Positions 1-64,000 of a DNA stretch of 64,000 bases are shown one piece after another. Position 1 is the stretch's first letter, and each line of letters opens with the position of its first letter. The notes below the pieces were generated by a model. The model was not told the origin of the DNA. It searched no databases and saw only the letters and a list, made by a program, of their open reading frames with translations. The position numbers and the translations under genes were made by a program. Location of the stretch: contig NZ_JAGEOJ010000010.1 in the NCBI RefSeq assembly GCF_017573505.1, forward strand, positions 186,001 through 250,000, given 5' to 3'. The DNA is from Actinomadura barringtoniae (GTDB lineage: Bacteria > Actinomycetota > Actinomycetes > Streptosporangiales > Streptosporangiaceae).

Positions 1-920
1 GGCTGGAGATCGCCTGCTGGGGCGACCACTTCGAGGTCGACAAGGCGCTCGCCGACGACTCCTACATCCCGCGCAAGCTGGAGACGCTGGCCAAGCACGA
101 CCTGAAGGTGTGGACGATCTCCAACCACCTTCTCGGCCAGGCGGTCTGCGACCACCCGATCGACGAGCGCCACCAGGCGATCCTGCCCGCCCGGATCTGG
201 GGCGACGGGGAGCCCGAGGGCGTGCGGCAGCGGGCGGCGCGCGAGATGGAGGACACGGCGCGGGCCGCCGCCCGCCTCGGCGTGAGCACGGTCGTCGGCT
301 TCACCGGCTCGTCGATCTGGCACACGGTCGCGATGTTCCCGCCGGTGCCCGAGTCGATGATCGAACGCGGGTACGCCGACTTCGCCGCCCGCTGGAACCC
401 GATCCTCGACGTGTTCGACGAGGTCGGGGTGCGGTTCGCGCACGAGGTGCACCCGAGCGAGATCGCCTACGACCACTACACGACCGAGCGGACGCTGGAG
501 GCGATCGGCCACCGGCCCGCGTTCGGCCTCAACTGGGACCCGTCGCACATGATGTGGCAGGACATCGACCCGGTGAACTTCCTCGCCGACTTCGCCGATC
601 GGATCTACCACGTGGACTGCAAGGACACCAAGATCCGGGCGCGCGACGGGCGCCGGGGGCGGCTGTCCTCGCACCTGCCGTGGGCCGACCTGCGCCGGTC
701 CTGGGACTTCGTGTCGACCGGCCGCGGCGACGTGCCGTGGGAGGACTGCTTCCGCGCGCTGAACGCGATCGGCTACGACGGGCCGATCTCGATCGAGTGG
801 GAGGACGCGGGCATGGACCGGCTCCAGGGCGCCCCCGAGGCCCTGGAGTTCGCCCGCGCGCTGAACTCCATCACGCCGCCCACCGCCTCGTTCGACTCGG
901 CCTTCGGCGGTGACGGGTAG
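1..920 (+). CDS. Sugar phosphate isomerase/epimerase (5' end outside window)
   Basis: About 305 codons are visible and the reading frame is already open at base 3, so the true start lies upstream. The protein looks like the xylose-isomerase-like TIM-barrel family (IolE/Hyi type): it has the metal-site segments [21 protein letters not shown] and YHVDCKDTK, and a late ISIEWED strand carrying a Glu ligand. Such enzymes isomerise or epimerise sugars, inositol derivatives or hydroxyketo acids with a divalent metal in the cytosol; the substrate cannot be read from this sequence. The TAG stop at 918-920 lies inside the first unit of a tandem repeat. Family confident, substrate unknown. Confidence 0.8.
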
Positions 921-1004
921 GCGGCGTCGCGGTGACGGCTAGCGGCGTCGCGGTGACGGGTAGGCGGCGTCGCGGCGACGGCTAGGCGGCGTCGTGGCGA
1001 CGGG
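911..1004. repeat. Tandem repeat, about 22 bp x 4
   Basis: Four units (911-932, 933-953, 954-975, 976-997) plus a partial fifth. Each begins TGACGG or CGACGG and contains the core GGCGGCGTCG. The array starts inside the stop codon of the upstream isomerase and ends at the stop codon of the convergent cupin gene. Units 1-3 each carry TGA and TAG triplets, so it is not coding on the + strand. It has no obvious hairpin; it may be a strand-slippage product. Confidence 0.85.
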
Positions 1005-1008
1005 CGGG

Positions 1009-1683
1009 TCAGACCCTGAAGTCGGCGAAGTCGAAGCCGGGGGAGACCACGCAGCTGACGAGGACCTCCTCGCCCGCGGCGGGCCGTGCGGCTTGCCAGA
1101 ATCCGGCCGGGACGAGGGCCTGGGGGACCTCGTCGCGCTCGACGTCCGCGCCCAGCGTGATCTTCCCCTCGGCGCCCGGCCGTTCGCCGGACCCGCCCAG
1201 CACGAGCGTCAGCGGGCCGCCGCGGTGCCAGAGCCAGACCTCGTCGGACCGTACGACGTGCCAGACCGACTCCTCGCCGGGCGGCAGCAGGAAGTAGATC
1301 CCGGTGGCCGAGACGCGCTCGCCCGGGTAGCCGTCGGGCGTGAAGGCCGCCGACGTACGCCACGTCTCGCGGAACCAGCCGCCCTCGGGATGCGGGAGCA
1401 GGTCCAGCGCCTCGGCGGTGGCGGGCCGGTCGAGCAGCGCGACGTGCCGCCCGTGCGGGGCGCGCCGCGCGTACCGGACCCGCCCCGCCTGCGAACGGTC
1501 GATCACCCCGCGCGGGGCGGTGTCCATCTCGACCGCGAGGACCTGGCCCTCGGCGAAGACGTCGTCGGCGACCTGGAGGGCGTCGGCCGGATCGTCGGGG
1601 GCCCAGACGGCGCCCGCCTCCTCCAGCACGAACCTGGGCCCGGGCTGGTCGCGCCAGCCGTCGAGCGTGGTGAGCAGCAGCAC
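1009..1683 (-). CDS. Cupin (DUF985) protein with DUF952-like N-terminal part
   Basis: 224 residues. The C-terminal two thirds match the cupin_5/DUF985 family: LPHPEGGWFRETWRT, a GIYFLLPPGEESVWHVV strand with the His of a cupin metal site, DEVWLWHRG, then VPAGFWQAA and VSPGFDFADF. The first about 90 residues (ALQVADDVFAEGQVLAVEMD) resemble DUF952, so this looks like a two-domain fusion. DUF985 proteins are small cytosolic beta-barrels, mostly of unknown function and sometimes compared to sugar epimerases. It lies 22 bp downstream of the quinone oxidoreductase gene on the same strand and is probably co-transcribed with it. Domain call good, function unknown. Confidence 0.75.
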   Translation of the reverse strand: MLLLTTLDGWRDQPGPRFVLEEAGAVWAPDDPADALQVADDVFAEGQVLAVEMDTAPRGVIDRSQAGRVRYARRAPHGRHVALLDRPATAEALDLLPHPEGGWFRETWRTSAAFTPDGYPGERVSATGIYFLLPPGEESVWHVVRSDEVWLWHRGGPLTLVLGGSGERPGAEGKITLGADVERDEVPQALVPAGFWQAARPAAGEEVLVSCVVSPGFDFADFRV

Positions 1684-1705
1684 CCTAGGAAGCCTAGCCC
1701 TGTGA

Positions 1706-2632
1706 TCAGGCGACGGTGAGCACGATCTTCCCGGTGGCGCGGTTGGTCTCGCCGCGTTCGTGCGCCTTGGCCGCCTCCTCCAGGGGCAGCACGGTGTCGA
1801 TCTCGGCGCGCAACCGTCCCTCGGCGGCCAGCGCGGCGATCTCGCGCATCGCGTACTGGTCGGGCTCGACGAGCATCCGCTCCCACTTCACGCCGCGCGC
1901 GTCGGCGTCCAGGTCGGGCGTCTGGCGGCCCGCGATCGAGACCAGCGAGCCGCCCCGGCGCAGGACGATCAGCGACCGCTCGGCGTAGTCGCCGCCGATC
2001 GTGTCGAGGACGATGTCCAGATCCTGGACGGCCTCCGCGAAGTCGGTCGTGCGGTAGTCGATCAGTTCGTCGGCGCCCAGGCCGCGCAGCAGCTCGTGCT
2101 TGGGCGCGCTCGCGGTGCCGATCACGTGCGCCCCACGCGCCTTGGCGATCTGCACGGCCAGGTGCCCGACGCCTCCGGCGGCCGCGTGGATCAGCACCCG
2201 GTGCCCCTCCCGTACGCCCGCGACCTCGACGAGGGCCTGCCAGGCGGTCAGCGCGGCGAGCGGGAGCGCACCGGCCTGAACGTGATCGATGTTGGCGGGC
2301 TTGCGGGCGAAGTAGCGCGAGGGCGCCACCACGTACTCGGCGTGCGAGCCCACGCCCTCCGGGTACTTCAGCATGCCGAAGACCTCGTCGCCCGGCTTGT
2401 GCAGCGTGACGCCGAACCCGACCTCCTCGACCACGCCGGACACGTCCCAGCCGAGCACGAACGGCGGATCGCCAAGGAAGATCTTGTGGGCGCGGTGCTT
2501 CCAGTCGGTCGGGTTCACCCCGGCCGCGTGCACCCGCACGAGGACCTCGGTGGGGCCGGGCGTGGGCTTTTCCACCTCGACCAGCTTCAGAACCTCCGGG
2601 CCGCCGAGGACGTCCTGGCTGATGGCGCGCAT
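1706..2632 (-). CDS. NADP-dependent quinone oxidoreductase, zinc-free MDR family
   Basis: 308 residues, the usual length for zinc-independent medium-chain reductases such as QorA-like enzymes. The GroES-like N-terminal domain (VLVRVHAAGVNPTDWKHR) is followed by a Rossmann domain with the nucleotide loop AAAGGVGHLAVQIAKARGA. The zinc-ligand cysteines of alcohol dehydrogenases are absent. It probably reduces quinones or enones with NADPH in the cytosol. The gene begins with ATG 19 bp after an AAGGAGA ribosome site on the minus strand and is followed closely by the cupin gene. Substrate is not predictable. Confidence 0.85.
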   Translation of the reverse strand: MRAISQDVLGGPEVLKLVEVEKPTPGPTEVLVRVHAAGVNPTDWKHRAHKIFLGDPPFVLGWDVSGVVEEVGFGVTLHKPGDEVFGMLKYPEGVGSHAEYVVAPSRYFARKPANIDHVQAGALPLAALTAWQALVEVAGVREGHRVLIHAAAGGVGHLAVQIAKARGAHVIGTASAPKHELLRGLGADELIDYRTTDFAEAVQDLDIVLDTIGGDYAERSLIVLRRGGSLVSIAGRQTPDLDADARGVKWERMLVEPDQYAMREIAALAAEGRLRAEIDTVLPLEEAAKAHERGETNRATGKIVLTVA

Positions 2633-2721
2633 GATCTCTCCTTAACCGTTGAACGGGACGAGATCAGCCTGCGCGATGAGGCCGGGCCGCCGACAGTGGC
2701 CGGATCGCCAAGAAGTGAAAG

Positions 2722-2748
2722 GATCCGGCCAACCCTGGTGGCCGGATC
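2722..2748 (-). terminator. Hairpin after the Uma2 gene
   Basis: GATCCGGCCA (2722-2731), 7-nt loop, TGGCCGGATC (2739-2748): a perfect 10-bp stem just past the Uma2 stop codon. A third copy of the arm, TGGCCGGATC at 2697-2706, allows an alternative stem with 2722-2731. No U-run follows, so it may be an L-shaped actinobacterial terminator. Confidence 0.6.
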
Positions 2749-2756
2749 ACTGGGGA

Positions 2757-3344
2757 TCACTCCATCTCGGAGAGGCGCGCCGGGTCGAAGCCGATCGGGA
2801 ACGGGTGCTCGGTGGCGAGCTCGTCGCCCGCCTTCACCTTGTGCCGCACGCGGTACCGGCCCGAGTCCAGCTCCAGGGCCGTCACCTTCGGGCGCGGCTC
2901 CAGGTCGATGATCCAGTAGTGCTGGATGCCGATCTTCGCGTACTCGTTCACCTTGGTCACCCGGTCGCTGATCTCGCTGCCGGTGCGCGGCGACACGACC
3001 TCGGCCACGAACAACAGGTCGGGCCCGTAGTAGGTGCGGCGGGTGCGGCTCTCCAGCGCGGTCCGCGCGACGTCCCGGCTCACCACGAAGACGTCGGGCT
3101 TGCGCACCCCGGCCGGGGTGGTGACGTCCTGCGGCAGCCCGGCCACGTGCAGGTCGGCGCCGTCCTGCCGGACCGCGTTCTTGAGGATGGTCTTCAGCAC
3201 CTCGGCCGCGTTGTCGTGCCACATGTCGCCGGGCAGCTCGGTCAGCCAGCCGTCGGCGAGCTCGTGCCGACGGCCGTTGTCCGGCATCGCGTCCAGGTCG
3301 TAGAGCGTGTACGGGCCATGAGCGTGGCCCACGGAGGTCCCCAC
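2757..3344 (-). CDS. Uma2-family (DUF820) restriction-endonuclease-like protein
   Basis: 195 residues from the GTG at 3344; a second in-frame GTG at 3332 is equally possible, and neither has a convincing ribosome site. Uma2 proteins carry a PD-(D/E)xK nuclease fold, and its residues are visible here: KPDVFVVS (Asp), LFVAEVVSP (Glu) and the Lys in KVNEYAKIGIQHYW. The C-terminal part LELDSGRYRV is typical. The family is often expanded in actinomycetes and cyanobacteria, its biological target is largely unknown, and no methylase or toxin partner is adjacent. The upstream reading frame stays open through the G-rich 10-bp repeats but is unlikely to be translated. Confidence 0.8.
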   Translation of the reverse strand: MGTSVGHAHGPYTLYDLDAMPDNGRRHELADGWLTELPGDMWHDNAAEVLKTILKNAVRQDGADLHVAGLPQDVTTPAGVRKPDVFVVSRDVARTALESRTRRTYYGPDLLFVAEVVSPRTGSEISDRVTKVNEYAKIGIQHYWIIDLEPRPKVTALELDSGRYRVRHKVKAGDELATEHPFPIGFDPARLSEME

Positions 3345-3400
3345 GAGATCAGAATCTAGCGAAGATCCCCAGGCCGGGGCCGGAGGCGGCGCCGGGCGCG

Positions 3401-3447
3401 TCGGGGGGCGGCCGGGGGCGGCCGGGGGCGGCCGGGGGCGGCCGGGG
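3401..3447. repeat. G-rich 10-bp tandem repeat
   Basis: About four direct copies of GCCGGGGGCG, the clearest at 3411-3447, between the divergent Uma2 and DUF1707 genes. The G-runs could form a quadruplex on the + strand in the shared promoter region. Confidence 0.7.
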
Positions 3448-3541
3448 TGTCGGCCGACTGAGGCTTTTTGCACATATCTCTCGGATTACGAGGGGGAGCC
3501 GAGTTAAGATACATCTCGTTCTTCCTCGAAGGAGAGATGCG

Positions 3542-4120
3542 ATGAGCGTCGAGCGGACCAGGCCGGCCGTGCGCGCCTCGGACAAGGACCGGGACGACGT
3601 CCTCGTGAGGCTGCACACCGCCTATGCCGAGGGCAGGCTGACCGAGGGCGAGCTGGACGAGCGCATCGATCTCGTGCTGGCCTCCCGTACCCAGGAGGAC
3701 CTGGACCGGCTGTCCGCCGACCTTCCCACGGGCGCGGCCGACGCCGTCGACGCGGCACCCTCCGCGAGCGGGCTGGAACGCTCCGGGTTCGGCAGCCGCT
3801 TCCAGCTGGCCTACAAGGACCACGTCCGCCGCGTCGGCCGGTGGTTCGTGCCGCAGCGCTACACGTCGGTCATCTACAAGGGCGGCGCCGTGCTCGATCT
3901 GCGCACCGCCGAGCTGGAGAGCCCGATCACCTCCATCCGGGTGCTCGCCTACAAGTCCACGGTCGAGATCCTGGTGCCCGCCGGCGCCCGCGTCATCGCC
4001 GGAGGCGTCGGGGTCTCCACCGACGTGCACGGCGCGACCGACGGCGGACCCGTCATCCACGTGCAGGGATTCGCGTACAAGGGCAGGATCGAAGCAAAGG
4101 ATCATCCTGCGCGCCCCTGA
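3542..4120 (+). CDS. DUF1707 domain protein
   Basis: 192 residues with a clear ribosome site (GAAGGAG) before ATG 3542. Residues about 12-64 form a DUF1707 (SHOCT-like) domain: RASDKDRDDVLVRLHTAYAE, then GRLTEGELDERIDLVLASRT. The C-terminal half (YTSVIYKGGAVLDLRTAELE, VEILVPAGARVI) resembles the beta-rich LiaF/DUF2154 C-terminal region linked to envelope stress. No membrane segment is seen, so it is probably cytosolic or membrane-associated through partners. Such proteins are common in actinomycetes and poorly understood. It precedes the large membrane protein by 112 bp on the same strand. Confidence 0.8.
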   Translation: MSVERTRPAVRASDKDRDDVLVRLHTAYAEGRLTEGELDERIDLVLASRTQEDLDRLSADLPTGAADAVDAAPSASGLERSGFGSRFQLAYKDHVRRVGRWFVPQRYTSVIYKGGAVLDLRTAELESPITSIRVLAYKSTVEILVPAGARVIAGGVGVSTDVHGATDGGPVIHVQGFAYKGRIEAKDHPARP

Positions 4121-4232
4121 GGTGATATGAACGCTCCCGCAGCCTGAAATGGCTGCCGATCGAACCGATGTCCGCACAGAGACGGAAGTGGCGCGGTTTG
4201 ATGGTGGTCATCGCAATGGCGAAGGAGCGCGT

Positions 4233-6911
4233 GTGACGGCGAGGACCCCTGAACTCTCGGGTCCGCAGGGCTCACGGCAGACCCGGCGGCGGCTGAGCCT
4301 CCAAGCGTCCCCCTCCGGCGGTGGCTCTCCGTGGGCGAAGTCGCACGAGGCGTGGCGCCGTTCCGGCGTGGCCTGGGAGAACGCCGGCGACGACGCCGCC
4401 GCCCCCCTGGACCTCGACCCCGTGACCAGAACGCGCACGCGGCCGACCGTTCACCTCATCGCCGAGCCCGACCCCACCCCCGCGCCCGCGCCGAGGAAGA
4501 GGGCGCGCTCGGCGGCCGGGAAGACGCCCGCGAAGACCTCGGCCGCGCCCGAGCAGACGGCTGCGGCGCCTGGGAAGGCACGGCCTGCGCGGTCGGCGCC
4601 GCGGGTGCGGGTGCCGGTCGTGTTGAAGGTGCCGAGCGGGCGGGCCGTGCTGGCGCTCGGGGTCGGCGGCGTGCTGGTGGTCGGGTTCGCGGTGTACGCG
4701 GTGACCGGCGACGAGGACGAGGGGCGCGCGGCGGCGACGCCGGGAGCGCTCCCGGCCGGTGCGATCTTCGCGGTCGACCCGGCGGCCTCTACCGACGGGC
4801 TCACCCAGCAGCTCACCACGGTCGCGGCGGCCGGCGGCACGGTCGTCGCCGCCGGAGCCGAGGCGGCGGCGGACGGCGGCGCCAGGCGGGCGCGCGCCGA
4901 GTTCCTGTGGTCCGGCGACCGCGGCCAGACCTGGCGGCTCGGCCGGGTGCGCGCGGCCGACGGCTCCGAGCCGGCCCCCGGCGAACGACCCCGCCTGCTG
5001 GCGGGCGGGCCGGGCGCGTGGGTGGCGATCGGCGCCGGAACGTCCGAGACGCCGGTGTGGACCAGCACCGACGCCAAGACCTGGACCCGGCAGGCGCCCG
5101 GCACCGGCGCGGCCTTCGGCCCGACCGACCGGGTCGCCTCCGTTACCCGTACCGCCACCGGCTTCGTCGCGGTCGGCTCCACCTCGCCCAGCGGCCGGTT
5201 CACCGGCGACGGGCGCGGCGTGGTGTGGACGTCGGCGGACGGGCGCGGCTGGCAGCGCGCCGACCACCTGAGCGACGCCACGATCGCGGGCCTGGACCGG
5301 GTCGCGGCCAGCGGGAACCTCGTCGTCGCGCACGGCTCGTTCCGCAAGACGGTGACCAAGACCGTCGAGCGCAAGGGCAAGAAGCGCACGACCGACCAGA
5401 CCGTCCGCGGCGACGCCATCTGGCGTTCGGCCGACGGCGGCCGCACCTGGACCTGGGTGAACGTACCGCAGGGGCAGGGCTCGTACGGGCCGATCAAGGG
5501 CGTGGTCGCCGGTCCGGGCGGCTTCTTCCTCGCACGTGAGGGCCGCCGCACCACCGGTAGCAAGAAGCACCGCAGAACCGAACGCTACGGGGTGGTCCTC
5601 GGCTCGGCCGACGGCTCCTCGTGGTCGCCCTACGGCCAGGTCGGCGCCCCGCAGTACACGGGCGTCGCCGCGATCGGCGGCTCGCCCGCCGGCCTCGCCG
5701 TACTGGTCTCGGGCAAGGACGACCAGAACGCCGTGCTGCGCAGCGCCGAGGGCCGCATGTGGCAGCCGAGCGCCGAGTCGGGCGGCAAGGGAACCGTCGC
5801 GAGCGGCCTCACGGTGGTGGACGGCGGCGCGCCGGTGCTCGCCGGACGGCGCGGAGAGAACGCCTACCTCTCGCTCCTCGGCCAGCCCGTCGATCTCACC
5901 AAGGTCCCCGACTTCGTCCGTCCGGAACGTACCGTCACGGCCCTGGCGCCGGGCGCGGGCGGCCGCACGGTCGCGGTCGGCAGCACCAACGGCGACGCGG
6001 TGGCCTGGACCGGCGGCGGCACCGCCTGGACGCGAGCCCAGGGCCCCTCCCTCGGCCCGGGACGGCTCGGCGACGTCGCGTACGGTTCGCAGGGGTGGCT
6101 CGCGGTCGGCGACACGGGCGTGAAGAACGGCGGCAAGGCACTGGTCGCGACGTCGGCCGATGGCTCATCGTGGCAGAAGGCGCCGGTCCCGGGCGACGGG
6201 GCGCCGGTGGCGTCAACCGCCGGAACGGGCGGCTACGTCGCCGTCGGCAGGGACGGGGACTCGGCCGCCGTCTGGCAGTCGCCCGACCTGCGCCGCTGGA
6301 TCCGCGGCGGCAACGCCGGGCGCGGCGACCTCGACGGCGGCGCCTGGATGAACGACGTGACCGCCCTGACCGGCACGGGCAAGGGATTCGTCGCGGTCGG
6401 CGGGCGCAAGGCGGGCGAGGGGCGCGTCCGGCCCGCCGCCTGGACCTCGCCGGACGGCGTGCGGTGGACCGCCGCCGCGCAGCCCCCCGTTCCGCCCGGC
6501 ATGAGCGCGGGCGGGTTCGACCAGGTGGCGGCGCGCGGCGGGCTCCTGGTGGCCACGGGCTCGGGAGGAGCGCCGTTCGTCGGCGTCTCGGCCGACGGCG
6601 GCAGGACGTGGCGTGCGGCGGTCCCGACCGGCGCGCCCCAGGCGACCGTGCTCACCGGCGTCGTCGCCACCGCCAAGAGCTTCCTGGTGGCGGGCGTCGC
6701 GGGCGCGCCGGGACGCCAGGACGTCGCGCTGTGGACCTCGCAGGACGGCATCGCCTGGCGGCAGGCGCCCGTGCGCGGCGGCGGCCTCGACGGGCCGGGC
6801 GACCAGCGCCTCACGGCGCTCGCCGCCACGGGGAACGACGTGACCGCGGCGGGGCTCACCGCGGACTACCGCGGCGAGACCCCGACGCTGTGGCGGACGA
6901 CGGCTCCCTGA
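4233..6911 (+). CDS. Large membrane-anchored protein with BNR/sialidase-like repeats
   Basis: 892 residues from GTG 4233, chosen because GAAGGAG at 4221-4227 sits 5 nt upstream; the open frame extends to an ATG at 4149 without a ribosome site. The layout is a basic and Pro/Ala-rich cytoplasmic N-terminus (about 1-135), one membrane helix (about 140-159, LALGVGGVLVVGFAVYAV), then a long exported region. That region repeats phrases such as VWTSTDAKTWTRQ, IWRSADGGRTWTWV and LWTSQDGIAWRQA. These SxDGxxW units match BNR/Asp-box repeats of sialidase-fold beta-propellers. Nothing indicates sialidase activity; it could be a surface binding or scaffold protein. Function unknown. Confidence 0.75.
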   Translation: MTARTPELSGPQGSRQTRRRLSLQASPSGGGSPWAKSHEAWRRSGVAWENAGDDAAAPLDLDPVTRTRTRPTVHLIAEPDPTPAPAPRKRARSAAGKTPAKTSAAPEQTAAAPGKARPARSAPRVRVPVVLKVPSGRAVLALGVGGVLVVGFAVYAVTGDEDEGRAAATPGALPAGAIFAVDPAASTDGLTQQLTTVAAAGGTVVAAGAEAAADGGARRARAEFLWSGDRGQTWRLGRVRAADGSEPAPGERPRLLAGGPGAWVAIGAGTSETPVWTSTDAKTWTRQAPGTGAAFGPTDRVASVTRTATGFVAVGSTSPSGRFTGDGRGVVWTSADGRGWQRADHLSDATIAGLDRVAASGNLVVAHGSFRKTVTKTVERKGKKRTTDQTVRGDAIWRSADGGRTWTWVNVPQGQGSYGPIKGVVAGPGGFFLAREGRRTTGSKKHRRTERYGVVLGSADGSSWSPYGQVGAPQYTGVAAIGGSPAGLAVLVSGKDDQNAVLRSAEGRMWQPSAESGGKGTVASGLTVVDGGAPVLAGRRGENAYLSLLGQPVDLTKVPDFVRPERTVTALAPGAGGRTVAVGSTNGDAVAWTGGGTAWTRAQGPSLGPGRLGDVAYGSQGWLAVGDTGVKNGGKALVATSADGSSWQKAPVPGDGAPVASTAGTGGYVAVGRDGDSAAVWQSPDLRRWIRGGNAGRGDLDGGAWMNDVTALTGTGKGFVAVGGRKAGEGRVRPAAWTSPDGVRWTAAAQPPVPPGMSAGGFDQVAARGGLLVATGSGGAPFVGVSADGGRTWRAAVPTGAPQATVLTGVVATAKSFLVAGVAGAPGRQDVALWTSQDGIAWRQAPVRGGGLDGPGDQRLTALAATGNDVTAAGLTADYRGETPTLWRTTAP

Positions 6912-6951
6912 GCCGTCCGTTGTCACGTGCTCGGTCGTTACGCGCTTGGTC

Positions 6952-6989
6952 GATGCGCGTTCGGATGATGCGCGTTCGGATGATGCGCG
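6952..6989. repeat. 15-bp tandem repeat x 2.5
   Basis: Units GATGCGCGTTCGGAT at 6952-6966 and 6967-6981, then a partial copy to 6990 that ends in the stop codon of the cysteine-rich mini-gene. It lies downstream of both flanking convergent genes. Confidence 0.8.
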
Positions 6990-7070
6990 CTAGCCGTTAC
7001 AGCCGCAGGAACATCCCTTCGGGCATGAACAGCTACCGCCGTGTCCACAACTGCATCCACCTTTAGCCAT
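6990..7070 (-). CDS. 26-residue cysteine-rich, metallothionein-like peptide
   Basis: A complete tiny gene: ATG at 7070-7068, TAG at 6992-6990, with a GGAGG ribosome site at 7087-7083 (12-nt spacing). The 26-residue product has seven cysteines (positions 6, 8, 14, 16, 20, 22, 24), arranged as CSC, CSC and CSCGC, plus His10 and two lysines. The rest is almost only Gly and Ser. CxC spacing and absence of hydrophobic residues are the marks of metallothioneins that bind Cu(I), Zn or Cd in the cytosol; mycobacterial MymT is a known actinobacterial example but is longer. There is no signal peptide and no adjacent metal regulator. Translation is inference; the composition is hard to obtain by chance. 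Confidence 0.7.
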   Translation of the reverse strand: MAKGGCSCGHGGSCSCPKGCSCGCNG

Positions 7071-7111
7071 GTTCGGAACGTACCTCCGTGATGACTCGGC
7101 GACTATGGCCC

Positions 7112-7137
7112 GGGCGCGAGGTTCGGCTCACGCGCCC
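7112..7137 (-). terminator. Hairpin after the small membrane protein gene
   Basis: GGGCGCG (7112-7118), 12-nt loop, CGCGCCC (7131-7137), 25 bp beyond the stop of the 61-residue membrane protein. It lies between that gene and the mini-gene, so the mini-gene may need its own promoter or read-through. Confidence 0.45.
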
Positions 7138-7140
7138 TGT

Positions 7141-7173
7141 CTATCGGTTCGCTATCGGTGCGCTATCCGTGAA
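7141..7173. repeat. 11-bp tandem repeat x 3
   Basis: Units CTATCGGTTCG, CTATCGGTGCG and a degenerate CTATCCGTGAA, the last overlapping the stop codon (7163-7165) of the small membrane protein gene. Confidence 0.7.
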
Positions 7174-7348
7174 TGTGCAGATCGACTCCGAGCAGGATGA
7201 GGAACCACAGGAAGATCGCCAGCAGCGCGCTGCCGATGCGCCGGAGCAGGTCGGCGTACAGATAGCCGCGATCCCACGCGACGAATACGCCGATGACGAT
7301 GTAGATCAGCCAGAACCAGCTGAAGCTCGTGCGGAATCTATGTGCCAT
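7163..7348 (-). CDS. Small membrane protein, 61 residues
   Basis: Starts at ATG 7348 behind a strong GGGAGGAG site. Two hydrophobic stretches (FSWFWLIYIVIGVFVAWD at about 9-26 and ALLAIFLWFLILLGV at about 41-55), separated by a short basic loop YADLLRR, indicate a two-helix membrane hairpin. It resembles the small unnamed actinomycete membrane proteins of this length; no catalytic motif is present. It stands alone between the large BNR-like protein and the EEP-fold gene. Confidence 0.75.
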   Translation of the reverse strand: MAHRFRTSFSWFWLIYIVIGVFVAWDRGYLYADLLRRIGSALLAIFLWFLILLGVDLHIHG

Positions 7349-7516
7349 GGTGGGCGGCTCCTCCCGAAGCGGGGGTGAGTGTCGCCCGAGCGGTGCCCGC
7401 CCCGGTCAGGGAAAAACGACCGGTGCCATTCGGTACCGTTCTGCGCCGATTCTTCGGCCTTCCCTAATTCAGGTAGTGGATTCGTCACGCTCGCACCGGC
7501 CGGGGCCGCCGCACGC

Positions 7517-9334
7517 CTACTTCGCCGAGAAGTCGATCCGCACGAGCGAGGGATCGTGGTCGCCCGCCCGGTCCGCGAAGTCGGAGGCGCGGTGGACGAT
7601 GTCGTACTCGTGCTTGCGGCGGCTGAGGTCCGGGCTCAGCAGGATGTGGTCGAGCGCCCCGGCCGGGGCCGTGTAGCGGTCCTTGGCGGGCACCTCGGCG
7701 GGCAGGTCCCGCAGGCCGGTGTCCTGGGTGAGCATCCGCAGCGGCTCGGTCGACTCGGTCTCGTTGAGGTTCCCCGCCACGATCACGTCGGCGTTCTTGT
7801 CGGCCGCACGGATCGACTTCACGAACCCGGCGACGACGCGGGCCTGCGGCTCGCGCTGCCACGCGGTGGGCCGCGCCGGGGGCTGGAAGCGGCCGAAGTC
7901 GGGCTGGTCGTCGCTGGTCCGCGGCGACCAGTGGTTGGCGATGATGATGATCCGCCTGCCCTGCCAGGTCACCTCGCCCGCGACCGGCTTGCGCGTTCCG
8001 GCCCAGGCGGGGTCGGTCGGCGCGACCCGTCCGGGGCTCAGCGACAGGCGCACGCCCTTGCCCGCCCGTACGGCCTTGACCGGCGTGGCGGTGAGGTTCG
8101 GCCCGGTGTCGCCGTCGTCGCCCGAGGGGCCGTCGTCGGAGCCCTCGGCGGGTGAGTCGACGAACGACAACCCGCGGTCGGTGCGGAAAAGGAAGCCGAC
8201 CCGGTTGTTGCCGCCCTTCTCGCCGCCGTCGGACTTGTTGCGCGGGGTGATCGAGCGCCAGTCGTACGGCGGGCCGCCCGCGGCGCTGATCGCGGTGACC
8301 AGGTCGGCGACGGTCTGGTCGGCCACCACCGTGTCGTCGTCCTTGGCGCCGCTGTTGTCCAGCAGCCCGGAGACGGCGACGACGTCGGGCGACCGGAGGC
8401 CCTGCACGATGTCCCCGGCGTACGCGCGCAGCCGCGGTGCGGGGGTGTCGGGGCTGAAGTTCTCCAGCGCCACCGTCGCGACCGCGAGCTCGCCCGGTTT
8501 CGGCGCCCGGGTGGCCTCGGGGGCCAGCCCGCCGCGTTCGGCGCGCGGGGTGGCGGTGAGCAGGAGCTTGAACGTTCCGAAGCCGTAGTCCAGCACACCG
8601 TCGGCCGGGCCGGGCAGCCGGTCGCCGGTGCTCACCGGAGGGAGGGCGGCCAGCCCGTCGTCGAGGACGATCCGGCGGGTGTCGTCGGGGGCGGCGCCGA
8701 GGCGCTGCCCGCCCTTGCCGCCCTCGGGGATCACCGGGACCTCACCGTCCTGGGTGGGGCCCGCCGCGACGGCGTTCTGGACCCGGACGCGCATGCCCTC
8801 CAGCGACTCGTAGAAGTCGAGTGCGTTGCGGGCGGGGTCGAAGCCGCCCTTGGTCTCGATGTCGCCCAGGCGGCCGGTGTTGATCGCGCCGGGCGCCCTG
8901 CGGCCCTTCGGCCCGATGAGGATCGGGGCCGGGAGGGGCCGGCCGTGCGCGAGCACTGCGGTCCTGGTCGCGTCGATCTCCGTACGGCTCAGGTTCGCGG
9001 TCTTGGAGCCGCCGGGACGGAACTCGCTGACCTTGCCCTCGACCTTCACCGAGTCCGCCACGACGGCGGTCGGACGGGTGCGCGTGAAGACGAAGACGCC
9101 CTCGGAGGTGGCGTCGTTCTTGTCGGGGGAGGGGTCCTGCATCCAGAAGCCGTTGCCGGTGACCGCGGTGACGATCCCGGCGACGCCCGTGACGTGCCTG
9201 CCGTTCAGCGGCGATCTGTGCGCAGCGCCCTGCACGTCCCGGATCCGTACGGTCGCGGCCTCGGCGGTCGGGCCGAGCGGGAGGGCAGCGAGGGGGAGCG
9301 CGATGATCGCCCCGGCGACAAGCCTGGCAAACAC
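7517..9334 (-). CDS. Secreted endonuclease/exonuclease/phosphatase-family protein
   Basis: 605 residues from GTG 9334, chosen because it opens a signal peptide (VFARLVAGAIIALPLAALPL, cleavage near TAEA-A). An OB-like region follows (VTGVAGIVTAVTGNGFWMQD), then a C-terminal EEP nuclease fold with NRVGFLFRTDRG, RIIIIANHWSPRTS, VIVAGNLNETES, ALDHILLSPDL and GDHDPSLVRIDF. This is the layout of extracellular nuclease-like proteins. The normally conserved GDxN motif reads GNLN here; the changed codon is at 7769-7771, so the metal-binding Asp is Asn. Activity may therefore be reduced or altered. No good ribosome site is seen. The open frame continues upstream into unrelated sequence and should not be used. 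Confidence 0.8.
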   Translation of the reverse strand: MFARLVAGAIIALPLAALPLGPTAEAATVRIRDVQGAAHRSPLNGRHVTGVAGIVTAVTGNGFWMQDPSPDKNDATSEGVFVFTRTRPTAVVADSVKVEGKVSEFRPGGSKTANLSRTEIDATRTAVLAHGRPLPAPILIGPKGRRAPGAINTGRLGDIETKGGFDPARNALDFYESLEGMRVRVQNAVAAGPTQDGEVPVIPEGGKGGQRLGAAPDDTRRIVLDDGLAALPPVSTGDRLPGPADGVLDYGFGTFKLLLTATPRAERGGLAPEATRAPKPGELAVATVALENFSPDTPAPRLRAYAGDIVQGLRSPDVVAVSGLLDNSGAKDDDTVVADQTVADLVTAISAAGGPPYDWRSITPRNKSDGGEKGGNNRVGFLFRTDRGLSFVDSPAEGSDDGPSGDDGDTGPNLTATPVKAVRAGKGVRLSLSPGRVAPTDPAWAGTRKPVAGEVTWQGRRIIIIANHWSPRTSDDQPDFGRFQPPARPTAWQREPQARVVAGFVKSIRAADKNADVIVAGNLNETESTEPLRMLTQDTGLRDLPAEVPAKDRYTAPAGALDHILLSPDLSRRKHEYDIVHRASDFADRAGDHDPSLVRIDFSAK

Positions 9335-9390
9335 GGAGAAAGAATGGCATGGCAGGGCGATCTGCGCGACCGCCCCGCCATGTCGTTTTG

Positions 9391-9510
9391 TGCTCGTTCC
9401 GGCTGTGCTCGTTCCGGCTGTGCTCGTTCCGGCTGTGCTCGTTCCGGCTGTGCTCGTTCCGGCTGTGCTCGTTCCGGCTGTGCTCGTTCCGGCTGTGCTC
9501 GTTCCGGCTC
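9391..9510. repeat. 15-bp tandem array, eight copies
   Basis: Eight head-to-tail copies of TGCTCGTTCCGGCTG, the last differing only in its final base, with no spacer. The array lies between the stop of the alcohol dehydrogenase gene and the start of the EEP-fold gene (both minus strand), ending 56 bp upstream of the latter's GTG. On the minus strand each unit contains GGAAC, the usual -35 core of ECF sigma promoters. Perfect identity suggests a recent or actively varying array. Confidence 0.95.
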
Positions 9511-9519
9511 GGCCGGGTC

Positions 9520-10605
9520 CTAGTCGAACAGGACGACCTGGCGGATCTGCTCGCCGCTGTTCAGCGCCTGCACCGCGTCGTTCAGGTCCTCGAAGCGGAT
9601 CCGGCGGGTGATCAGGCTGTCGATGTCCAGCCGGCCGGCCCGCCACAGGTCCACGAACATCGGGATGTCGCGCTTCAGGTCGCAGCCGCCGTAGAGCGAG
9701 GCCTTGAGGCTCTTGCCCTCGAACAGCAGCGAGAACGCGCTCTGCTGCCAGTTGTCGTCCGCCGCGCCCGCGCCGACCACGATCACGTCGCCGCCGCGCC
9801 GGGTGACGCCCCACGCGGTCTGGATCGCCGCGGACTTGCCGACGACCTCGAAGACGTAGTCGAAGCCCTGGCCCAGCGTCAGCAGGCCGTTGGTCTCGTC
9901 CAGGTTCTCCAGCGTCGCGGTGTGCGTCGCGCCGAACTGCTTGGCGATCGGGTGCTTGGCCTCGTTCGGGTCGATGGCGAGGATCGTCGAGGCGCCCGCG
10001 ATCTTGGCGCCCTGGATCACGCTCAGCCCGACGCCGCCCGCGCCGACCACGGCGACCTTGGAGCCCGGCTTGACCTTGGCGGTGTTGATGGCCGCGCCCA
10101 CCCCGGTCGGGATGCCGCAGCCGAGCAGCGCCGCGTACTCGAACGGCACGTCCTCGGCGACCTTGATCACGCCCTGGAACGGCACGATGATCTCTTCGGC
10201 CCAGGTGCCGCAGCCCGCCATGCCGAACACCGGCCCGGCGTCGCTGGTGAAGCGGGCCTCGGTGAAGGTCGCGCCGATGAAGGCCATGCACAGGTACGGC
10301 TCACCGCGCAGGCACTCGGGGCACTTCCCGCAGTCCGGGCTCCAGTTGACGACCACGTGGTCGCCCACCTGGACGTTGGTCACATGGGCGCCGACCTCGG
10401 TGACGACGCCGGCGCCCTCGTGCCCGAGCACGACCGGGATCGGCATCGGGAGCACGCCGGTCATGACCGAGAGGTCGGAGTGGCAGACCCCGGTCGCCTT
10501 GATCGAAACCTTGACCTGGTCGGGACCGGCGTCGACGGTGCCGACGTCGTCGCGCAGGTCGAGTTCGGTGTCGCCGACCGCATGCAGGACCGCGGCACGT
10601 GCCAT
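9520..10605 (-). CDS. Zinc-dependent alcohol dehydrogenase
   Basis: 361 residues from ATG 10605, which has GGAGG 5 nt upstream; the longer open frame to 10635 lacks a site. Medium-chain dehydrogenase with catalytic-zinc residues in GVCHSDLS and GHEGAGVV, the four-Cys structural zinc loop CGKCPECLRGEPYLC, and a Rossmann loop VVGAGGVGLSV. It resembles the class III-like or nicotinoprotein dehydrogenases of actinomycetes (AdhB type). It is third in a minus-strand operon after a PPOX protein and a 3Fe-4S ferredoxin, an arrangement that recalls the adhB-ferredoxin-CYP51 region of mycobacteria. That context suggests oxidation of an alcohol made by one of the nearby P450s. Confidence 0.88.
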   Translation of the reverse strand: MARAAVLHAVGDTELDLRDDVGTVDAGPDQVKVSIKATGVCHSDLSVMTGVLPMPIPVVLGHEGAGVVTEVGAHVTNVQVGDHVVVNWSPDCGKCPECLRGEPYLCMAFIGATFTEARFTSDAGPVFGMAGCGTWAEEIIVPFQGVIKVAEDVPFEYAALLGCGIPTGVGAAINTAKVKPGSKVAVVGAGGVGLSVIQGAKIAGASTILAIDPNEAKHPIAKQFGATHTATLENLDETNGLLTLGQGFDYVFEVVGKSAAIQTAWGVTRRGGDVIVVGAGAADDNWQQSAFSLLFEGKSLKASLYGGCDLKRDIPMFVDLWRAGRLDIDSLITRRIRFEDLNDAVQALNSGEQIRQVVLFD

Positions 10606-10627
10606 GGCTGCCTCCACATCGAGGTGA

Positions 10628-12133
<1,506 letters not shown>

Positions 12134-12142
12134 CCATGCACA

Positions 12143-12207
12143 ACGCCGATCTTGCTCTGAGCGCCCTCAAACTCCCCATTTGAGGGCGCTCAGAGCAAGA
12201 TCGGCGT
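12143..12207. terminator. Very long perfect hairpin between convergent genes
   Basis: Two perfectly complementary 29-base arms (12143-12171 and 12179-12207) around a 7-nt loop CTCCCCA. The arms contain GATCTTGCTCTGAGCGCC and its reverse complement. It lies 10 bp past the methyltransferase stop and 12 bp from the opposing gene's stop, as expected of a bidirectional terminator, but the stem is unusually long. Confidence 0.85.
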
Positions 12208-12218
12208 ATTGATGGGGC

Positions 12219-13346
12219 TCAGAGGCGGGTGCGGATGGGGTTGGCCACCGAGATGAGGGTGCAGCCGCAGGCGTCGGGGTCGGCGGCCTCGGACGGGCCC
12301 AGGGGGCGCCCGGCGATCTCCTTGAAGAGGCTCGCGCCGGGCGAGGTGCCCTCCAGGACGTCGGCGGCCAGGATGACGGCGGCCGCGGTGTAGGTGGAGC
12401 GGTCCCCGGGGAAGTGGCGCTTGTTCTCGAACTGCCAGCCCGTCCAGTACGAGCCGTCCTCGTGGCGCAGATGCTGGATCGTGCGGAAGAGCTCCAAGGC
12501 GCGGCGGTGGTCGCCCGCCGCGTCCAGGGCCATGACCAGCTCGCAGCTCTCGGCGGCGGTCACCCAGGGCTGGTCGGACACGCAGCGGCAGCCGAGGCCG
12601 TCCACCACGAAGGTGTCCCATTCGGACGCGAGGCGTTCGGCGGCGGCCCGGCCGCGGACCGCGCCGCCGAGGACCGGGTAGTACCAGTCCATCGACCAGC
12701 GGCTCTTGTCGGCGAACGCCTCCGGATGCGCGGCCACCACGTGGCCGAGCTGGTCGGCGGCCAGCTCCCAGTCGGGCTGCGGCTCGCCCAGCTGCTCGGC
12801 GAGCGCCACGGCGCAGCGGAGCGACTGGTAGATCGAGGAGCAGCCGGTGAGGAGGGCGTGGTCGCTGGGCTCGCCGTTCTCATGGCGGATCCAGATGACC
12901 TCGCCGCGCCGGGTCTGCAGCCCCAGCGTGAAGTCGATCGCGCGGCGGACCGTGGGCCACATGGCGCGGGCGAACGCGTCGTCGTCGGTCATCAGCAGCT
13001 CGTGCCAGACGCCGACCGCGACGTAGGCGGCGTGGTTGGACTCCCCGCCGGGCTCGGTGACCTCGCCGAGCACCCACTTGGCGGGCCAGGACCCGTCCGG
13101 GCGCTGAACGGACCGCAGCCACTCGTAGGCCCGCCGGGCGGGCTCGTGCAGGCCGGCCACGGTGAGCGCCATCGCGGCCTCGATGTGGTTCCAGGCGTCG
13201 ACGTGCCCGGGTACGCCCTCCAGCGGGGTGAACCAGGGGATCGCCCCGGACTCCTCCTGCTGGGCGACGATGCTGTGGGCCGTGGCCAGCATCTCCTCGG
13301 AGGTGACCACGCCAGAGACAGAGGGAGCGCTCAGCTCAGACGGCAT
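12219..13346 (-). CDS. Prenyltransferase/squalene-cyclase-fold (alpha/alpha toroid) protein
   Basis: 375 residues. Repeated helical-pair motifs typical of the terpene cyclase and prenyltransferase beta-subunit toroid are visible: YEWLRSVQRPDGSWPAKW, FRTIQHLRHEDGSYWTGW and AYVAVGVWHELL. The DxDD catalytic motif of class II cyclases is not apparent, so this may be a non-cyclase member of the fold. Actinomycete genomes carry such proteins beside glycosyltransferases and methyltransferases. The ATG overlaps the upstream methyltransferase stop by 11 bp, implying coupled translation; GT4, methyltransferase and this gene form one minus-strand operon. Role unknown, possibly in a cell-surface glycolipid. 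Confidence 0.75.
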   Translation of the reverse strand: MPSELSAPSVSGVVTSEEMLATAHSIVAQQEESGAIPWFTPLEGVPGHVDAWNHIEAAMALTVAGLHEPARRAYEWLRSVQRPDGSWPAKWVLGEVTEPGGESNHAAYVAVGVWHELLMTDDDAFARAMWPTVRRAIDFTLGLQTRRGEVIWIRHENGEPSDHALLTGCSSIYQSLRCAVALAEQLGEPQPDWELAADQLGHVVAAHPEAFADKSRWSMDWYYPVLGGAVRGRAAAERLASEWDTFVVDGLGCRCVSDQPWVTAAESCELVMALDAAGDHRRALELFRTIQHLRHEDGSYWTGWQFENKRHFPGDRSTYTAAAVILAADVLEGTSPGASLFKEIAGRPLGPSEAADPDACGCTLISVANPIRTRL

Positions 13347-14088
13347 CTGCGGTCTCCCGGTCGTCGGCGACCGGTGCGCTGGGCGTGCGGGGCTTGGCGA
13401 AGTAGACGACCACGCTCTTGCCGATGAGGGGGTTCAGCGCGCGCTCGGCCAGGCGGGTGGCCAGGGGGCGCTTCATGATGTCCCACACCAGGATCTGGTG
13501 GTAGGCCTTGGCGAGCGGGTTGTCGTTGTTGTCGACGCCCACCGCGCACTTGATCCACCAGTACGGGGCGTGCAGGCCGTGTGCGTGGTGGTGGCCCCGC
13601 ACCGTGAAGCCGGTGGCCTTCAGCTTAGCCTCCAGCTCGGCGCGGGTGTAGATGCGCACGTGGCCGCCGGGGGCGGTGTGGTAGTCCTCCGACAGCGCCC
13701 AGCAGACCCGTTCGGGCAGCCAGCTGGGAACGGTGACGGCGAGCCGGCCGCCGGGCTTCAGTACCCGCAGCAGCTCGCGCATCGCGTCCATGTCGTTCGG
13801 GATGTGCTCGAGCACCTCGGATGCGATGATCTTGTCGAAGTGGTCGTCGGGGAACGGCAGGTCCAGCGCGTTGCCCTGCACGGTCTCGGCCTTGGCGGCC
13901 TCAGGGACCTCGCCCTCCAGGCGCATGGCCCCGAACATCTTCTCCACGCCGGCCAGCTCGTCGGCGTCCAGGTCGAAGGCCACGACGTCGGCACCCCGCC
14001 GGTACAGCTCGAAGGCGTGCCGGCCCGCGCCGCATCCCATGTCGAGGATGCGGTCTCCGGGAGAGACGCGGAACCGCTGGAAATCCAC
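13336..14088 (-). CDS. Class I SAM-dependent methyltransferase (operon middle gene)
   Basis: About 250 residues. Ubiquinone/menaquinone-type (Methyltransf_11) motifs: ILDMGCGAGRHAFELYRRGA, VVAFDLDADEL, NALDLPFPDDHFDKIIASEV, and VLKPGGRLAVTVP. The C-terminal part (PYWWIKCAVGVDNNDNPLAKAY) is characteristic of its actinomycete subgroup. The start is uncertain: GTG 14088 is the first standard codon, but it is 16 nt from the GGAG site, whereas CTG 14097 has ideal 7-nt spacing. The gene lies between GT4 and the toroid protein, and the three may modify one glycosylated lipid or polyketide. Confidence 0.82.
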   Translation of the reverse strand: MDFQRFRVSPGDRILDMGCGAGRHAFELYRRGADVVAFDLDADELAGVEKMFGAMRLEGEVPEAAKAETVQGNALDLPFPDDHFDKIIASEVLEHIPNDMDAMRELLRVLKPGGRLAVTVPSWLPERVCWALSEDYHTAPGGHVRIYTRAELEAKLKATGFTVRGHHHAHGLHAPYWWIKCAVGVDNNDNPLAKAYHQILVWDIMKRPLATRLAERALNPLIGKSVVVYFAKPRTPSAPVADDRETADAV

Positions 14089-14179
14089 GGTCAGCAGGGT
14101 CGTGCTCCTTCCGTACGGGAGACGTCCTCGCGGGTACGTCCCCTCTGGTGGGAGTGCGCGGCGGGCCGCGTACTCCCTA

Positions 14180-15475
14180 CTACTGCTTGCCCGCGGCGAG
14201 CCGCAGGTAGTTCCGCTGGGTGATGGCCGCGCGGTAGTGCTCCACCGTGGCCTGGGCGACGGCGGGCCACGCGTAGCGCTCCTGCACCCTGGCCAGGCCC
14301 GCCTCGCCGACCCGTGCACGCTCCTCGGGGGAGTCGTGCAGGCGGCGCAGCGTGGCGGCCAGCTCCTCGACGTCGCCGGGCTCGACGAGCACGCCCGCGT
14401 CGCCGACGACCTCGGGCAGCGCGCCCGCGCGGCTGGCGACCAGCGGGCTGCCGGACGCCATGTGCTCCACGGCGGGCAGCGAGAAGCCCTCGTAGCGGGA
14501 CGGCACGACCGCGATCTCCGCGGAGGCCATCAGCTCGCCCAGCTCGTCGTCGCTGATGCCGCTGACGAAGCGGACCCGGTCGCCGAGGGCGAGCTCGCGG
14601 ACGAGCTTCTCGGTCGGGCCGTCCTTCTGCGGGCGGCTGACGACGATCACGTGCACGTCGCGCTCGGTGGCGACCTTGGCGACCGCGCGCAGCAGCACGT
14701 CCACGCCCTTGATCGGGGCGTCCGCGCTGGCCATCGCGACGATGCGGCCGGGCACCCGCTCGGAGACCGGGCCGCGCGGGTGGAAGATCCGGGTGTCGAC
14801 GCCGAGCGGCAGGATCTCGATGTCGCGCGGGTCGACCTTGAAGTCCTTGACGATGTCGACCTTGGAGGAGCCCGAGACGGTCAGCACCGGGCCGATGCGG
14901 CGGGCGACCTGCGACTGCATGGCGACGAACCCGTACCAGCGGCGCTTGCCGAGCTTCTGCTTGATGCCCTCCGCGGCCTCGAGCTCGATGCGGCGGTCCA
15001 CGCTGATCGGGTGGTGGATGCTGGTGACCAGCGGGATGTCGAGCCGGCCGATGCCGAGGTTGCCGAGGCCGAGCACCTGGTTGTCGTGCACGACGTCGAA
15101 GTCGCGGCGGCGGCGCTTCAGCGCGCGCAGGGCCCGGATGGAGAACGTCAGCGGCTCGGGGAAGCCGCCGGTCTTCATGTGGGCGAACTCCAGGACGTCG
15201 ATCCAGTCGCGGAACTCGCTCAGCGCCGGGGTGCGGAACGGGTCCTCGTCGCGGTAGAGGTCCAGGCTGGGGATCTTGGTCAGCGTGATCTCTTTGCGAT
15301 CCAGCTCCGGATAGGGCTGGCCGGAGAAGACCTCCACCGTGTGCCCGAGATCGACCAGCTCGCGGCTGAGGTGCCGCAGATAGACTCCCTGGCCGCCGCA
15401 GTGCGGCTTGCTCCGGTAGGAGAGCAGGGCGATCCGCAATCGATCGCGATGCGCGTCGTCCTCGGCCCTGCTCAC
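14180..15475 (-). CDS. GT4-family glycosyltransferase
   Basis: 431 residues from GTG 15475, behind a weak AAAGGGG. Two Rossmann-like GT-B domains. The N-terminus has SKPHCGGQGVYLRHLSREL (glycine-rich acceptor loop), and the C-terminal half has SGSSKVDIVKDF, ILPLGVDTRIF and PSRYEGFSLPAVEHMASGSP with the E-x7-E motif of GT4 retaining enzymes. It probably transfers a sugar from a nucleotide donor at the inner face of the membrane. It is the first gene of the GT4-methyltransferase-toroid operon. The frame stays open upstream, antisense to the P450 gene, and that part is not coding. Confidence 0.87.
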   Translation of the reverse strand: MSRAEDDAHRDRLRIALLSYRSKPHCGGQGVYLRHLSRELVDLGHTVEVFSGQPYPELDRKEITLTKIPSLDLYRDEDPFRTPALSEFRDWIDVLEFAHMKTGGFPEPLTFSIRALRALKRRRRDFDVVHDNQVLGLGNLGIGRLDIPLVTSIHHPISVDRRIELEAAEGIKQKLGKRRWYGFVAMQSQVARRIGPVLTVSGSSKVDIVKDFKVDPRDIEILPLGVDTRIFHPRGPVSERVPGRIVAMASADAPIKGVDVLLRAVAKVATERDVHVIVVSRPQKDGPTEKLVRELALGDRVRFVSGISDDELGELMASAEIAVVPSRYEGFSLPAVEHMASGSPLVASRAGALPEVVGDAGVLVEPGDVEELAATLRRLHDSPEERARVGEAGLARVQERYAWPAVAQATVEHYRAAITQRNYLRLAAGKQ

Positions 15476-15622
15476 GAACCACCCCTTTGATCGACCTGCT
15501 GAAGCACGAGACTTCGGCTGATTGATGTTACCGGACGGTCGCATGGTGGGACATGGGCGCCCGTGCCCCTTGGGCCGGATGTGCGACCCCGGAACGGTAT
15601 GGATCCGCAGGCTGGACCCTTG

Positions 15623-15640
15623 ATGAGACTTATGTCTCAT
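15623..15640. promoter_or_regulatory. ATGAGACT-TA-TGTCTCAT palindrome (operator A)
   Basis: Perfect 7-bp arms ATGAGAC and GTCTCAT separated by TTAT. The same element recurs at 19391-19408 and, imperfectly, at 11347. It lies 82 bp before the P450 start and 2 bp from a KstR-like box. Confidence 0.65.
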
Positions 15641-15642
15641 GT

Positions 15643-15656
15643 TAGAACGTGTTCTA
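15643..15656. promoter_or_regulatory. KstR-like operator
   Basis: TAGAACGTGTTCTA has symmetric 6-bp arms TAGAAC/GTTCTA and fits the KstR box. It lies upstream of the CYP125-like gene, a typical KstR target class in mycobacteria. Confidence 0.6.
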
Positions 15657-15667
15657 GGAAACTGCCG

Positions 15668-15706
15668 AGCAAGCGACCGGTCGGTCACTCGACCGCGCGA
15701 CCGGTC
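15668..15706. promoter_or_regulatory. Inverted/direct repeat region before the P450 gene
   Basis: Contains AGCAAGCGACC, then TCGGTCACTCG, and two copies of the palindrome GACCGGTC (15675-15682, 15699-15706). The first part is shared, in inverse orientation, with 19341-19366 upstream of the SDR gene. Confidence 0.4.
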
Positions 15707-15721
15707 CGGACGGGAGCTCGC

Positions 15722-16990
15722 ATGGCCCCTGAGCACACCCCCGAGAACACCTCTCAGAACACCCCTGAGAACGACGCCCCGGCGATCGACCTGATCGACC
15801 AGGACACCTATGAACGCGGCGGCGTACCGCACGACCAGTTCCGCTGGCTGCGCGACCACGACGCCGTGCACTGGCACGCCGACCCGCACCCGGACATCCC
15901 CGGCTTCTGGGCGGTGACCCGCCATGCCGATGTGGTGGAGGTCTCGCGCCGGTCGGAGATCTTCTCCTCGCACGAGCGCGGCCCGATGTTCCCCGAGTCC
16001 ACCGACGAGGACCTCGCGCTCTACCAGATGATGATCCTGTACATGGATCCGCCGGAGCACAGCCAGCGGCGGAGCATGGTCAACAAGGGCTTCACGCCCC
16101 GCATGATCAAGCAGCTCGAGCAGCACATCCGCGACATCGCGCACCAGCTGATCGACGGGGTCGCGGCCCGCGGCGAGGCCGACTTCGTCGAGGACATCGC
16201 CGCGCCGCTGCCCGCGTACGTCATCTGTGAGCTGCTCGGCGCCCCGGTCGAGGACCGGCAGAAGATCTACCACTGGTCGAACCTGATGATCGGGGCCGAC
16301 GACCCCGAGTTCGGGTCCCAGGAGATCGGCCGGCAGACCGCCGCCGAGATCTTCGCCTACGCGGGCGAGCTCGCGACGCTGCGCCGGGCCGAGCCGCGCG
16401 ACGACATCGCGACCAAGCTGCTGCAGCCCGACGCCAGTGGCGAGGCCCTCAGCGACGACGAGTTCGCGCTGTTCGTGCTCATCCTGATCATCGCGGGCAA
16501 CGAGACGACGCGGAACGCCTCCTCCGGCGGCATGCTCGCGTTCTTCCGCCACCCCGACCAGTGGCAGCGGCTGCTGGCCAACCGCGCGCTGCTGCGCACG
16601 GCGCCGGACGAGATCGTCCGCTGGGCGAGCCCGGTCAACCAGTTCCGCCGCACCGCCCTGTCCGACACCGAGCTCGGCGGCAAGAAGATCAAGGCCGGTG
16701 ACAAGGTCGTCGTCTTCTACCCGTCCGCGAACCGCGACGAGCGCGCGATCGACGACCCGTTCACCTTCGACATCGGCCGCGACCCGAACCCGCACATCGG
16801 GTTCGGGGGAGGCGGGCCTCACTTCTGCCTCGGCACGCATCTGGCCCGCTTGGAGCTGAGCGTGCTGTTCGAGGCGCTGCTCGACCGCATGCCCGACATC
16901 AGGCTCGCGGCCGAGCCTCGCCGGCTGCGTTCGAACTTCATCAACGGGATCAAGGAAATGAGAGTGGAGTTCAGCCCGGAGACTCGCTGA
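15722..16990 (+). CDS. Cytochrome P450, CYP124/125/142-like
   Basis: 422 residues from ATG 15722, with GGGAG 5 nt upstream. The I-helix oxygen motif IAGNETTRN matches mycobacterial CYP125, the K-helix ExxR is in DEIVRW, and the heme loop is FGGGGPHFCLGTHLARLE with the cysteine thiolate. The tail NFINGIKEMRVEF is typical of the CYP124/125/142 group, which oxidises the terminal carbon of sterol or branched lipid chains. It is divergent from the GT4 operon and convergent with a second related P450. Its promoter carries a KstR-like box and operator A, supporting control with the SDR/P450 and alcohol dehydrogenase operons. A sterol substrate is likely but inferred. Confidence 0.88.
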   Translation: MAPEHTPENTSQNTPENDAPAIDLIDQDTYERGGVPHDQFRWLRDHDAVHWHADPHPDIPGFWAVTRHADVVEVSRRSEIFSSHERGPMFPESTDEDLALYQMMILYMDPPEHSQRRSMVNKGFTPRMIKQLEQHIRDIAHQLIDGVAARGEADFVEDIAAPLPAYVICELLGAPVEDRQKIYHWSNLMIGADDPEFGSQEIGRQTAAEIFAYAGELATLRRAEPRDDIATKLLQPDASGEALSDDEFALFVLILIIAGNETTRNASSGGMLAFFRHPDQWQRLLANRALLRTAPDEIVRWASPVNQFRRTALSDTELGGKKIKAGDKVVVFYPSANRDERAIDDPFTFDIGRDPNPHIGFGGGGPHFCLGTHLARLELSVLFEALLDRMPDIRLAAEPRRLRSNFINGIKEMRVEFSPETR

Positions 16991-17012
16991 GCCCGAGCCT
17001 GCCTGCCTGCCT

Positions 17013-17034
17013 GCCCTCAGCCTCGGCTGAGGGC
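17013..17034 (+). terminator. Terminator hairpin between convergent P450 genes
   Basis: GCCCTCAGCC, TC, GGCTGAGGGC: a perfect 10-bp stem overlapping the last codons of the minus-strand P450. A short GCCT microsatellite (about 16998-17014) precedes it. Confidence 0.6.
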
Positions 17035-18270
17035 GGCGGCCTTGGTGCCGAGCGGCGTGGAGGGGGTGAAGCGCACGCGCATCTCCTTCACGCCGTTCAC
17101 GAAGTTGGACCGCAGCCGCCGCGGCTCGCCGACCGGCTCGATGTCGGGCATCCGCTCCAGGATCGTGTCGAACAGGACGTTCAGCTCCAGGCGCGCCAGG
17201 TGCGTGCCCAGGCAGAAGTGCGCGCCCCCGCCGCCGAACCCGATGTGCGGGTTCGGGTCCCGGGAGATGTCGAAGGTGAACGGGTCCTCGATCACCCGCT
17301 CGTCGCGGTTGGCCGACCCGTAGAAGATGACGACCTTGTCGCCCGCCCTGATCTGCTTGCCGCCCAGCTCGGTGTCGGCCGTGGCGGTACGGCGGAACAG
17401 GTTGATGGGGGACGTCCAGCGCACGATCTCGTCCGGCGCGGTGCGCAGCAGCGACCGGTCGGCCTTCAGCTTCGCCCACTGATCGGGGTTCTCGAAGAAC
17501 GCCAGCATGCCGCCGACCGACCCGTTCCGCGTCGTCTCGTGGCCGGCGATGATCAGCATCAGCAGGAAGAGCTGGAACTCCTCGATGCTGAGCCGCTCAC
17601 CGCTCTCGTCCGGCTTGAGCAGCGTGCTGGCGATGTCGTCGCGGGGCTCGGCGAGGCGCTCGTGGGCGAGCTGCGCGGCGTACTCCATCAGCTCGCCCGC
17701 GAAGACCTTGGCCTTCTCCTTGGCCCCGGCGAGCTCGGGGTCGGCGAACCCGATGATGTGGTTGGACCAGTCGCAGATCTTCTGCCGGTCCTCGACCGGC
17801 GCGCCGAGCAGCTCGCAGATGACGTACGCGGGCAGGTGCGCCGCGATGTCCTCGACGAAGCAGGCCTCGCCCCGTTCCACCACGTCGTCGATCAGCTCGT
17901 TGCAGATGTCGCGGATGTGGCCCTCGAGCTGCTTGATCATGCGGGGCGTGAAGCCGCGGTTCACCTTGGAGCGGTTCTTGGTGTGGTCCGGCGGGTCCTG
18001 GAACAGCATCATCATCCCGTAGAGCAGGACCTCGTCGTCGGTGAACTCCTCGTACATCGAGGTGCGCACGTGGCTGGAGTACAGCTGCGAGTTCCGCGAG
18101 ACCGTCACCACGTCCTCGTGCCGCGTCACCGCCCAGAAGCCGGGGACGCCGTCGTTCAGGTCGTGGTGCCAGTGCACGGGGTCGTTGTCGCGCAGCCAGG
18201 TGAACTGCTCGTGCGGGATGCCGCCGCGCTCGTAGACGTTCGGGTCGATGATGTCGATCTCGGGGGCCAT
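17017..18270 (-). CDS. Cytochrome P450, paralogue of the 15722 P450
   Basis: 417 residues from ATG 18270 behind AAGGAT. The I-helix is IAGHETTRN, ExxR is in DEIVRW, and the heme loop is FGGGGAHFCLGTHLARLE. The tail NFVNGVKEMRVRFTPSTPLG resembles CYP142 ends. It is very similar along its length to the convergent P450 (shared YERGGIPHEQF, GFTPRMIKQLE, VEDRQKI), so the pair arose by duplication. It follows the SDR gene by 138 bp on the same strand, and the two probably share the promoter near 19.39 kb. Predicted to hydroxylate a sterol or fatty side chain, using the ferredoxin at 10654. Confidence 0.88.
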   Translation of the reverse strand: MAPEIDIIDPNVYERGGIPHEQFTWLRDNDPVHWHHDLNDGVPGFWAVTRHEDVVTVSRNSQLYSSHVRTSMYEEFTDDEVLLYGMMMLFQDPPDHTKNRSKVNRGFTPRMIKQLEGHIRDICNELIDDVVERGEACFVEDIAAHLPAYVICELLGAPVEDRQKICDWSNHIIGFADPELAGAKEKAKVFAGELMEYAAQLAHERLAEPRDDIASTLLKPDESGERLSIEEFQLFLLMLIIAGHETTRNGSVGGMLAFFENPDQWAKLKADRSLLRTAPDEIVRWTSPINLFRRTATADTELGGKQIRAGDKVVIFYGSANRDERVIEDPFTFDISRDPNPHIGFGGGGAHFCLGTHLARLELNVLFDTILERMPDIEPVGEPRRLRSNFVNGVKEMRVRFTPSTPLGTKAAALSRG

Positions 18271-18342
18271 GAGAGATCCTTCTCGCCGGGGTGGAGGGCA
18301 GGGCAGGCTGACGCCAGGACGTGGCGTTTGCCAGGGGGTTTT

Positions 18343-18380
18343 TCGCGCCTGAAGTTGTGGAGCTCGCGCCTGAAGTTGTG
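18343..18380. repeat. 21-bp direct duplication in the SDR-P450 gap
   Basis: TCGCGCCTGAAGTTGTG occurs at 18343-18359 and 18364-18380, separated by GAGC, in the 138-bp gap between the SDR and P450 genes. Confidence 0.75.
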
Positions 18381-18407
18381 AGAGCTGTCGAGTGGTGGAG
18401 CCGTCGG

Positions 18408-19301
18408 TCAGCTGAACTTGAGGGCTTCGGCGGCGCTGAAACCGGCCGAACCAGTGGCGAAGTGCGGGTTCAGGGCCTCGGCGAGGTCGCCGGGGGTCCA
18501 GATGCCATCGGTGGTGACCTGCGCGGCCACGGTCGGCGGCGCCATCACCGCGACCCGGCCGCCGTACGCGACGAACACCTGGCCGGTGACGCCCTCGGCG
18601 GCGGGCGAGGCCAGGTAGGCGACCAGCGGGGCGACGTGGTCGACCGAGAGCGGGTCGGGCCCGTCCTCGGGCGCCGGACCGAAGACGTCCGCGGTCATGT
18701 TGGTGCGTGCGCGCGGGCAGATCGCGTTGGCGCGCACCCCGTACCGGCCGCACGCGTGCGCGGTCGACAGGGTGAGGGCCGCGATGCCGCCCTTGGCCGC
18801 GGCGTAGTTGGGCTGGCCGGGGGCACCGAGCAGGAACGCCTCCGACGCGGTGTTGATGACGCGGGCGTAGACCGGGGCGCCGGTCTCCTTGGACCGCTCC
18901 CTCCAGTAGGAGGCGGCGTGCCGCGAGGTGACGAAGTGGCCCTTGAGGTGGACCCGGACGACGGCGTCCCACTCCTCCTCGGCCATGTTGAAGAGCATCC
19001 GGTCGCGGGTGAACCCCGCGTTGTTGACCAGGACGTCCAGCGAGCCGAACTCGGTGACGGCGGTCTTGACCAGCGCCTCGCCGGTCGACCACTCGGCGAT
19101 GTCGCCTGCGTGCACGACGGCCTCGCCGCCCGCCTTGCCGATCTCCTCGGCGACCGCCTCGACGGCGTCGCCCGGGAGGTCGTTCAGCACGACCCGGGCA
19201 CCGGCGGCCGCCAGCGCGAGCGCCTCCGCCCGGCCGAGTCCCGCGCCGGCCCCGGTGACCACGGCCACCCGTCCGGCTAGGCCCACATCCTGACCTGTCA
19301 C
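18408..19301 (-). CDS. Short-chain dehydrogenase/reductase (Hsd4-like)
   Basis: 297 residues from GTG 19301, chosen for the GGAAGGGG site 5 nt upstream rather than the ATG at 19316. Classical SDR motifs: TGAGAGLG nucleotide loop, NNAG, and the catalytic YxxxK in NYAAAKGG. The overall pattern (LAGRVAVVTGAGAGLGRAEA, VYARVINTASEAFLLGAPGQ) resembles the mycobacterial hydroxysteroid or 3-hydroxyacyl-CoA dehydrogenases of the Hsd4A group. It is probably co-transcribed with the downstream P450; a palindrome array (19341-19408) precedes it. A role in oxidising a side-chain or ring hydroxyl is inferred from context. Confidence 0.83.
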   Translation of the reverse strand: MTGQDVGLAGRVAVVTGAGAGLGRAEALALAAAGARVVLNDLPGDAVEAVAEEIGKAGGEAVVHAGDIAEWSTGEALVKTAVTEFGSLDVLVNNAGFTRDRMLFNMAEEEWDAVVRVHLKGHFVTSRHAASYWRERSKETGAPVYARVINTASEAFLLGAPGQPNYAAAKGGIAALTLSTAHACGRYGVRANAICPRARTNMTADVFGPAPEDGPDPLSVDHVAPLVAYLASPAAEGVTGQVFVAYGGRVAVMAPPTVAAQVTTDGIWTPGDLAEALNPHFATGSAGFSAAEALKFS

Positions 19302-19340
19302 TGACGCCCCTTCCACACGGTCTTCTCACGGTCCAGCACA

Positions 19341-19366
19341 CGAATGACCGATCGCTTGCTTGGTCG
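19341..19366. promoter_or_regulatory. Quasi-palindrome shared with the P450 promoter
   Basis: GACCGATCGCTTGCTTGGTC has GACC/GGTC ends. Its reverse strand reads AGCAAGCGATCGGTCATTCG, nearly the same as 15668-15691 upstream of the P450 gene. Likely a TetR-type operator; regulator unknown. Confidence 0.4.
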
Positions 19367-19381
19367 CGCCCGTATGGAAAC

Positions 19382-19408
19382 GAGTCTCACATGAGACTCC
19401 AGTCTCAT
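19382..19408. promoter_or_regulatory. Overlapping palindromes, operator A
   Basis: ATGAGACTCCAGTCTCAT (19391-19408) has perfect 8-bp arms and 2-bp spacing. It overlaps GAGTCTCACATGAGACTC (19382-19399), an outward-facing version. More half-sites (GTCTAGAC, TGAGATTC) follow to 19430. About 80 bp before the SDR start. Confidence 0.7.
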
Positions 19409-19480
19409 CAAGAGTCTAGACGTGAGATTCGACTGTGGCCTACGCCACGAAAAAGGGTGGTTTATACCGGTTTGAAGAGC

Positions 19481-20491
19481 TCACAGGCCTGCGCGGACGA
19501 AGCGGATGGGGTCATCGGTCCCCGAACGCCGGGCCCTGCCGCGCTTCTCCAGCACGCGCAGATGCGCCGCCGCCTCGCCCGCGGCCATCTGCTTCGACTG
19601 GAGGTCCATCGCCTCCCAGGGATTGCGCCAGTGCATCCCGGCGGCCAGCTGCCACAGCGTCGCGGGCTCGCGCGTGAGGAGCTCGGTGATCTCGGTGAGG
19701 CGTTCCTCGTGATGCTCGGCGATCGCCTTGGCGCGCTCGGAGAGCCCGTTGAAGCGATGCTGGTGGGCCGGGAGCACCTCGTTCACGCTCATGCCCGCCA
19801 CGCGGCCGAGCGAGCCGAGGAAGTCGCCGAGCGGATCGACGTCGGGCAGGTCGTACGGGTAGAGCCCGATGTGCGGCGTGATCCGCGGCAGCACGTGATC
19901 ACCGGTGAAGATCCGGTCGCCGTCCTCCAGATGCAGGCAGATGTGCCCGGGGGAGTGCCCCGGCGTCCACACCACGCGTAGCCGCCGCCCCGGCAGGTCG
20001 GCCAGCTCGCCGTCCTCCAGCTCGCGGTCGGGCAGCGCGGGCGGGTCGATGTGCTCGCGCTTGCCGTGCGCCGCCAGCTCGCCGTCGTCGGCGCCCGCGC
20101 GGGCGAGCGTGGAACGCATCCAACTGCGTTCCACGTCCTGCTCGACCACCTCGCGGAACATCCGGATGACCGCCACGTCGTTGCGGTGCATGGCGATCCA
20201 CGCGCCCGACGCCTCCCGGACGCGGCCCGCCAGGCCGGCGTGGTCGGGGTGGTGGTGCGTGACCACCACCCCGTACACGTCGGCGATGTCGATGCCGAAC
20301 GTGCCGAGCCCGTCGCGCAGCGCGGACCAGGCGTCCTCGTGCTCCCAGCCCGCGTCGACCAGCACCGGCCCGCGCGGGCTCTCCAGGGCGTAGACCAGCG
20401 TGTACGCCAGCGGATTGCCCGGGATCGGCACCGGGATGCTCCACAGCCCACCGCCCAGCTCCTCCGGCCGGGGTCGCGCCGGCGGGCCCAC
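19481..20491 (-). CDS. MBL-fold metallo-hydrolase
   Basis: 336 residues from GTG 20491, with GAGAGG 7 nt upstream. The metallo-beta-lactamase signature HHHPDHAG is present. Further metal ligands lie in VVWTPGHSPGHICLHLE, FTGDHVLP and VLPAHQHRFNG, as in glyoxalase II-like hydrolases. The C-terminal about 90 residues form a helical winged-type extension (LLTREPATLWQLAAGM, AAAHLRVLEKRGRARR) that occurs in the subgroup annotated beside acyl-CoA metabolism. Lactone or thioester hydrolysis is plausible. It lies between the thiolase and SDR genes on the same strand; the ribosome-site region is followed upstream by the G/C-tract repeat at 20502. Confidence 0.82.
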   Translation of the reverse strand: MGPPARPRPEELGGGLWSIPVPIPGNPLAYTLVYALESPRGPVLVDAGWEHEDAWSALRDGLGTFGIDIADVYGVVVTHHHPDHAGLAGRVREASGAWIAMHRNDVAVIRMFREVVEQDVERSWMRSTLARAGADDGELAAHGKREHIDPPALPDRELEDGELADLPGRRLRVVWTPGHSPGHICLHLEDGDRIFTGDHVLPRITPHIGLYPYDLPDVDPLGDFLGSLGRVAGMSVNEVLPAHQHRFNGLSERAKAIAEHHEERLTEITELLTREPATLWQLAAGMHWRNPWEAMDLQSKQMAAGEAAAHLRVLEKRGRARRSGTDDPIRFVRAGL

Positions 20492-20501
20492 GTCAGTACC
20501 T

Positions 20502-20535
20502 CTCAAGGGGGGACGGCCCCCCACGCGCCCCCCGG
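20502..20535. repeat. G6-ACG-C6 hairpin repeat, copy 1
   Basis: CTCAAGGGGGGACGGCCCCC followed by ACGCG and another C-run. A close variant sits at 48035-48066 inside the xdh FAD-subunit gene. Here it is in the 60-bp gap between the thiolase stop and the metallo-hydrolase start. Confidence 0.65.
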
Positions 20536-20551
20536 GCCGACTTCGTCGGCA

Positions 20552-22542
<1,991 letters not shown>

Positions 22543-22567
22543 TCTGATCCGGAGGTTTGCGCGTCGT

Positions 22568-22876
22568 ATGGCTATGGCTCCCGATTCCGAACCGCCGCCG
22601 GCGTTCGACGAGGACTTCGTCAAGTCGGCGTCCTTCACCGAACCGTCGGCCGACGACCGTGCCAAGCCGCTGAAGCCGCCCAAGCGGCCGCGTGGCCCCG
22701 GGCCGCTGGCGCGGTGGCGGTCGCGGAGGCCGCGGGCGGCTCGCTCCGGGGCCGGGCTCGACGGCGACCGGGCGAGGGCCAAGACGCTGTTGATCATCGG
22801 CGCGCTGGTGCTGGTGGCCGTGCTCCTCGCCGTGGTGATCGGGCCGTCGTGGCAGCTCCAGTTCAAGCTGCCGTGA
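22568..22876 (+). CDS. Small basic single-pass membrane protein
   Basis: 102 residues from ATG 22568, with GGAGG at 22551-22555, 12 nt away. The N-terminal half is acidic then strongly basic and Pro/Arg-rich (KPPKRPRGPGPLARWRSRRP), followed by one membrane helix (TLLIIGALVLVAVLLAVVIG) and a short outside tail ending FKLP. Not recognised. It follows the inactive signal peptidase homologue closely and probably shares its transcript, so a joint membrane role is possible. Confidence 0.65.
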   Translation: MAMAPDSEPPPAFDEDFVKSASFTEPSADDRAKPLKPPKRPRGPGPLARWRSRRPRAARSGAGLDGDRARAKTLLIIGALVLVAVLLAVVIGPSWQLQFKLP

Positions 22877-22883
22877 CTCCGGT

Positions 22884-24071
22884 TCAGGCCGCCGCGACGC
22901 GCAGGCTCGCGTAGGTCGGGACGAGCACCCCGCGCGCGGGGCGGCGGGACGGGATGCGGTACGGGCCCGTGACCAGCAGCGTCTCCAGCATCCGGGTGAT
23001 CTGGGTGCGGGCGACCGCGGCGCCGAGGCAGAGGTGACGGCCGCCGCCGAACCACAGCTGGCGGGTCTCCGGCACGTACTCGCGGTGGACGTCGAATGGG
23101 CCCACGCCGTTGTCGGCGAGGTAGGTGAGCAGCAGGACACGTTCCCCGGCGCGGAGCGAACGCCCGCCCACGGTGGTGTCGCGGGCGACGTGACGTCCGA
23201 TCACCGGGGCCGGGGTCGAGACGCGCAGGCCTTCCCGGACAGCGTTCTCCATGAGGGCCGGGTCGGCGAGCAGGTCGTGCTGCTGGCCGGTGTCGTGCAG
23301 GAGCGCGACCGTACGGGACGTGCCGGACGCGCCGGTCTCGGTGCCCGCGATCACCAGCAGGGTGGCCAGGCCCCTGGCGAGGGGCAGGCCGAGCCCCATC
23401 TCGCGGCAGCGGCCGAGGATCGTGTCCGGCCCCGCGGTGAGGTAGGCGTCCGGGACGTTCGCCGTGATGCCCTCGACGATCGTGCGGGCCTGCTGGATCA
23501 CGTCATCGGCCAACTCGGTGGAGGCGGTCGTGCCCATGGCCAGCGCGGCGAGGCGTTCCCCCGACGCGAAGACCTGACGGTAGGCGTCGTCGTCCGTCCT
23601 GTTCGGGAGGCCGAGGACGTCGGAGACCAGGCGGCCCGCCAGGACCCGGGTGGCGTCGGCCACGTCGATCGTTTCGCCTGCCTTCAGGTGGGCGGCGAGG
23701 GCCCGGTAGTGGGCGCCCTGGGAGCGTTCCACCAGGGTGCGGGCGCTCGCCTCGGTGAACAGGTCGCGGGCGCCGGTGCGCAGCTCGGCATGGCGGGCAC
23801 CGCCGAAGAACGCCGCCATCTCGTCCCCGAACAGCTGGCTCCACAGGTGCCCTACGCCGCCCTCGCCCGCCATCCCGAACGCGGCGTGATCGTTCAGCAC
23901 CTGGCGGGCCAGAACGGGGTCGGTCACCACCCAGCCGAGCCGGGGAACGCGCGCGATCGGGCCGGTGTGGCGGGCCGCCTGGAGCAGCGCGTAGAGGCCT
24001 CTGTTGCCCGCCCACAGCAGCCTCGCCTCATGGCGCTCCGCGTGGCCGGTCCTGGTCCTGGTCGTTGTCAC
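22884..24071 (-). CDS. Cytochrome P450 divergent from the ole-like operon
   Basis: 395 residues from GTG 24071; an ATG at 24125 is possible but lies inside the palindrome at 24120-24147. I-helix motif VIAGTETGASG, ExxR within ENAVREGLRV, heme loop FGGGRHLCLGAAVART. The tail ARGVLVPTYASL is nearly repeated in the P450 at 26063 (ARGVLIPTYRRL), and both begin with a short membrane-proximal helix, so they are paralogues serving the same pathway. It probably hydroxylates or desaturates the alkyl chain of the OleA-type product. No ribosome site is clear. Confidence 0.82.
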   Translation of the reverse strand: MTTTRTRTGHAERHEARLLWAGNRGLYALLQAARHTGPIARVPRLGWVVTDPVLARQVLNDHAAFGMAGEGGVGHLWSQLFGDEMAAFFGGARHAELRTGARDLFTEASARTLVERSQGAHYRALAAHLKAGETIDVADATRVLAGRLVSDVLGLPNRTDDDAYRQVFASGERLAALAMGTTASTELADDVIQQARTIVEGITANVPDAYLTAGPDTILGRCREMGLGLPLARGLATLLVIAGTETGASGTSRTVALLHDTGQQHDLLADPALMENAVREGLRVSTPAPVIGRHVARDTTVGGRSLRAGERVLLLTYLADNGVGPFDVHREYVPETRQLWFGGGRHLCLGAAVARTQITRMLETLLVTGPYRIPSRRPARGVLVPTYASLRVAAA

Positions 24072-24119
24072 ATGGATGATTGTGCAGGTCAGTGCGGGCG
24101 GGCAGGGACGCGTGGAATG

Positions 24120-24147
24120 ACTCATTTGGGTGAGTGGTAGTACTCAC
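24120..24147. promoter_or_regulatory. Nested inverted repeats in a divergent promoter
   Basis: ACTCA-TTTGGG-TGAGT (24120-24135) overlaps GTGAGT-GGTAGT-ACTCAC (24130-24147): three half-sites of one motif between the divergent P450 and ketosynthase genes. Likely binds a pathway regulator not encoded next to it. Confidence 0.5.
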
Positions 24148-24261
24148 GTCCGAATGAGCACCAGCGCCCCGGTCGGCCTGCGTAGGGTCTCTCTATTCGC
24201 CGGAGCCCCGGCCCCGTGAGGCTGATCCCGACGAAATCTTCGAGTCCCGGGGGACGTACAC

Positions 24262-25311
24262 GTGTCCATCAGAACCCGCATCGCGGGCGTCGCCGCGCAC
24301 CTGCCCGAGCGGACCCGCACCAGCGCCGAGGTCGAGGCCCGGGTCGCCGCCGAGAGCGGCGGCTACCGGCCGCATCCGACGATCGTCGAACGGATGACCG
24401 GCATCCGCGCACGTCATGTCATGCGCGACGACCAGCAGGCCTCCGACCTGGCGGTGGAGGCCGCCCGCAAGCTGCTCGCCGACGCGGGCACGGCGCCCGA
24501 GGACCTGGACCTGCTGATCTTCGGATCGGCGTCGCAGGACCTGATCGAACCGGCCACCGCGCACATCGTCGCCGCCAAGCTCGGCGCGGCCTGCCCGGTG
24601 TTCGACGTCAAGAACGCCTGCAACAGCTTCCTCAACGCCGTCCAGACGGCCGACGCGCTGATCCGCACCGGGCAGCACCGGCGCGTGCTGGTCTGCGGCG
24701 GCGAGACGCCGTCGCGCGCGATCCGGTGGAGCGTGCGCGACCGCGCGCAGTTCGTCGACGCGTTCGCCGGCTACACGCTGTCGGACGCGGGTGCGGCGAT
24801 GCTGCTCGAGGCCGTGCCTGGCTCCGGGCCCTGCCTCGGGCCCGGCTCTGGGCCGGACGGGGACTCGGGGATCTTCTACCGGGACTTCGCGGCGGTCTCG
24901 ACGGCCTGGGACATCGGGACGCTGCCCGGCGGCGGCTCGATGCACCCGCGCGACCCCGAGCACTCCTACTTCAGCGGCGACGGGCGGCGGCTGAAGGACG
25001 CCTTCCTGGCCAACGGGCCGGAGATCTTCGTCCGTGCGCTGGAGAACACCGGGCTGGGCTGGGACGACTTCGCCGTCGTGGCCGTTCACCAGGTGACCAT
25101 GCCCTACCTGGAGGTGCTGCGGAGCGTGCTCGGCATACCGGCGGACCGGCTCGTGGTGACCCTGCCCGAACACGGGAACGTCGCGTCCGCGACCCTGCCG
25201 CTGCAACTGGCCACCGCGATCGAGGAGGGGCGCTGCGGCCCCGGCGACCGCGTCGCGATGGTCGGGCTGGCGGGCGGCGTGAGCCTCGGCGTCGTCTTCG
25301 CGGAGCTGTGA
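24262..25311 (+). CDS. OleA/FabH-like 3-oxoacyl synthase III
   Basis: 349 residues from GTG 24262, behind a G-run. Thiolase-fold KAS III with a full catalytic set: Cys in VKNACNSFLNAV, His in VHQVTMPYLEVL, Asn in EHGNVASATLPLQL. The segment DLIEPATAHIVAAKLG followed by FDVKNAC and VCGGETP resembles OleA, which condenses two acyl-CoAs head to head, more than housekeeping FabH. The Glu of IEPATA aligns with the OleA catalytic-base Glu, as I recall that family. It opens a six-gene operon (GT2, P450, OleC-like, OleD-like, GH20), separated by 2 bp from the GT2. A long-chain beta-keto acid product is expected. Confidence 0.82.
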   Translation: MSIRTRIAGVAAHLPERTRTSAEVEARVAAESGGYRPHPTIVERMTGIRARHVMRDDQQASDLAVEAARKLLADAGTAPEDLDLLIFGSASQDLIEPATAHIVAAKLGAACPVFDVKNACNSFLNAVQTADALIRTGQHRRVLVCGGETPSRAIRWSVRDRAQFVDAFAGYTLSDAGAAMLLEAVPGSGPCLGPGSGPDGDSGIFYRDFAAVSTAWDIGTLPGGGSMHPRDPEHSYFSGDGRRLKDAFLANGPEIFVRALENTGLGWDDFAVVAVHQVTMPYLEVLRSVLGIPADRLVVTLPEHGNVASATLPLQLATAIEEGRCGPGDRVAMVGLAGGVSLGVVFAEL

Positions 25312-25313
25312 TC

Positions 25314-26066
25314 ATGGATCTCTGGGTGGTCGTCCCCGCGTACAACGAGGAGCGCTCGATCGGCGCGACGCTGCGCCGGCTGAACGAGCAGGCCGACGCC
25401 GACTTCACGCTGGTCGTGGTCGACAACACCAGCACGGACCGTACCGCCGAGGTGGTGCGCGAGTTCGCCGAGGAGCATCCCAAGCTCGACCTGCGGATCG
25501 TCCGCGAGACGCAGAAGGGCACCGGCGCCGCCGCCGACACCGGCATCCGGCACGCCATCTCGGCCGGGGCGACTCACCTCGCGCGGACCGACGCCGACTG
25601 CCTGCCCGAACGCGACTGGATCGGGGCGGTGAAGCGGGCGTTCGACGAGGGGCTGGAGCTGGTCAGCGGGCCGCTCCGGCCGCGCACGGACGAGTTCGCG
25701 CTGCGGCTGTGGGAACGGCGGCTACTGCCGGCGGTGGTCGAGATGGCCGCGATGTTCGGGCGCTTCCGGCCGGGCAACCAGGACCCGATGTATCTCGGAC
25801 CGTACGTGATGATGCCCGGCTGCAACGTGGCCATCACCGCTGAGCTGTATGAGCGGGCGGGCGGTTTCCCGCGTACTTGCATTGAGGACGTGCACGAGGA
25901 CCGGGCGCTGGTCAACCGGGTGCGCTACCTGACGGCCGCCTACGGGTTGCGCAAGGACGTCGTGGTGTACGGGTCGGTGCGGCGGCTGCGGGCGTTCGGC
26001 CTGGTGCGCACGCTGGGCTGGTACGCCGACCACCGCTACAAGCCCGATGTGGTGGACATCCGATGA
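25314..26066 (+). CDS. GT2-family glycosyltransferase
   Basis: 250 residues. GT-A fold with VVVPAYNEERSIGATL at the start, VVVDNTSTDRT, the metal-binding DxD within RTDADCLPE, and an acceptor-side motif CIEDVHEDRALVNRV resembling the ED segment of inverting GT2 enzymes. There is no strong membrane helix, so the enzyme is probably soluble or peripheral. It starts 2 bp after the ketosynthase stop and overlaps the P450 start by 4 bp (ATGA). The context suggests sugar transfer to a hydroxyl on the lipid made by the neighbouring Ole-like enzymes; donor sugar unknown. Confidence 0.83.
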   Translation: MDLWVVVPAYNEERSIGATLRRLNEQADADFTLVVVDNTSTDRTAEVVREFAEEHPKLDLRIVRETQKGTGAAADTGIRHAISAGATHLARTDADCLPERDWIGAVKRAFDEGLELVSGPLRPRTDEFALRLWERRLLPAVVEMAAMFGRFRPGNQDPMYLGPYVMMPGCNVAITAELYERAGGFPRTCIEDVHEDRALVNRVRYLTAAYGLRKDVVVYGSVRRLRAFGLVRTLGWYADHRYKPDVVDIR

Positions 26067-27229
26067 GGGCTAGGGATTGGGAACGGCGGCTCTATATGGC
26101 AGCCCACCCGTTCGCTTACCCGTTGCTGCGCGGGCTCGCGCGGCGAGGGGCTGTCGTACGCGTGCCGGGGGTCGGTGTCGTGGTGAACGACGCGGCCGTG
26201 GCGCGGTCGGTTTTGATGAACGGGGAGACCTTTCGCAAGGACGGGCCGGGGTCGCCTGGGGATTTGTGGACACCGATCCTCGGGCCGTCCGTTCTGCTCA
26301 ACATGGAGGGGGAGGGGCATCGCGCGCTAAGGAGGCGCCTGACCGACCTCTTCACGCCCTCGTATACAGAAGCGCTGTGCGAGCGGGTCCTGGCCGAGCC
26401 TCTGGCGCGGCTCGGTGACCGGCTGGAGCGGGGCGGCGTCGTCGATCTCGTCGACACGATGCGGGTGACGGCGGGCGCCGTGATGGGCGAGGTCATCGGC
26501 CTGGAGGCGCACGACGAGGCCGCCTACAGGCATCTCTTCGAGCAGGGCGAGGAGATCGTCTCGATGGTCTCGCTGCGGTCCCGGCGGCTGTCAGACCGGC
26601 AGGTCGAACGGGCCCGGGCCGTCCTCGATCCGCTCGGCGACATCGCCGCCAAGGCGTACGCGTCCGGCGACGAGAGCACGGTGATGGGCCGCATGCGCAC
26701 GCTGGGCCTGTCGGAGGCGGAGGCGCGCGGCGCGGCCGGGGCGTTCTTCCTCACCGGCACCGAGACCGTCGCGACGCTCGTGCCGCGCTTGGTCGCGCTG
26801 CTGCACGACTCGGGCGCGCTGAACCGCGTGGCCTCTGGGGATGCGGCTCTGCTGGACCGGGCGATCGACGAGGCCATGCGGGTCACGACGCCGACGCCCG
26901 TGATGCTGCGCAGCGTGCACGGCCGGGTGGAGGTCGGCGGTGTGGCGGTGAAGCCGGGCGACCGGATTCTGATAGCGACGCACAACTGCTGCCAGGCGTA
27001 CGGCCCGTTCGACGTGGACTCCTCGCGCGGCGGGGAGCTGCGGCGGTTGTGGTTCGGGGCGGGGCCGCACTTCTGCATCGGCTACCCGCTGGCGATGGCC
27101 GAGATCCGTGCCGTCGCGCGGACCGTCCTGGCCGCCGCGCCGCTGCGCATCACGCGGCGCGAGGCGGCTCGCGGCGTGCTGATCCCGACCTACCGCCGCC
27201 TCGTGATCCGATCGGAGGCCTCCTCGTGA
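26063..27229 (+). CDS. Cytochrome P450 within the ole-like operon
   Basis: 388 residues, ATG overlapping the GT2 stop. I-helix motif FFLTGTETVATL, ExxR in DEAMRV, heme loop FGAGPHFCIGYPLAMAE. The N-terminal region VVRVPGVGVVVNDAAVARSV and tail ARGVLIPTYRRL mark it as a paralogue of the divergent P450 at 22884. It overlaps the following ligase gene by 4 bp (GTGA). A tailoring oxidation of the alkyl chain, providing the hydroxyl for the GT2, is a plausible order of events; substrate inferred only. Confidence 0.85.
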   Translation: MRARDWERRLYMAAHPFAYPLLRGLARRGAVVRVPGVGVVVNDAAVARSVLMNGETFRKDGPGSPGDLWTPILGPSVLLNMEGEGHRALRRRLTDLFTPSYTEALCERVLAEPLARLGDRLERGGVVDLVDTMRVTAGAVMGEVIGLEAHDEAAYRHLFEQGEEIVSMVSLRSRRLSDRQVERARAVLDPLGDIAAKAYASGDESTVMGRMRTLGLSEAEARGAAGAFFLTGTETVATLVPRLVALLHDSGALNRVASGDAALLDRAIDEAMRVTTPTPVMLRSVHGRVEVGGVAVKPGDRILIATHNCCQAYGPFDVDSSRGGELRRLWFGAGPHFCIGYPLAMAEIRAVARTVLAAAPLRITRREAARGVLIPTYRRLVIRSEASS

Positions 27230-28743
27230 CGCTCGTACGTCAGCTGCTCGACCAGGCCGCCCGCACGCCGGACGCGGTGGCGCTGGTCGCGGGCGACGGA
27301 GCCGAGACGACCTACGGCGAGCTGCGCCGCCGGGTCCTGGCCGTGCGGCACGGCCTGATCGCTGCGGGGCTTGAGCCCGGCGACGGCGTGCTCTTCTCCG
27401 TGCGGCCTTCGCCTCAGTCGCTGGTCCTGGCGCTGGGCGTGGTCGCGGCGCGCGGTGTCGTGGTCTTCGCCGATCCCGGAGCCGGCCCGGAGATGTTCAC
27501 CGCGCGGCTCCGGCTGGCCAATCCGCGCTGGTCGGCGGCCGAGTCGATCCTCTACGCGGGCAGCCGTCTCCGGCTCGTCCGGGCGTACGCGCGCCGCCGC
27601 GGCCTGCTGCTCCCCGACCTGTCGGACCTCGGCATCCCCGGCCACATCTACGTGGGTCGCCGCCTGCCCGGCGTTCCTCCGTCGGCCATCCCGTTCGATC
27701 GTCTCGTTGGCGGGGGCGCGCCGGAGCCGGACGGTGGCGAGGACGACGCCGATCCGCACGCGCCCGCCGCCGTGATCTTCACGTCCGGGACCACCGCGCA
27801 CCCGCGAGCCGTCGTCCACACGCAGTCCTCGCTCGCGTCCGCGCTGGACCTCTTCCGCGCGCGGCTCCCGCTCGGGCCAGGCGACATCGTGCACACCGAC
27901 CAGCTCATGCTCGGCCTGCCGACGCTGATCTCGGGCGCCCGCTGGTCGATGCCGCCGCTGTTCGCCTCGCCGCTGGAGTTCGCGACGCAGCTCCGGCAGC
28001 GCCGCGCGACCCACACGTTCTGCGTGCCGGTCCACCTCGCCGAGATCCTCGACGCCGACCCGACGCTGTCGGCGACCCTCCGGCACGTTCTGCTGGGAGC
28101 GGCGCCCGCGCCCGCCGGGATCCTCCGCCGGGCCGTCGCCGCCGCGCCGAACGCCCGGGTGCTGTCGGTCTACGCGATGACCGAGATCCTGCCCGTCGCC
28201 ATCGCGACCGCCGAGGAGAAGCTCGCCCACACCGCCTCGGGCGCGGACGGGGATCTGCTCGGGCAGCCCTTGCCTGGGGTGGGGGTGACCCTTGCCGACG
28301 ATGGCGAACTGCTCCTCTCCGGGCCCAACCTTTGCCTTGGCTACCTGGGCGACCCGCCGCTGAAGGAACTGCCCACCGGCGACCTGGCCCGCCTCTCTCC
28401 TGACGGCGCCCTGGTCCTCATGGGCCGCAAGAAGGACATGCTGATCCGGGGCAAGTTCAACCTCTATCCCGGCCTGTACGAGCCCGCGATCGCCGCGCTC
28501 GACGGCGTCACCGAGGCCGCCATCGTCGGCCTGCCCGACCCGCAGACCGGCGACGAGGAAGTGGTGCTCGCCGTCGTCGGCACCGCGACGCCCGCGCACC
28601 TTCGCCGCCGCCTGCCCGACGTGATCGACCACGACGCGCTGCCCGACCGGATCGTCGCCGTACCCGAGCTGCCCCGCTCGGGCCGCGGCCGTAAGCTCGA
28701 CCGGGACCTGCTCCGCGAACTCGTCCAAGGGGGGAACGCATGA
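27226..28743 (+). CDS. OleC-like AMP-dependent synthetase (beta-lactone synthetase candidate)
   Basis: 505 residues from GTG 27226, with GGAGG at 27214-27218. ANL-superfamily adenylating enzyme: P-loop VIFTSGTTAHPRAVVHT, motif YAMTEILPV, and the hinge region TGDLARLSPDGALVLMGRKK with the late Lys segment SGRGRKLDRD. The N-terminal VVVFADPGAGPEMFTARLRL recalls the VLVDPG region of OleC. OleC converts 2-alkyl-3-hydroxy acids to beta-lactones with ATP, and its place just before an OleD-like gene supports that role. Ordinary acyl-CoA or acyl-AMP ligase remains an alternative. It overlaps the next gene by ATGA. Confidence 0.78.
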   Translation: MTLVRQLLDQAARTPDAVALVAGDGAETTYGELRRRVLAVRHGLIAAGLEPGDGVLFSVRPSPQSLVLALGVVAARGVVVFADPGAGPEMFTARLRLANPRWSAAESILYAGSRLRLVRAYARRRGLLLPDLSDLGIPGHIYVGRRLPGVPPSAIPFDRLVGGGAPEPDGGEDDADPHAPAAVIFTSGTTAHPRAVVHTQSSLASALDLFRARLPLGPGDIVHTDQLMLGLPTLISGARWSMPPLFASPLEFATQLRQRRATHTFCVPVHLAEILDADPTLSATLRHVLLGAAPAPAGILRRAVAAAPNARVLSVYAMTEILPVAIATAEEKLAHTASGADGDLLGQPLPGVGVTLADDGELLLSGPNLCLGYLGDPPLKELPTGDLARLSPDGALVLMGRKKDMLIRGKFNLYPGLYEPAIAALDGVTEAAIVGLPDPQTGDEEVVLAVVGTATPAHLRRRLPDVIDHDALPDRIVAVPELPRSGRGRKLDRDLLRELVQGGNA

Positions 28744-29708
28744 AGATCGCAGTCACCGGCGCCTCCGGCTTCGTCGGGGGAGCGGTCTGCCGCGCCCTCG
28801 CGGGACAGGGCATCGACACGTTCGCCTACGGCCGCCGGGCCGCCGTCCCGCCCGGCCACCTCGGCGGCGCGACCTACACCTCATGGGACCTGACGACCGG
28901 CCCCCTCCCGGGCGCCCCCGAGGTCGACGCCGTCGTTCACTGCGCGGGAACGGTGACCGACTGGGGACCCGCGGCGACGTTCTTCATCACCAACCTCGGC
29001 GGCACCGAGAACGCGCTGAAGACCTTCCCTACGGCGCGCTTCGTCCACGTCAGCACGGCCAGCGTCTACGACCCGTACCGGCCCACCGTCATGGCCACCG
29101 AGGACCAGGCGCCCGTCACGCGCTACCTCAACGCGTACGGCGCCTCCAAGATGGCCGCCGAGAAGGCGGTCTTCGCCCGCATGCGCGGCTGGGGCCCGAC
29201 ACCCTGGGCAGGCCGCCGCCGCGAGGCGATCATCCTGCGCCCCCACGCGGTCTACGGCCCGGGAGACACGACCCTCCTGCCGCGCGTCCTGTCCTCGGTC
29301 CGAGGCCCGTTCCTGCCCGCCACCGGAACGCCGGACACCCTGGTCAGCCTCACGTCCATCGGCAATCTCGTTCAGGCCTGCGTCCTGGCCGCCACCGGCG
29401 CGGTCGGCACCGGCGTCTTCAACGTGACCGACGCCGCCCCCATCACGCTGGACGACGCGTTCCGCGAGATCCTCGCCGAACGCGGCATCAACGCCCGCCC
29501 GCTCTACCTCCCGTATACGGCTCTGCGCCCGGTGGCCACCGCCGTGGAGGGCGCCTTCCTCCTCGCCCGCCGCCCCGGCCCGCCGCGCCTGACCCGCTAC
29601 GCCATCAGCCACCTGTCCGTCGAACGCACCCTCGACATCACCGCGGCGCGTGAGAATCTTGGCTACGACCCCAAGGAGACGACCTTCGCCGGGGCCGCCG
29701 ATTGGTGA
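28740..29708 (+). CDS. OleD-like NAD(P)-dependent 3-keto acid reductase
   Basis: 322 residues, extended SDR. The Rossmann loop TGASGFVGGAVCRAL, the FVHVSTASVYDP serine region, and the catalytic YGASKMAAEK motif are all present. It resembles OleD, which reduces the 2-alkyl-3-keto acid made by OleA to the hydroxy acid used by OleC. The same fold includes sterol C4-decarboxylating dehydrogenases and sugar epimerases, so the assignment rests on the cluster. Its TGA forms part of the ribosome site (GAGGAG) of the GH20 gene. No OleB hydrolase is present nearby. Confidence 0.8.
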   Translation: MKIAVTGASGFVGGAVCRALAGQGIDTFAYGRRAAVPPGHLGGATYTSWDLTTGPLPGAPEVDAVVHCAGTVTDWGPAATFFITNLGGTENALKTFPTARFVHVSTASVYDPYRPTVMATEDQAPVTRYLNAYGASKMAAEKAVFARMRGWGPTPWAGRRREAIILRPHAVYGPGDTTLLPRVLSSVRGPFLPATGTPDTLVSLTSIGNLVQACVLAATGAVGTGVFNVTDAAPITLDDAFREILAERGINARPLYLPYTALRPVATAVEGAFLLARRPGPPRLTRYAISHLSVERTLDITAARENLGYDPKETTFAGAADW

Positions 29709-29717
29709 GGAGCCCCG

Positions 29718-31241
29718 ATGCCCGAGGCGTACCTGATCCCCGCCCCCCGACGCCTCGAGCTGACCGGCGAGTCCGGCCCGTTCACCGGCGAAGTTCAGAC
29801 CCGCGTCGACCCGTCACTGGGACCCGAGGCCTACACCCTCACGACCTCGGCCTCCGGCGCCGAGATCGTCGGCGGGGACGAGGCGGGCGTCTTCTGGGGG
29901 CTTCAGACTCTGCGGCAGTTGCAGGGCCCCGACGCGTTCCGCCGCGCCCGCATCTCCCCTCACCCTTTCGAGATGCCGTACGGCCGCATCGAGGACGTCC
30001 CGCGCTTCCACTGGCGCGGCTTCATGCTGGACGTCGCGCGCCACTTCCTGCCCAAGGACGACGTACTGCGCTACGTCGACCTGCTGGCCGCCCACAAACT
30101 GAACGTCCTGCACCTGCACCTGACCGACGATCAGGGCTGGCGCATCGAGATCAAGCGGCACCCTCGCCTGACCGAGGTCGGTGCGTGGCGCCGCAAGACC
30201 CGCCTGGGCTGGGGCGAGCCGGTCACCTACGACGAACGACCGCACGGCGGCTTCTACACCCAAGACGACCTGCGCGAGATCGTCGCCTACGCCGCCGAAC
30301 GCCACATCACCGTCGTCCCCGAGATCGACCTGCCGGGCCACTCGCACGCCGCCATCGCCGCCTACCCCGAGCTCGGCAACGCCGACGTCATCGACACCGC
30401 CGCGCTGGAGGTGTGGACTGAGTGGGGCTTCAACCCCCACTCCCTAGCCCCCACCGACGAAGTCCTGGATTTCTACGAAGGCGTCTTCGACGAGGTCCTG
30501 GACATCTTCCCGAGCCGGTTCATCCACATCGGCGGCGACGAGTGCCGCAAGGAGGAATGGCGCGCCTCGCCGACGGCCCAAGCCCGCATGCGCGACCTGG
30601 GCCTCAAGAACGAAGACGAACTCCAGTCCTGGATGATCCGCCACTTCGACCGCTGGCTCACCGCACGCGGCCGCCGCCTCATCGGCTGGGACGAGATCCT
30701 CCAGGGTGGCCTGGCCGAGGGCGCCGCCGTGGCGTGCTGGCGCTGGTACTACGGCGGCATGGAGGCCGCCGAAGCAGGCCACGACGTCGTCATGTGCCCG
30801 CAGCAAGAGGTCTATCTGGACCATGTCCAGTCCTCCGACCCCGACGAGCCCGTTCCGTTCGGCTGGGTGCACACCCTGGAGGACGTCTACCGCTTCGAGC
30901 CCATCCCGCCACGCCTGGCCGGCACTCCTCACGAGTCCAACGTCATCGGCACCCAGGCCAACCTGTGGACCGAGGTGGTGGAGAGCCGCTCCCGGGCCGA
31001 CTACCAGACGTTCCCCCGCCTGGCCGCGTTCGCCGAAGTCGCCTGGTCGAACCTCCCGTTGCCAGACGACCGCGACTACGCCGACTTCGAGCGCCGCATG
31101 AACAACGCCCACTACGCCCGCCTGGACGCGATGGGCGTCGCCTATCGCCCGCCCTCCGGCCCGCTCCCGTGGCAGCAACGTCCAGGCGTCCCAGGCCGCA
31201 TGCACGGCAAACCCCGCCGCACCTGGCGCATGGCCGACTAA
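29718..31241 (+). CDS. GH20 beta-N-acetylhexosaminidase
   Basis: 507 residues. The small N-terminal GH20b domain (about 1-110) precedes a TIM barrel with PRFHWRGFMLDVARHFLP, NVLHLHLTDDQGWRIEIKR, VPEIDLPGHSHAA and the catalytic Asp-Glu pair in HIGGDECRKEEW. There is no signal peptide, so it should work in the cytosol, unlike most chitin-degrading relatives. It begins 9 bp after the OleD-like gene and appears to be the last gene of that operon. It could remove GlcNAc or GalNAc from a glycosylated intermediate, or be a bystander in sugar recycling. Confidence 0.88.
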   Translation: MPEAYLIPAPRRLELTGESGPFTGEVQTRVDPSLGPEAYTLTTSASGAEIVGGDEAGVFWGLQTLRQLQGPDAFRRARISPHPFEMPYGRIEDVPRFHWRGFMLDVARHFLPKDDVLRYVDLLAAHKLNVLHLHLTDDQGWRIEIKRHPRLTEVGAWRRKTRLGWGEPVTYDERPHGGFYTQDDLREIVAYAAERHITVVPEIDLPGHSHAAIAAYPELGNADVIDTAALEVWTEWGFNPHSLAPTDEVLDFYEGVFDEVLDIFPSRFIHIGGDECRKEEWRASPTAQARMRDLGLKNEDELQSWMIRHFDRWLTARGRRLIGWDEILQGGLAEGAAVACWRWYYGGMEAAEAGHDVVMCPQQEVYLDHVQSSDPDEPVPFGWVHTLEDVYRFEPIPPRLAGTPHESNVIGTQANLWTEVVESRSRADYQTFPRLAAFAEVAWSNLPLPDDRDYADFERRMNNAHYARLDAMGVAYRPPSGPLPWQQRPGVPGRMHGKPRRTWRMAD

Positions 31242-32167
31242 CCGTGCTGGTGCATCTCGGGCAGGCGGCTCTCGGGATGCGCCCACACCACCACGTTCTC
31301 CAACGGCTCCCGCTCGAAGAACTCGAAGATCTCCCGGTCCGAATGCCGCAAGCTGAAATGCGTCAGTACGAACAAGGTCTCCGGGTGCGCCTCAACAACA
31401 GGCCTGAGCCGGCTCCACACCGTGTGCCCGACCCTATCCGCCCGCTCCAGCTCGGCATCATCAAGGAAAGTGCACTCAGTAACAACGACCGGATAATCCA
31501 GAACCCACGGACTCCGCTCGAAGACGTTCACATGCGTGTCGCCCATGAAGACGAACAGCGGCCGCCGGACCTCCCCATCTACCTGAATGCCTTCCTTCCG
31601 CTTACTCGCCATGACCCGGCCGAACTCCGCCTTGGGCAAAGACCGGCGCAACTCCTCGAACTCCGGCAGCAGCGCCTTGCGCCGTTCAGAGAACGCGTAG
31701 CCCACGCAAGGCACCTTGTGCTCGCACTCAACGACCCGCACAACATGCCCACGCCGCCCGAGGACGAACTCGTCATCACCCTTCACACCATGAAGCCGAT
31801 GACCAGCCAGCGCCGGATCGTACTTCGCCCCGTGGTTCAACTCGGCTGACGCCCGCAGATAACCCTCCGCGTACGGCACCGCCGCCTCAGGCAGGTAGAT
31901 GTCCGCACCCAAGTCCTTGGCGGCGAGAAAGTCCAGATCTTTCGCGTGGTCATGATGTGTGTGCGTGAGGAAGACCGTGTCCACCTGGCGCCCCTCGCAC
32001 AACCCCGCGTCAAGGCTGCACCGCAGCTCCGGCACATGAAAGAACGTCTTGTCGTTGGCACGCGAATAGCCGGTGAGCGTCAGCTCCGCACCGGGCAGCT
32101 GCCACGTCTTCCACTGCCGGAACGGGTGCCCACGTTCCAGCAATTCCGGATGGCCGACCTGCGTCAT
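31238..32167 (-). CDS. MBL-fold ribonuclease Z-like metallo-hydrolase
   Basis: 309 residues from ATG 32167; no clear ribosome site. The HxHxDH zinc motif is in FLTHTHHDHAKDLDFLA, followed by FVFMGDTHVNVF (Asp/His ligands), VVTECTFLDDAE and LFVLTHFSLRHSD, the pattern of tRNase Z-type or arylsulfatase-like phosphodiesterases. It lacks the long exosite of true tRNase Z, so the target may be another phosphodiester. Its stop overlaps the convergent hexosaminidase stop by 4 bp. Confidence 0.78.
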   Translation of the reverse strand: MTQVGHPELLERGHPFRQWKTWQLPGAELTLTGYSRANDKTFFHVPELRCSLDAGLCEGRQVDTVFLTHTHHDHAKDLDFLAAKDLGADIYLPEAAVPYAEGYLRASAELNHGAKYDPALAGHRLHGVKGDDEFVLGRRGHVVRVVECEHKVPCVGYAFSERRKALLPEFEELRRSLPKAEFGRVMASKRKEGIQVDGEVRRPLFVFMGDTHVNVFERSPWVLDYPVVVTECTFLDDAELERADRVGHTVWSRLRPVVEAHPETLFVLTHFSLRHSDREIFEFFEREPLENVVVWAHPESRLPEMHQHG

Positions 32168-32259
32168 CCGGCGAGCGTAGCCGTCACGCTCCCGCGGCCG
32201 CCCCCGATTTTCCGCCCGGTCAGATGTGGCTACTTTCACGCTACCGAACAGCAGAGGGC

Positions 32260-33270
32260 TCAGTGTGCGGCGTCCAGTTTGGCGCGCTGCTCCACTGTCA
32301 GTTCCAGGTCCACGGCCGCCAGACTCTCCTCCAGTTGCGCCACCGAGGACGCGCCGACCAGGGGGATGATCGGTATCTCGCCGCCGATGAGCCAGGACAG
32401 CACCACCTGGTTGGGGGTCGCCCCGGTTTCGTCGGCCACCTGGTGCAGCGCCGAGAGGCGGGCGGGCGTGCCCGCGTGGTCGAAGCCGGCGTCCAGGGGC
32501 TTGTCCCGGCGTACGTAGGCGCCGCCCAGCAGCGGGGAGTAGGCGACCAGCGCGAGGCCGGGCTCGGCCCGCACATAGCTGAGCAGGTCACCGGAGACCG
32601 TGCCGATCTCCCCGTCCGGGGAGCGCCTGCTGGGCAGGTCGCCCCGCCGCCGCAGGTAGCTGTGGTGGTACTGGAGGACCTCGTAGCCGGGCAGGCCGGC
32701 GGTGGCGGCCAGGTTCCTGGCCCGCTCCAGGCTCCACGCCCAGTGGTTGCTGGCGCCCAGCAGGCCGACCGTGCCGTCTGCGACCAGCGCGCCGAACGCC
32801 TCAACGATCTCCTGCCACGGCGCGTCCGGGAACCCGATGTGGGCGTACAACAGGTCCAGCCTCTCCACGCCGAGGCGCTCGCGGCTGGCGGCCGAGGCCT
32901 CCCGGATCACCTTGGCGTTCACCCCCTCAACGCCGTCTGAGGGGGCCAGCCTGCTGGTGGAGCCGGTCGGCTCGGTGGTGGCGGTCGGCCGGCCGCCGAG
33001 CTTGGTGGCGATGGTGATCTCCTCGCCGACGCCGCGGCTGCGCCGCCAGCGGCCGAGCAGCGCCTCGCTTTCCCCGCCCTGGCTGCCGGTGTTCCAGTAC
33101 GCGTAGTTGTTCGCGGTGTCGATGAACGTGCCGCCCGCCTCGACATACCGATCGAGAATCGCGAACGACGTCTCCTCGTCGGTGGTCGTGCCGAACAACA
33201 TCGCGCCGAGACTGAGCACGCTCACCTCACGCCGCGTCGCCGGGTCAGCGCCGATAGTGCGGTATTTCAC
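32260..33270 (-). CDS. Aldo/keto reductase
   Basis: 336 residues from GTG 33270, with GAGGG upstream. AKR TIM barrel: VSVLSLGAMLFG at the start, the catalytic Asp/Tyr region GGTFIDTANNYAYWN, the Lys in EITIATKLGG, and LDLLYAHIGFPD with the catalytic His. The C-terminal NADPH-binding part is IIPLVGASSVAQLEESLAA. It reduces aldehydes or ketones with NADPH; the substrate is unknown. It is next to an AraC-type regulator gene transcribed in the same direction and may be under its control. Confidence 0.87.
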   Translation of the reverse strand: MKYRTIGADPATRREVSVLSLGAMLFGTTTDEETSFAILDRYVEAGGTFIDTANNYAYWNTGSQGGESEALLGRWRRSRGVGEEITIATKLGGRPTATTEPTGSTSRLAPSDGVEGVNAKVIREASAASRERLGVERLDLLYAHIGFPDAPWQEIVEAFGALVADGTVGLLGASNHWAWSLERARNLAATAGLPGYEVLQYHHSYLRRRGDLPSRRSPDGEIGTVSGDLLSYVRAEPGLALVAYSPLLGGAYVRRDKPLDAGFDHAGTPARLSALHQVADETGATPNQVVLSWLIGGEIPIIPLVGASSVAQLEESLAAVDLELTVEQRAKLDAAH

Positions 33271-33423
33271 TCAGTTCCCTCTCAATCGGCCTAGCCAATG
33301 GCAGCGTGAACAGCATTTCCGCAACGCGCTCCGTGCTTCAAAGGCCAGAGAACGTCACGGTCTTCATGATGATGATCACCTGCACGTACCGCGGTGGCGT
33401 AGAAGATTCCTGTTCATTTCCAC

Positions 33424-34308
33424 TCACCCGGGCCCGGCCGGTCTCAGCATCGCCCGGACCGCGCTGGGTACCTGTCCCGTGTGCTGTCGGAACACGCGGG
33501 TCAGGTGGGCCTGGTCGGCGAAGCCGTACGTGGTCGCCAGCGTCCGCAGTGACGAGTGTCCGTCGGCGAGGTCCTCGGCCACGGCCCGGACCCGTAGCTG
33601 GTTGCGGTAGTGGTTGAGGGTCTGCCCGGTGACCTGGTGGAACACCCTGCTGAGATGGAAGGGGGAGCAGCCCACCTGGCGGCCGAGTTCCTCCAGGCTC
33701 ACCGTCGGCGGCCCGTCGATCAGCACCGCCCGCGTGTGGTCGACCAGCCTGCGGTGCGCCTGGACGGTGGCGGCGCGCCGCCCGGTCCGTGCCGGAGCGC
33801 GCGGGGCGGGGACCACGGTGAGCAGGTGATGCACCCGCTCGGCGACCTCGAAGCGGTCAATTCCTGCCCGGCAGGCCGAGACCAGCCGCCGGTGGGCCAG
33901 GTCGAGCGCGGCGGTCACCGGTACGACAGGATTCCGGGCCGGTGGCAGGAGGTCACCGTAGACGTCCTGGCCGAGATCGAGCATCGTGCTGATGTCGCGG
34001 GTGCGGGCCGGGTGGGCGAAGGCCACCTCATCGCCCTGGCGGAGCACAAATCCCGTGACCGGGTCGGTGAACTCCTCACGGCCGTTGACCCGCGCCAAGA
34101 ACCCGCCGGAACGGACCAACAGCATCCGCGTGACCCCGGCCCCGGGCCCGGAGACCAACACCGGCGGCCGAAACGACCGCCGGTCGTCACAACAGGTGAT
34201 CTCGACAATGTCGACGGACGAGTCCTCCGCCAGAGGACGTCTGAATCCCGGCCCGTCACCCAGCGTCTCCCGGCACATCGCGGCCACCCGCCCCAAACCC
34301 TCGATCAC
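33424..34308 (-). CDS. AraC-family transcriptional regulator
   Basis: 294 residues. The N-terminal about 170 residues match the AraC_binding_2-type sensor (EEFTDPVTGFVLRQGDEVAF). The C-terminal about 100 residues hold two HTH motifs: SLEELGRQVGCSPFHLSRVF and LRTLATTYGFADQAHLTRVF, followed by the conserved HTGQVPSAVR end. It lies 153 bp upstream of the aldo/keto reductase gene on the same strand and may activate it. Ligand unknown. Confidence 0.9.
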   Translation of the reverse strand: MIEGLGRVAAMCRETLGDGPGFRRPLAEDSSVDIVEITCCDDRRSFRPPVLVSGPGAGVTRMLLVRSGGFLARVNGREEFTDPVTGFVLRQGDEVAFAHPARTRDISTMLDLGQDVYGDLLPPARNPVVPVTAALDLAHRRLVSACRAGIDRFEVAERVHHLLTVVPAPRAPARTGRRAATVQAHRRLVDHTRAVLIDGPPTVSLEELGRQVGCSPFHLSRVFHQVTGQTLNHYRNQLRVRAVAEDLADGHSSLRTLATTYGFADQAHLTRVFRQHTGQVPSAVRAMLRPAGPG

Positions 34309-34405
34309 CCCAGCCAGGCTAGTGAGGAGACTTCACGGCTGGGTTGTGCCGCTCGGCGGCGTCGAACGCGGGCGCGACCGGGGGACAGCGCCGCGCGCGG
34401 CGAAA

Positions 34406-34606
34406 TCAGGCGTGGCGGGCGTGGGTGCCGGGGCCGGGGTTCTTGGCGGAGAGGCGGCGGAGGAACGGCTTGTTCGCGATGGCGATGACGCCCAGGCCCC
34501 AGATGACGCCGAAGATCTCGGCCGGAATCGTGCCCGCGGACGGGGTCTTGGACGCTCGGGTGCCCGGACCTGGCGAGCTGCCTGGTGCTCGACCCGGCCG
34601 GATCAC
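34406..34606 (-). CDS. Possible small membrane protein, 66 residues
   Basis: The N-terminal half is Pro/Gly/Ser-rich, then a single hydrophobic helix (AEIFGVIWGLGVIAIA) and a basic tail. There is no convincing ribosome site before ATG 34606, and the start abuts the secA-like remnant on the other strand. It could be a real small membrane protein or a chance frame in a 540-bp region with little other coding. Confidence 0.35.
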   Translation of the reverse strand: MIRPGRAPGSSPGPGTRASKTPSAGTIPAEIFGVIWGLGVIAIANKPFLRRLSAKNPGPGTHARHA

Positions 34607-34632
34607 GGCGCCGTGTCGCCCGGTGCAGACGG

Positions 34633-34725
34633 TTCGCGGAGAGCGGGTTCGCCGAGCTGAGGGCTCGGATCGATGAGGAGACGGTCGGCTACCTCTTCAA
34701 CCTCGAGGTCGAGGTCGACCGGTAG
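34633..34725 (+). pseudogene. Remnant resembling the C-terminal end of SecA
   Basis: Thirty codons ending in TAG read FAELRARIDEETVGYLFNLE and a short acidic end. The core EETVGYLFNLEV closely resembles the conserved segment near the end of the SecA motor domain (KEETVGYLFNLEV-like). There is no start codon or ribosome site, and upstream sequence in this frame does not match SecA, so this is a fragment rather than a gene. It marks an old rearrangement in the 34.3-34.85 kb gap. Confidence 0.5.
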
Positions 34726-34769
34726 CGGGCGAGGCCTCGGGCAGGGCAAAGATCTTGGGCGCTGGAGTG

Positions 34770-34821
34770 GAATGAAGTGTTCCGTTCTGCTAATCTGGAA
34801 ACAGAACGAAGCGATCCGTTC
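34770..34821. promoter_or_regulatory. Two direct 18-bp operator-like repeats before the MFS gene
   Basis: GAATGAAGTGTTCCGTTC (34770-34787) and GAACGAAGCGATCCGTTC (34804-34821) are 34 bp apart centre to centre. Each is itself an inverted repeat (GAAYG...CGTTC). Their position just before the exporter gene suggests TetR-type repression; no regulator gene is adjacent. Confidence 0.6.
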
Positions 34822-34847
34822 CCGTTCTGGAGATGGAGATCCCCCGG

Positions 34848-36305
34848 ATGACTGCAACACTTGAAGCCCAGGTCACGACGCCGGTGAGCGCGGCCGCCCC
34901 GGCGCGCGGGCGCTGGCTCGGACTGTTCGCGATCCTCACCGCGATGCTGATGAACCTGCTCGACTCGAGCATCGTGAACGTGGCGCTCCCGGTGATCCAG
35001 AAGGACATCGGCGGGTCGTACGCCTCGCTGCAGTGGATCGTGGCGAGCTACACGCTGGTCATGGCGGCGGGGCTGCTGATCGGCGGGCGGCTCGGCGACA
35101 TGTTCGGGCGGCGGCGGATGCTGCTGGTCGGGGCGGCCGGGTTCGTGCTGGCCTCGGTGGCCTGCGCGATGGCGTTCTCGCCCGAGACGATGATCGCGGC
35201 GCGGGTGGCGCAGGGCGTGTTCGCGGCGGTCATGATCCCGCAGGGGTTCGGGCTGATCCGTGATCTGTTCCCCGGGCCGGACCAGGCCAAGGCGTGGGGC
35301 GTGGTCGGCCCGGTGATCGGCCTGGCGAGCATTCTCGGCCCGATCGTCGCGGGGCTGTTCATCAAGGCCGACCTGTTCGGCACCGGCTGGCGGATGGTGT
35401 TTCTGATCAACCTGCCGCTCGGCCTGGTGACGGTGCTCGGCGGGCTGAAGGCGCTGCCGAACGGCAAGGGAGACCGGACCGGCGGGCTGGACGTGGTCGG
35501 CGGGATCCTCGCGGCGGCGGGCATGGCGCTGCTGGTCTACCCGTTGGTGCAGGGTCGTGAGCAGGGCTGGCCAGCCTGGATCTTCGCGCTGCTCGGTGCC
35601 TCGGTGGTGGTGCTCGGTGTGTTCGTGATCCAGCAGCTGCGGCGTGCGGGTCAGGGAAAGACCCCGCTGGTGCGGCTGAGCGTCTTCGCGCGGCGGTCCT
35701 ACACCTCGGGCGTGGTGTTCGTGGTCGCGTTCTTCATCGCCATCATCGGCTTCACCCTGGCGCTCGGGTTCATGCTCCAGCTCGGCCTCGGCTACAGCCC
35801 GATCGGCGCGAGCGTCGCGATGTCCTCGCTGGCGATCGGCGCGTTCCTCGGCTCGGCGGGCGGCGCGATGGCGCCGGGGCTCGGGCGCAAGATCCTGCAC
35901 CTCGGGCTGACGATCATGATCGCCGGGATGGCCGGGGTCTACCTGGTCTTCCGCAGCGTCGGCGTGGACCTCGGCGGCTGGCATCTGGCGGCACCGCTGC
36001 TGGTCTTCGGGATCGGGATGGGCATGATCTTCGTCCCGCTGTTCGGGATCATCATGGGCGAGGTCGCCGACGACGAGGTGGGCTCGGCCTCGGCCTCGCT
36101 GGAGTCGATCCAGCAGCTGGCGGCGGCGCTCGGCGTCGCGGTCCTCGGAACGGTCTTCTTCGACCACTTCACCGCGGCGGGCGGCGACGCCCCGCACAAC
36201 GCGCTCGGCGGCGCCGAGCAGGTCACGCTGATCGCGGCCGGGCTGGCCGTGGCGGCGGTCGCGATCGGCTTCTTCCTCCCGAAGAAGGCGCGCGAGATGC
36301 ACTGA
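34848..36305 (+). CDS. MFS drug exporter, DHA2 (14-helix) family
   Basis: 485 residues from ATG 34848, with GGAG 9 nt upstream; an ATG at 34833 lacks a site. Fourteen hydrophobic segments and the family motifs LDSSIVNVALPVIQ (motif D1 region), GGRLGDMFGRRRMLL (motif A) and VGPVIGLASILGPIVAGL (motif C, typical of antiporters) are visible. It should expel hydrophobic compounds using the proton gradient. Two operator-like repeats precede it and a strong hairpin follows. Confidence 0.9.
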   Translation: MTATLEAQVTTPVSAAAPARGRWLGLFAILTAMLMNLLDSSIVNVALPVIQKDIGGSYASLQWIVASYTLVMAAGLLIGGRLGDMFGRRRMLLVGAAGFVLASVACAMAFSPETMIAARVAQGVFAAVMIPQGFGLIRDLFPGPDQAKAWGVVGPVIGLASILGPIVAGLFIKADLFGTGWRMVFLINLPLGLVTVLGGLKALPNGKGDRTGGLDVVGGILAAAGMALLVYPLVQGREQGWPAWIFALLGASVVVLGVFVIQQLRRAGQGKTPLVRLSVFARRSYTSGVVFVVAFFIAIIGFTLALGFMLQLGLGYSPIGASVAMSSLAIGAFLGSAGGAMAPGLGRKILHLGLTIMIAGMAGVYLVFRSVGVDLGGWHLAAPLLVFGIGMGMIFVPLFGIIMGEVADDEVGSASASLESIQQLAAALGVAVLGTVFFDHFTAAGGDAPHNALGGAEQVTLIAAGLAVAAVAIGFFLPKKAREMH

Positions 36306-36316
36306 TCGAACGGTGA

Positions 36317-36348
36317 AAGGCCCCGTCTCCTGGTGGAGGCGGGGCCTT
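36317..36348. terminator. Bidirectional terminator hairpin
   Basis: AAGGCCCCGTCTCC, TGGT, GGAGGCGGGGCCTT: a 14-bp stem with one G-T pair between the convergent MFS and GlxA-type regulator genes. Confidence 0.85.
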
Positions 36349-36350
36349 CG

Positions 36351-37298
36351 TCATTGCTTGAACGTGCGGCGGTAGTCGGTCGGGGTGACGCCCGTCGCGC
36401 GGACGAAGTGGTGCCGCAGGTTGGGTGCGTTCCCCATCCCGGCGCGGCGCGCGATCTGCTCGACGGACAGGTCGGTGCACTCCAGCAGCTCCCGTACGAG
36501 GGCGAGCCGTTGCGTGTGCAGCCACCGCATCGGCGTCATGCCCGTCGTCTCGTGGAAGCGCCGGATGAGCGTACGGGAGCTGAGGCCCGCGTGCCGCGCC
36601 ATGGACGCGATGGTCAGCCGCTCGTCCAGGTGCTGGGACGCCCATTCCAGCAGGTCGTCCTGCCGCTGCGGGATCGGCGCCTCAACGAACTGGGCCTGCC
36701 CGCCCGACCGGTGCGGCGGCGCCACCATGCGCCGCGCCAGCTGGTTGGCGACCCGCGCGCCGTGGTCCTCCCGTACGAGATGCAGGCACAGGTCGAGCCC
36801 GGCGCTGCGGCCCGCGCTGGTCATGATGTCGCCGTCGTCGACGTACAGAACGTCGGCCTCGACCTTCACCGCCGGATGCCACTCGGCCAGGGTGTCGGCG
36901 TACAGCCAGTGCGTGGTGGCCCGCCGCCCGTCCAGCAGCCCCGCCTCCGCCAGCGCGAACGCGCCCGTGCACAGCGACACGATCCGCGACCCGGCCGCGT
37001 GCGCCGCCCGCAGCGCCTGGACCAGCCGCTCGTCGGGCCCCTCGCCCTCCAGCGGGTAGCCGTTGCACAGCGCCGGAACGATCACCGTGTCGGCGCCCTT
37101 CAGCCCGTCGAGACCGTACGGGGTGTCCGGTACGAAGCCGTTCTGCGTCCGCGTCGAGCCCGGATCGGCGGCGCACAGCCGGAAGTCGTACCAGGGGTCG
37201 GCGAGGTCCCTCCGGTCCATCCCGAAGACCTCGCAGGCGATGGAGAGCTCGAAGTCGGGGATGCCGTCGGTCACGGTCACGGCCACGCTGATGCCCAT
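36351..37298 (-). CDS. GlxA-type regulator: DJ-1/PfpI domain plus AraC HTH
   Basis: 315 residues from ATG 37298; no ribosome site is seen. The N-terminal DJ-1/PfpI-like domain (about 1-190) includes the nucleophile-elbow cysteine region IVSLCTGAFALAEAGLLDG and TTHWLYADTLAEWHP. The C-terminal AraC domain has two HTHs: TIASMARHAGLSSRTLIRRF and VEQIARRAGMGNAPNLRHHF. It is divergent from the NIPSNAP-PPOX pair, with about 74 bp between starts, and probably controls it. Such regulators often sense small aldehydes or quaternary amines, but the ligand here is unknown. Confidence 0.9.
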   Translation of the reverse strand: MGISVAVTVTDGIPDFELSIACEVFGMDRRDLADPWYDFRLCAADPGSTRTQNGFVPDTPYGLDGLKGADTVIVPALCNGYPLEGEGPDERLVQALRAAHAAGSRIVSLCTGAFALAEAGLLDGRRATTHWLYADTLAEWHPAVKVEADVLYVDDGDIMTSAGRSAGLDLCLHLVREDHGARVANQLARRMVAPPHRSGGQAQFVEAPIPQRQDDLLEWASQHLDERLTIASMARHAGLSSRTLIRRFHETTGMTPMRWLHTQRLALVRELLECTDLSVEQIARRAGMGNAPNLRHHFVRATGVTPTDYRRTFKQ

Positions 37299-37372
37299 AT
37301 GGCAATTTATCAACGAACATGGGCAGTCTTGCCACTCACGCCCCTGGCCCGCGCCCGGCCATCGTTGTCGGT

Positions 37373-37888
37373 GTGACCCTCACCGTGATCGAACTCCGCC
37401 AGTACACGCTCCATCCCGGGCGCCGGGACGAGCTGATCGACCTGTTCGTCGGGGAGCTGATCGAGCCGCAGGAGAAGGACGGCATGACGATCCTCGGCGT
37501 CTTCCGCGACCTGGACGACCCGGACCGCTTCGTCTGGCTCCGCGGCTTCCCCGACATGCCGAGCCGTGCCCGTTCCCTCGACGCGTTCTACAACGGCCCG
37601 ATCTGGGCCCGGCACGCGAACGCGGCCAACGCCACCATGCTCGACAGCTCCGACGCCCGCCTGCTCCGCCCGGTCGCCGGCGACTTCCCCCAGGCCTACG
37701 AGGGCACGCACTCCATCACGATCAACCAGCCCGGGACGCCCGCCCCCGGAGCCTTGATCACCCTCACCACCCTCGACGCGGCCAACAACTTCCCGCGCCT
37801 CCCGGTCCGCACCGACGAGGGCCCCATCGACGTCTCCCTCTTCAGCACCGACATCCCGGGCGCCCTCCGCCTGTCCTCCGCTCTCTGA
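37373..37888 (+). CDS. NIPSNAP-family protein
   Basis: 171 residues from GTG 37373; the frame is open to 37319 but the domain begins with TVIELRQYTLHPGRRDEL. This ferredoxin-like dimeric alpha/beta barrel fold carries FVWLRGFPDMPSRARSLDAF, typical of bacterial NIPSNAP proteins, whose function is mostly unknown (some act as monooxygenase-like or lipid-binding proteins). It is followed by a PPOX-class protein gene 12 bp downstream, so they form an operon, probably governed by the divergent GlxA-type regulator. Confidence 0.82.
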   Translation: MTLTVIELRQYTLHPGRRDELIDLFVGELIEPQEKDGMTILGVFRDLDDPDRFVWLRGFPDMPSRARSLDAFYNGPIWARHANAANATMLDSSDARLLRPVAGDFPQAYEGTHSITINQPGTPAPGALITLTTLDAANNFPRLPVRTDEGPIDVSLFSTDIPGALRLSSAL

Positions 37889-37900
37889 AAGGCACGACCG

Positions 37901-38329
37901 ATGAAGCTCACCGACCACCTCTCCTCCGCCGACCGCGAGCGCGTCGAGGCCCGCCTCGACCACAACCTGATCGCCTGGCTGACCACGGTCCGCGAGGACG
38001 GCCAGCCGGTCACCGTCCCCGTCTGGTTCCTGATGCGCGACGACGAGACGATCTTGATGTACACCCGCCCCGAGAAGGCCAAGCTGAAGAACCTCGAGGC
38101 CAACCCCAAGGTCAGCATGGTCCTCGACGGCGCCGACCTCGGCCGCAACATGGTCCGCATGGAGGGCACCGTCCAGCGCGCGTTCGACGTCCCGCCCGCC
38201 AACGAGGTCCCGGCCTACACGGCCAAGTACATCGAACGCATGCAGTCCCTCTTCGGCACCCCGGCCGACTTCGCCGACCTTTTCGCGGCAGCCCTCATCG
38301 TCACTCCCACCAGGCTCCGCATCAATTAA
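37901..38329 (+). CDS. PPOX-class F420-dependent oxidoreductase
   Basis: 142 residues with the split-barrel flavin/F420 fold: NLIAWLTTVREDGQPVTVPV, ILMYTRPEKAKLKNLEANPK, and an MEGTVQRAF strand. It resembles the actinobacterial TIGR03618-type proteins that use F420 to reduce varied substrates. It begins 12 bp after the NIPSNAP gene behind GAAAGG and ends before a strong hairpin. Confidence 0.85.
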   Translation: MKLTDHLSSADRERVEARLDHNLIAWLTTVREDGQPVTVPVWFLMRDDETILMYTRPEKAKLKNLEANPKVSMVLDGADLGRNMVRMEGTVQRAFDVPPANEVPAYTAKYIERMQSLFGTPADFADLFAAALIVTPTRLRIN

Positions 38330-38335
38330 CGCGCT

Positions 38336-38365
38336 AGGGCCCCACCTCCGCGGAGGTAGGGCCCT
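38336..38365 (+). terminator. Terminator hairpin
   Basis: AGGGCCCCACCTCC, GC, GGAGGTAGGGCCCT: a 14-bp stem with one internal mismatch, followed by pyrimidine-rich TCATCCCTTCATCCCTTC. Confidence 0.85.
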
Positions 38366-38396
38366 TCATCCCTTCATCCCTTCAGCGCGCAGCGGC

Positions 38397-38786
38397 TCAG
38401 CAGCTGTGAACCCACTTCACCGAGTAGACGACCGCGTCCGAGGGCGACTCGTGCTTGAGGTACTTGCTCTTCCCGCGCTTGATGCAGGTGTGCTTGTACT
38501 TCCAGTCGGGAGCGCTTCCGCCGCCGTAGTGGATGTACTTGTACTTGACGTAAACGGCGTCCAGGTAAGCCTTGTAGCCGTTGTTCTTCATCTTGTTGGC
38601 CGAGTGGTGCTTGGTGGAGCTGACCCAGGTCCGCCAGTCCGGATTGGTGTGCCCTCGGTGGTAGCCGCAGGCGGCGCCCGACGGGCAGTGGAGCGTGGCC
38701 GCCGAGGCGGCCGGCGCAGCGGCGACCAAGGTCCCGGCCGCCAGAGCGGCACCGGCGGCGGTCGCCGCCAGCGATCGGATCTTCAT
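38397..38786 (-). CDS. Small secreted cationic protein
   Basis: 129 residues from ATG 38786, behind GAGGGGAA. A classical signal peptide (RSLAATAAGAALAAGTLVAA, cleavage near ASA-A) leaves a mature protein of about 98 residues rich in Lys, His and Tyr with four cysteines (CPSGAAC near the start, HTC and the terminal HSC), so two disulfides are likely. The CxxxxxC start is reminiscent of actinomycete peptidase-inhibitor I36-type proteins, but similarity is too weak to assign. Perhaps an extracellular inhibitor or antimicrobial; function unknown. Confidence 0.75.
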   Translation of the reverse strand: MKIRSLAATAAGAALAAGTLVAAAPAASAATLHCPSGAACGYHRGHTNPDWRTWVSSTKHHSANKMKNNGYKAYLDAVYVKYKYIHYGGGSAPDWKYKHTCIKRGKSKYLKHESPSDAVVYSVKWVHSC

Positions 38787-38856
38787 AAGGAATTCCCCTC
38801 GTTCAGGAGCAGTCCGAACCGGCATCGTGGATCACATGAAGCGCTCGGACAGGCCC

Positions 38857-38878
38857 CCTTTCGGCCGAGGCTGAAAGG
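38857..38878. promoter_or_regulatory. 22-bp palindrome in a divergent promoter
   Basis: CCTTTCGGCC, GA, GGCTGAAAGG: 10-bp arms with one mismatch, between the divergent secreted-protein and DUF4037 genes. Confidence 0.5.
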
Positions 38879-38891
38879 CGGCTGAGACCCG

Positions 38892-39911
38892 ATGCGCGAT
38901 CCTGGAGGCATGAACCATCAGGGCGCCGGCCTTTCCCGCGCCTTCCACGCCGATGTCGTCGCGCCGCTGCTGAAAGGCATCCGGTACGCGGCGGCGCGGC
39001 TGGGCTCGGGGTCCGACGTCCTCGGCCTGGACGACGCGCTGAGCCGCGACCACGACTGGGGATGCCGCCTGACCGTCCTCACCGACGACCCGGACGCCGT
39101 CCCCGAGATCCTGCGCCGCCTGGAGGGCCTCCCCGACGGCTACGAGGACCATCCCGTCCGCTTCCCGGTCACCTGGGACGACGCGATGACCCACAACGTC
39201 GAGGTGGCCACGGTCGGCGCGTTCGCCGAATCGCGCCTGGGCGTAGACCCGACCGACGGCCTCTCCACCGCGGACTGGCTGGTCCTCACCGGTCAGAGCA
39301 TCCTTGAGGTCACCGCGGGGCCGGTCTTCGCCGACCAGACCAAGACCCTGGCGCCTCTCCGGGGTCAGCTCGCCTGGTACCCGGCTGACCTGGAACGCTA
39401 CGTCGTGGCCTGCGCCTGGCAGCGCATCGCCGAGTACATGCCGATGGTCGGCCGTACCGCCGAACGGGGCGACGAGCTCGGGTCGCGCCTGCTCTCAGCC
39501 CGCCTGGCCGACGACATCGTTCACCTGGCCTTCGTCCTGTGCCGCAGGTGGCCGCCCTATCCCAAGTGGCGCGGAACGGTCTTCGCCCAACTCCCTGTCT
39601 CGCTGCCCGTGGAAACCGTCATGTCCGCCCCCACCTGGCAGGAGCGGGAAGCGGCTTTGGCCGAGGCGGCAGAGGAACTCCTCAACCTCCAACGCGAACG
39701 CCTACCCGCCCCCGACAAGGCCACGATCCCGTTCTTCAACCGCCCCTACCGCACCACGACGAACGAGATCCCAGAGATGCTCCTGGCCGACATCGAGGAC
39801 CCGCACATCAGGTCCCTTCCCCTGATCGGCTCGGTCGAGCAGTGGGCGGACAACGTCAAGGCCCTCACCGACGCCACGCGCCGGGCCTCTCTGCGCATCA
39901 TGTACGGATGA
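38892..39911 (+). CDS. DUF4037 nucleotidyltransferase-like protein
   Basis: 339 residues from ATG 38892; the alternative ATG 38910 has GGAGG only 1 nt away, too close. The N-terminal GSGSDVLGLDDALSRDHDWG has the GS and acidic spacing of the polymerase-beta nucleotidyltransferase fold. The C-terminal half (YVVACAWQRIAEYMPMVGR, ADDIVHLAFVLCRRWPPYPKW) is the helical DUF4037 domain. A nucleotidyl transfer to an unknown small molecule is possible. The SRPBCC gene overlaps its end by ATGA, so the two are translated together. Confidence 0.8.
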   Translation: MRDPGGMNHQGAGLSRAFHADVVAPLLKGIRYAAARLGSGSDVLGLDDALSRDHDWGCRLTVLTDDPDAVPEILRRLEGLPDGYEDHPVRFPVTWDDAMTHNVEVATVGAFAESRLGVDPTDGLSTADWLVLTGQSILEVTAGPVFADQTKTLAPLRGQLAWYPADLERYVVACAWQRIAEYMPMVGRTAERGDELGSRLLSARLADDIVHLAFVLCRRWPPYPKWRGTVFAQLPVSLPVETVMSAPTWQEREAALAEAAEELLNLQRERLPAPDKATIPFFNRPYRTTTNEIPEMLLADIEDPHIRSLPLIGSVEQWADNVKALTDATRRASLRIMYG

Positions 39912-40321
39912 GAGTCCAACTCACGGGTCACGTGAACGTCCCTCAGCCCGCCACCGACTCCCTGCAGCTCTTCACCCCTCGTGGTGAGGAACGCTGGGTG
40001 CCCGGCTGGAAACCCCGCTTCCCCGAGCCCGCCCCCGACGACACGGCCCCGGGCACGGTCTTCGAGACCACCGGCCACGGCGAGACCACGACCTGGGTGG
40101 TCATCGACCGCACCCCCGATCGCGTCTCGTACGCGCGCGTCACCCCAGGCTCGCGAGCCGGAACGGTCACCGTTCAAGCCCGCGACACCACGGTCGAAGT
40201 CACTTACGACCTCACGGCACTGAGCGCGGCGGCCGAGCCTGCGCTTGAAGAATTCGCCGCAGGTTATGGCGACTTCCTCAAGGGCTGGGAGGCCGCGATC
40301 GCCGAAGCCGGGCTCGCCTGA
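39908..40321 (+). CDS. SRPBCC-fold protein
   Basis: 137 residues. The helix-grip segments GEERWVPGWKPRFPEP, TTTWVVIDRTPDRVSYARV and VEVTYDLTALS are typical of START/Bet-v-1-like proteins that bind hydrophobic ligands. The ATG overlaps the DUF4037 stop. Ligand unknown. It ends 4 bp before the stop of the opposing PPOX-type gene. Confidence 0.8.
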   Translation: MRVQLTGHVNVPQPATDSLQLFTPRGEERWVPGWKPRFPEPAPDDTAPGTVFETTGHGETTTWVVIDRTPDRVSYARVTPGSRAGTVTVQARDTTVEVTYDLTALSAAAEPALEEFAAGYGDFLKGWEAAIAEAGLA

Positions 40322-40325
40322 CCGT

Positions 40326-41252
40326 TCAGGCGAACTGGAGCCCCGCGCGGCGGGCTCGGCGCATGGCCACGCGCATGGCGACGCCCATGCCGAGGCGGTA
40401 GATGGTCTTGGAGTTCGGCATGCGGAAGGCGAACTCGGTGTGCGGGGCGTAGTGCACGCGATCGGCGGCGTCGAGCCAGCCGGTGCGGATGCGCTGGCGC
40501 TGGCCTCCCGCGTATTTCTCGAACGCGTGGGAGGTCATGCCGGCGCGGCGGCCGCCCTGGGGGAGGAACGGGGCGTCGATCAGGAGGCCGTCCTGGTCGT
40601 GGCCGTCGACGTGGGCGGGGACGACCATCGGGTAGCCGTCGGCGGTCGTCCAGCCGAGCAGGGTGTCGGGGAAGGCGGCGGCGCGGGCGGCGGACTTGGC
40701 GGCGTCCACGCGGGGGCCGGTGCCGTTGGCGGGTGCCTTCTGGGGCGCGGGGTCGCCGTCCGGGAGCGGTGCGCCGTAGACCTCGGGGGTGCCCTGGCAG
40801 GTGAGGTCGGGCCAGACGACGAAGCGTTCCACCTGGATGTCGATGACGATCCGGATGTAGTAGACGCGCAGCCAGCGGTTCCACAGGTAGCCCTTGGGGC
40901 GCGGGCCGTCGAAGAGGTCCCAGTCGGCGCCGAGGGTGTCGGGGTAGCCGGCCATCGGGGGCGAGAGCGTGGCCTTGCCCTGGGCGAGGACGTATTGGGG
41001 GCTGCCGTTGCGGGCGTGCTTGCGGGTGTGGAACGCGACGGCGACGTGCGGGTCGCGCCTGATGCGTTCCAGCTTCTTCCAGCCGCCGATCGAGCTGTTC
41101 AGGGTGATCGTGCCGGCCTCGCGGTCGCGGATCGCGAAGTTGGTGAGCGGGGCGAGCACCGTGCCGCCCGCGGGGGTGACGGTGGCGAGCATGACGATCT
41201 GGTCGCCGCCGACGATCTCGTCCACCGTTCCGGGCCACTGAGAGATGTCCAT
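40326..41252 (-). CDS. PPOX-type flavin-binding protein with long C-terminal domain
   Basis: 308 residues, starting behind GAAGGAGG. Residues about 1-120 are a pyridoxamine-phosphate-oxidase-like split barrel (IVMLATVTPAGGTVLAPLTN, KKLERIRRDPHVAVAFHTR). The second half (LGWTTADGYPMVVPAHVDGH, AGMTSHAFEKYAGG, RTGWLDA) looks like a second, degenerate split barrel and ends in an Arg-rich tail. The double-barrel design suggests an oxidoreductase or heme/F420-binding protein; the substrate is unknown. A monocistronic gene. Confidence 0.72.
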   Translation of the reverse strand: MDISQWPGTVDEIVGGDQIVMLATVTPAGGTVLAPLTNFAIRDREAGTITLNSSIGGWKKLERIRRDPHVAVAFHTRKHARNGSPQYVLAQGKATLSPPMAGYPDTLGADWDLFDGPRPKGYLWNRWLRVYYIRIVIDIQVERFVVWPDLTCQGTPEVYGAPLPDGDPAPQKAPANGTGPRVDAAKSAARAAAFPDTLLGWTTADGYPMVVPAHVDGHDQDGLLIDAPFLPQGGRRAGMTSHAFEKYAGGQRQRIRTGWLDAADRVHYAPHTEFAFRMPNSKTIYRLGMGVAMRVAMRRARRAGLQFA

Positions 41253-41296
41253 GAGGTCCCTCCTTCGACGCTCTGGAATCTAACAGACGACCTTGT

Positions 41297-42499
41297 CTAT
41301 TTAGAAGAAGCGGTGTCCGGAGTGAGGCACGTCACCGCTGCGGGAGCGGCCGATCGGCGGTGGGCCAGGGCGATGACGGCGGAGATCGCGGCGGCCGCGC
41401 AGGCGAGCGCGAACGAGGCGGTGTAGCCGGAACGGTCGGCCAGCTGGCCGGAGACCGCGGCGCCCGTCGAGGTGCCCAGGATGATGCCGCTGCCCAGGTA
41501 GGCCATGGCCTCGCTCATGCGCTCGGGCGGCGCGGCGCGTTCGGTGAGGCCGAACGTGGTGATGATGTTCGGCGCGAACGTCAGGCCCAGCACACAGACC
41601 GCGACCGTGAGCCCGAGGATGGAATCCACGGCCAGCAGGGGGAGCGTCAGCACGAACTGGGCGGCGGTCACCAGCCGGAGCCGGATCCGCAGCGAACGGG
41701 CGGGAGGCAACGCGGTCATCGCCAGGCCGACGAGCGCGCTCGGCAGGCCCATCAGGCCGTAGATCAGCCCGGCCGAGCCCGCGTGGCCCAGCTTCTCGGT
41801 GAGGTCGGTGACGCCGGTCTGGATCGAGCCGAAGACCGTTCCCTGGAGGAACATCCCAAGGCACAGCAGCACCAGCGGCAACGACAGCACACGCGAACGG
41901 GACTCCTGCTCCGGCCGGGACTCGACCTGCCCGGAGGACGGGTGGAACGCGAAGAGCGTCCCGAAGGAGGCGACCACGGCCGCAGCGGTCAGGAGGCCCG
42001 CGGCCGGGTCGACGGCCGCCGCCAGGATGCCGACGAGCGCCGGACCGGTCACGAAGGAGGTCTCGTCGATGGCTCCGTCGAGTGACAGCGCCGATCCGGT
42101 CAGCGCGGGCCGCCGCCGCGAGGTGAGCGCGATCAGGCGGCTGCGCGCCAGCGGGCCGATCTGCGGTACGGAAAGCCCGGCCAGCAGAGCGAACACAGCC
42201 TGCAGCGGCACCACGTTCGACAGCACCACCGACACGATCATCGCGGCGTTCACCAGCGCTGCGGCGAGCACCACGAAACGCTGCCCGTAACGGTCGGCGC
42301 TCCGTCCGATCAGCGGTCCGCCGACGGCCTGGCCGAGCGCCAGAGCCCCGCCCACCAGGCCCGCGGCCGAGATGCTGCCGCTCCGCTCGTTCACCAGCAG
42401 CAGCGACCCGATCGGGCACATCGCGGCGGGCAGCCGCGCCGCGAACGAGATCAGCGGGAACGCCGGGCCGGTCAGGCCGATGACCTCACGTGCCGCCAT
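41297..42499 (-). CDS. MFS transporter
   Basis: 400 residues from ATG 42499, with GAGGGGG 5 nt upstream; the longer frame to 42703 runs through hairpins and is not used. Twelve hydrophobic segments and the loop GGPLIGRSADRYGQRFVVLA (motif A variant) identify the family. The N-terminal signature FPLISFAARLPAAMCPIGSL is shared with actinomycete sugar- or drug-efflux members of the NarK/YbfB-like group. Substrate unknown. Confidence 0.85.
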   Translation of the reverse strand: MAAREVIGLTGPAFPLISFAARLPAAMCPIGSLLLVNERSGSISAAGLVGGALALGQAVGGPLIGRSADRYGQRFVVLAAALVNAAMIVSVVLSNVVPLQAVFALLAGLSVPQIGPLARSRLIALTSRRRPALTGSALSLDGAIDETSFVTGPALVGILAAAVDPAAGLLTAAAVVASFGTLFAFHPSSGQVESRPEQESRSRVLSLPLVLLCLGMFLQGTVFGSIQTGVTDLTEKLGHAGSAGLIYGLMGLPSALVGLAMTALPPARSLRIRLRLVTAAQFVLTLPLLAVDSILGLTVAVCVLGLTFAPNIITTFGLTERAAPPERMSEAMAYLGSGIILGTSTGAAVSGQLADRSGYTASFALACAAAAISAVIALAHRRSAAPAAVTCLTPDTASSK

Positions 42500-42533
42500 C
42501 ACACCCCCTCGCATTAGCCATGAGAAACGACAG

Positions 42534-42567
42534 ACCGGCCTCACCGTGGGTGGTCGGTGAGGCCGGT
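42534..42567 (-). terminator. Hairpin upstream of the MFS gene
   Basis: ACCGGCCTCACCG, 8-nt loop, CGGTGAGGCCGGT: a perfect 13-bp stem 35 bp before the MFS start, in the 233-bp gap after catalase. May be a second terminator or an attenuator. Confidence 0.65.
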
Positions 42568-42671
42568 CGTACGAGCTTCGGGTGATGGGGTCACCCTGGC
42601 TCGCGCCCGCACGCCCTCGAGTCGTCGGAGGAGGAGGGCGGCGGGTGGTCGGGGCGGCGGGGGGTGCCACC

Positions 42672-42728
42672 CCGGTCACCGCGCGGTCGTGGTCGATCCG
42701 CATTCCGGCACGACCGCGCGGTGACCGG
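42672..42728 (-). terminator. Catalase terminator with 20-bp perfect stem
   Basis: CCGGTCACCGCGCGGTCGTG (42672-42691) pairs perfectly with 42709-42728 across a 17-nt loop, 4 bp past the catalase stop. Confidence 0.85.
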
Positions 42729-42732
42729 TCCG

Positions 42733-44202
42733 TCAGGAGCGCTGCTCCTTGACGGCCGTCTCCACCGCGTGGCCGTACGCGGGGTCGGCGGCGTGGAAGT
42801 GCGCGAGCATGCGCTCCACGATCGCGTCGTCGGACACCTGCGACAGGCCGCCCGCGATGTTGGCCACCAGGCGCGCCTGCTGCGCGGCGTCCATCAGCCG
42901 GTACAGCGCGCCCGCCTGGACGTAGTGGTCGTCGTCGCGGTGCCGCACCGGGGCGTGGTTGCCGGTCTCGCCGGTCACCGCGAGCCCGGTCGCCAGCGGA
43001 CGGCCGGTCTGCACCGGGCCGCCGAAGCTGTCGGGCTCGTAGTTCTTGGCGCGGCCGCCGTTGCCGTCGAAGCGCATCGCGCCGTCACGCCCGTTGTTGC
43101 TCGCGGTCGTGGCGTGCGGGGCGTTCACCGGCAGCTGGGTGTGGTTGATGCCCAGGCGGTAGCGGTGCGCGTCGCCGTAGGCGAACAGCCGGCCCTGGAG
43201 CATCTTGTCCGGGGACGGGCCGATGCCGGGCACGAAGTTGTTCGGCGAGAACGCCGCCTGCTCGACCTCGGCGAAGATGTTCTCGGGGTTGCGGTCCAGC
43301 ACCAGCTTGCCGACCTTGACCAGCGGGTAGTCGGCGTGCGGCCACACCTTGGTGAGGTCGAACGGGTTGAAGCGGTAGTCGGCCGCCTCCTCCACCGGCA
43401 TCAGCTGGACGTACAGCGTCCACGACGGGAACATGCCGCGCTCGATGGCGCGGTGCAGGTCCTGCTGATGGGTGTTGCCGTCCTTGCCCGCCAGCTCCGC
43501 GGCCTCGTCGGAGGTCAGGCAGCGGATGCCCTGGTCGGTCTTGAAGTGGTACTTCACCCAGTACGCGCGGCCCTCGGCGTTGACCCACTGGTAGGTGTGC
43601 GAGCCGAAGCCGTTCATGTGCCGGTACGAGGCGGGGATGCCGCGGTCGCCCATCAGCCAGGTGACCTGGTGCAGCGCCTCGGGGGAGTGGCTCCAGAAGT
43701 CCCAGACGTTGTCGGGCTCCTGCACGCCGGTGAAGCCGTCGCGCTTCTGCGAGTGGATGAAGTCCGGGAACTTCAGCGGGTCCTTGATGAAGAACACCGG
43801 GGTGTTGTTGCCGACGAGGTCGTAGTTGCCCTCTTCGGTGTAGAACTTCAGCGCGAAGCCGCGCGGGTCGCGCACGGCGTCGGCGCCGCCGAGGCTGTCG
43901 GCCACGGTGGAGAAGCGCAGGAACACCTCGGTGCGCTTGCCGACCTCGCTCAGGAAGGCCGCGTGGGTGTAGCCGGTGACGTCGTCGGTCACCTCGAGGT
44001 AGCCGTACGCGCCGGCGCCGCGGGCGTGCACGACGCGCTCCGGGATGCGCTCGCGGTTGAACCGCGCGAGCTTCTCGATCAGCTGCTGGTCCTGGATCAG
44101 GAGCGGGCCGCCGGCCCCCGCGGACGCGCTGTTCTGGTTGTCGGCGACCGGAGCGCCGGACTCGGTCGTCAGCGTCGGTCGGTCATTGGTCCTGCTGGTC
44201 AA
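42733..44202 (-). CDS. katA: Monofunctional heme catalase
   Basis: 489 residues from TTG 44202, supported by GGAGG 7 nt upstream. Small-subunit (clade 3) catalase: the distal His is in [12 protein letters not shown], the distal Asn in [12 protein letters not shown], the proximal Tyr in [14 protein letters not shown], and NADPH-site residues lie in the C-terminal half. It breaks hydrogen peroxide to water and oxygen in the cytosol. Its position next to the uricase/xanthine dehydrogenase region is sensible, because both enzymes produce peroxide or depend on oxygen. A CTCCA-ACTC-TGGAG repeat (44264-44277) in the promoter could bind a peroxide regulator. Confidence 0.93.
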
Positions 44203-44285
44203 GACTCACCTCCAAGGTCAGCCGACCGTACGTGGCCGGGACCGGCGGTGGTCAAGCTCACATCTCCAACTCTGGAGGAAGCTCC

Positions 44286-45839
44286 CTAACCGAGCCGGAG
44301 GGCCAGGAAGAAGTCCACCCGATCCTCCAAACGGCTCAGATTGCGGCCCGTCAGCTCCTCGATCCGCTGGATCCGGTAGCGCACGGAATTGACGTGCAGA
44401 TGGAGCTGTTCGGCGCACCGCGTCCACGATCCGGAGTTCTGGAGGAACGTCTCCAGGGTCCGGATGAGGTCGGCCTTGTGGACCTCGTCATAGGTGCGCA
44501 GCGGGTCCAGGAGGCGCACCCTGAACATGTGCCGTACGTCATCGGGGACGCTGGCCAGCAGCAGAACGTGGGTCGCCAGTTCGTCGTGCCCCACCACGCA
44601 GACCGGGTCGGTGCGCCCGGCGGCCAGCCGCCGCGCGTAGCGGGCCTCCTCGACGGCGCCGCGCAGCTCGCCCGCGGCGACGACGTCGCTCACCCCGACG
44701 GCCAGGCCGCTGTCGGCCAGGCCGGGCGCCAGGGCCTGCAGAACGTGGTGGATGTCGCCGGCCACGTCGTGATGCCCATCCCCGTCCCCGTCCATGGGGA
44801 CGGGCAGCAGCGCGACCGCCTCATCGTCCAGAAGCCCGACGACCGGCCGGGGGCCGGGAAGGATCTCGCCCAGCAGAGCGCGCAGCTCGCCCGGACGCAG
44901 GTCCCCGCGTTCGGTACGCCGCGCGGTGGCGGCCACGGCGACGAACGAGGCCATGACGTCCAGGCCGGTGAGCTCCAGCCGGGGGAGGATCTCGTCGTTG
45001 CTGGCCGCCGAGACGATCAGCCGGATGAGCTCCTGCGCGAGCCGCCCCTCGACGCTCAGGCGATCGTCCAAACGGACCCGTTCGAGCGCCACGATCGCGG
45101 CCAGCTCGCCGGTCAGGGCGCGCCGCTCCTCGGGCCACTCCTCCCAGTCGCCCTCGCACACGATGAACCAGTCGGCCACCCGCGAGGTGGTGTCGGCCGC
45201 CACCGGGAAGATCGACACATCGGGGGAACGGAGCCGGTGCGGCAGCCGGGGCGCGGTCAGGAAGACGCGCGCCAGCCCGGCCGGGTCCATGTCCTCCGGC
45301 AGGGGCTCGGAGCCCGCGACCACGCGCCCCGCAGGGGTGAGGACCCAGCAGCGCATGCCCAGGTCACGGCCCACGAGCTCCAGCACGGGTCCCAGGCCGG
45401 CGCCCTCGGTGGCACCGGCGACCAGCCGGCGATGCCGGTCCAGCACGGCGGTGAGGTCGGAGGCGCGGGCCGTGGACAGATGCCGTACGACCGCCTCGGT
45501 GACAGTTGCGAACGCAACGTCCTCGGGCACCCGGAACAGCGGCAGCCGGTGCTTGCGGCAGGCCTCGATCAGATCATCGGGGATCGTGCCCGCATCGGCG
45601 TCCCAGGCGGCCAGCGCGGACACGCCCGCCTTGGCCAGACCGTGGACGAACATCTCCGAGTCCTCGGGGCCCGACCGCCAGACCAGGCCGGACAGCACCA
45701 GCTCACGCCCGCTCAGGTACCGGCTCGGGTCCAGCATGTCCGTGGTGACCACCCAGCGGATCACCCGGTCCAGCTGGTCGTCGCCGGTGACGACCTCCAG
45801 ACGCAGCTCGGGCATGGCGAGCAGGGAGCGCAGCCTCAT
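44286..45839 (-). CDS. pucR: PucR-family purine catabolism regulator
   Basis: 517 residues from ATG 45839. The N-terminal PucR domain (LRSLLAMPELRLEVVTGDD, WVVTTDMLDPSRYLSGRELV) is followed by a middle GGDEF-like sensor region and a C-terminal PucR HTH (TLETFLQNSGSWTRCAEQLH, then NSVRYRIQRIEELTGRNL). In Bacillus PucR activates purine catabolic genes in response to allantoin-type signals. Divergence from uraD strongly implies control of the operon at 46074-52976 and beyond. A GGATGATCATCC palindrome lies in the 234-bp shared promoter region. Confidence 0.92.
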   Translation of the reverse strand: MRLRSLLAMPELRLEVVTGDDQLDRVIRWVVTTDMLDPSRYLSGRELVLSGLVWRSGPEDSEMFVHGLAKAGVSALAAWDADAGTIPDDLIEACRKHRLPLFRVPEDVAFATVTEAVVRHLSTARASDLTAVLDRHRRLVAGATEGAGLGPVLELVGRDLGMRCWVLTPAGRVVAGSEPLPEDMDPAGLARVFLTAPRLPHRLRSPDVSIFPVAADTTSRVADWFIVCEGDWEEWPEERRALTGELAAIVALERVRLDDRLSVEGRLAQELIRLIVSAASNDEILPRLELTGLDVMASFVAVAATARRTERGDLRPGELRALLGEILPGPRPVVGLLDDEAVALLPVPMDGDGDGHHDVAGDIHHVLQALAPGLADSGLAVGVSDVVAAGELRGAVEEARYARRLAAGRTDPVCVVGHDELATHVLLLASVPDDVRHMFRVRLLDPLRTYDEVHKADLIRTLETFLQNSGSWTRCAEQLHLHVNSVRYRIQRIEELTGRNLSRLEDRVDFFLALRLG

Positions 45840-45897
45840 AGTCCGTGTGTCCCCCTTTCGCGCAGCGAGGTTAACCCATCGTTCACCCAAGGTCCGA

Positions 45898-45909
45898 GGA
45901 TGATCATCC
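45898..45909. promoter_or_regulatory. Palindrome between pucR and uraD
   Basis: GGATGATCATCC, a perfect 12-bp palindrome in the divergent promoter region; a candidate PucR site. Confidence 0.4.
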
Positions 45910-46073
45910 ATGGGCCGCGACTGCCCGTCCGCACGGGGTTTGGGCGGCCCGCCTTGGAGCAACGCACGAAAAGTACCCGGTGAGCGCCGTCACACTTCGG
46001 ATTTCCTGTCTCTTTCCGACCCCCGGGTGCGATGTGTGTACTTCAGGACAACCCACCGAGAAGGAGGCGAGAA

Positions 46074-46616
46074 GTGCCGGTGACGACAGGGCACGGACTG
46101 GACCGGTTCAACGCGTTGCCAGTGGCGGACGCGGAGTCCGAGCTGCTCACCTGCTGTGCCTCCCGCCGCTGGGCGGCCGCGGTCGCCGGTGCGCGGCCCT
46201 ACGGCGACCTGGCCGCGTTGCTGTCGGCCGCGGCCACCGTTCTCGCCGACGCCGACTGGGCCGACGTGCTGGAGGCCCTGGAGGCCCACCCGCGGATCGG
46301 CGACCGGGTGGGCGGCGCGGACCGCGAGTCCGCCTGGTCCCGCGGCGAGCAGTCCGGCATGGACGCCGCCGCGCAGGAGCTCCGCACCGCGCTGGTCGAG
46401 GGGAACAAGGCCTACGAGGCCCGCTTCGACCACGTGTTCCTCATCTGCGCCACCGGCCGGAGCGCCGCCGAGATGCTCGAGGCGCTGCGGGGGAGGCTGG
46501 GCAACGACGAGGACGCCGAACGGGCCGTGGTGCGCGACGAGCTCGCCAAGATCGTCGGCCTGCGGCTGACCAAGCTCATCAACGAGCAGCGTTCATTCAA
46601 GCAGGGGGGATCATGA
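46074..46616 (+). CDS. uraD: OHCU decarboxylase
   Basis: 180 residues from GTG 46074, with AAGGAGG 6 nt upstream. It matches 2-oxo-4-hydroxy-4-carboxy-5-ureidoimidazoline decarboxylase: the catalytic His in EAHPRIGDRV, the SRGEQSGMD segment, and the family end FLICATGRSAAEML. It converts OHCU to (S)-allantoin, the last step from urate. It overlaps uraH by ATGA and is the first gene of the purine operon. Confidence 0.93.
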   Translation: MPVTTGHGLDRFNALPVADAESELLTCCASRRWAAAVAGARPYGDLAALLSAAATVLADADWADVLEALEAHPRIGDRVGGADRESAWSRGEQSGMDAAAQELRTALVEGNKAYEARFDHVFLICATGRSAAEMLEALRGRLGNDEDAERAVVRDELAKIVGLRLTKLINEQRSFKQGGS

Positions 46617-46924
46617 GCCTGTCCACACACGTCCTGGACGCGGCGAAGGGCCGGCCCGCGCAGGATCTGGCCGTACGGCTGGAGGAGCGCGACGGCACAG
46701 GTTGGGAGCCGGTGGCCGAGGGCCGGACCGACGCCGACGGGCGGATCAAGGAGTGGGGCAGGGGCCTGGGGGCCGGGACCTACCGCCTCACGTTCGAGAC
46801 CGCCGGGCTCTCCGACTTCTACCCCGAGGTCACGGTCGCCTTCACGATCGACGACCCGGAGCAGCACTACCACGTGCCGCTCCTCCTCAGCCCGTTCGCC
46901 TACTCGACCTACCGAGGGAGCTAG
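46613..46924 (+). CDS. uraH: 5-hydroxyisourate hydrolase
   Basis: 103 residues, the transthyretin-like family. The N-terminal LSTHVLDAAKGRPA carries the catalytic His, and the C-terminal PFAYSTYRGS is the invariant YRGS tag. It opens the ring of 5-hydroxyisourate made by uricase to give OHCU for UraD. Start overlaps the uraD stop; uricase follows after 5 bp. Confidence 0.95.
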   Translation: MSLSTHVLDAAKGRPAQDLAVRLEERDGTGWEPVAEGRTDADGRIKEWGRGLGAGTYRLTFETAGLSDFYPEVTVAFTIDDPEQHYHVPLLLSPFAYSTYRGS

Positions 46925-46929
46925 ACCAG

Positions 46930-47826
46930 ATGGCCATCGTTCTCGGCCCCAACCGCTACGGCAAGGCGGAGACCCGCGTGGTCCGCGTCGTCCGGGACGG
47001 CGGTACGCACCACATCAAGGACATCAACGTCAGCTCCGCGTTGTCCGGCGACATGGAGGACGTCCATCTGACGGGTGACAACGGCAACGTGCTGCCGACC
47101 GACACCCAGAAGAACACCGCCTACGCCTTCGCCAAGAAGTACGGGGTCGACCAGATCGAGGACTTCGCCCTCCTGCTGGCCCGCCACTACGTCGACTCCC
47201 AGGCGCCGATCAGGCACGCCCGCGTGGAGATCGAGGAGTACTTCTGGGACCGGATCCCGGTCAGCGACGGCCCGCACCTGGGCCTGCGCGAGGAGCAGTA
47301 CTCCTTCGTCCGCAGCGGCCGCGAGGTGCGCACCTGCGTCGTGCACTACGACCAGGACGAGGGCGCCACGATCGTGTCCGGCCTGAAGAACCTGGTCGTC
47401 CTGAACTCCACCGGCTCGGAGTTCCACGGCTACGTCGAGGACGAGTTCACGACCCTCAAGCCGACCAACGACCGGATCCTGGCCACCGAGGTCTCCGCCC
47501 AGTGGCGGCACCGGGGCGAGCACGGCTCGTTCGGCCGTTCCTACAACGAGGCCCGGCAGTCGCTGCTGGAGGCCTTCGCCGAGACCCACAGCCTCTCCCT
47601 GCAGCAGACGCTGTACCAGATGGGGCGCCGGGTCCTTAACACCCGTAAGGAGGTCTGCGAGGTGCGGATGGTGATGCCCAACAAGCACCACTTCCTCGTG
47701 GATCTGGAGCCGTTCGGCATGGACAACCCGAACGAGGTCTTCTTCGCCGCGGACCGCCCGTACGGCCTGATCGAGGGCTCCGTGCTCACCGACGACGCAC
47801 CCGCCGCCGGGTTCGCCTGGAACTGA
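46930..47826 (+). CDS. uox: Urate oxidase (uricase)
   Basis: 298 residues, normal length for cofactor-free uricase. The repeated T-fold is evident. Active-site residues sit in DNGNVLPTDTQKNTAYA (the Thr/Lys region), NSTGSEFHGYVEDEFT and ATEVSAQWRH; MVMPNKHHFLVDL is near the end. It oxidises urate to 5-hydroxyisourate and peroxide. Catalase is encoded 3 kb away. It begins 5 bp after uraH and is followed by the xanthine dehydrogenase genes. Confidence 0.95.
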   Translation: MAIVLGPNRYGKAETRVVRVVRDGGTHHIKDINVSSALSGDMEDVHLTGDNGNVLPTDTQKNTAYAFAKKYGVDQIEDFALLLARHYVDSQAPIRHARVEIEEYFWDRIPVSDGPHLGLREEQYSFVRSGREVRTCVVHYDQDEGATIVSGLKNLVVLNSTGSEFHGYVEDEFTTLKPTNDRILATEVSAQWRHRGEHGSFGRSYNEARQSLLEAFAETHSLSLQQTLYQMGRRVLNTRKEVCEVRMVMPNKHHFLVDLEPFGMDNPNEVFFAADRPYGLIEGSVLTDDAPAAGFAWN

Positions 47827-47840
47827 GGGATTCTAGAGTT

Positions 47841-48773
47841 ATGGACTTCCTGCGCCCCGCGACCTGGGAAGACGCCCTGGCCGCCAAGGCCGAGCATCGC
47901 GACGCGCTGCCCATTCAGGGCGGTACGGACGTCATGGTCGAGATCAACTTCGATGTGCACCGCCCGCCGGCGCTGCTCGACCTGAACCGGGTCACCGACC
48001 TCACCACCTGGGACATCGCCGACGGCCCTGCTGCCTCGAGGGGGGACGACCCCCCACACCCCCCGGTGGACATGCGCGGGTGGCTGCGCATCGGCGCGGG
48101 CGTCCCGTACGTCCGGCTGATCAAGGAGCTGGGCGACAAGCTGCCCGGCCTGGCCCAGGCCTCCCGTACGGTCGGCTCCCCGCAGATCCGCAACCGCGGC
48201 TCGGTCGGCGGCAACCTGGGCGCCGCCTCGCCCGCCGGCGACAGCCACCCGCCCCTGCTGGCCGGGGACGCGGTCATCGAGGCCCAGTCGGCCGCGCGCG
48301 GGACTCGCATGATCCCCGCCACCGAGTTCTACCTGGGCGTGAAGCGCAACGCCCTGGAGGACGACGAGCTGATCAGGGCGTTCTGGACCGCTCCCGCCCC
48401 CGGCCCGCAGTACTTCTCCAAGATCGGCACCCGGAACGCGATGGTCATCGCGGTCTGCTCGTTCGCGATCGCCCTCCACCCGGAGGAGCGGCGCGTCGGC
48501 ACCGGCGTCGGCTCGGCGGCTCCCACGCCGCGCCGGGCGACCGCCGCCGAGGAGTTCCTGTCCGCCGAGCTGGACTGGGAGGGCCGCGGCCCGCTGTCGA
48601 TCGCCACCGCGCAGCGGTTCGGCGAGCTGGTCAAGGAGGCCGCCTCGCCGATCGACGACGTCCGCGGCACCGCCGACTACCGCAAGCACGCCATCTCGGT
48701 GATGGCCCGGCGCACCCTGACCTGGGCCTGGAGCGACTTCCGTGACGGCACGATCCGAAAGGAGGCCTCCTGA
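47841..48773 (+). CDS. Xanthine dehydrogenase, FAD subunit
   Basis: 310 residues. The CoxM-type FAD fold is shown by ALPIQGGTDVMVEINF and QIRNRGSVGGNLGAASPAGDSHP, the two FAD-binding motifs, with PPALLDLNRV and IGTRNAMVIAV. Bases 48035-48066 insert a G6/C6 hairpin repeat in frame, coding an odd Pro/Asp/His-rich loop (SRGDDPPHPPVD) absent from most relatives. The loop falls between two strands and may be tolerated. It is first of the three enzyme subunits; the stop overlaps the 2Fe-2S subunit start. Confidence 0.9.
   Translation: MDFLRPATWEDALAAKAEHRDALPIQGGTDVMVEINFDVHRPPALLDLNRVTDLTTWDIADGPAASRGDDPPHPPVDMRGWLRIGAGVPYVRLIKELGDKLPGLAQASRTVGSPQIRNRGSVGGNLGAASPAGDSHPPLLAGDAVIEAQSAARGTRMIPATEFYLGVKRNALEDDELIRAFWTAPAPGPQYFSKIGTRNAMVIAVCSFAIALHPEERRVGTGVGSAAPTPRRATAAEEFLSAELDWEGRGPLSIATAQRFGELVKEAASPIDDVRGTADYRKHAISVMARRTLTWAWSDFRDGTIRKEAS
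48035..48066. repeat. G6-ACG-C6 hairpin repeat, copy 2, inside a gene
   Basis: CTCGAGGGGGGACGACCCCC followed by ACA and a further C-run; nearly the same as 20502-20535. In-frame within the FAD-subunit gene. Confidence 0.7.
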
Positions 48774-49264
48774 TGCGGGTGAGCTTCACCGTGAACGGCT
48801 CCAAGGAGTCGGTCGACGACGTGTGGGAGGGCGAGAGCCTCCTGTACATGCTCCGGGAGCGGATGGGCCTCCCGGGCTCCAAGAACGCCTGTGAACAGGG
48901 CGAATGCGGCTCCTGTACGGTCTATCTCGACGGTGTCCCGGCCTGCTCCTGCCTCGTGGCGGCGGGCCAGGTGCAGGACCGCGAGGTCCGTACGGTCGAG
49001 GGCCTGGGCGAGGGCGACGACCTGGACCCGATCCAGGAGGCGTTCGTCGAGGCGGGCGCCGTGCAGTGCGGTTTCTGCACGCCGGGCCTGCTCGTCCAGT
49101 CGCACGACCTGATCGAGCGCAACCCCGAGCCGAGCGACGCGGAGATCCGCGAGGCGCTCGCCGGCAACCTGTGCCGCTGCACCGGTTACGAGAAGATCCT
49201 CGACGCCGTCCGGCTGGCCGCGGCCCGCAAGTCGGCCGCCGCCGAAGCGGGGGCGGGCAAGTGA
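48773..49264 (+). CDS. Xanthine dehydrogenase, 2Fe-2S subunit
   Basis: 163 residues with both clusters' ligands: CEQGECGSCTVYLDG plus the next Cys (plant-type cluster), then CGFCTPG and NLCRCTGYEKI (helical cluster). It carries electrons from the molybdenum site to FAD. The start overlaps the FAD-subunit stop, with GGAGG 5 nt upstream, and the stop overlaps the deaminase GTG. Confidence 0.95.
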   Translation: MRVSFTVNGSKESVDDVWEGESLLYMLRERMGLPGSKNACEQGECGSCTVYLDGVPACSCLVAAGQVQDREVRTVEGLGEGDDLDPIQEAFVEAGAVQCGFCTPGLLVQSHDLIERNPEPSDAEIREALAGNLCRCTGYEKILDAVRLAAARKSAAAEAGAGK

Positions 49265-50616
49265 CCACCAAGATCATCGAGAACGCCTACGTCGTCACCG
49301 TCACCGGCGAGGAGTACCCCGGCGGCCACATCGTCGTCGTGGACAACAAGATCACCGCCGTGGGCGCCGGCCCCGCGCCCGCGATCGAGGGCGCCGAGCG
49401 GATCGACGGCACCGGCTGCCTGGCCACCCCTGGCCTGGTCAACACCCACCACCACCTCTACCAGTGGGCGAGCCAGGGCCTGGCCAAGGACAACACGCTC
49501 TTCGAGTGGCTGGTCGCGCTCTACAAGCCGTGGGCGAAGATGGACGCCGAGGTCGTGTCCGGCGCCGCGAGCGCCGCGCTCGGCTGGCTCCTCAAGTCCG
49601 GCTGCACGACGGCCAGCGACCTGCACTACGTCTTCCCCAAGGGCCGGGGCGACCTGTTCGCCGCCGAGATCGACGCGGCCGCCGAGCTCGGCATCCGCTT
49701 CCACCCGTGCCGCGGCTCCATGGACCGCGGCCAGTCCCAGGGCGGCCTGCCGCCGGACGAGGTGGTCGAGGACCTGCCGACGATCCTCGCCGAGACCGAG
49801 GCGGCGATCGACCGCTACCACGACGCCTCGTTCGACTCGATGCTGCGCATCGCGGTCGCGCCCTGCTCCCCGTTCTCGGTGAGCCGCGACCTGCTCACGC
49901 AGTCGGCCGAGCTGGCCCGCGCCAAGAACGTCCGGCTGCACACCCACCTCGCCGAGACCCTCGACGAGGAGGAGCACTGCATCGAGCAGTTCGGGATGAC
50001 CCCGGTCGAGTACATGGAGACGCTCGGCTGGCTCGGCCCGGACGTGTGGTTCGCGCACGCCGTGCACCTGCACGACACCGACATCAAGAAGATGGCCGGC
50101 ACCGGCACCGGCGCCGCGCACTGCCCGAGCTCGAACGCACGGCTCGGCGCCGGCATCGCCCGGATCTCGCACCTGCTGGAGGCGGGCGTGCCGGTCGGCC
50201 TCGGCGTCGACGGCGCCGCGTCCGCCGAGATGGTCTCGCTGGCCGGCGAGGTCAAGCAGGCCATGTACATGCAGCGCGCCAAGTACGGCCCGACCGCGCT
50301 CACCGCGCGCCAGGCCCTGGAGATCGGCACCATCGGCGGCGCCCGCGTCCTCGGCCGCGAGAACGAGATCGGCTCGCTGGAGGTCGGCAAGCTCGCCGAC
50401 ATCGCGCTCTGGCGCACCGACGGGTTCTACGCGGCGATCGACGACCCGGTGACCGCGTTCGCCTATGGCAAGACCCCGCCGCTGGCCCGGCTGCTGGTCA
50501 ACGGCGAGACGGTCGTCGAGGACGACGCGCTGACCTCCGTCCCGCAGGACGAGGTCGCCCGGCGCGGCGCCCAGGCGCACCGCCGCCTGATGAAGCTCGC
50601 GGAGGAGGTCCTCTGA
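49261..50616 (+). CDS. 8-oxoguanine/guanine deaminase-like amidohydrolase
   Basis: 451 residues from GTG 49261. Amidohydrolase TIM barrel: the HxH motif in VNTHHHLYQWASQGLAKD, zinc His in RLHTHLAETLDEEEHC and WFAHAVHLHDTD, and late Asp in GLGVDGAASAEM. The sequence pattern matches the 8-oxoguanine deaminase subgroup (product urate) better than classical guanine deaminase (product xanthine), but I cannot separate the two by eye. It is encoded between the 2Fe-2S and molybdenum subunits of xanthine dehydrogenase, overlapping both by 4 and 1 bp, so production is tightly linked. Confidence 0.85.
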   Translation: MTTKIIENAYVVTVTGEEYPGGHIVVVDNKITAVGAGPAPAIEGAERIDGTGCLATPGLVNTHHHLYQWASQGLAKDNTLFEWLVALYKPWAKMDAEVVSGAASAALGWLLKSGCTTASDLHYVFPKGRGDLFAAEIDAAAELGIRFHPCRGSMDRGQSQGGLPPDEVVEDLPTILAETEAAIDRYHDASFDSMLRIAVAPCSPFSVSRDLLTQSAELARAKNVRLHTHLAETLDEEEHCIEQFGMTPVEYMETLGWLGPDVWFAHAVHLHDTDIKKMAGTGTGAAHCPSSNARLGAGIARISHLLEAGVPVGLGVDGAASAEMVSLAGEVKQAMYMQRAKYGPTALTARQALEIGTIGGARVLGRENEIGSLEVGKLADIALWRTDGFYAAIDDPVTAFAYGKTPPLARLLVNGETVVEDDALTSVPQDEVARRGAQAHRRLMKLAEEVL

Positions 50617-52976
50617 TGGCCCCGGTTCGTACACCCGCAGGCACCCCGGTGCGCACACCTGGCGACGTCAAGGCGCCCGGCATCGGCGGCGTGGGCGACA
50701 GCCCGCTGCGCCCGGACGGGACGCTCAAGGTCAAGGGGGAGTTCGCCTACTCCTCCGACCTGTGGATCGACGGCATGCTGTGGGGCGCCACGCTGCGCAG
50801 CCCGCACCCGCGCGCCACGATCCTCTCGATCGACATCGGCCCGGCGCTGGCGATGCCCGGTGTGCACGCCGTCCTCACCCACGAGGACGTGCCGGGCCGC
50901 AAGCACTTCGGCGTCGACATGACCTGGGACCAGCCGGTCCTCGCCATCGGCGAGGTGCGCCATCAGGGCGAGCCGATCGCGCTGGTCGCGGCCGACCACC
51001 CGGAGATCGCCCGCCGCGCGGTCGAGAAGATCGCGATCGAGTGGGAGGTGCTGGCGCCGATCACCGACGCCCGCGCCGTGATCGCCGACCCCGAGGGCCT
51101 CAAGGTCCAGGACCGCGGCGGCATCACCCGCTACCAGCCCGTGCGCGTCGGCGACGTCGGCAAGGCCAAGGCCGAGGCGCCCGTCGTGGTGTCCGGCGAG
51201 TACCAGGTCGGGATCCAGGACCAGGCGTTCCTCGGCCCCGAGTCGGGCCTCGCCATGCCGGGCGAGGACGGCGGCCTGGACATCTACGTCTCCACGCAGT
51301 GGATGCACAACGACCTGAAGCAGCTCGCGCCGTGCCTCGGCCTCACCGAGGACAAGGTCCGGATGACGCTCGCGGGGGTCGGCGGCGCGTTCGGCGGCCG
51401 CGAGGACCTGTCGATGCAGATCCACGCGGGCATGCTCGCGCTGCACACCGGCAAGCCCGTCAAGATGTCCTACAACCGGTACGAGTCGTTCTTCGGCCAC
51501 GTGCACCGCCACCCGGCGGAGATGCGGTACGAGTACGGCGCCACCGAGGACGGCAGGATCCTCTACGCCGAGGTCGAGATCATCCTCGACGGCGGCGCGT
51601 ACACCTCGTCCACCAACAACGTGGTCGGCAACGCCGCCTCGCTCGGCGTCGGACCGTACGAGATCCCCAACATCAAGATCGACACCTACGGCGTCTACAC
51701 CAACAACCCGCCGTGCGGCGCGATGCGCGGCTTCGGCGCGGTGCAGGCCTGCTTCGCCTACGAGTCGATGATGGACAAGCTGGCCGCGGCCTGCGGGATC
51801 AGCCCGGTCAGGGCCCGGCAGATCAACGCCGTCAGCCAGGGTTCGAAGCTGGCCACCGGCCAGGTCATCGAGGCCCCGGCCCCGCTGGCCGAGATGCTCG
51901 GGCAGCTTGAGGCGATGCCGATGCCGGCCCCGCTGGAGCAGCTGGTCGCCGAGGGTGACATCCGCAACTTCCCCGGCGGCGCGTCCCAGACGACGCACGG
52001 CGAAGGCGTGGTGCGCGGCGTCGGCTACGGCGTGGGCATCAAGAACATCTGCTTCTCCGAGGGCTTCGACGACTTCTCCACCGCCCGCGTGCGGCTGGAG
52101 GTCATCGGCGGCGAGGTCACCGCGCTGGTGCACACCGCGGCCGCCGAGGTCGGCCAGGGCCTGGTGACCCTTGAGGCGCAGATCGCCCGCACCGAGCTCG
52201 GCATCGAACGGGTGACCATCCACCCCGCCGACAACCAGGTGGGCGACGCCGGCTCCTCCAGCGCGTCCCGCCAGTCGTACATGACCGGCGGCGCGGTGAA
52301 GGCGGCCTGCGAGGCGGTCCGCGCGCAGCTGCTGGCGATGACCGAACGCAAGCTCGGCAGGCAGTGGCGGTCCTTCGGCGACCTGAACGTGGTCGGCGGC
52401 AAGGTCGTCTCCCGCAAGGAGGGCGTCCTGGCCTCCATCGAAGACATCCTCGGCGAGGACGTCATCGAGGAGACCCGCGAGTTCCACCACCGGCCGACGA
52501 CCGGCATGGACCCGGTCACCGGCCAGGCCACCAGCCACACCCAGCTCGCGCTCTGCGTGCACCGGGCGGTCGTGGACGTGGACGTCGACCTCGGCCTGGT
52601 CAAGGTCGTGGAGATGGCCGCCGTGCAGGACGTCGGCAAGATCCTCAACCGGCTGTCCCTGGAGGGGCAGATCCACGGCGGCTCCGCGCAGGGCCTCGGC
52701 CTGGCGGTGATGGAGGAGATCGTCGTCAAGGACGGCCTGGTCCGCAACCCCTCGTTCACCGACTACCTCATCCCGACCATCCTCGACATGCCTCCGATGC
52801 GGATGGACATCCTCGAGAACCCCGACCCCGACGCCCCATACGGGCTGCGGGGCGCCGGAGAGCCACCCACGCTCTCCTCCACCCCGGCGGTCGTCGCGGC
52901 CATCCGCGACGCCACCGGCAGCGCACTCACCCGAGTGCCGGTTCGACCGGAGCACATCACAGGCGCAGCCGGTTAG
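50616..52976 (+). CDS. Xanthine dehydrogenase, molybdenum-cofactor subunit
   Basis: 786 residues. The large XDH/CoxL-family subunit shows GVGGAFGGREDLSM and CGAMRGFGAVQACFAYES (Moco contacts), VGDAGSSSASRQSYMTGGAV, and the catalytic Glu in GLRGAGEPPTLSSTP. It hydroxylates hypoxanthine and xanthine to urate. The ATG overlaps the deaminase stop by one base. It is the last gene before a 201-bp gap with a short 11-bp duplication (53025-53046) and the permease gene. Confidence 0.93.
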   Translation: MAPVRTPAGTPVRTPGDVKAPGIGGVGDSPLRPDGTLKVKGEFAYSSDLWIDGMLWGATLRSPHPRATILSIDIGPALAMPGVHAVLTHEDVPGRKHFGVDMTWDQPVLAIGEVRHQGEPIALVAADHPEIARRAVEKIAIEWEVLAPITDARAVIADPEGLKVQDRGGITRYQPVRVGDVGKAKAEAPVVVSGEYQVGIQDQAFLGPESGLAMPGEDGGLDIYVSTQWMHNDLKQLAPCLGLTEDKVRMTLAGVGGAFGGREDLSMQIHAGMLALHTGKPVKMSYNRYESFFGHVHRHPAEMRYEYGATEDGRILYAEVEIILDGGAYTSSTNNVVGNAASLGVGPYEIPNIKIDTYGVYTNNPPCGAMRGFGAVQACFAYESMMDKLAAACGISPVRARQINAVSQGSKLATGQVIEAPAPLAEMLGQLEAMPMPAPLEQLVAEGDIRNFPGGASQTTHGEGVVRGVGYGVGIKNICFSEGFDDFSTARVRLEVIGGEVTALVHTAAAEVGQGLVTLEAQIARTELGIERVTIHPADNQVGDAGSSSASRQSYMTGGAVKAACEAVRAQLLAMTERKLGRQWRSFGDLNVVGGKVVSRKEGVLASIEDILGEDVIEETREFHHRPTTGMDPVTGQATSHTQLALCVHRAVVDVDVDLGLVKVVEMAAVQDVGKILNRLSLEGQIHGGSAQGLGLAVMEEIVVKDGLVRNPSFTDYLIPTILDMPPMRMDILENPDPDAPYGLRGAGEPPTLSSTPAVVAAIRDATGSALTRVPVRPEHITGAAG

Positions 52977-53024
52977 CGATTGATCAACAGGGGCAGCCCG
53001 CCGTCGTACTGAAGCTCCATCTCT

Positions 53025-53046
53025 GATCTGAAGCGGATCTGAAGCG
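53025..53046. repeat. 11-bp tandem duplication
   Basis: GATCTGAAGCG twice in direct succession in the gap between the xanthine dehydrogenase and permease genes. Confidence 0.7.
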
Positions 53047-53177
53047 GAGCGCTTGGGGGACACGCGGCGGCGGGACGGACTCCACAACCGCACTGGTCGA
53101 CACGCAGACAACGGGCGTCCCGGTCCTTGATGGGGCCGTCCGGCGGTCGACCACGCCCTGAAGGAGGGCACCGAACC

Positions 53178-54632
53178 GTGACCGAGACACAAGCACGACC
53201 TCCGAAGTCTCCGTCCTCACCCCCTGCGGGATCGGGCTCGGCCCTGGATCGCTTCTTCGATCTCAGCGGCCGCGGGACGACCGTGGCGCGCGAGCTGCGC
53301 GGCGGCATCACCACGTTCGTGGCGATGGCCTACCTGGTCGTCCTCATCCCCCTGATCATCGGTGACGCCAAGGACGTCACCGGTGCCAAGCTCGACCCGG
53401 CCCAGCTGACCACGATGGTCGCGCTCTCGGCCGGCCTGACCACGATCCTCATGGGCGTGGTCGGCAACGCCCCGCTGGCGATGGCCGCGGGGCTCGGCGT
53501 CACCCCGATCGTGGTCTTCCAGGCCGCACCACACATGACCTGGCCGCAGGCCATGGGGCTGGTGGTGCTCGAGGGCGTCATCATCGTGCTCTTCGCGTTG
53601 ACCGGCATCCGAACGTTGATCATGGATGCGATACCGCTGGCCATCAAACAGGCCATCGGCGTCGGCATCGGCGCGTTCATCGCGCTGATCGGCCTGGTGG
53701 ACGCGGGCTTCGTCGGCCACCACGAGACCGCCTCCACGGCGGTCGGGCTGGGCGTGTTCGGCAAGCTGGCCGGCTGGCCGGTGGCCGTCTTCTGCGCCGG
53801 CCTGGTGCTGATGCTGGTGCTGTTCATCCGCCGGGTGCCCGGCGCGATGCTGATCAGCATCGTGGCGACGACCGTGCTGGCGATCGTCATCGACAAGGTC
53901 GCGACCGTGAACCCCAAGCTGTGGGGCCCGGTCGAGCCCAAGGTGCCCGACAAGATCATCGCCACCCCGGACTTCGGACTGATGTTCAAGGTCGACCTGT
54001 TCGGCGGGTTCGAACGGGCCGGCGTCGTCACCGCCTCGGTCGTGCTGTTCACGCTGGTGCTGTCGGGCTTCTTCGACGCGATGGGGACCATCCTCGGCGT
54101 CGGTGAGGAGGCCGGGATGCTCGACGAGAAGGGCAAGCTCCCCGGCCTGAACAAGATCCTCACGGTGGACGGCTTCGGCGCCATCGTCGGCGGCGGCATC
54201 AACGGCTCGGCCAACACCGCGGTCGTCGAGTCGGCGGCGGGCGTCGCCGAGGGCGCCCGTACGGGCCTGGCCAGCGTCTTCACCGGCGTCCTGCTCACCG
54301 CGCTGATCTTCCTGACGCCGCTCGCCGGGGTCATCCCGATCGGCGCCGCCGCCCCCGCGCTGGTGATCGTCGGTGCGCTGATGATGTCGCACGCACGCAA
54401 GATCGACTGGGAGGACCTGGAGGTCGCCATCCCGGCGTTCCTGGTCATCGTCCTCATGCCGTTCACCTACTCGATCACCAACGGCGTCGCGGCCGGCGTG
54501 CTGGCCTTCACGCTGCTCAAGATCGCCAAGGGCAAGTTCGCCGAGATCCACTGGCTGAACTACGTGCTGTCGGTGGTGTTCGTCGCCTACTTCGCGCTGC
54601 ATCCGATCGAGGAAGCACTAGGAATCAAATAG
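53178..54632 (+). CDS. NCS2/AzgA-type purine permease
   Basis: 484 residues from GTG 53178, with AAGGAGG 10 nt upstream. Twelve or more membrane helices and AzgA-family motifs: RGGITTFVAMAYLVVLIPLI at the start, AMAAGLGVTPIVVF, GFFDAMGTILGVGEEAGML and GGGINGSANTAVVESAAGVA. It imports hypoxanthine, guanine or adenine with protons, the feedstock for the pathway. It sits 8 bp before xdhC, probably in the same regulon as uraD-xdh. Confidence 0.92.
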   Translation: MTETQARPPKSPSSPPAGSGSALDRFFDLSGRGTTVARELRGGITTFVAMAYLVVLIPLIIGDAKDVTGAKLDPAQLTTMVALSAGLTTILMGVVGNAPLAMAAGLGVTPIVVFQAAPHMTWPQAMGLVVLEGVIIVLFALTGIRTLIMDAIPLAIKQAIGVGIGAFIALIGLVDAGFVGHHETASTAVGLGVFGKLAGWPVAVFCAGLVLMLVLFIRRVPGAMLISIVATTVLAIVIDKVATVNPKLWGPVEPKVPDKIIATPDFGLMFKVDLFGGFERAGVVTASVVLFTLVLSGFFDAMGTILGVGEEAGMLDEKGKLPGLNKILTVDGFGAIVGGGINGSANTAVVESAAGVAEGARTGLASVFTGVLLTALIFLTPLAGVIPIGAAAPALVIVGALMMSHARKIDWEDLEVAIPAFLVIVLMPFTYSITNGVAAGVLAFTLLKIAKGKFAEIHWLNYVLSVVFVAYFALHPIEEALGIK

Positions 54633-54640
54633 GAGTACCC

Positions 54641-55741
54641 ATGCGTGAGATCGCCGACCGGATCCGTGCCTGGCAGGACGCGGGCGTCCCGTTCGCCGTC
54701 GCGACCGTCATCTCCGTCGGGGGCAGCGCCCCCAGGCAGCCGGGCGCCGCGATGGCGGTGTCGCGGGACGGCGAGGCCGTCGGCAGCGTCTCCGGCGGCT
54801 GTGTCGAGGGCGCGGTGTACGAGCTGTGCCAGGAGTCCCTGCGGACCGGCGAGGCCGTCCGCGAGAGCTTCGGCTACAGCGACGACGACGCGTTCGCGGT
54901 CGGGCTGACCTGCGGCGGCACCATCGAGGTGCTCGTCCAGCCCGGCTCGGCCGTACCGGCGGCCGGTCCGGCGGCGATCTCACGCGACGAGCAGGTGGCG
55001 TTCGCCCACCTGATGGACGGCTCCGGGGCCACCTTGGTGGTCTGGCCGGAGCGTCACCTCGGCACCACCGGCCTCGCCGACGTCGACCAGGTCGTCATCG
55101 GCGAGGCCAGGGCCATGCTCGACGGCGGCAGGACCGGGGTCCGGTCGGTGCGCTGCCGTGAGGGTCTCGATGTCTTCGTCCAGTCGTACGCCCCGGCGCC
55201 GCGCATGCTGGTGTTCGGCGCGATCGACCACGCCGCCTCGGTCGCCGAGATCGGGAGCTTCCTCGGCTACCGCGTGACCGTCTGCGACGCGCGGCCGGTC
55301 TTCGCCACCCCGGCCCGTTTTCCCGGCGCTGACGAAGTCGTCGTGGACTGGCCGCATCGCTATCTGAACGCACAGGCCGAGGCGGGGCTGGTGGACGGCC
55401 GTACGGTCGTCTGCGTCCTCACCCACGACGCCAAGTTCGACGTTCCGCTGCTCGAAGTGGCTTTGCGCCTGCCCGTCGCGTACGTCGGCGCCATGGGCTC
55501 GCGGCGTACCCACGACGACCGCACGCGCCGCCTCAAGGAGGCCGGCCTGGCCGACGCCGAGCTGGCGCGCCTGCACTCGCCCATCGGGCTTGACCTGGGC
55601 GCACGTACGCCCGAGGAGACCGCGCTGTCGATCGCGGCCGAGTTCGTCGCGCTGCGCCGCGGCGGCTCCGCGGTGCCCCTCGGCACCACCAACGGCCCCA
55701 TCCACCACGACGCCGCCGAAGCGTCCGCCGATGTGGCCTGA
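54641..55741 (+). CDS. xdhC: XdhC-family molybdenum cofactor insertion protein
   Basis: 366 residues. The N-terminal XdhC domain has ATVISVGGSAPRQPGAAMAV and GSVSGGCVEGAVYEL with the conserved Cys. The C-terminal Rossmann-like domain has MLVFGAIDHAASVAEIGSFL and YVGAMGSRRTHDDRTRRLKE. XdhC proteins carry and sulfurate Moco for xanthine dehydrogenase. Gene linkage to the XDH subunits and permease fits. Confidence 0.92.
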   Translation: MREIADRIRAWQDAGVPFAVATVISVGGSAPRQPGAAMAVSRDGEAVGSVSGGCVEGAVYELCQESLRTGEAVRESFGYSDDDAFAVGLTCGGTIEVLVQPGSAVPAAGPAAISRDEQVAFAHLMDGSGATLVVWPERHLGTTGLADVDQVVIGEARAMLDGGRTGVRSVRCREGLDVFVQSYAPAPRMLVFGAIDHAASVAEIGSFLGYRVTVCDARPVFATPARFPGADEVVVDWPHRYLNAQAEAGLVDGRTVVCVLTHDAKFDVPLLEVALRLPVAYVGAMGSRRTHDDRTRRLKEAGLADAELARLHSPIGLDLGARTPEETALSIAAEFVALRRGGSAVPLGTTNGPIHHDAAEASADVA

Positions 55742-55803
55742 GTCATTCCTACAGCCGCCCGCTCGGCGCGCGGCCGGGTCGTCGTAGGACCCGACAGCGT
55801 TCC

Positions 55804-55832
55804 TTGACGGGTCCCGGACCCCGACTTACTGT
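55804..55832 (+). promoter_or_regulatory. Sigma-70-type promoter of the glyoxylate/allantoin gene set
   Basis: TTGACG (55804-55809), 17-bp spacer, TACTGT (55827-55832), about 120 bp before the next gene: a near-consensus housekeeping promoter. Confidence 0.65.
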
Positions 55833-55856
55833 GAATTTCACGACGCGGCAATCAAA

Positions 55857-55871
55857 TTTCGTAGAACGAAA
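55857..55871. promoter_or_regulatory. Inverted repeat just after the promoter
   Basis: TTTCGT-AGA-ACGAAA, perfect 6-bp arms, 25 bp past the -10 element; a likely repressor site (IclR-type operators look similar). CGTAG/CTACG arms extend it to 55880. Confidence 0.5.
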
Positions 55872-55949
55872 ACTCCTACGGAACTGCCGGTACCGCGCCT
55901 CCCCGCCTCTGGGGCGGATCCACGGGCCGATCACTGACCTGGAGGACCC

Positions 55950-56336
55950 ATGCCACTGATCTTCCTGAACGGCGGCGCCATGCGTGGCGGTCCGCTCCAC
56001 CACCTGCTGGACGGCTCGCCGCTGGTCTCGGTGACCACGACGGCGCCGCACTACCGCTTCTACTCGGTGGGCGACTCCTGCCCGGCGTTGTCCCCGGTCG
56101 CGCACGGCGGCACCGAGGTCCACGGCGAGGTCTACGACGTGCCGATGGACGTTCTCCGGGACAAGCTGCTGCCGGCCGAGCCGCCGGAGCTGGAGCTCGG
56201 CGTCATCGAGCTGGCCGACGGGTCCTCGTCGCTGGCGATGGTCCTGCGCCGCCCCTACACCTCCTACACCCGGCTGATCGACATCACCGAACATGGCAGC
56301 TGGGCCGAATACCGAAAGACGAAGGAGGCCGCATGA
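55950..56336 (+). CDS. Stand-alone allophanate hydrolase C-terminal-like (GGCT-fold) protein
   Basis: 128 residues, starting with GGAGG 6 nt upstream. It resembles only the C-terminal domain of allophanate hydrolase (AtzF), a gamma-glutamylcyclotransferase-like fold: LNGGAMRGGPLHHLLDGSPL, TTAPHYRFYSVGDSCPALSP and LELGVIELADGSSSLAMVLR. The amidase domain is absent. The gene leads the glyoxylate-utilisation operon and overlaps hydroxypyruvate isomerase by ATGA. Because no classical ureidoglycolate lyase is seen in the window, it is a candidate for handling a ureido compound such as ureidoglycolate; that is inference. Confidence 0.8.
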   Translation: MPLIFLNGGAMRGGPLHHLLDGSPLVSVTTTAPHYRFYSVGDSCPALSPVAHGGTEVHGEVYDVPMDVLRDKLLPAEPPELELGVIELADGSSSLAMVLRRPYTSYTRLIDITEHGSWAEYRKTKEAA

Positions 56337-57145
56337 CCGAGCGGTCGGAGTACGTGGTCAACTGCTCGATCCTCTTCGGCGAGCTGCCGCTGCTGGAGCG
56401 CCCCGCGGCGGCCAAGGCGGCCGGCTTCGGCGAGGTCGAGTTCTGGTGGCCGTGGCCGGGCGTCGCCGTCCCGACCGAGGGCGAGGTGGACGCGTTCTGC
56501 CAGGCGCTGGAGGACGCGAACGTCCAGCTCACCGGCCTCAACTTCTACGCGGGCGACATGCCGGCGGGGGAGCGGGGCGTGCTGAGCGACCCGGCTCGTT
56601 CGCTGGAGTTCCGTGACAGCGTCGCGGTGCTCGTGCGGATCGCCGAGCGCACCGGCGTGAAGGGCTTCAACGCCCTGTACGGCCAGCGCGTGGAGGGCGT
56701 CTCGGCAGCCGAGCAGGACCGTGTGGCGGCCCAGAACATCGCCTACGCCGCCCGCAAGATCGCCGACTTCGGCGGGACCGTGCTGATCGAGCCGCTCGCC
56801 CAGGGCCTGAACGGCGCCTACCCGCTGGAGACCGCCGCCGACGCGATCGCGGTCGTGGAACGGGTCCGCAAGGAGGGCGGCGTGGACAACGTCGCGTTCC
56901 TGTTCGACAGCTTCCACCTGGCCAGCAACGGCGAGGACCTCGGAAAGGTCGTTCAGGCGTACGCGGCGGAGATCGGCCACGTACAGCTGGCCGACGCGCC
57001 GGGCCGGGACCACCCGGGCACCGGCGACATCGACTTCACGGCGCTGCTGAGCGCCCTGGACGCGGCCGGCTACTCCGGCCGCGTGGCCCTCGAGTACAAG
57101 CCCGCGGGCGCCACCGACTTCACCTGGATGGAGAGCTTCAAGTAA
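56333..57145 (+). CDS. hyi: Hydroxypyruvate isomerase
   Basis: 270 residues. Xylose-isomerase-like TIM barrel with the Hyi features VNCSILFGELPLLERPAAAK, FWWPWPGVAVPT, NFYAGDMPAGERG, GTVLIEPLAQG (metal Glu) and FDSFHLASNGEDL. It interconverts hydroxypyruvate and tartronate semialdehyde. It overlaps both neighbours (ATGA upstream, TAATG downstream), so it is tightly coupled with the reductase. Confidence 0.92.
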   Translation: MTERSEYVVNCSILFGELPLLERPAAAKAAGFGEVEFWWPWPGVAVPTEGEVDAFCQALEDANVQLTGLNFYAGDMPAGERGVLSDPARSLEFRDSVAVLVRIAERTGVKGFNALYGQRVEGVSAAEQDRVAAQNIAYAARKIADFGGTVLIEPLAQGLNGAYPLETAADAIAVVERVRKEGGVDNVAFLFDSFHLASNGEDLGKVVQAYAAEIGHVQLADAPGRDHPGTGDIDFTALLSALDAAGYSGRVALEYKPAGATDFTWMESFK

Positions 57146-58068
57146 TGAGCAGGATCGCTTTCATCGGCCTCGGCATCATGGGCGGCCCGATGGCCGGCCA
57201 CCTGGTCAAGGCCGGACACGAGGTCACCGGCTACGACGTCGCCCCGGCCGGGGTGGACAAGCTGGTCGCGGCGGGCGGCACGGGCGCGGCGAGCATCGCC
57301 GAGGCCGTCGGCGAGGCCGAGATCGTCATCACCATGCTGCCGCAGGACGAGCATGTCGAGTCCGTGATCTTCGGTGCGGGCGACGGCGAGGCCGACGGCG
57401 GGGTGCTGCGCTACGCCAAGCCGGGCGTGCTGCTGATCGACTTCTCCACGATCAAGCCGGAGACGTCGGCCAGGGTCGCCGAGGCGGGCCGCGCGCACGG
57501 GCTGCGCGTGCTGGACGCTCCGGTCTCCGGCGGCGAGAAGGGCGCGGTCGACGGCGTGCTGTCGATCATGGTCGGCGGCGCGGCCGAGGACTTCGAGGCC
57601 GCCAAGCCGATCTTCGAGATCGTCGGCAAGACCTTCGAGCTGGTCGGCGGCAGCGGCGCGGGCCAGTACGTCAAGGCCGCCAACCAGCTGATCGTCGGCG
57701 GCACCTACGCCCTGGTCGCCGAGGCGATCGTGCTGATGGAGGCCGCGGGCGTGGATGCCAAGGCCGGCATCGACGTGATCGCGGGCGGCCTGGCCGCCAG
57801 CCGGATCCTGGACATCAAGCGGGACTCCATGCTGGCCCGCCAGTTCCAGCCGGGCTTCCGGATCGACCTGCACCACAAGGACATGGGCATCGCCACCGCG
57901 GCCGCCCGCTCCGCCGAGGTGTCGCTGCCGATGACCGGCATGGTCGCCCAGCTCATCGCCGCCGCGCGGGCCAAGGGCTACGGCTCGCTCGACCACTCCG
58001 CGCTCCTCAAGATCGTCGAGGACCTGTCGGGTCGTACGGAGCTGTCGGGAAACACGAGCGCCGCCTAG
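57145..58068 (+). CDS. glxR: Tartronate semialdehyde (2-hydroxy-3-oxopropionate) reductase
   Basis: 307 residues of the beta-hydroxyacid dehydrogenase family: GLGIMGGPMAGHLVKAGHEV (NADPH loop), the substrate loop DAPVSGGEKGAVDG, the catalytic Lys in GAGQYVKAANQLIVGG, and HHKDMGIATAAA near the end. It reduces tartronate semialdehyde to D-glycerate for the downstream kinase. Its start lies inside the isomerase stop. Confidence 0.94.
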   Translation: MSRIAFIGLGIMGGPMAGHLVKAGHEVTGYDVAPAGVDKLVAAGGTGAASIAEAVGEAEIVITMLPQDEHVESVIFGAGDGEADGGVLRYAKPGVLLIDFSTIKPETSARVAEAGRAHGLRVLDAPVSGGEKGAVDGVLSIMVGGAAEDFEAAKPIFEIVGKTFELVGGSGAGQYVKAANQLIVGGTYALVAEAIVLMEAAGVDAKAGIDVIAGGLAASRILDIKRDSMLARQFQPGFRIDLHHKDMGIATAAARSAEVSLPMTGMVAQLIAAARAKGYGSLDHSALLKIVEDLSGRTELSGNTSAA

Positions 58069-58141
58069 TCCGGCCGCGATTCGTCGGTCGAACGTCCAGA
58101 GAATCCCTGGGCAGAGCCGTCGAAACGTAAATTCGGGGAGA

Positions 58142-59389
58142 ATGGTGACAATCATGAGTAATGCGCACCGGGGGCAGGTGGTGATCGCCCCGGACAAGTT
58201 CAAGGGCTCGCTCACCGCCGTCCAGGTCGCCGAGCATGTGGCCGCCGGCCTGCGCCGGGTCCGCCCGGACCTGCCGCTGGTCGCCCTGCCCGTCGCCGAC
58301 GGCGGCGACGGCACGGTGGACGCCGCGGTCGCCTGCGGCTTCGCCCGGCTGCGGACCTCAGTCACCGGCCCGATCGGCGAGCCGGTCACCGCCTCCTACG
58401 CCGTCCGTGACGCGACGGCGGTGATCGAGCTCGCCGAGGCCTCCGGGCTGCGGCGCCTCCCCGGCGGCGAGTCCGGGAAGCCGGAATTCGCTCCCTTGAT
58501 CGCCTCCAGTCGCGGCACCGGCGAGCTGATCGACGCCGCCGTACGCGGCGGCGCGACCCGCATCGTCCTCGGGCTGGGCGGCAGCGCCTGCACCGATGGG
58601 GGAGCGGGCATGGCCGAGGCCCTCGGCGTCCGCTTTCTCGACTCGAGCGGCGCGCCGCTGCCTCCCGGCGGCGCCGCGCTCCGTTCGCTGGCCTCGATTG
58701 ACACCCGCGGGCTCGACGAGCGCCTGGACGGCGTGACCTTCATCGTCGCCAGCGACGTCGACAACCCGCTGCTCGGCCCCGAGGGCGCCGCCGCGATCTT
58801 CGGCCCGCAGAAGGGCGCGAGCCCCTCGCAGGTCAGGACGCTGGAGAACGGCCTGGCCCGGCTGGAGAACATCGCCCGCCGCGATCTCGGCGCGTTCGCC
58901 GCCAAGCGCCCCGGCGCCGGTGCTGCGGGCGGCGTCGGGTTCGGCGCGATGACCTTCCTGGACGCCTCCGTCCGGCCGGGCATCGCCTTCCTGCTCGACC
59001 TGCTGGGCTTCGCCGAGCAGGTCGCCGGGGCCCGCCTGGTGATCACCGGCGAGGGATCGCTGGACCGGCAGTCGCTGCGCGGCAAGGCCCCGATCGGGGT
59101 CGCCCGCGCGGCCGCCCGCGCCACCGTTCCGACGGTCGCGGTCGCCGGGCGGCGCACCCTCACCGGCGAGCAGCTCCGCAAGGCCCGCCTGCAGAGCGCC
59201 TACGCCATCGCCGACATCGAGTCCGACCCGGAACGGTGCATGACCGAGGCCGGGCCGCTGCTCGAACGGCTGGCCGAGGAGATCGGCCGCACCTGGCTGA
59301 AGGAGCCCGCGCCCGCGGGATCCGCGTCCGCGGGGTCCCCGTCCGCGGGGTCCCCGTCCGCGTCCACGTTGATGGGAGGAGCAGCTTGA
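58142..59389 (+). CDS. Glycerate kinase (GarK/GlxK type)
   Basis: About 415 residues. The start is uncertain: ATG 58142, GTG 58145 and ATG 58154 are in frame, with GGGGAG at 58135-58140. Family motifs are [53 protein letters not shown] and [20 protein letters not shown]. It phosphorylates glycerate with ATP, sending glyoxylate carbon to glycolysis. The C-terminal 25 residues are a low-complexity Ala-Gly-Ser-Pro tail coded by 15-bp repeats. The last bases overlap the allantoinase TTG start. Confidence 0.93.
59315..59365. repeat. 15-bp repeats coding the glycerate kinase tail
   Basis: Three units (59315-59329, 59330-59344, 59345-59359) of the type GCGGGGTCCCCGTCC plus a partial copy, giving repeated AGSPS peptides. 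Confidence 0.85.
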
Positions 59390-60732
59390 CCAGCGAGCCA
59401 TTCGACCTGGTGATCCGGTCGCGCCGCACCGTGCTGCCGTACGGCGAACGCCCGGCGGCCGTGGCGGTGCGCGGCGGCAGGATCGCCGCGATCGAGGACC
59501 ACGACGCGGCCCTGGCCTCGGGCGCCGAGGTCAACCTCGGCGACACCGCCCTGCTGCCCGGGCTCGTGGACACCCACGTCCACATCAACGAGCCCGGCCG
59601 TACCGAGTGGGAGGGCTTCGCGTCCGCCACCCGCGCGGCCGCGGCGGGCGGCGTCACCACGCTGGTCGACATGCCGCTGAACTCGCTGCCGCCGGTCACG
59701 CTCCCGTCGGCGCTCGCCACCAAGCGGGACGTCGCCGAGGGGCAGGTCTTCGTCGACGTCGGCTTCTGGGGCGGCGCGATCCCCGGGAACGTTCCGGCGC
59801 TGCGCACGCTCCACGACTACGGGGTGTTCGGCTTCAAGTGCTTCACCGCCGACAGCGGCGTGCCGGAGTTCCCGCCGCTGTCCCCGGCGGAGATGCACGA
59901 GGCGTTCCGCGAGATCGCCTCGTTCGACGGCCTGATCATCGTGCACGCCGAGGACCCGGCCGGGCTGGCCGAGCCCGGCGACGGCGGCTACCCCGCGTTC
60001 CTGGCCTCCCGCCCGCCGTCCTCCGAGCGCAGCGCGGTCGAGCAGGTCATCCGCATCGCCGAGCAGACCGGGGTACGGGCCCACATCGTTCACCTGTCGG
60101 CCGCCGACTGCCTGGAGCCGCTCGCCAAGGCGCAGGCGCGGGGCATCCCGGTGACCGCCGAGACCTGCCCGCACTACCTGACCCTGTCGGCCGAGGACGT
60201 GCCCGCTCCGGTGCCGGACGGCCTGCCGTCCACCTCGTTCAAGTGCTGCCCGCCGATCCGCGACGCGGGCAACCGCGAGGAGCTGTGGCGGGGGCTGGCG
60301 GACGGCGTGATCTCCTGCGTCGTCACCGACCACTCGCCCTGCACCCCCGAGCTGAAGCGCGGCGACTTCGCCTCCGCGTGGGGCGGCATCGCCTCCGTCC
60401 AGCTCGGCCTCCCCGCCATCTGGAGCGCCGCCCGCGCGCGCGGCCACGGCCTCGACACGGTCGTGCGCTGGATGGCCGAGGGTCCGGCGAACCTGGTCCG
60501 GCTCGCGGGCAAGGGCCGGATCGCGGTCGGGAACGACGCCGACCTGGTCGCGTTCGCCGCCGACGAGCCGTTCACCGTCGACCCGGCGCGGCTGCACCAC
60601 CGCCACCCCGTCACGCCGTACGCGGGCCGTTCCCTCACCGGCGTCGTCCAGGCCACCTGGCTGCGCGGCGAGGTCGTCGACGACACCCCCCGTGGCTCGC
60701 TCCTCCGCGCCGACCGCGCCGACCGCCGCTGA
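59386..60732 (+). CDS. allB: Allantoinase
   Basis: 448 residues from TTG 59386, with GGGAGGAG 4 nt upstream and overlap with the kinase stop. Cyclic amidohydrolase: HxH in [18 protein letters not shown], the carboxylated Lys in [13 protein letters not shown], His in [10 protein letters not shown] and [12 protein letters not shown], and Asp in [12 protein letters not shown]. It hydrolyses allantoin to allantoate, linking uraD's product to the next gene. Length and motifs fit AllB. Confidence 0.94.
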
Positions 60733-60749
60733 CCCCCTGAAGGAATGAC

Positions 60750-61781
60750 ATGACTGACTTCACCTCCCTCCCCGACCTGGCCGTCCGCACCCTCGGCGGT
60801 TCGGTCGTCGCGGCCAGCGACGAGTCCTTCGAGGAGAAGGAGAACCTGATCAACCCCTGGAAGCCGGAGTTCCAGCCGGAGACGTTCGGCGCCAAGGGGC
60901 AGGAGTACGACGGCTGGGAGACCGCGCGGCGCCGCCCCGACGAGAACGGCGAGCTCGGCCACGACTGGGCGATCGTCCGGCTCGGCCTGCCCGGCGTGAT
61001 CCGCGGCGTCGTCATCGACACCGCGTGGTTCAAGGGCAACTTCCCCCCGTACGCCTCGGTCGAGGCCTGCGCGCTGCCCGGCTACCCGGCGGTCGCCGAG
61101 CTCGCGGACGCCGAGTGGGTCGAGATCGTGCCGAAGAGCCCCATCAAGGGCGACACCGAGCACCCCTTCGACGTCACCGCCGAGCGCCGCTTCACCCACG
61201 TGCGGCTGAACATGATCCCCGACGGCGGCATCGCCCGGATCCGCGTGCACGGCGAGCCCGTCGCCGACCCCGAGCTGCTCACCGGCCTCACGGTCGACCT
61301 CGCGGCCCTGGAGAACGGCGCCCGCGTCACCGGCTGCTCCAACATGTTCTACTCGCGGCCCGACAACATGCTCGCCCCCGGCCTCGCCCGCAACCAGGCC
61401 GAGGGCTGGGAGACCGCCCGCCGCCGCGACCCCGGCAACGAGTGGGCGATCATCAAGCTGGCCGCCCCCGGCGTGGTCAAGCTCGCCGAGATCGACCTCA
61501 CCAACCTCAAGTTCAACGCCCCCGCCGCGGTCTCGTTGGCCGCCATCGACGCCCGTTCCTCCTCGCTCGACGACGAGGACGCCTGGTTCGACCTGCTGGA
61601 CCGTACCCGCGTCCAGCCCGACGGCCGCCACCGCTTCCGCCTCGCCGGCGACCGCGAAGTGACCCACGTACGCGTCGACATCTACCCCTGCGGCGGCATC
61701 GCCCGCCTCCGCCTGCTCGGCGACCTCACCGCCGCCGGTGAGCAGGAACTGACCTCGCGCTGGCAGCAGCTGGCCGGCTAG
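60750..61781 (+). CDS. alc: Allantoicase
   Basis: 343 residues made of two repeated jelly-roll halves: [20 protein letters not shown] pairs with [20 protein letters not shown], and [20 protein letters not shown] with [20 protein letters not shown]. This duplication is the allantoicase hallmark. It splits allantoate into ureidoglycolate and urea. It is 17 bp after allB, behind GAAGGAAT; glyoxylate carboligase follows 67 bp later. Confidence 0.94.
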
Positions 61782-61848
61782 TCCAACCCACCTCTCAAGG
61801 CGGCCTGTCGCCAGGCCGCGTATTCAGCGACCCCAGAAGGAGCTCGAA

Positions 61849-63633
<1,785 letters not shown>

Positions 63634-63660
63634 CGGACTTCGCCCGACCAACCAGGAAGC

Positions 63661-63700
63661 CCCCCGGCCGCATCGCCCCGGCCGGGGGTCTTTCGTTTTT
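63661..63700 (+). terminator. Rho-independent terminator of the purine/glyoxylate operon
   Basis: CCCCCGGCC, 10-nt loop, GGCCGGGGG, then TCTTTCGTTTTT: a classic GC stem and U-tract after gcl. Confidence 0.9.
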
Positions 63701-63709
63701 CGACCTCTC

Positions 63710-63736
63710 TTGTGGATCTTCGACCAAGATCCACAA
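63710..63736. promoter_or_regulatory. Palindrome before the last gene
   Basis: TTGTGGATCTT-CGACC-AAGATCCACAA, perfect 11-bp arms, 63 bp upstream of the secreted-protein start. Either an operator or a second terminator. Confidence 0.55.
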
Positions 63737-63798
63737 CTCGGCCTTATAGTCCTCTCTCGGTAGTTCGTGCTGAAACGAGGACCCCAAGGGGCGCGCGG

Positions 63799-64000
63799 AT
63801 GAAGAGAACCGGAGCGGTGGCGGTGGCGGCCCTCGCCACGCTCGGCATGCTGACCGGGTTGACGCCCGCGAACGGCGACGTGACCTCACCGGCGGCAGCG
63901 CCCCCGGCAGCGCCCCCGGCGGCGCCCCCGACGTCGCCACCCGCGGCGGTGTGCGGCAGCTCGTCGCTGAACGGCCCGACCACGCCGCCCGACGGCGCGG
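63799..64000 (+). CDS. Secreted Ala/Pro-rich protein (3' end outside window)
   Basis: 67 codons are visible from ATG 63799, behind AAGGGG. A signal peptide (KRTGAVAVAALATLGMLTGL, cleavage near ANG) leads into a low-complexity Ala-Pro linker (AAPPAAPPAAPPTSPP) and the start of a domain with VCGSSSLNGPTTPPDGA. That start resembles secreted right-handed beta-helix proteins of actinomycetes, but too little is present to decide. Confidence 0.7.
   Translation, partial: MKRTGAVAVAALATLGMLTGLTPANGDVTSPAAAPPAAPPAAPPTSPPAAVCGSSSLNGPTTPPDGA

Follow-up and report, generated by a model that had tools for sequence, protein, structure and literature searches.

A conserved OleB-less, Ole-type gene cluster with glycosyltransferase and cytochrome P450 genes in Actinomadura and its relatives

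A cluster of Actinoplanes atraurantiacus joins OleA, a glycosyltransferase, OleC, a P450, and OleD without OleB, and a hydroxylated, glycosylated β-lactone is its predicted product (PMC7064751, mBio 2020). The locus reported here, whose gene combination a preliminary description had not recognized from any published pathway, has the same five functions, likewise lacks OleB, and has the same predicted product.

We analyzed a 64,000-nucleotide window of the Actinomadura barringtoniae genome (contig NZ_JAGEOJ010000010.1). On its forward strand lie genes for an OleA-like ketosynthase (KS; 24262 to 25311), a GT2 family glycosyltransferase (25314 to 26066), a cytochrome P450 within the operon (P450b; 26063 to 27229), an OleC-like adenylate-forming ligase (27226 to 28743), an OleD-like extended SDR (28740 to 29708), and a GH20 hexosaminidase (29718 to 31241). 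A second P450 gene (P450a; 22884 to 24125, reverse strand, with a possible alternative GTG start at 24071) is divergent. The complete A. atraurantiacus-type gene set (OleA, glycosyltransferase, OleC, P450, and OleD, no OleB) is therefore present in the window. The open reading frame coordinates bear out the spacings first noted for these genes: a 2-bp gap between KS and GT2, 4-bp overlaps at the GT2/P450b, P450b/ligase, and ligase/SDR junctions, and a 9-bp gap between the SDR and GH20 genes. The family labels of all genes match the Pfam results. The upstream region contains thiolase, MBL-fold, and P450 genes that are present again in many related loci.

The arrangement is far beyond chance: in the genome-neighborhood comparison that the preliminary description had proposed, the order KS-GT2-P450b-ligase-SDR was found in 39 of 44 related loci. 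The recurrence of the upstream genes would suit a chance or catabolic neighborhood, in which lipid-degradation genes lie near unrelated P450s and yield no single product, but the operon spacing, the kept gene order, the co-retention of the genes after splitting, and an operon-specific palindrome (both described below) make this very improbable.

Our preferred reading, to which we assign a probability of roughly 0.5, is that P450a, KS, GT2, P450b, the ligase, and the SDR constitute one OleB-less Ole-type lipid pathway with a β-lactone route. In this proposal, the KS would join two acyl thioesters head to head into a 2-alkyl-3-keto acid, which the SDR would convert to the 2-alkyl-3-hydroxy acid; P450a, P450b, or both would hydroxylate an acyl chain, and the GT2 would glycosylate the hydroxyl so introduced. 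The carboxylate would be adenylated by the OleC-like ligase, and the adjacent hydroxyl would then attack this activated carboxylate to give a β-lactone, which would be retained because OleB is missing. Substrates, step order, sugar, and lactone are those that we infer from the enzyme families; the product appears to be an oxidized, sugar-bearing fatty compound and is possibly a reactive β-lactone.

The KS carries C120, H276, N306, and an OleA-type E96-P97. E96 aligns without gaps to Glu117 of Xanthomonas OleA, a position occupied by Phe in two FabH structures, so that the window KS has the residue set of OleA (Glu117-Pro with Cys-His-Asn). Glu-Pro together with Cys, His, and Asn is found in all 48 distinct type I KSs and all 11 type II KSs (type I proteins, including 39 distinct ligases, are counted without a duplicate window row). 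On the curated FabH model TIGR00747 the KS scored 139.9 bits, under the cut-off of 292.1, compared with 334.9 bits for a FabH from the same genome; its best NCBIfam model is a general KSIII model (178.3 bits, below the cut-off of 249). In the fuller tree, the KS, OleA, and KSs of the two-KS type formed a clade (support, 99/96) that excluded two Bacteroidota KSs and six other KSIIIs of the same genome, including one that scores above the FabH cut-off; this tree omits the partner KSs L116b and L117b, which have very long branches, and its row own_L008 is a 104-aa fragment. A clade of the KS with OleA and the two-KS-type KSs that omitted the genome's second KS was rejected (p-AU, 0.0019), and a clade with canonical OleA alone was not the best tree (p-AU, 0.096). 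Residues and fuller tree thus suggest that the KS groups with OleA and not with FabH, although two other results point otherwise: in a smaller tree without the own-genome KSIIIs, the KS joined the two Bacteroidota KSs (89/89), and in a plain sequence search, FabH-named structures scored 131 and 126 bits versus 117 to 120 bits for OleA-type structures. The preliminary description had held that a grouping with FabH would count against it; the KS instead fell short of the FabH cut-off and apart from the genome's FabH.

Judged by this placement, the KS would be expected to condense two acyl-CoAs head to head. It might also be another head-to-head type, joining a fatty acyl group to a partner that is short, branched, or bound to a carrier; the scaffold would then differ from the Ole-type long-chain acid, with similar later steps. 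This we consider unlikely. It would accommodate the lead of FabH-named structures in the sequence search, an identity of only 25 to 31% to the KSs of canonical ole loci, and the behavior of a related Actinoplanes OleA, which was reported to be active on p-nitrophenyl hexanoate but not to react with the acyl-CoAs tested, little protein being available. The OleA-type Glu-Pro, the clade placement, and the OleC-like and OleD-like partner enzymes favor the Ole-type condensation of the preferred reading.

The ligase (PF00501, 162.4 bits) shares with OleC a TE-x-[LVM]-P motif, which is common to its own type (8 of 8 rows) and to OleC (16 of 16 rows) and was seen in none of 41 other adenylate-forming enzymes in a listing read by eye. 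It scored 118.7 bits on PRK09274/NF006754, which we take to be a marker model of OleC, and missed the cut-off of 478; three orthologues scored 114 to 131 bits, and OleBC-fusion proteins likewise remained under the cut-off (336 to 380 bits). Another ligase of the same genome outscored it on this model (175.5 bits). In trees whose OleC rows represent 16 of the 18 reference loci (all but L118 and L132), the ligase lay outside 20 other adenylate-forming enzymes (support, 99/96), outside 41 (99 by a quick method, with four further OleC rows dropped), and outside 27 (100/98, with fourteen adenylate-forming rows dropped as well); it was sister to OleC only with the root placed among the other adenylate-forming enzymes. 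Forcing the ligase and FadD-like rows into one clade gave p-AU values of 0.0077 (five rows) and 0.031 (nineteen rows), in tests subject to the same long-branch problems as the model. The trees and these values disfavor an ordinary acyl-CoA ligase, and the placement among such ligases that the preliminary description had named as evidence against itself was not seen with the enzymes compared. In a tree of adenylate-forming enzymes, L110 and L111 behaved as OleC/OleBC-like and adjoined OleBC_L133.

The ligase may nevertheless form a CoA or other activated ester, in which case the product would be a hydroxylated glycolipid built on the 2-alkyl-3-hydroxy acid, the chemistry of the other enzymes being unchanged. 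Its score on the long-chain acyl-CoA ligase model PRK06187 (158.8 bits) exceeds that on PRK09274, and it retains a CoA-ligase-like N-[LI]-Y-P stretch. We regard this as possible but doubtful, given its position outside all three sets of adenylate-forming enzymes, its OleC-type motif, and its pairing with the KS in genomes in which the operon is split. In the preferred reading, β-lactone closure by the OleC-like ligase is the predicted step.

For the SDR, the best NCBIfam model is OleD NF042422 (122.5 bits, versus 46.0 for the next non-OleD model). This is under the cut-off of 580 bits, which discriminates poorly in this group because none of 394 class genomes reaches it. The profile searches suggested at the outset thus gave OleD as the best model of the SDR, while the OleC-type and OleD cut-offs were both missed.

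The GT2 protein (250 aa; PF00535, 82.4 bits) has a GT-A fold and a D93-A94-D95 motif that is invariant in an alignment of 21. Its structure model (pLDDT, 79.3) best matches PcManGT (6yv7) among solved structures. GT2 was not found in any of four Nonomuraea genomes.

P450a (PF00067, 36.2 bits) and P450b (PF00067, 41.7 bits) are 36.6% identical over 342 aa (E, 7.7e-63), which confirms that the divergent P450 is a paralogue. Heme-Cys, ExxR, and I-helix motifs are present in 28 of 28 P450a proteins, and the motifs of P450b are intact in 44 of 44, the window proteins included in both counts. P450a is divergent and adjoins the KS in 27 of 44 related loci; it does not in the other 17, some of which end at contig ends. 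The best NCBIfam model of P450a is TIGR04515 (73.6 bits versus a cut-off of 343), and a role as a dead glycosyltransferase activator is disfavored because the heme-Cys motif is intact in all 28.

GH20 was initially proposed as a pathway member. It was found in none of the 44 related loci (L044 and L046 reach only approximately 1.2 to 1.3 kb 3′ of the SDR, and L056 lacks an SDR) and in none of 29 loci whose flanking sequence extends at most 1.5 kb, a set that partly overlaps the 44 (the contigs of L039 and G266, for example, are equally long). On these counts we rejected it as a pathway enzyme, and we judge this downstream neighbor to be probably a passenger. What stands of the original interpretation is an OleA/OleC/OleD-like set without OleB, linked to P450 and GT2; the role of GH20 and the claim of an undescribed combination do not.

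OleB is absent from the gene set, and one OleB query gave no convincing match in the genome, a draft of 75 contigs (96% complete, 6.3% contamination). The best match (65.6 bits, 28% identity) compares with 65.5 bits in a genome with an OleB-less Ole-type locus and with the 149 and 243 bits reached by OleB proteins that Ole loci encode, and the OleB homologue elsewhere that would have spoken against the initial interpretation did not emerge. Stronger OleB-like matches occur in two cluster-bearing genomes, G740 (116.2 bits) and G281 (100.5 bits).

The cluster is not rare, since 60 of the 65 genus genomes carry an SDR orthologue; at 60% identity or more, one is present in 115 of 345 genomes. The gene set is common to nearly all searched genomes of the Actinomadura-like group. 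Two other genera, represented by six genomes, have a split operon in every case, with KS-ligase apart from P450a/GT2-P450b-SDR, and in four of four Nonomuraea genomes the ligase is at a separate locus; we have not seen such co-retention in print. An operon without the ligase is no proof of a dispensable lactone, because the ligase is found elsewhere in those genomes, and we dismissed that explanation. In one split genome, G323, a TGA falls within the match to the ligase. A KS-P450b-SDR triad is present at L288 (G175). An ATP-grasp neighbor in Nonomuraea was rejected as a general part, because none of 30 genus genomes gave a match in a search run without a positive control.

Upstream of the KS is an inverted repeat, GTGAGTGGTAGTACTCAC (24130 to 24147). 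Among 43 related loci, 24 agree with it at 14 or more of its 18 positions; the highest value in 200 shuffles of the window region was 13. Its core pattern occurs once each in 17 of 30 genus genomes, and 16 of these 17 sites lie at this operon (distance, 4.5 to 4.8 kb, from site positions combined with SDR positions), and the reversed pattern occurs in none of the 30. The palindrome is thus nearly exclusive to this operon, and we propose it as a putative operator of a cluster-specific regulator. At split operons it did not rise above shuffles. We have not seen this palindrome in print.

The presence of an SDR orthologue in 60 of 65 genus genomes suggests an unnoticed lipid in these bacteria, and we found no literature report of the cluster's product. 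It may be a lineage-typical membrane or signaling lipid rather than a sporadic antibiotic. More tentatively, and with less confidence than we would need to favor it, it could be a near-core oxidized glycosyl β-lactone lipid, or its opened form, that is controlled by a dedicated single-site regulator and serves ordinary physiology in almost every Actinomadura-type species and, with the type II cluster, in many Micromonosporaceae. If the product is a β-lactone glycolipid, it would represent an additional class of reactive lipid, offer conserved enzymes for making substituted β-lactones, and perhaps account for some "betalactone" regions reported from Actinomadura genomes.

The cluster shares with canonical oleABCD a KS with Glu-Pro and Cys-His-Asn, an OleD-like SDR, and an OleC-related ligase; unlike oleABCD, it has no OleB or OleBC fusion and carries additional P450s and a GT2. 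Its KS, ligase, and SDR are approximately 21 to 33% identical to their partners in the 18 reference loci. The lipstatin/nocardiolactone type (two KSs with OleC and OleD) follows a similar OleB-less OleACD logic but has two KS genes, as seen in L116 and L117, which we presume from gene organization to be of this type; the window operon has a single KS, plus GT2 and P450s. Type II loci, in the family of Catellatospora, have the order KS-GT2-ligase-P450-SDR and KSs 48 to 53% identical to the window type; their 11 P450s have FGxGxHACPG heme motifs, as read by eye, and the usual P450 I-helix motif of the window type was not seen in them. This gene order is the one given for A. atraurantiacus (OleA-GT-OleC-P450-OleD; PMC7064751), which suggests that the A. 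atraurantiacus cluster is type II, and it differs from the KS-GT2-P450b-ligase-SDR order of the window. The window type further differs from both in often having a second, divergent P450 and in its usual P450 I-helix motif. The window cluster is a subtype of the published kind, in the form found in Actinomadura and its relatives.

The preliminary description had proposed an OleB-less OleA-OleC-OleD-like operon with a GT2, two P450s and a hexosaminidase; all of the named genes are present at the spacings it gave, and Pfam supports each family label. In the window, the ketosynthase gene (KS) is separated from GT2 by 2 bp, the GT2/P450b, P450b/ligase and ligase/SDR pairs each overlap by 4 bp, and GH20 begins 9 bp past SDR. 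P450b and the divergent P450a share 36.6% identity across 342 amino acids. Elsewhere, positions 15722-21712 of the window encode two divergent P450s along with an SDR, an MBL-fold protein and a thiolase; the MBL and thiolase genes were found in 25 of 45 loci, window counted, and may be part of a lipid or steroid breakdown block.

A protein-guided scan for close relatives of KS gave 47 loci, comprising 44 related loci (L039-L082, 63-83% identity), L085 (41 residues matched) and two from Bacteroidota (L083 and L084, 26%). The related loci are mostly named Actinomadura; the other names are Spirillospora, Actinocorallia, Nonomuraea, Streptosporangium, Planobispora, Sphaerisporangium, Thermocatellispora, Catellatospora and two metagenome-assembled genomes (MAGs), and for the MAG of L056 the absent genes sit on another contig, L165. 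The order KS-GT2-P450b-ligase-SDR (type I) occurs in 39/44, and a divergent P450a lies next to KS in 27/44; the ligase of L071 is in two pieces, and there are frame breaks in L050 and L070. No GH20 was found in the 44 related loci (of which two reach just 1.2-1.3 kb past SDR and one is without SDR) or in 29 short-flank loci, partly from the same genomes. Across 345 genomes of the order, an SDR orthologue (60-82% identity) is encoded by 115, namely 60 of 65 own-genus genomes, including this one, and 55 of 280 others; 13 further genomes have only a 34-37% relative.

By its sequence, KS is OleA-like rather than a canonical OleA. In a 39-row tree it forms a clade (99/96) with OleA, the KSs of the two-KS (lipstatin/nocardiolactone-like) type and a second KS of the genome, to the exclusion of two Bacteroidota KSIIIs and six other KSIIIs of the genome, one of which clears the FabH cut-off (334.9 versus 292.1 bits); the window KS scores 139.9 bits, short of that cut-off. 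Residue E96 aligns ungapped with a glutamate of Xanthomonas OleA that we take to be Glu117, counting from the catalytic Cys offset and Cys143; the position is Phe in both FabH structures shown. All 48 distinct type I and all 11 type II proteins conserve the Glu-Pro pair together with Cys120, His276 and Asn306. In the available text of one study, Glu117-Pro occurs in all OleA proteins there except two, and Glu117 is essential in X. campestris OleA (PMC7064751). Against an OleA assignment, FabH-named structures rank first in a plain sequence search (131 and 126 bits; OleA-type, 117-120), the best NCBIfam model is general KSIII (178.3 bits, below its cut-off of 249), and a smaller tree pairs KS with Bacteroidota KSs (89/89).

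The second OleA-like KS of the genome (372 amino acids; L238:7362-10785, contig C27 at ~77-81 kb, minus strand) has the Glu-Pro motif and groups with the two-KS-type KSs in the 39-row tree. It lies beside a partner KS-like protein (295 amino acids) and a WS/DGAT acyltransferase, near genes that by eye resemble universal stress proteins; no OleC- or OleD-like gene was seen in the surrounding 20 kb. This locus is possibly a different two-KS lipid pathway.

We read the ligase as a relative of OleC with probable, still putative lactone chemistry. We compared it with 16 OleC rows, from 18 loci with adjacent KS, OleC and OleD, and with 20, 41 or 27 other adenylate-forming enzymes of its own and related genomes. 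The ligase fell outside every other group, the others taking one side of a branch supported at 99/96 (20 enzymes), 99 (41, quick method) and 100/98 (27). TE-x-[LVM]-P is common to the ligase (8/8 rows of its type) and OleC (16/16), was absent by eye from all 41 other adenylate-forming enzymes, and reads TE-x-F-P in type II ligases (11/11). The ligase otherwise retains CoA-ligase-like sequence. Among NCBIfam models it scores best with PRK06187 (158.8 bits), followed by PRK09274 (118.7 bits, cut-off 478); the top listed PRK09274 match in the genome, among the best 3 of 165 candidates scored, is on another contig (175.5 bits).

SDR scores 122.5 and 116.9 bits against two OleD models (next model, 46.0) and is the only OleD-type match in the genome among those listed (best 5 of 143 candidates scored). 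No convincing OleB was found in the genome: a search with the OleB domain of an OleBC fusion gave at most 65.6 bits there, versus 149 and 243 for OleBs in Ole loci in the same search, and G579, with an Ole-type locus lacking OleB, gave 65.5 bits. Stronger matches in two cluster-bearing genomes, L198 (G740, 116.2 bits) and L199 (G281, 100.5 bits), could be OleB-like hydrolases located elsewhere in those genomes. Heme-Cys, ExxR and I-helix motifs are kept in all copies examined of P450a (28/28) and P450b (44/44). The GT2 model (pLDDT 79.3) has a GT-A fold closest to PcManGT and WrtF and does not set the sugar.

The genes are also retained where the operon is broken. In six of six such genomes (G323-G327 from one genus, G020 from another), KS-ligase and P450a/GT2-P450b-SDR occupy separate loci, with a predicted gene between P450b and SDR in G020. 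Four Nonomuraea genomes keep a KS, P450b and SDR triad, with no GT2 at E 1e-10 in any. Their ligase lies at a separate locus (L161:8751-12481; likewise L162-L164) beside ATP-grasp and GNAT genes in 4/4, their Pfam names taken from a single genome; ribosomal-protein and glmM-like genes, named by eye, are also close by in 4/4. All 20 genomes searched for the ligase encode a close relative (at least 57% identity).

An inverted repeat lies upstream of KS (24130-24147). Of 43 related loci, 24, every one of them under the name Actinomadura or Spirillospora, have a site upstream of KS that matches at least 14 of the 18 positions, mostly ~115 nt ahead of the KS start; the maximum in 200 shuffles of the window region was 13, and no site in the split operons exceeded shuffles. 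Among 30 genus genomes, 17 have a single copy of the pattern TRAGTGNNRGTACTCAY and 13 have none; its reversed control occurs in none of the 30. For 16 of the 17 genomes the site is found 4.5-4.8 kb ahead of SDR and thus at the cluster operon; in the remaining one (G260) it is off the SDR contig. A TANNNT box ~35 nt downstream of the palindrome (24183-24188) may be a -10 element.

As far as our searches reach, the near-universal presence in the genus, co-retention after splitting and operon-specific palindrome are new, and together they argue for a lineage-typical lipid as the product. We found no report of the product in the open literature; the available text of PMC11626248, PMC9903846 and PMC7158056 does not name one, and that of PMC12837462 describes uncharacterised betalactone clusters in several Actinomadura species, which may or may not correspond to this cluster.

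The preliminary description did not recognise the combination from a described pathway; PMC7064751 gives the same gene set, without OleB, for Actinoplanes atraurantiacus and predicts a hydroxylated, glycosylated beta-lactone. There, A. atraurantiacus OleA acts on p-nitrophenyl hexanoate, and the scant protein recovered gave no reaction with acyl-CoAs. A related KS is encoded by 67 of 200 genomes in the family of Catellatospora and falls into two subtypes (63-75% identity in 11, 48-53% in 56). Four examined loci of the first (L252-L254, L266) have the window order. All 11 of the second (L255-L265) have KS-GT2-ligase; 7 also have another GT2, 10 a recognisable P450 and 9 an SDR (L255 masked; no SDR seen in L261). 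Type II P450s (L256-L265) keep the heme-Cys motif, and the usual I-helix acid-alcohol motif is found in 0/11 (L255 masked). Two type II loci (L258:5985-7427, L262:12432-14006) encode the additional GT2 as a fusion with a BrkB-type membrane domain, a hint of a membrane lipid. The A. atraurantiacus cluster, as described, agrees in gene order with this second kind (type II, KS-GT2-ligase-P450-SDR) and not with the window. The cluster studied here is a real, widespread, OleB-less Ole-type cluster, and it represents a separate subtype within a class that the literature had already put forward.
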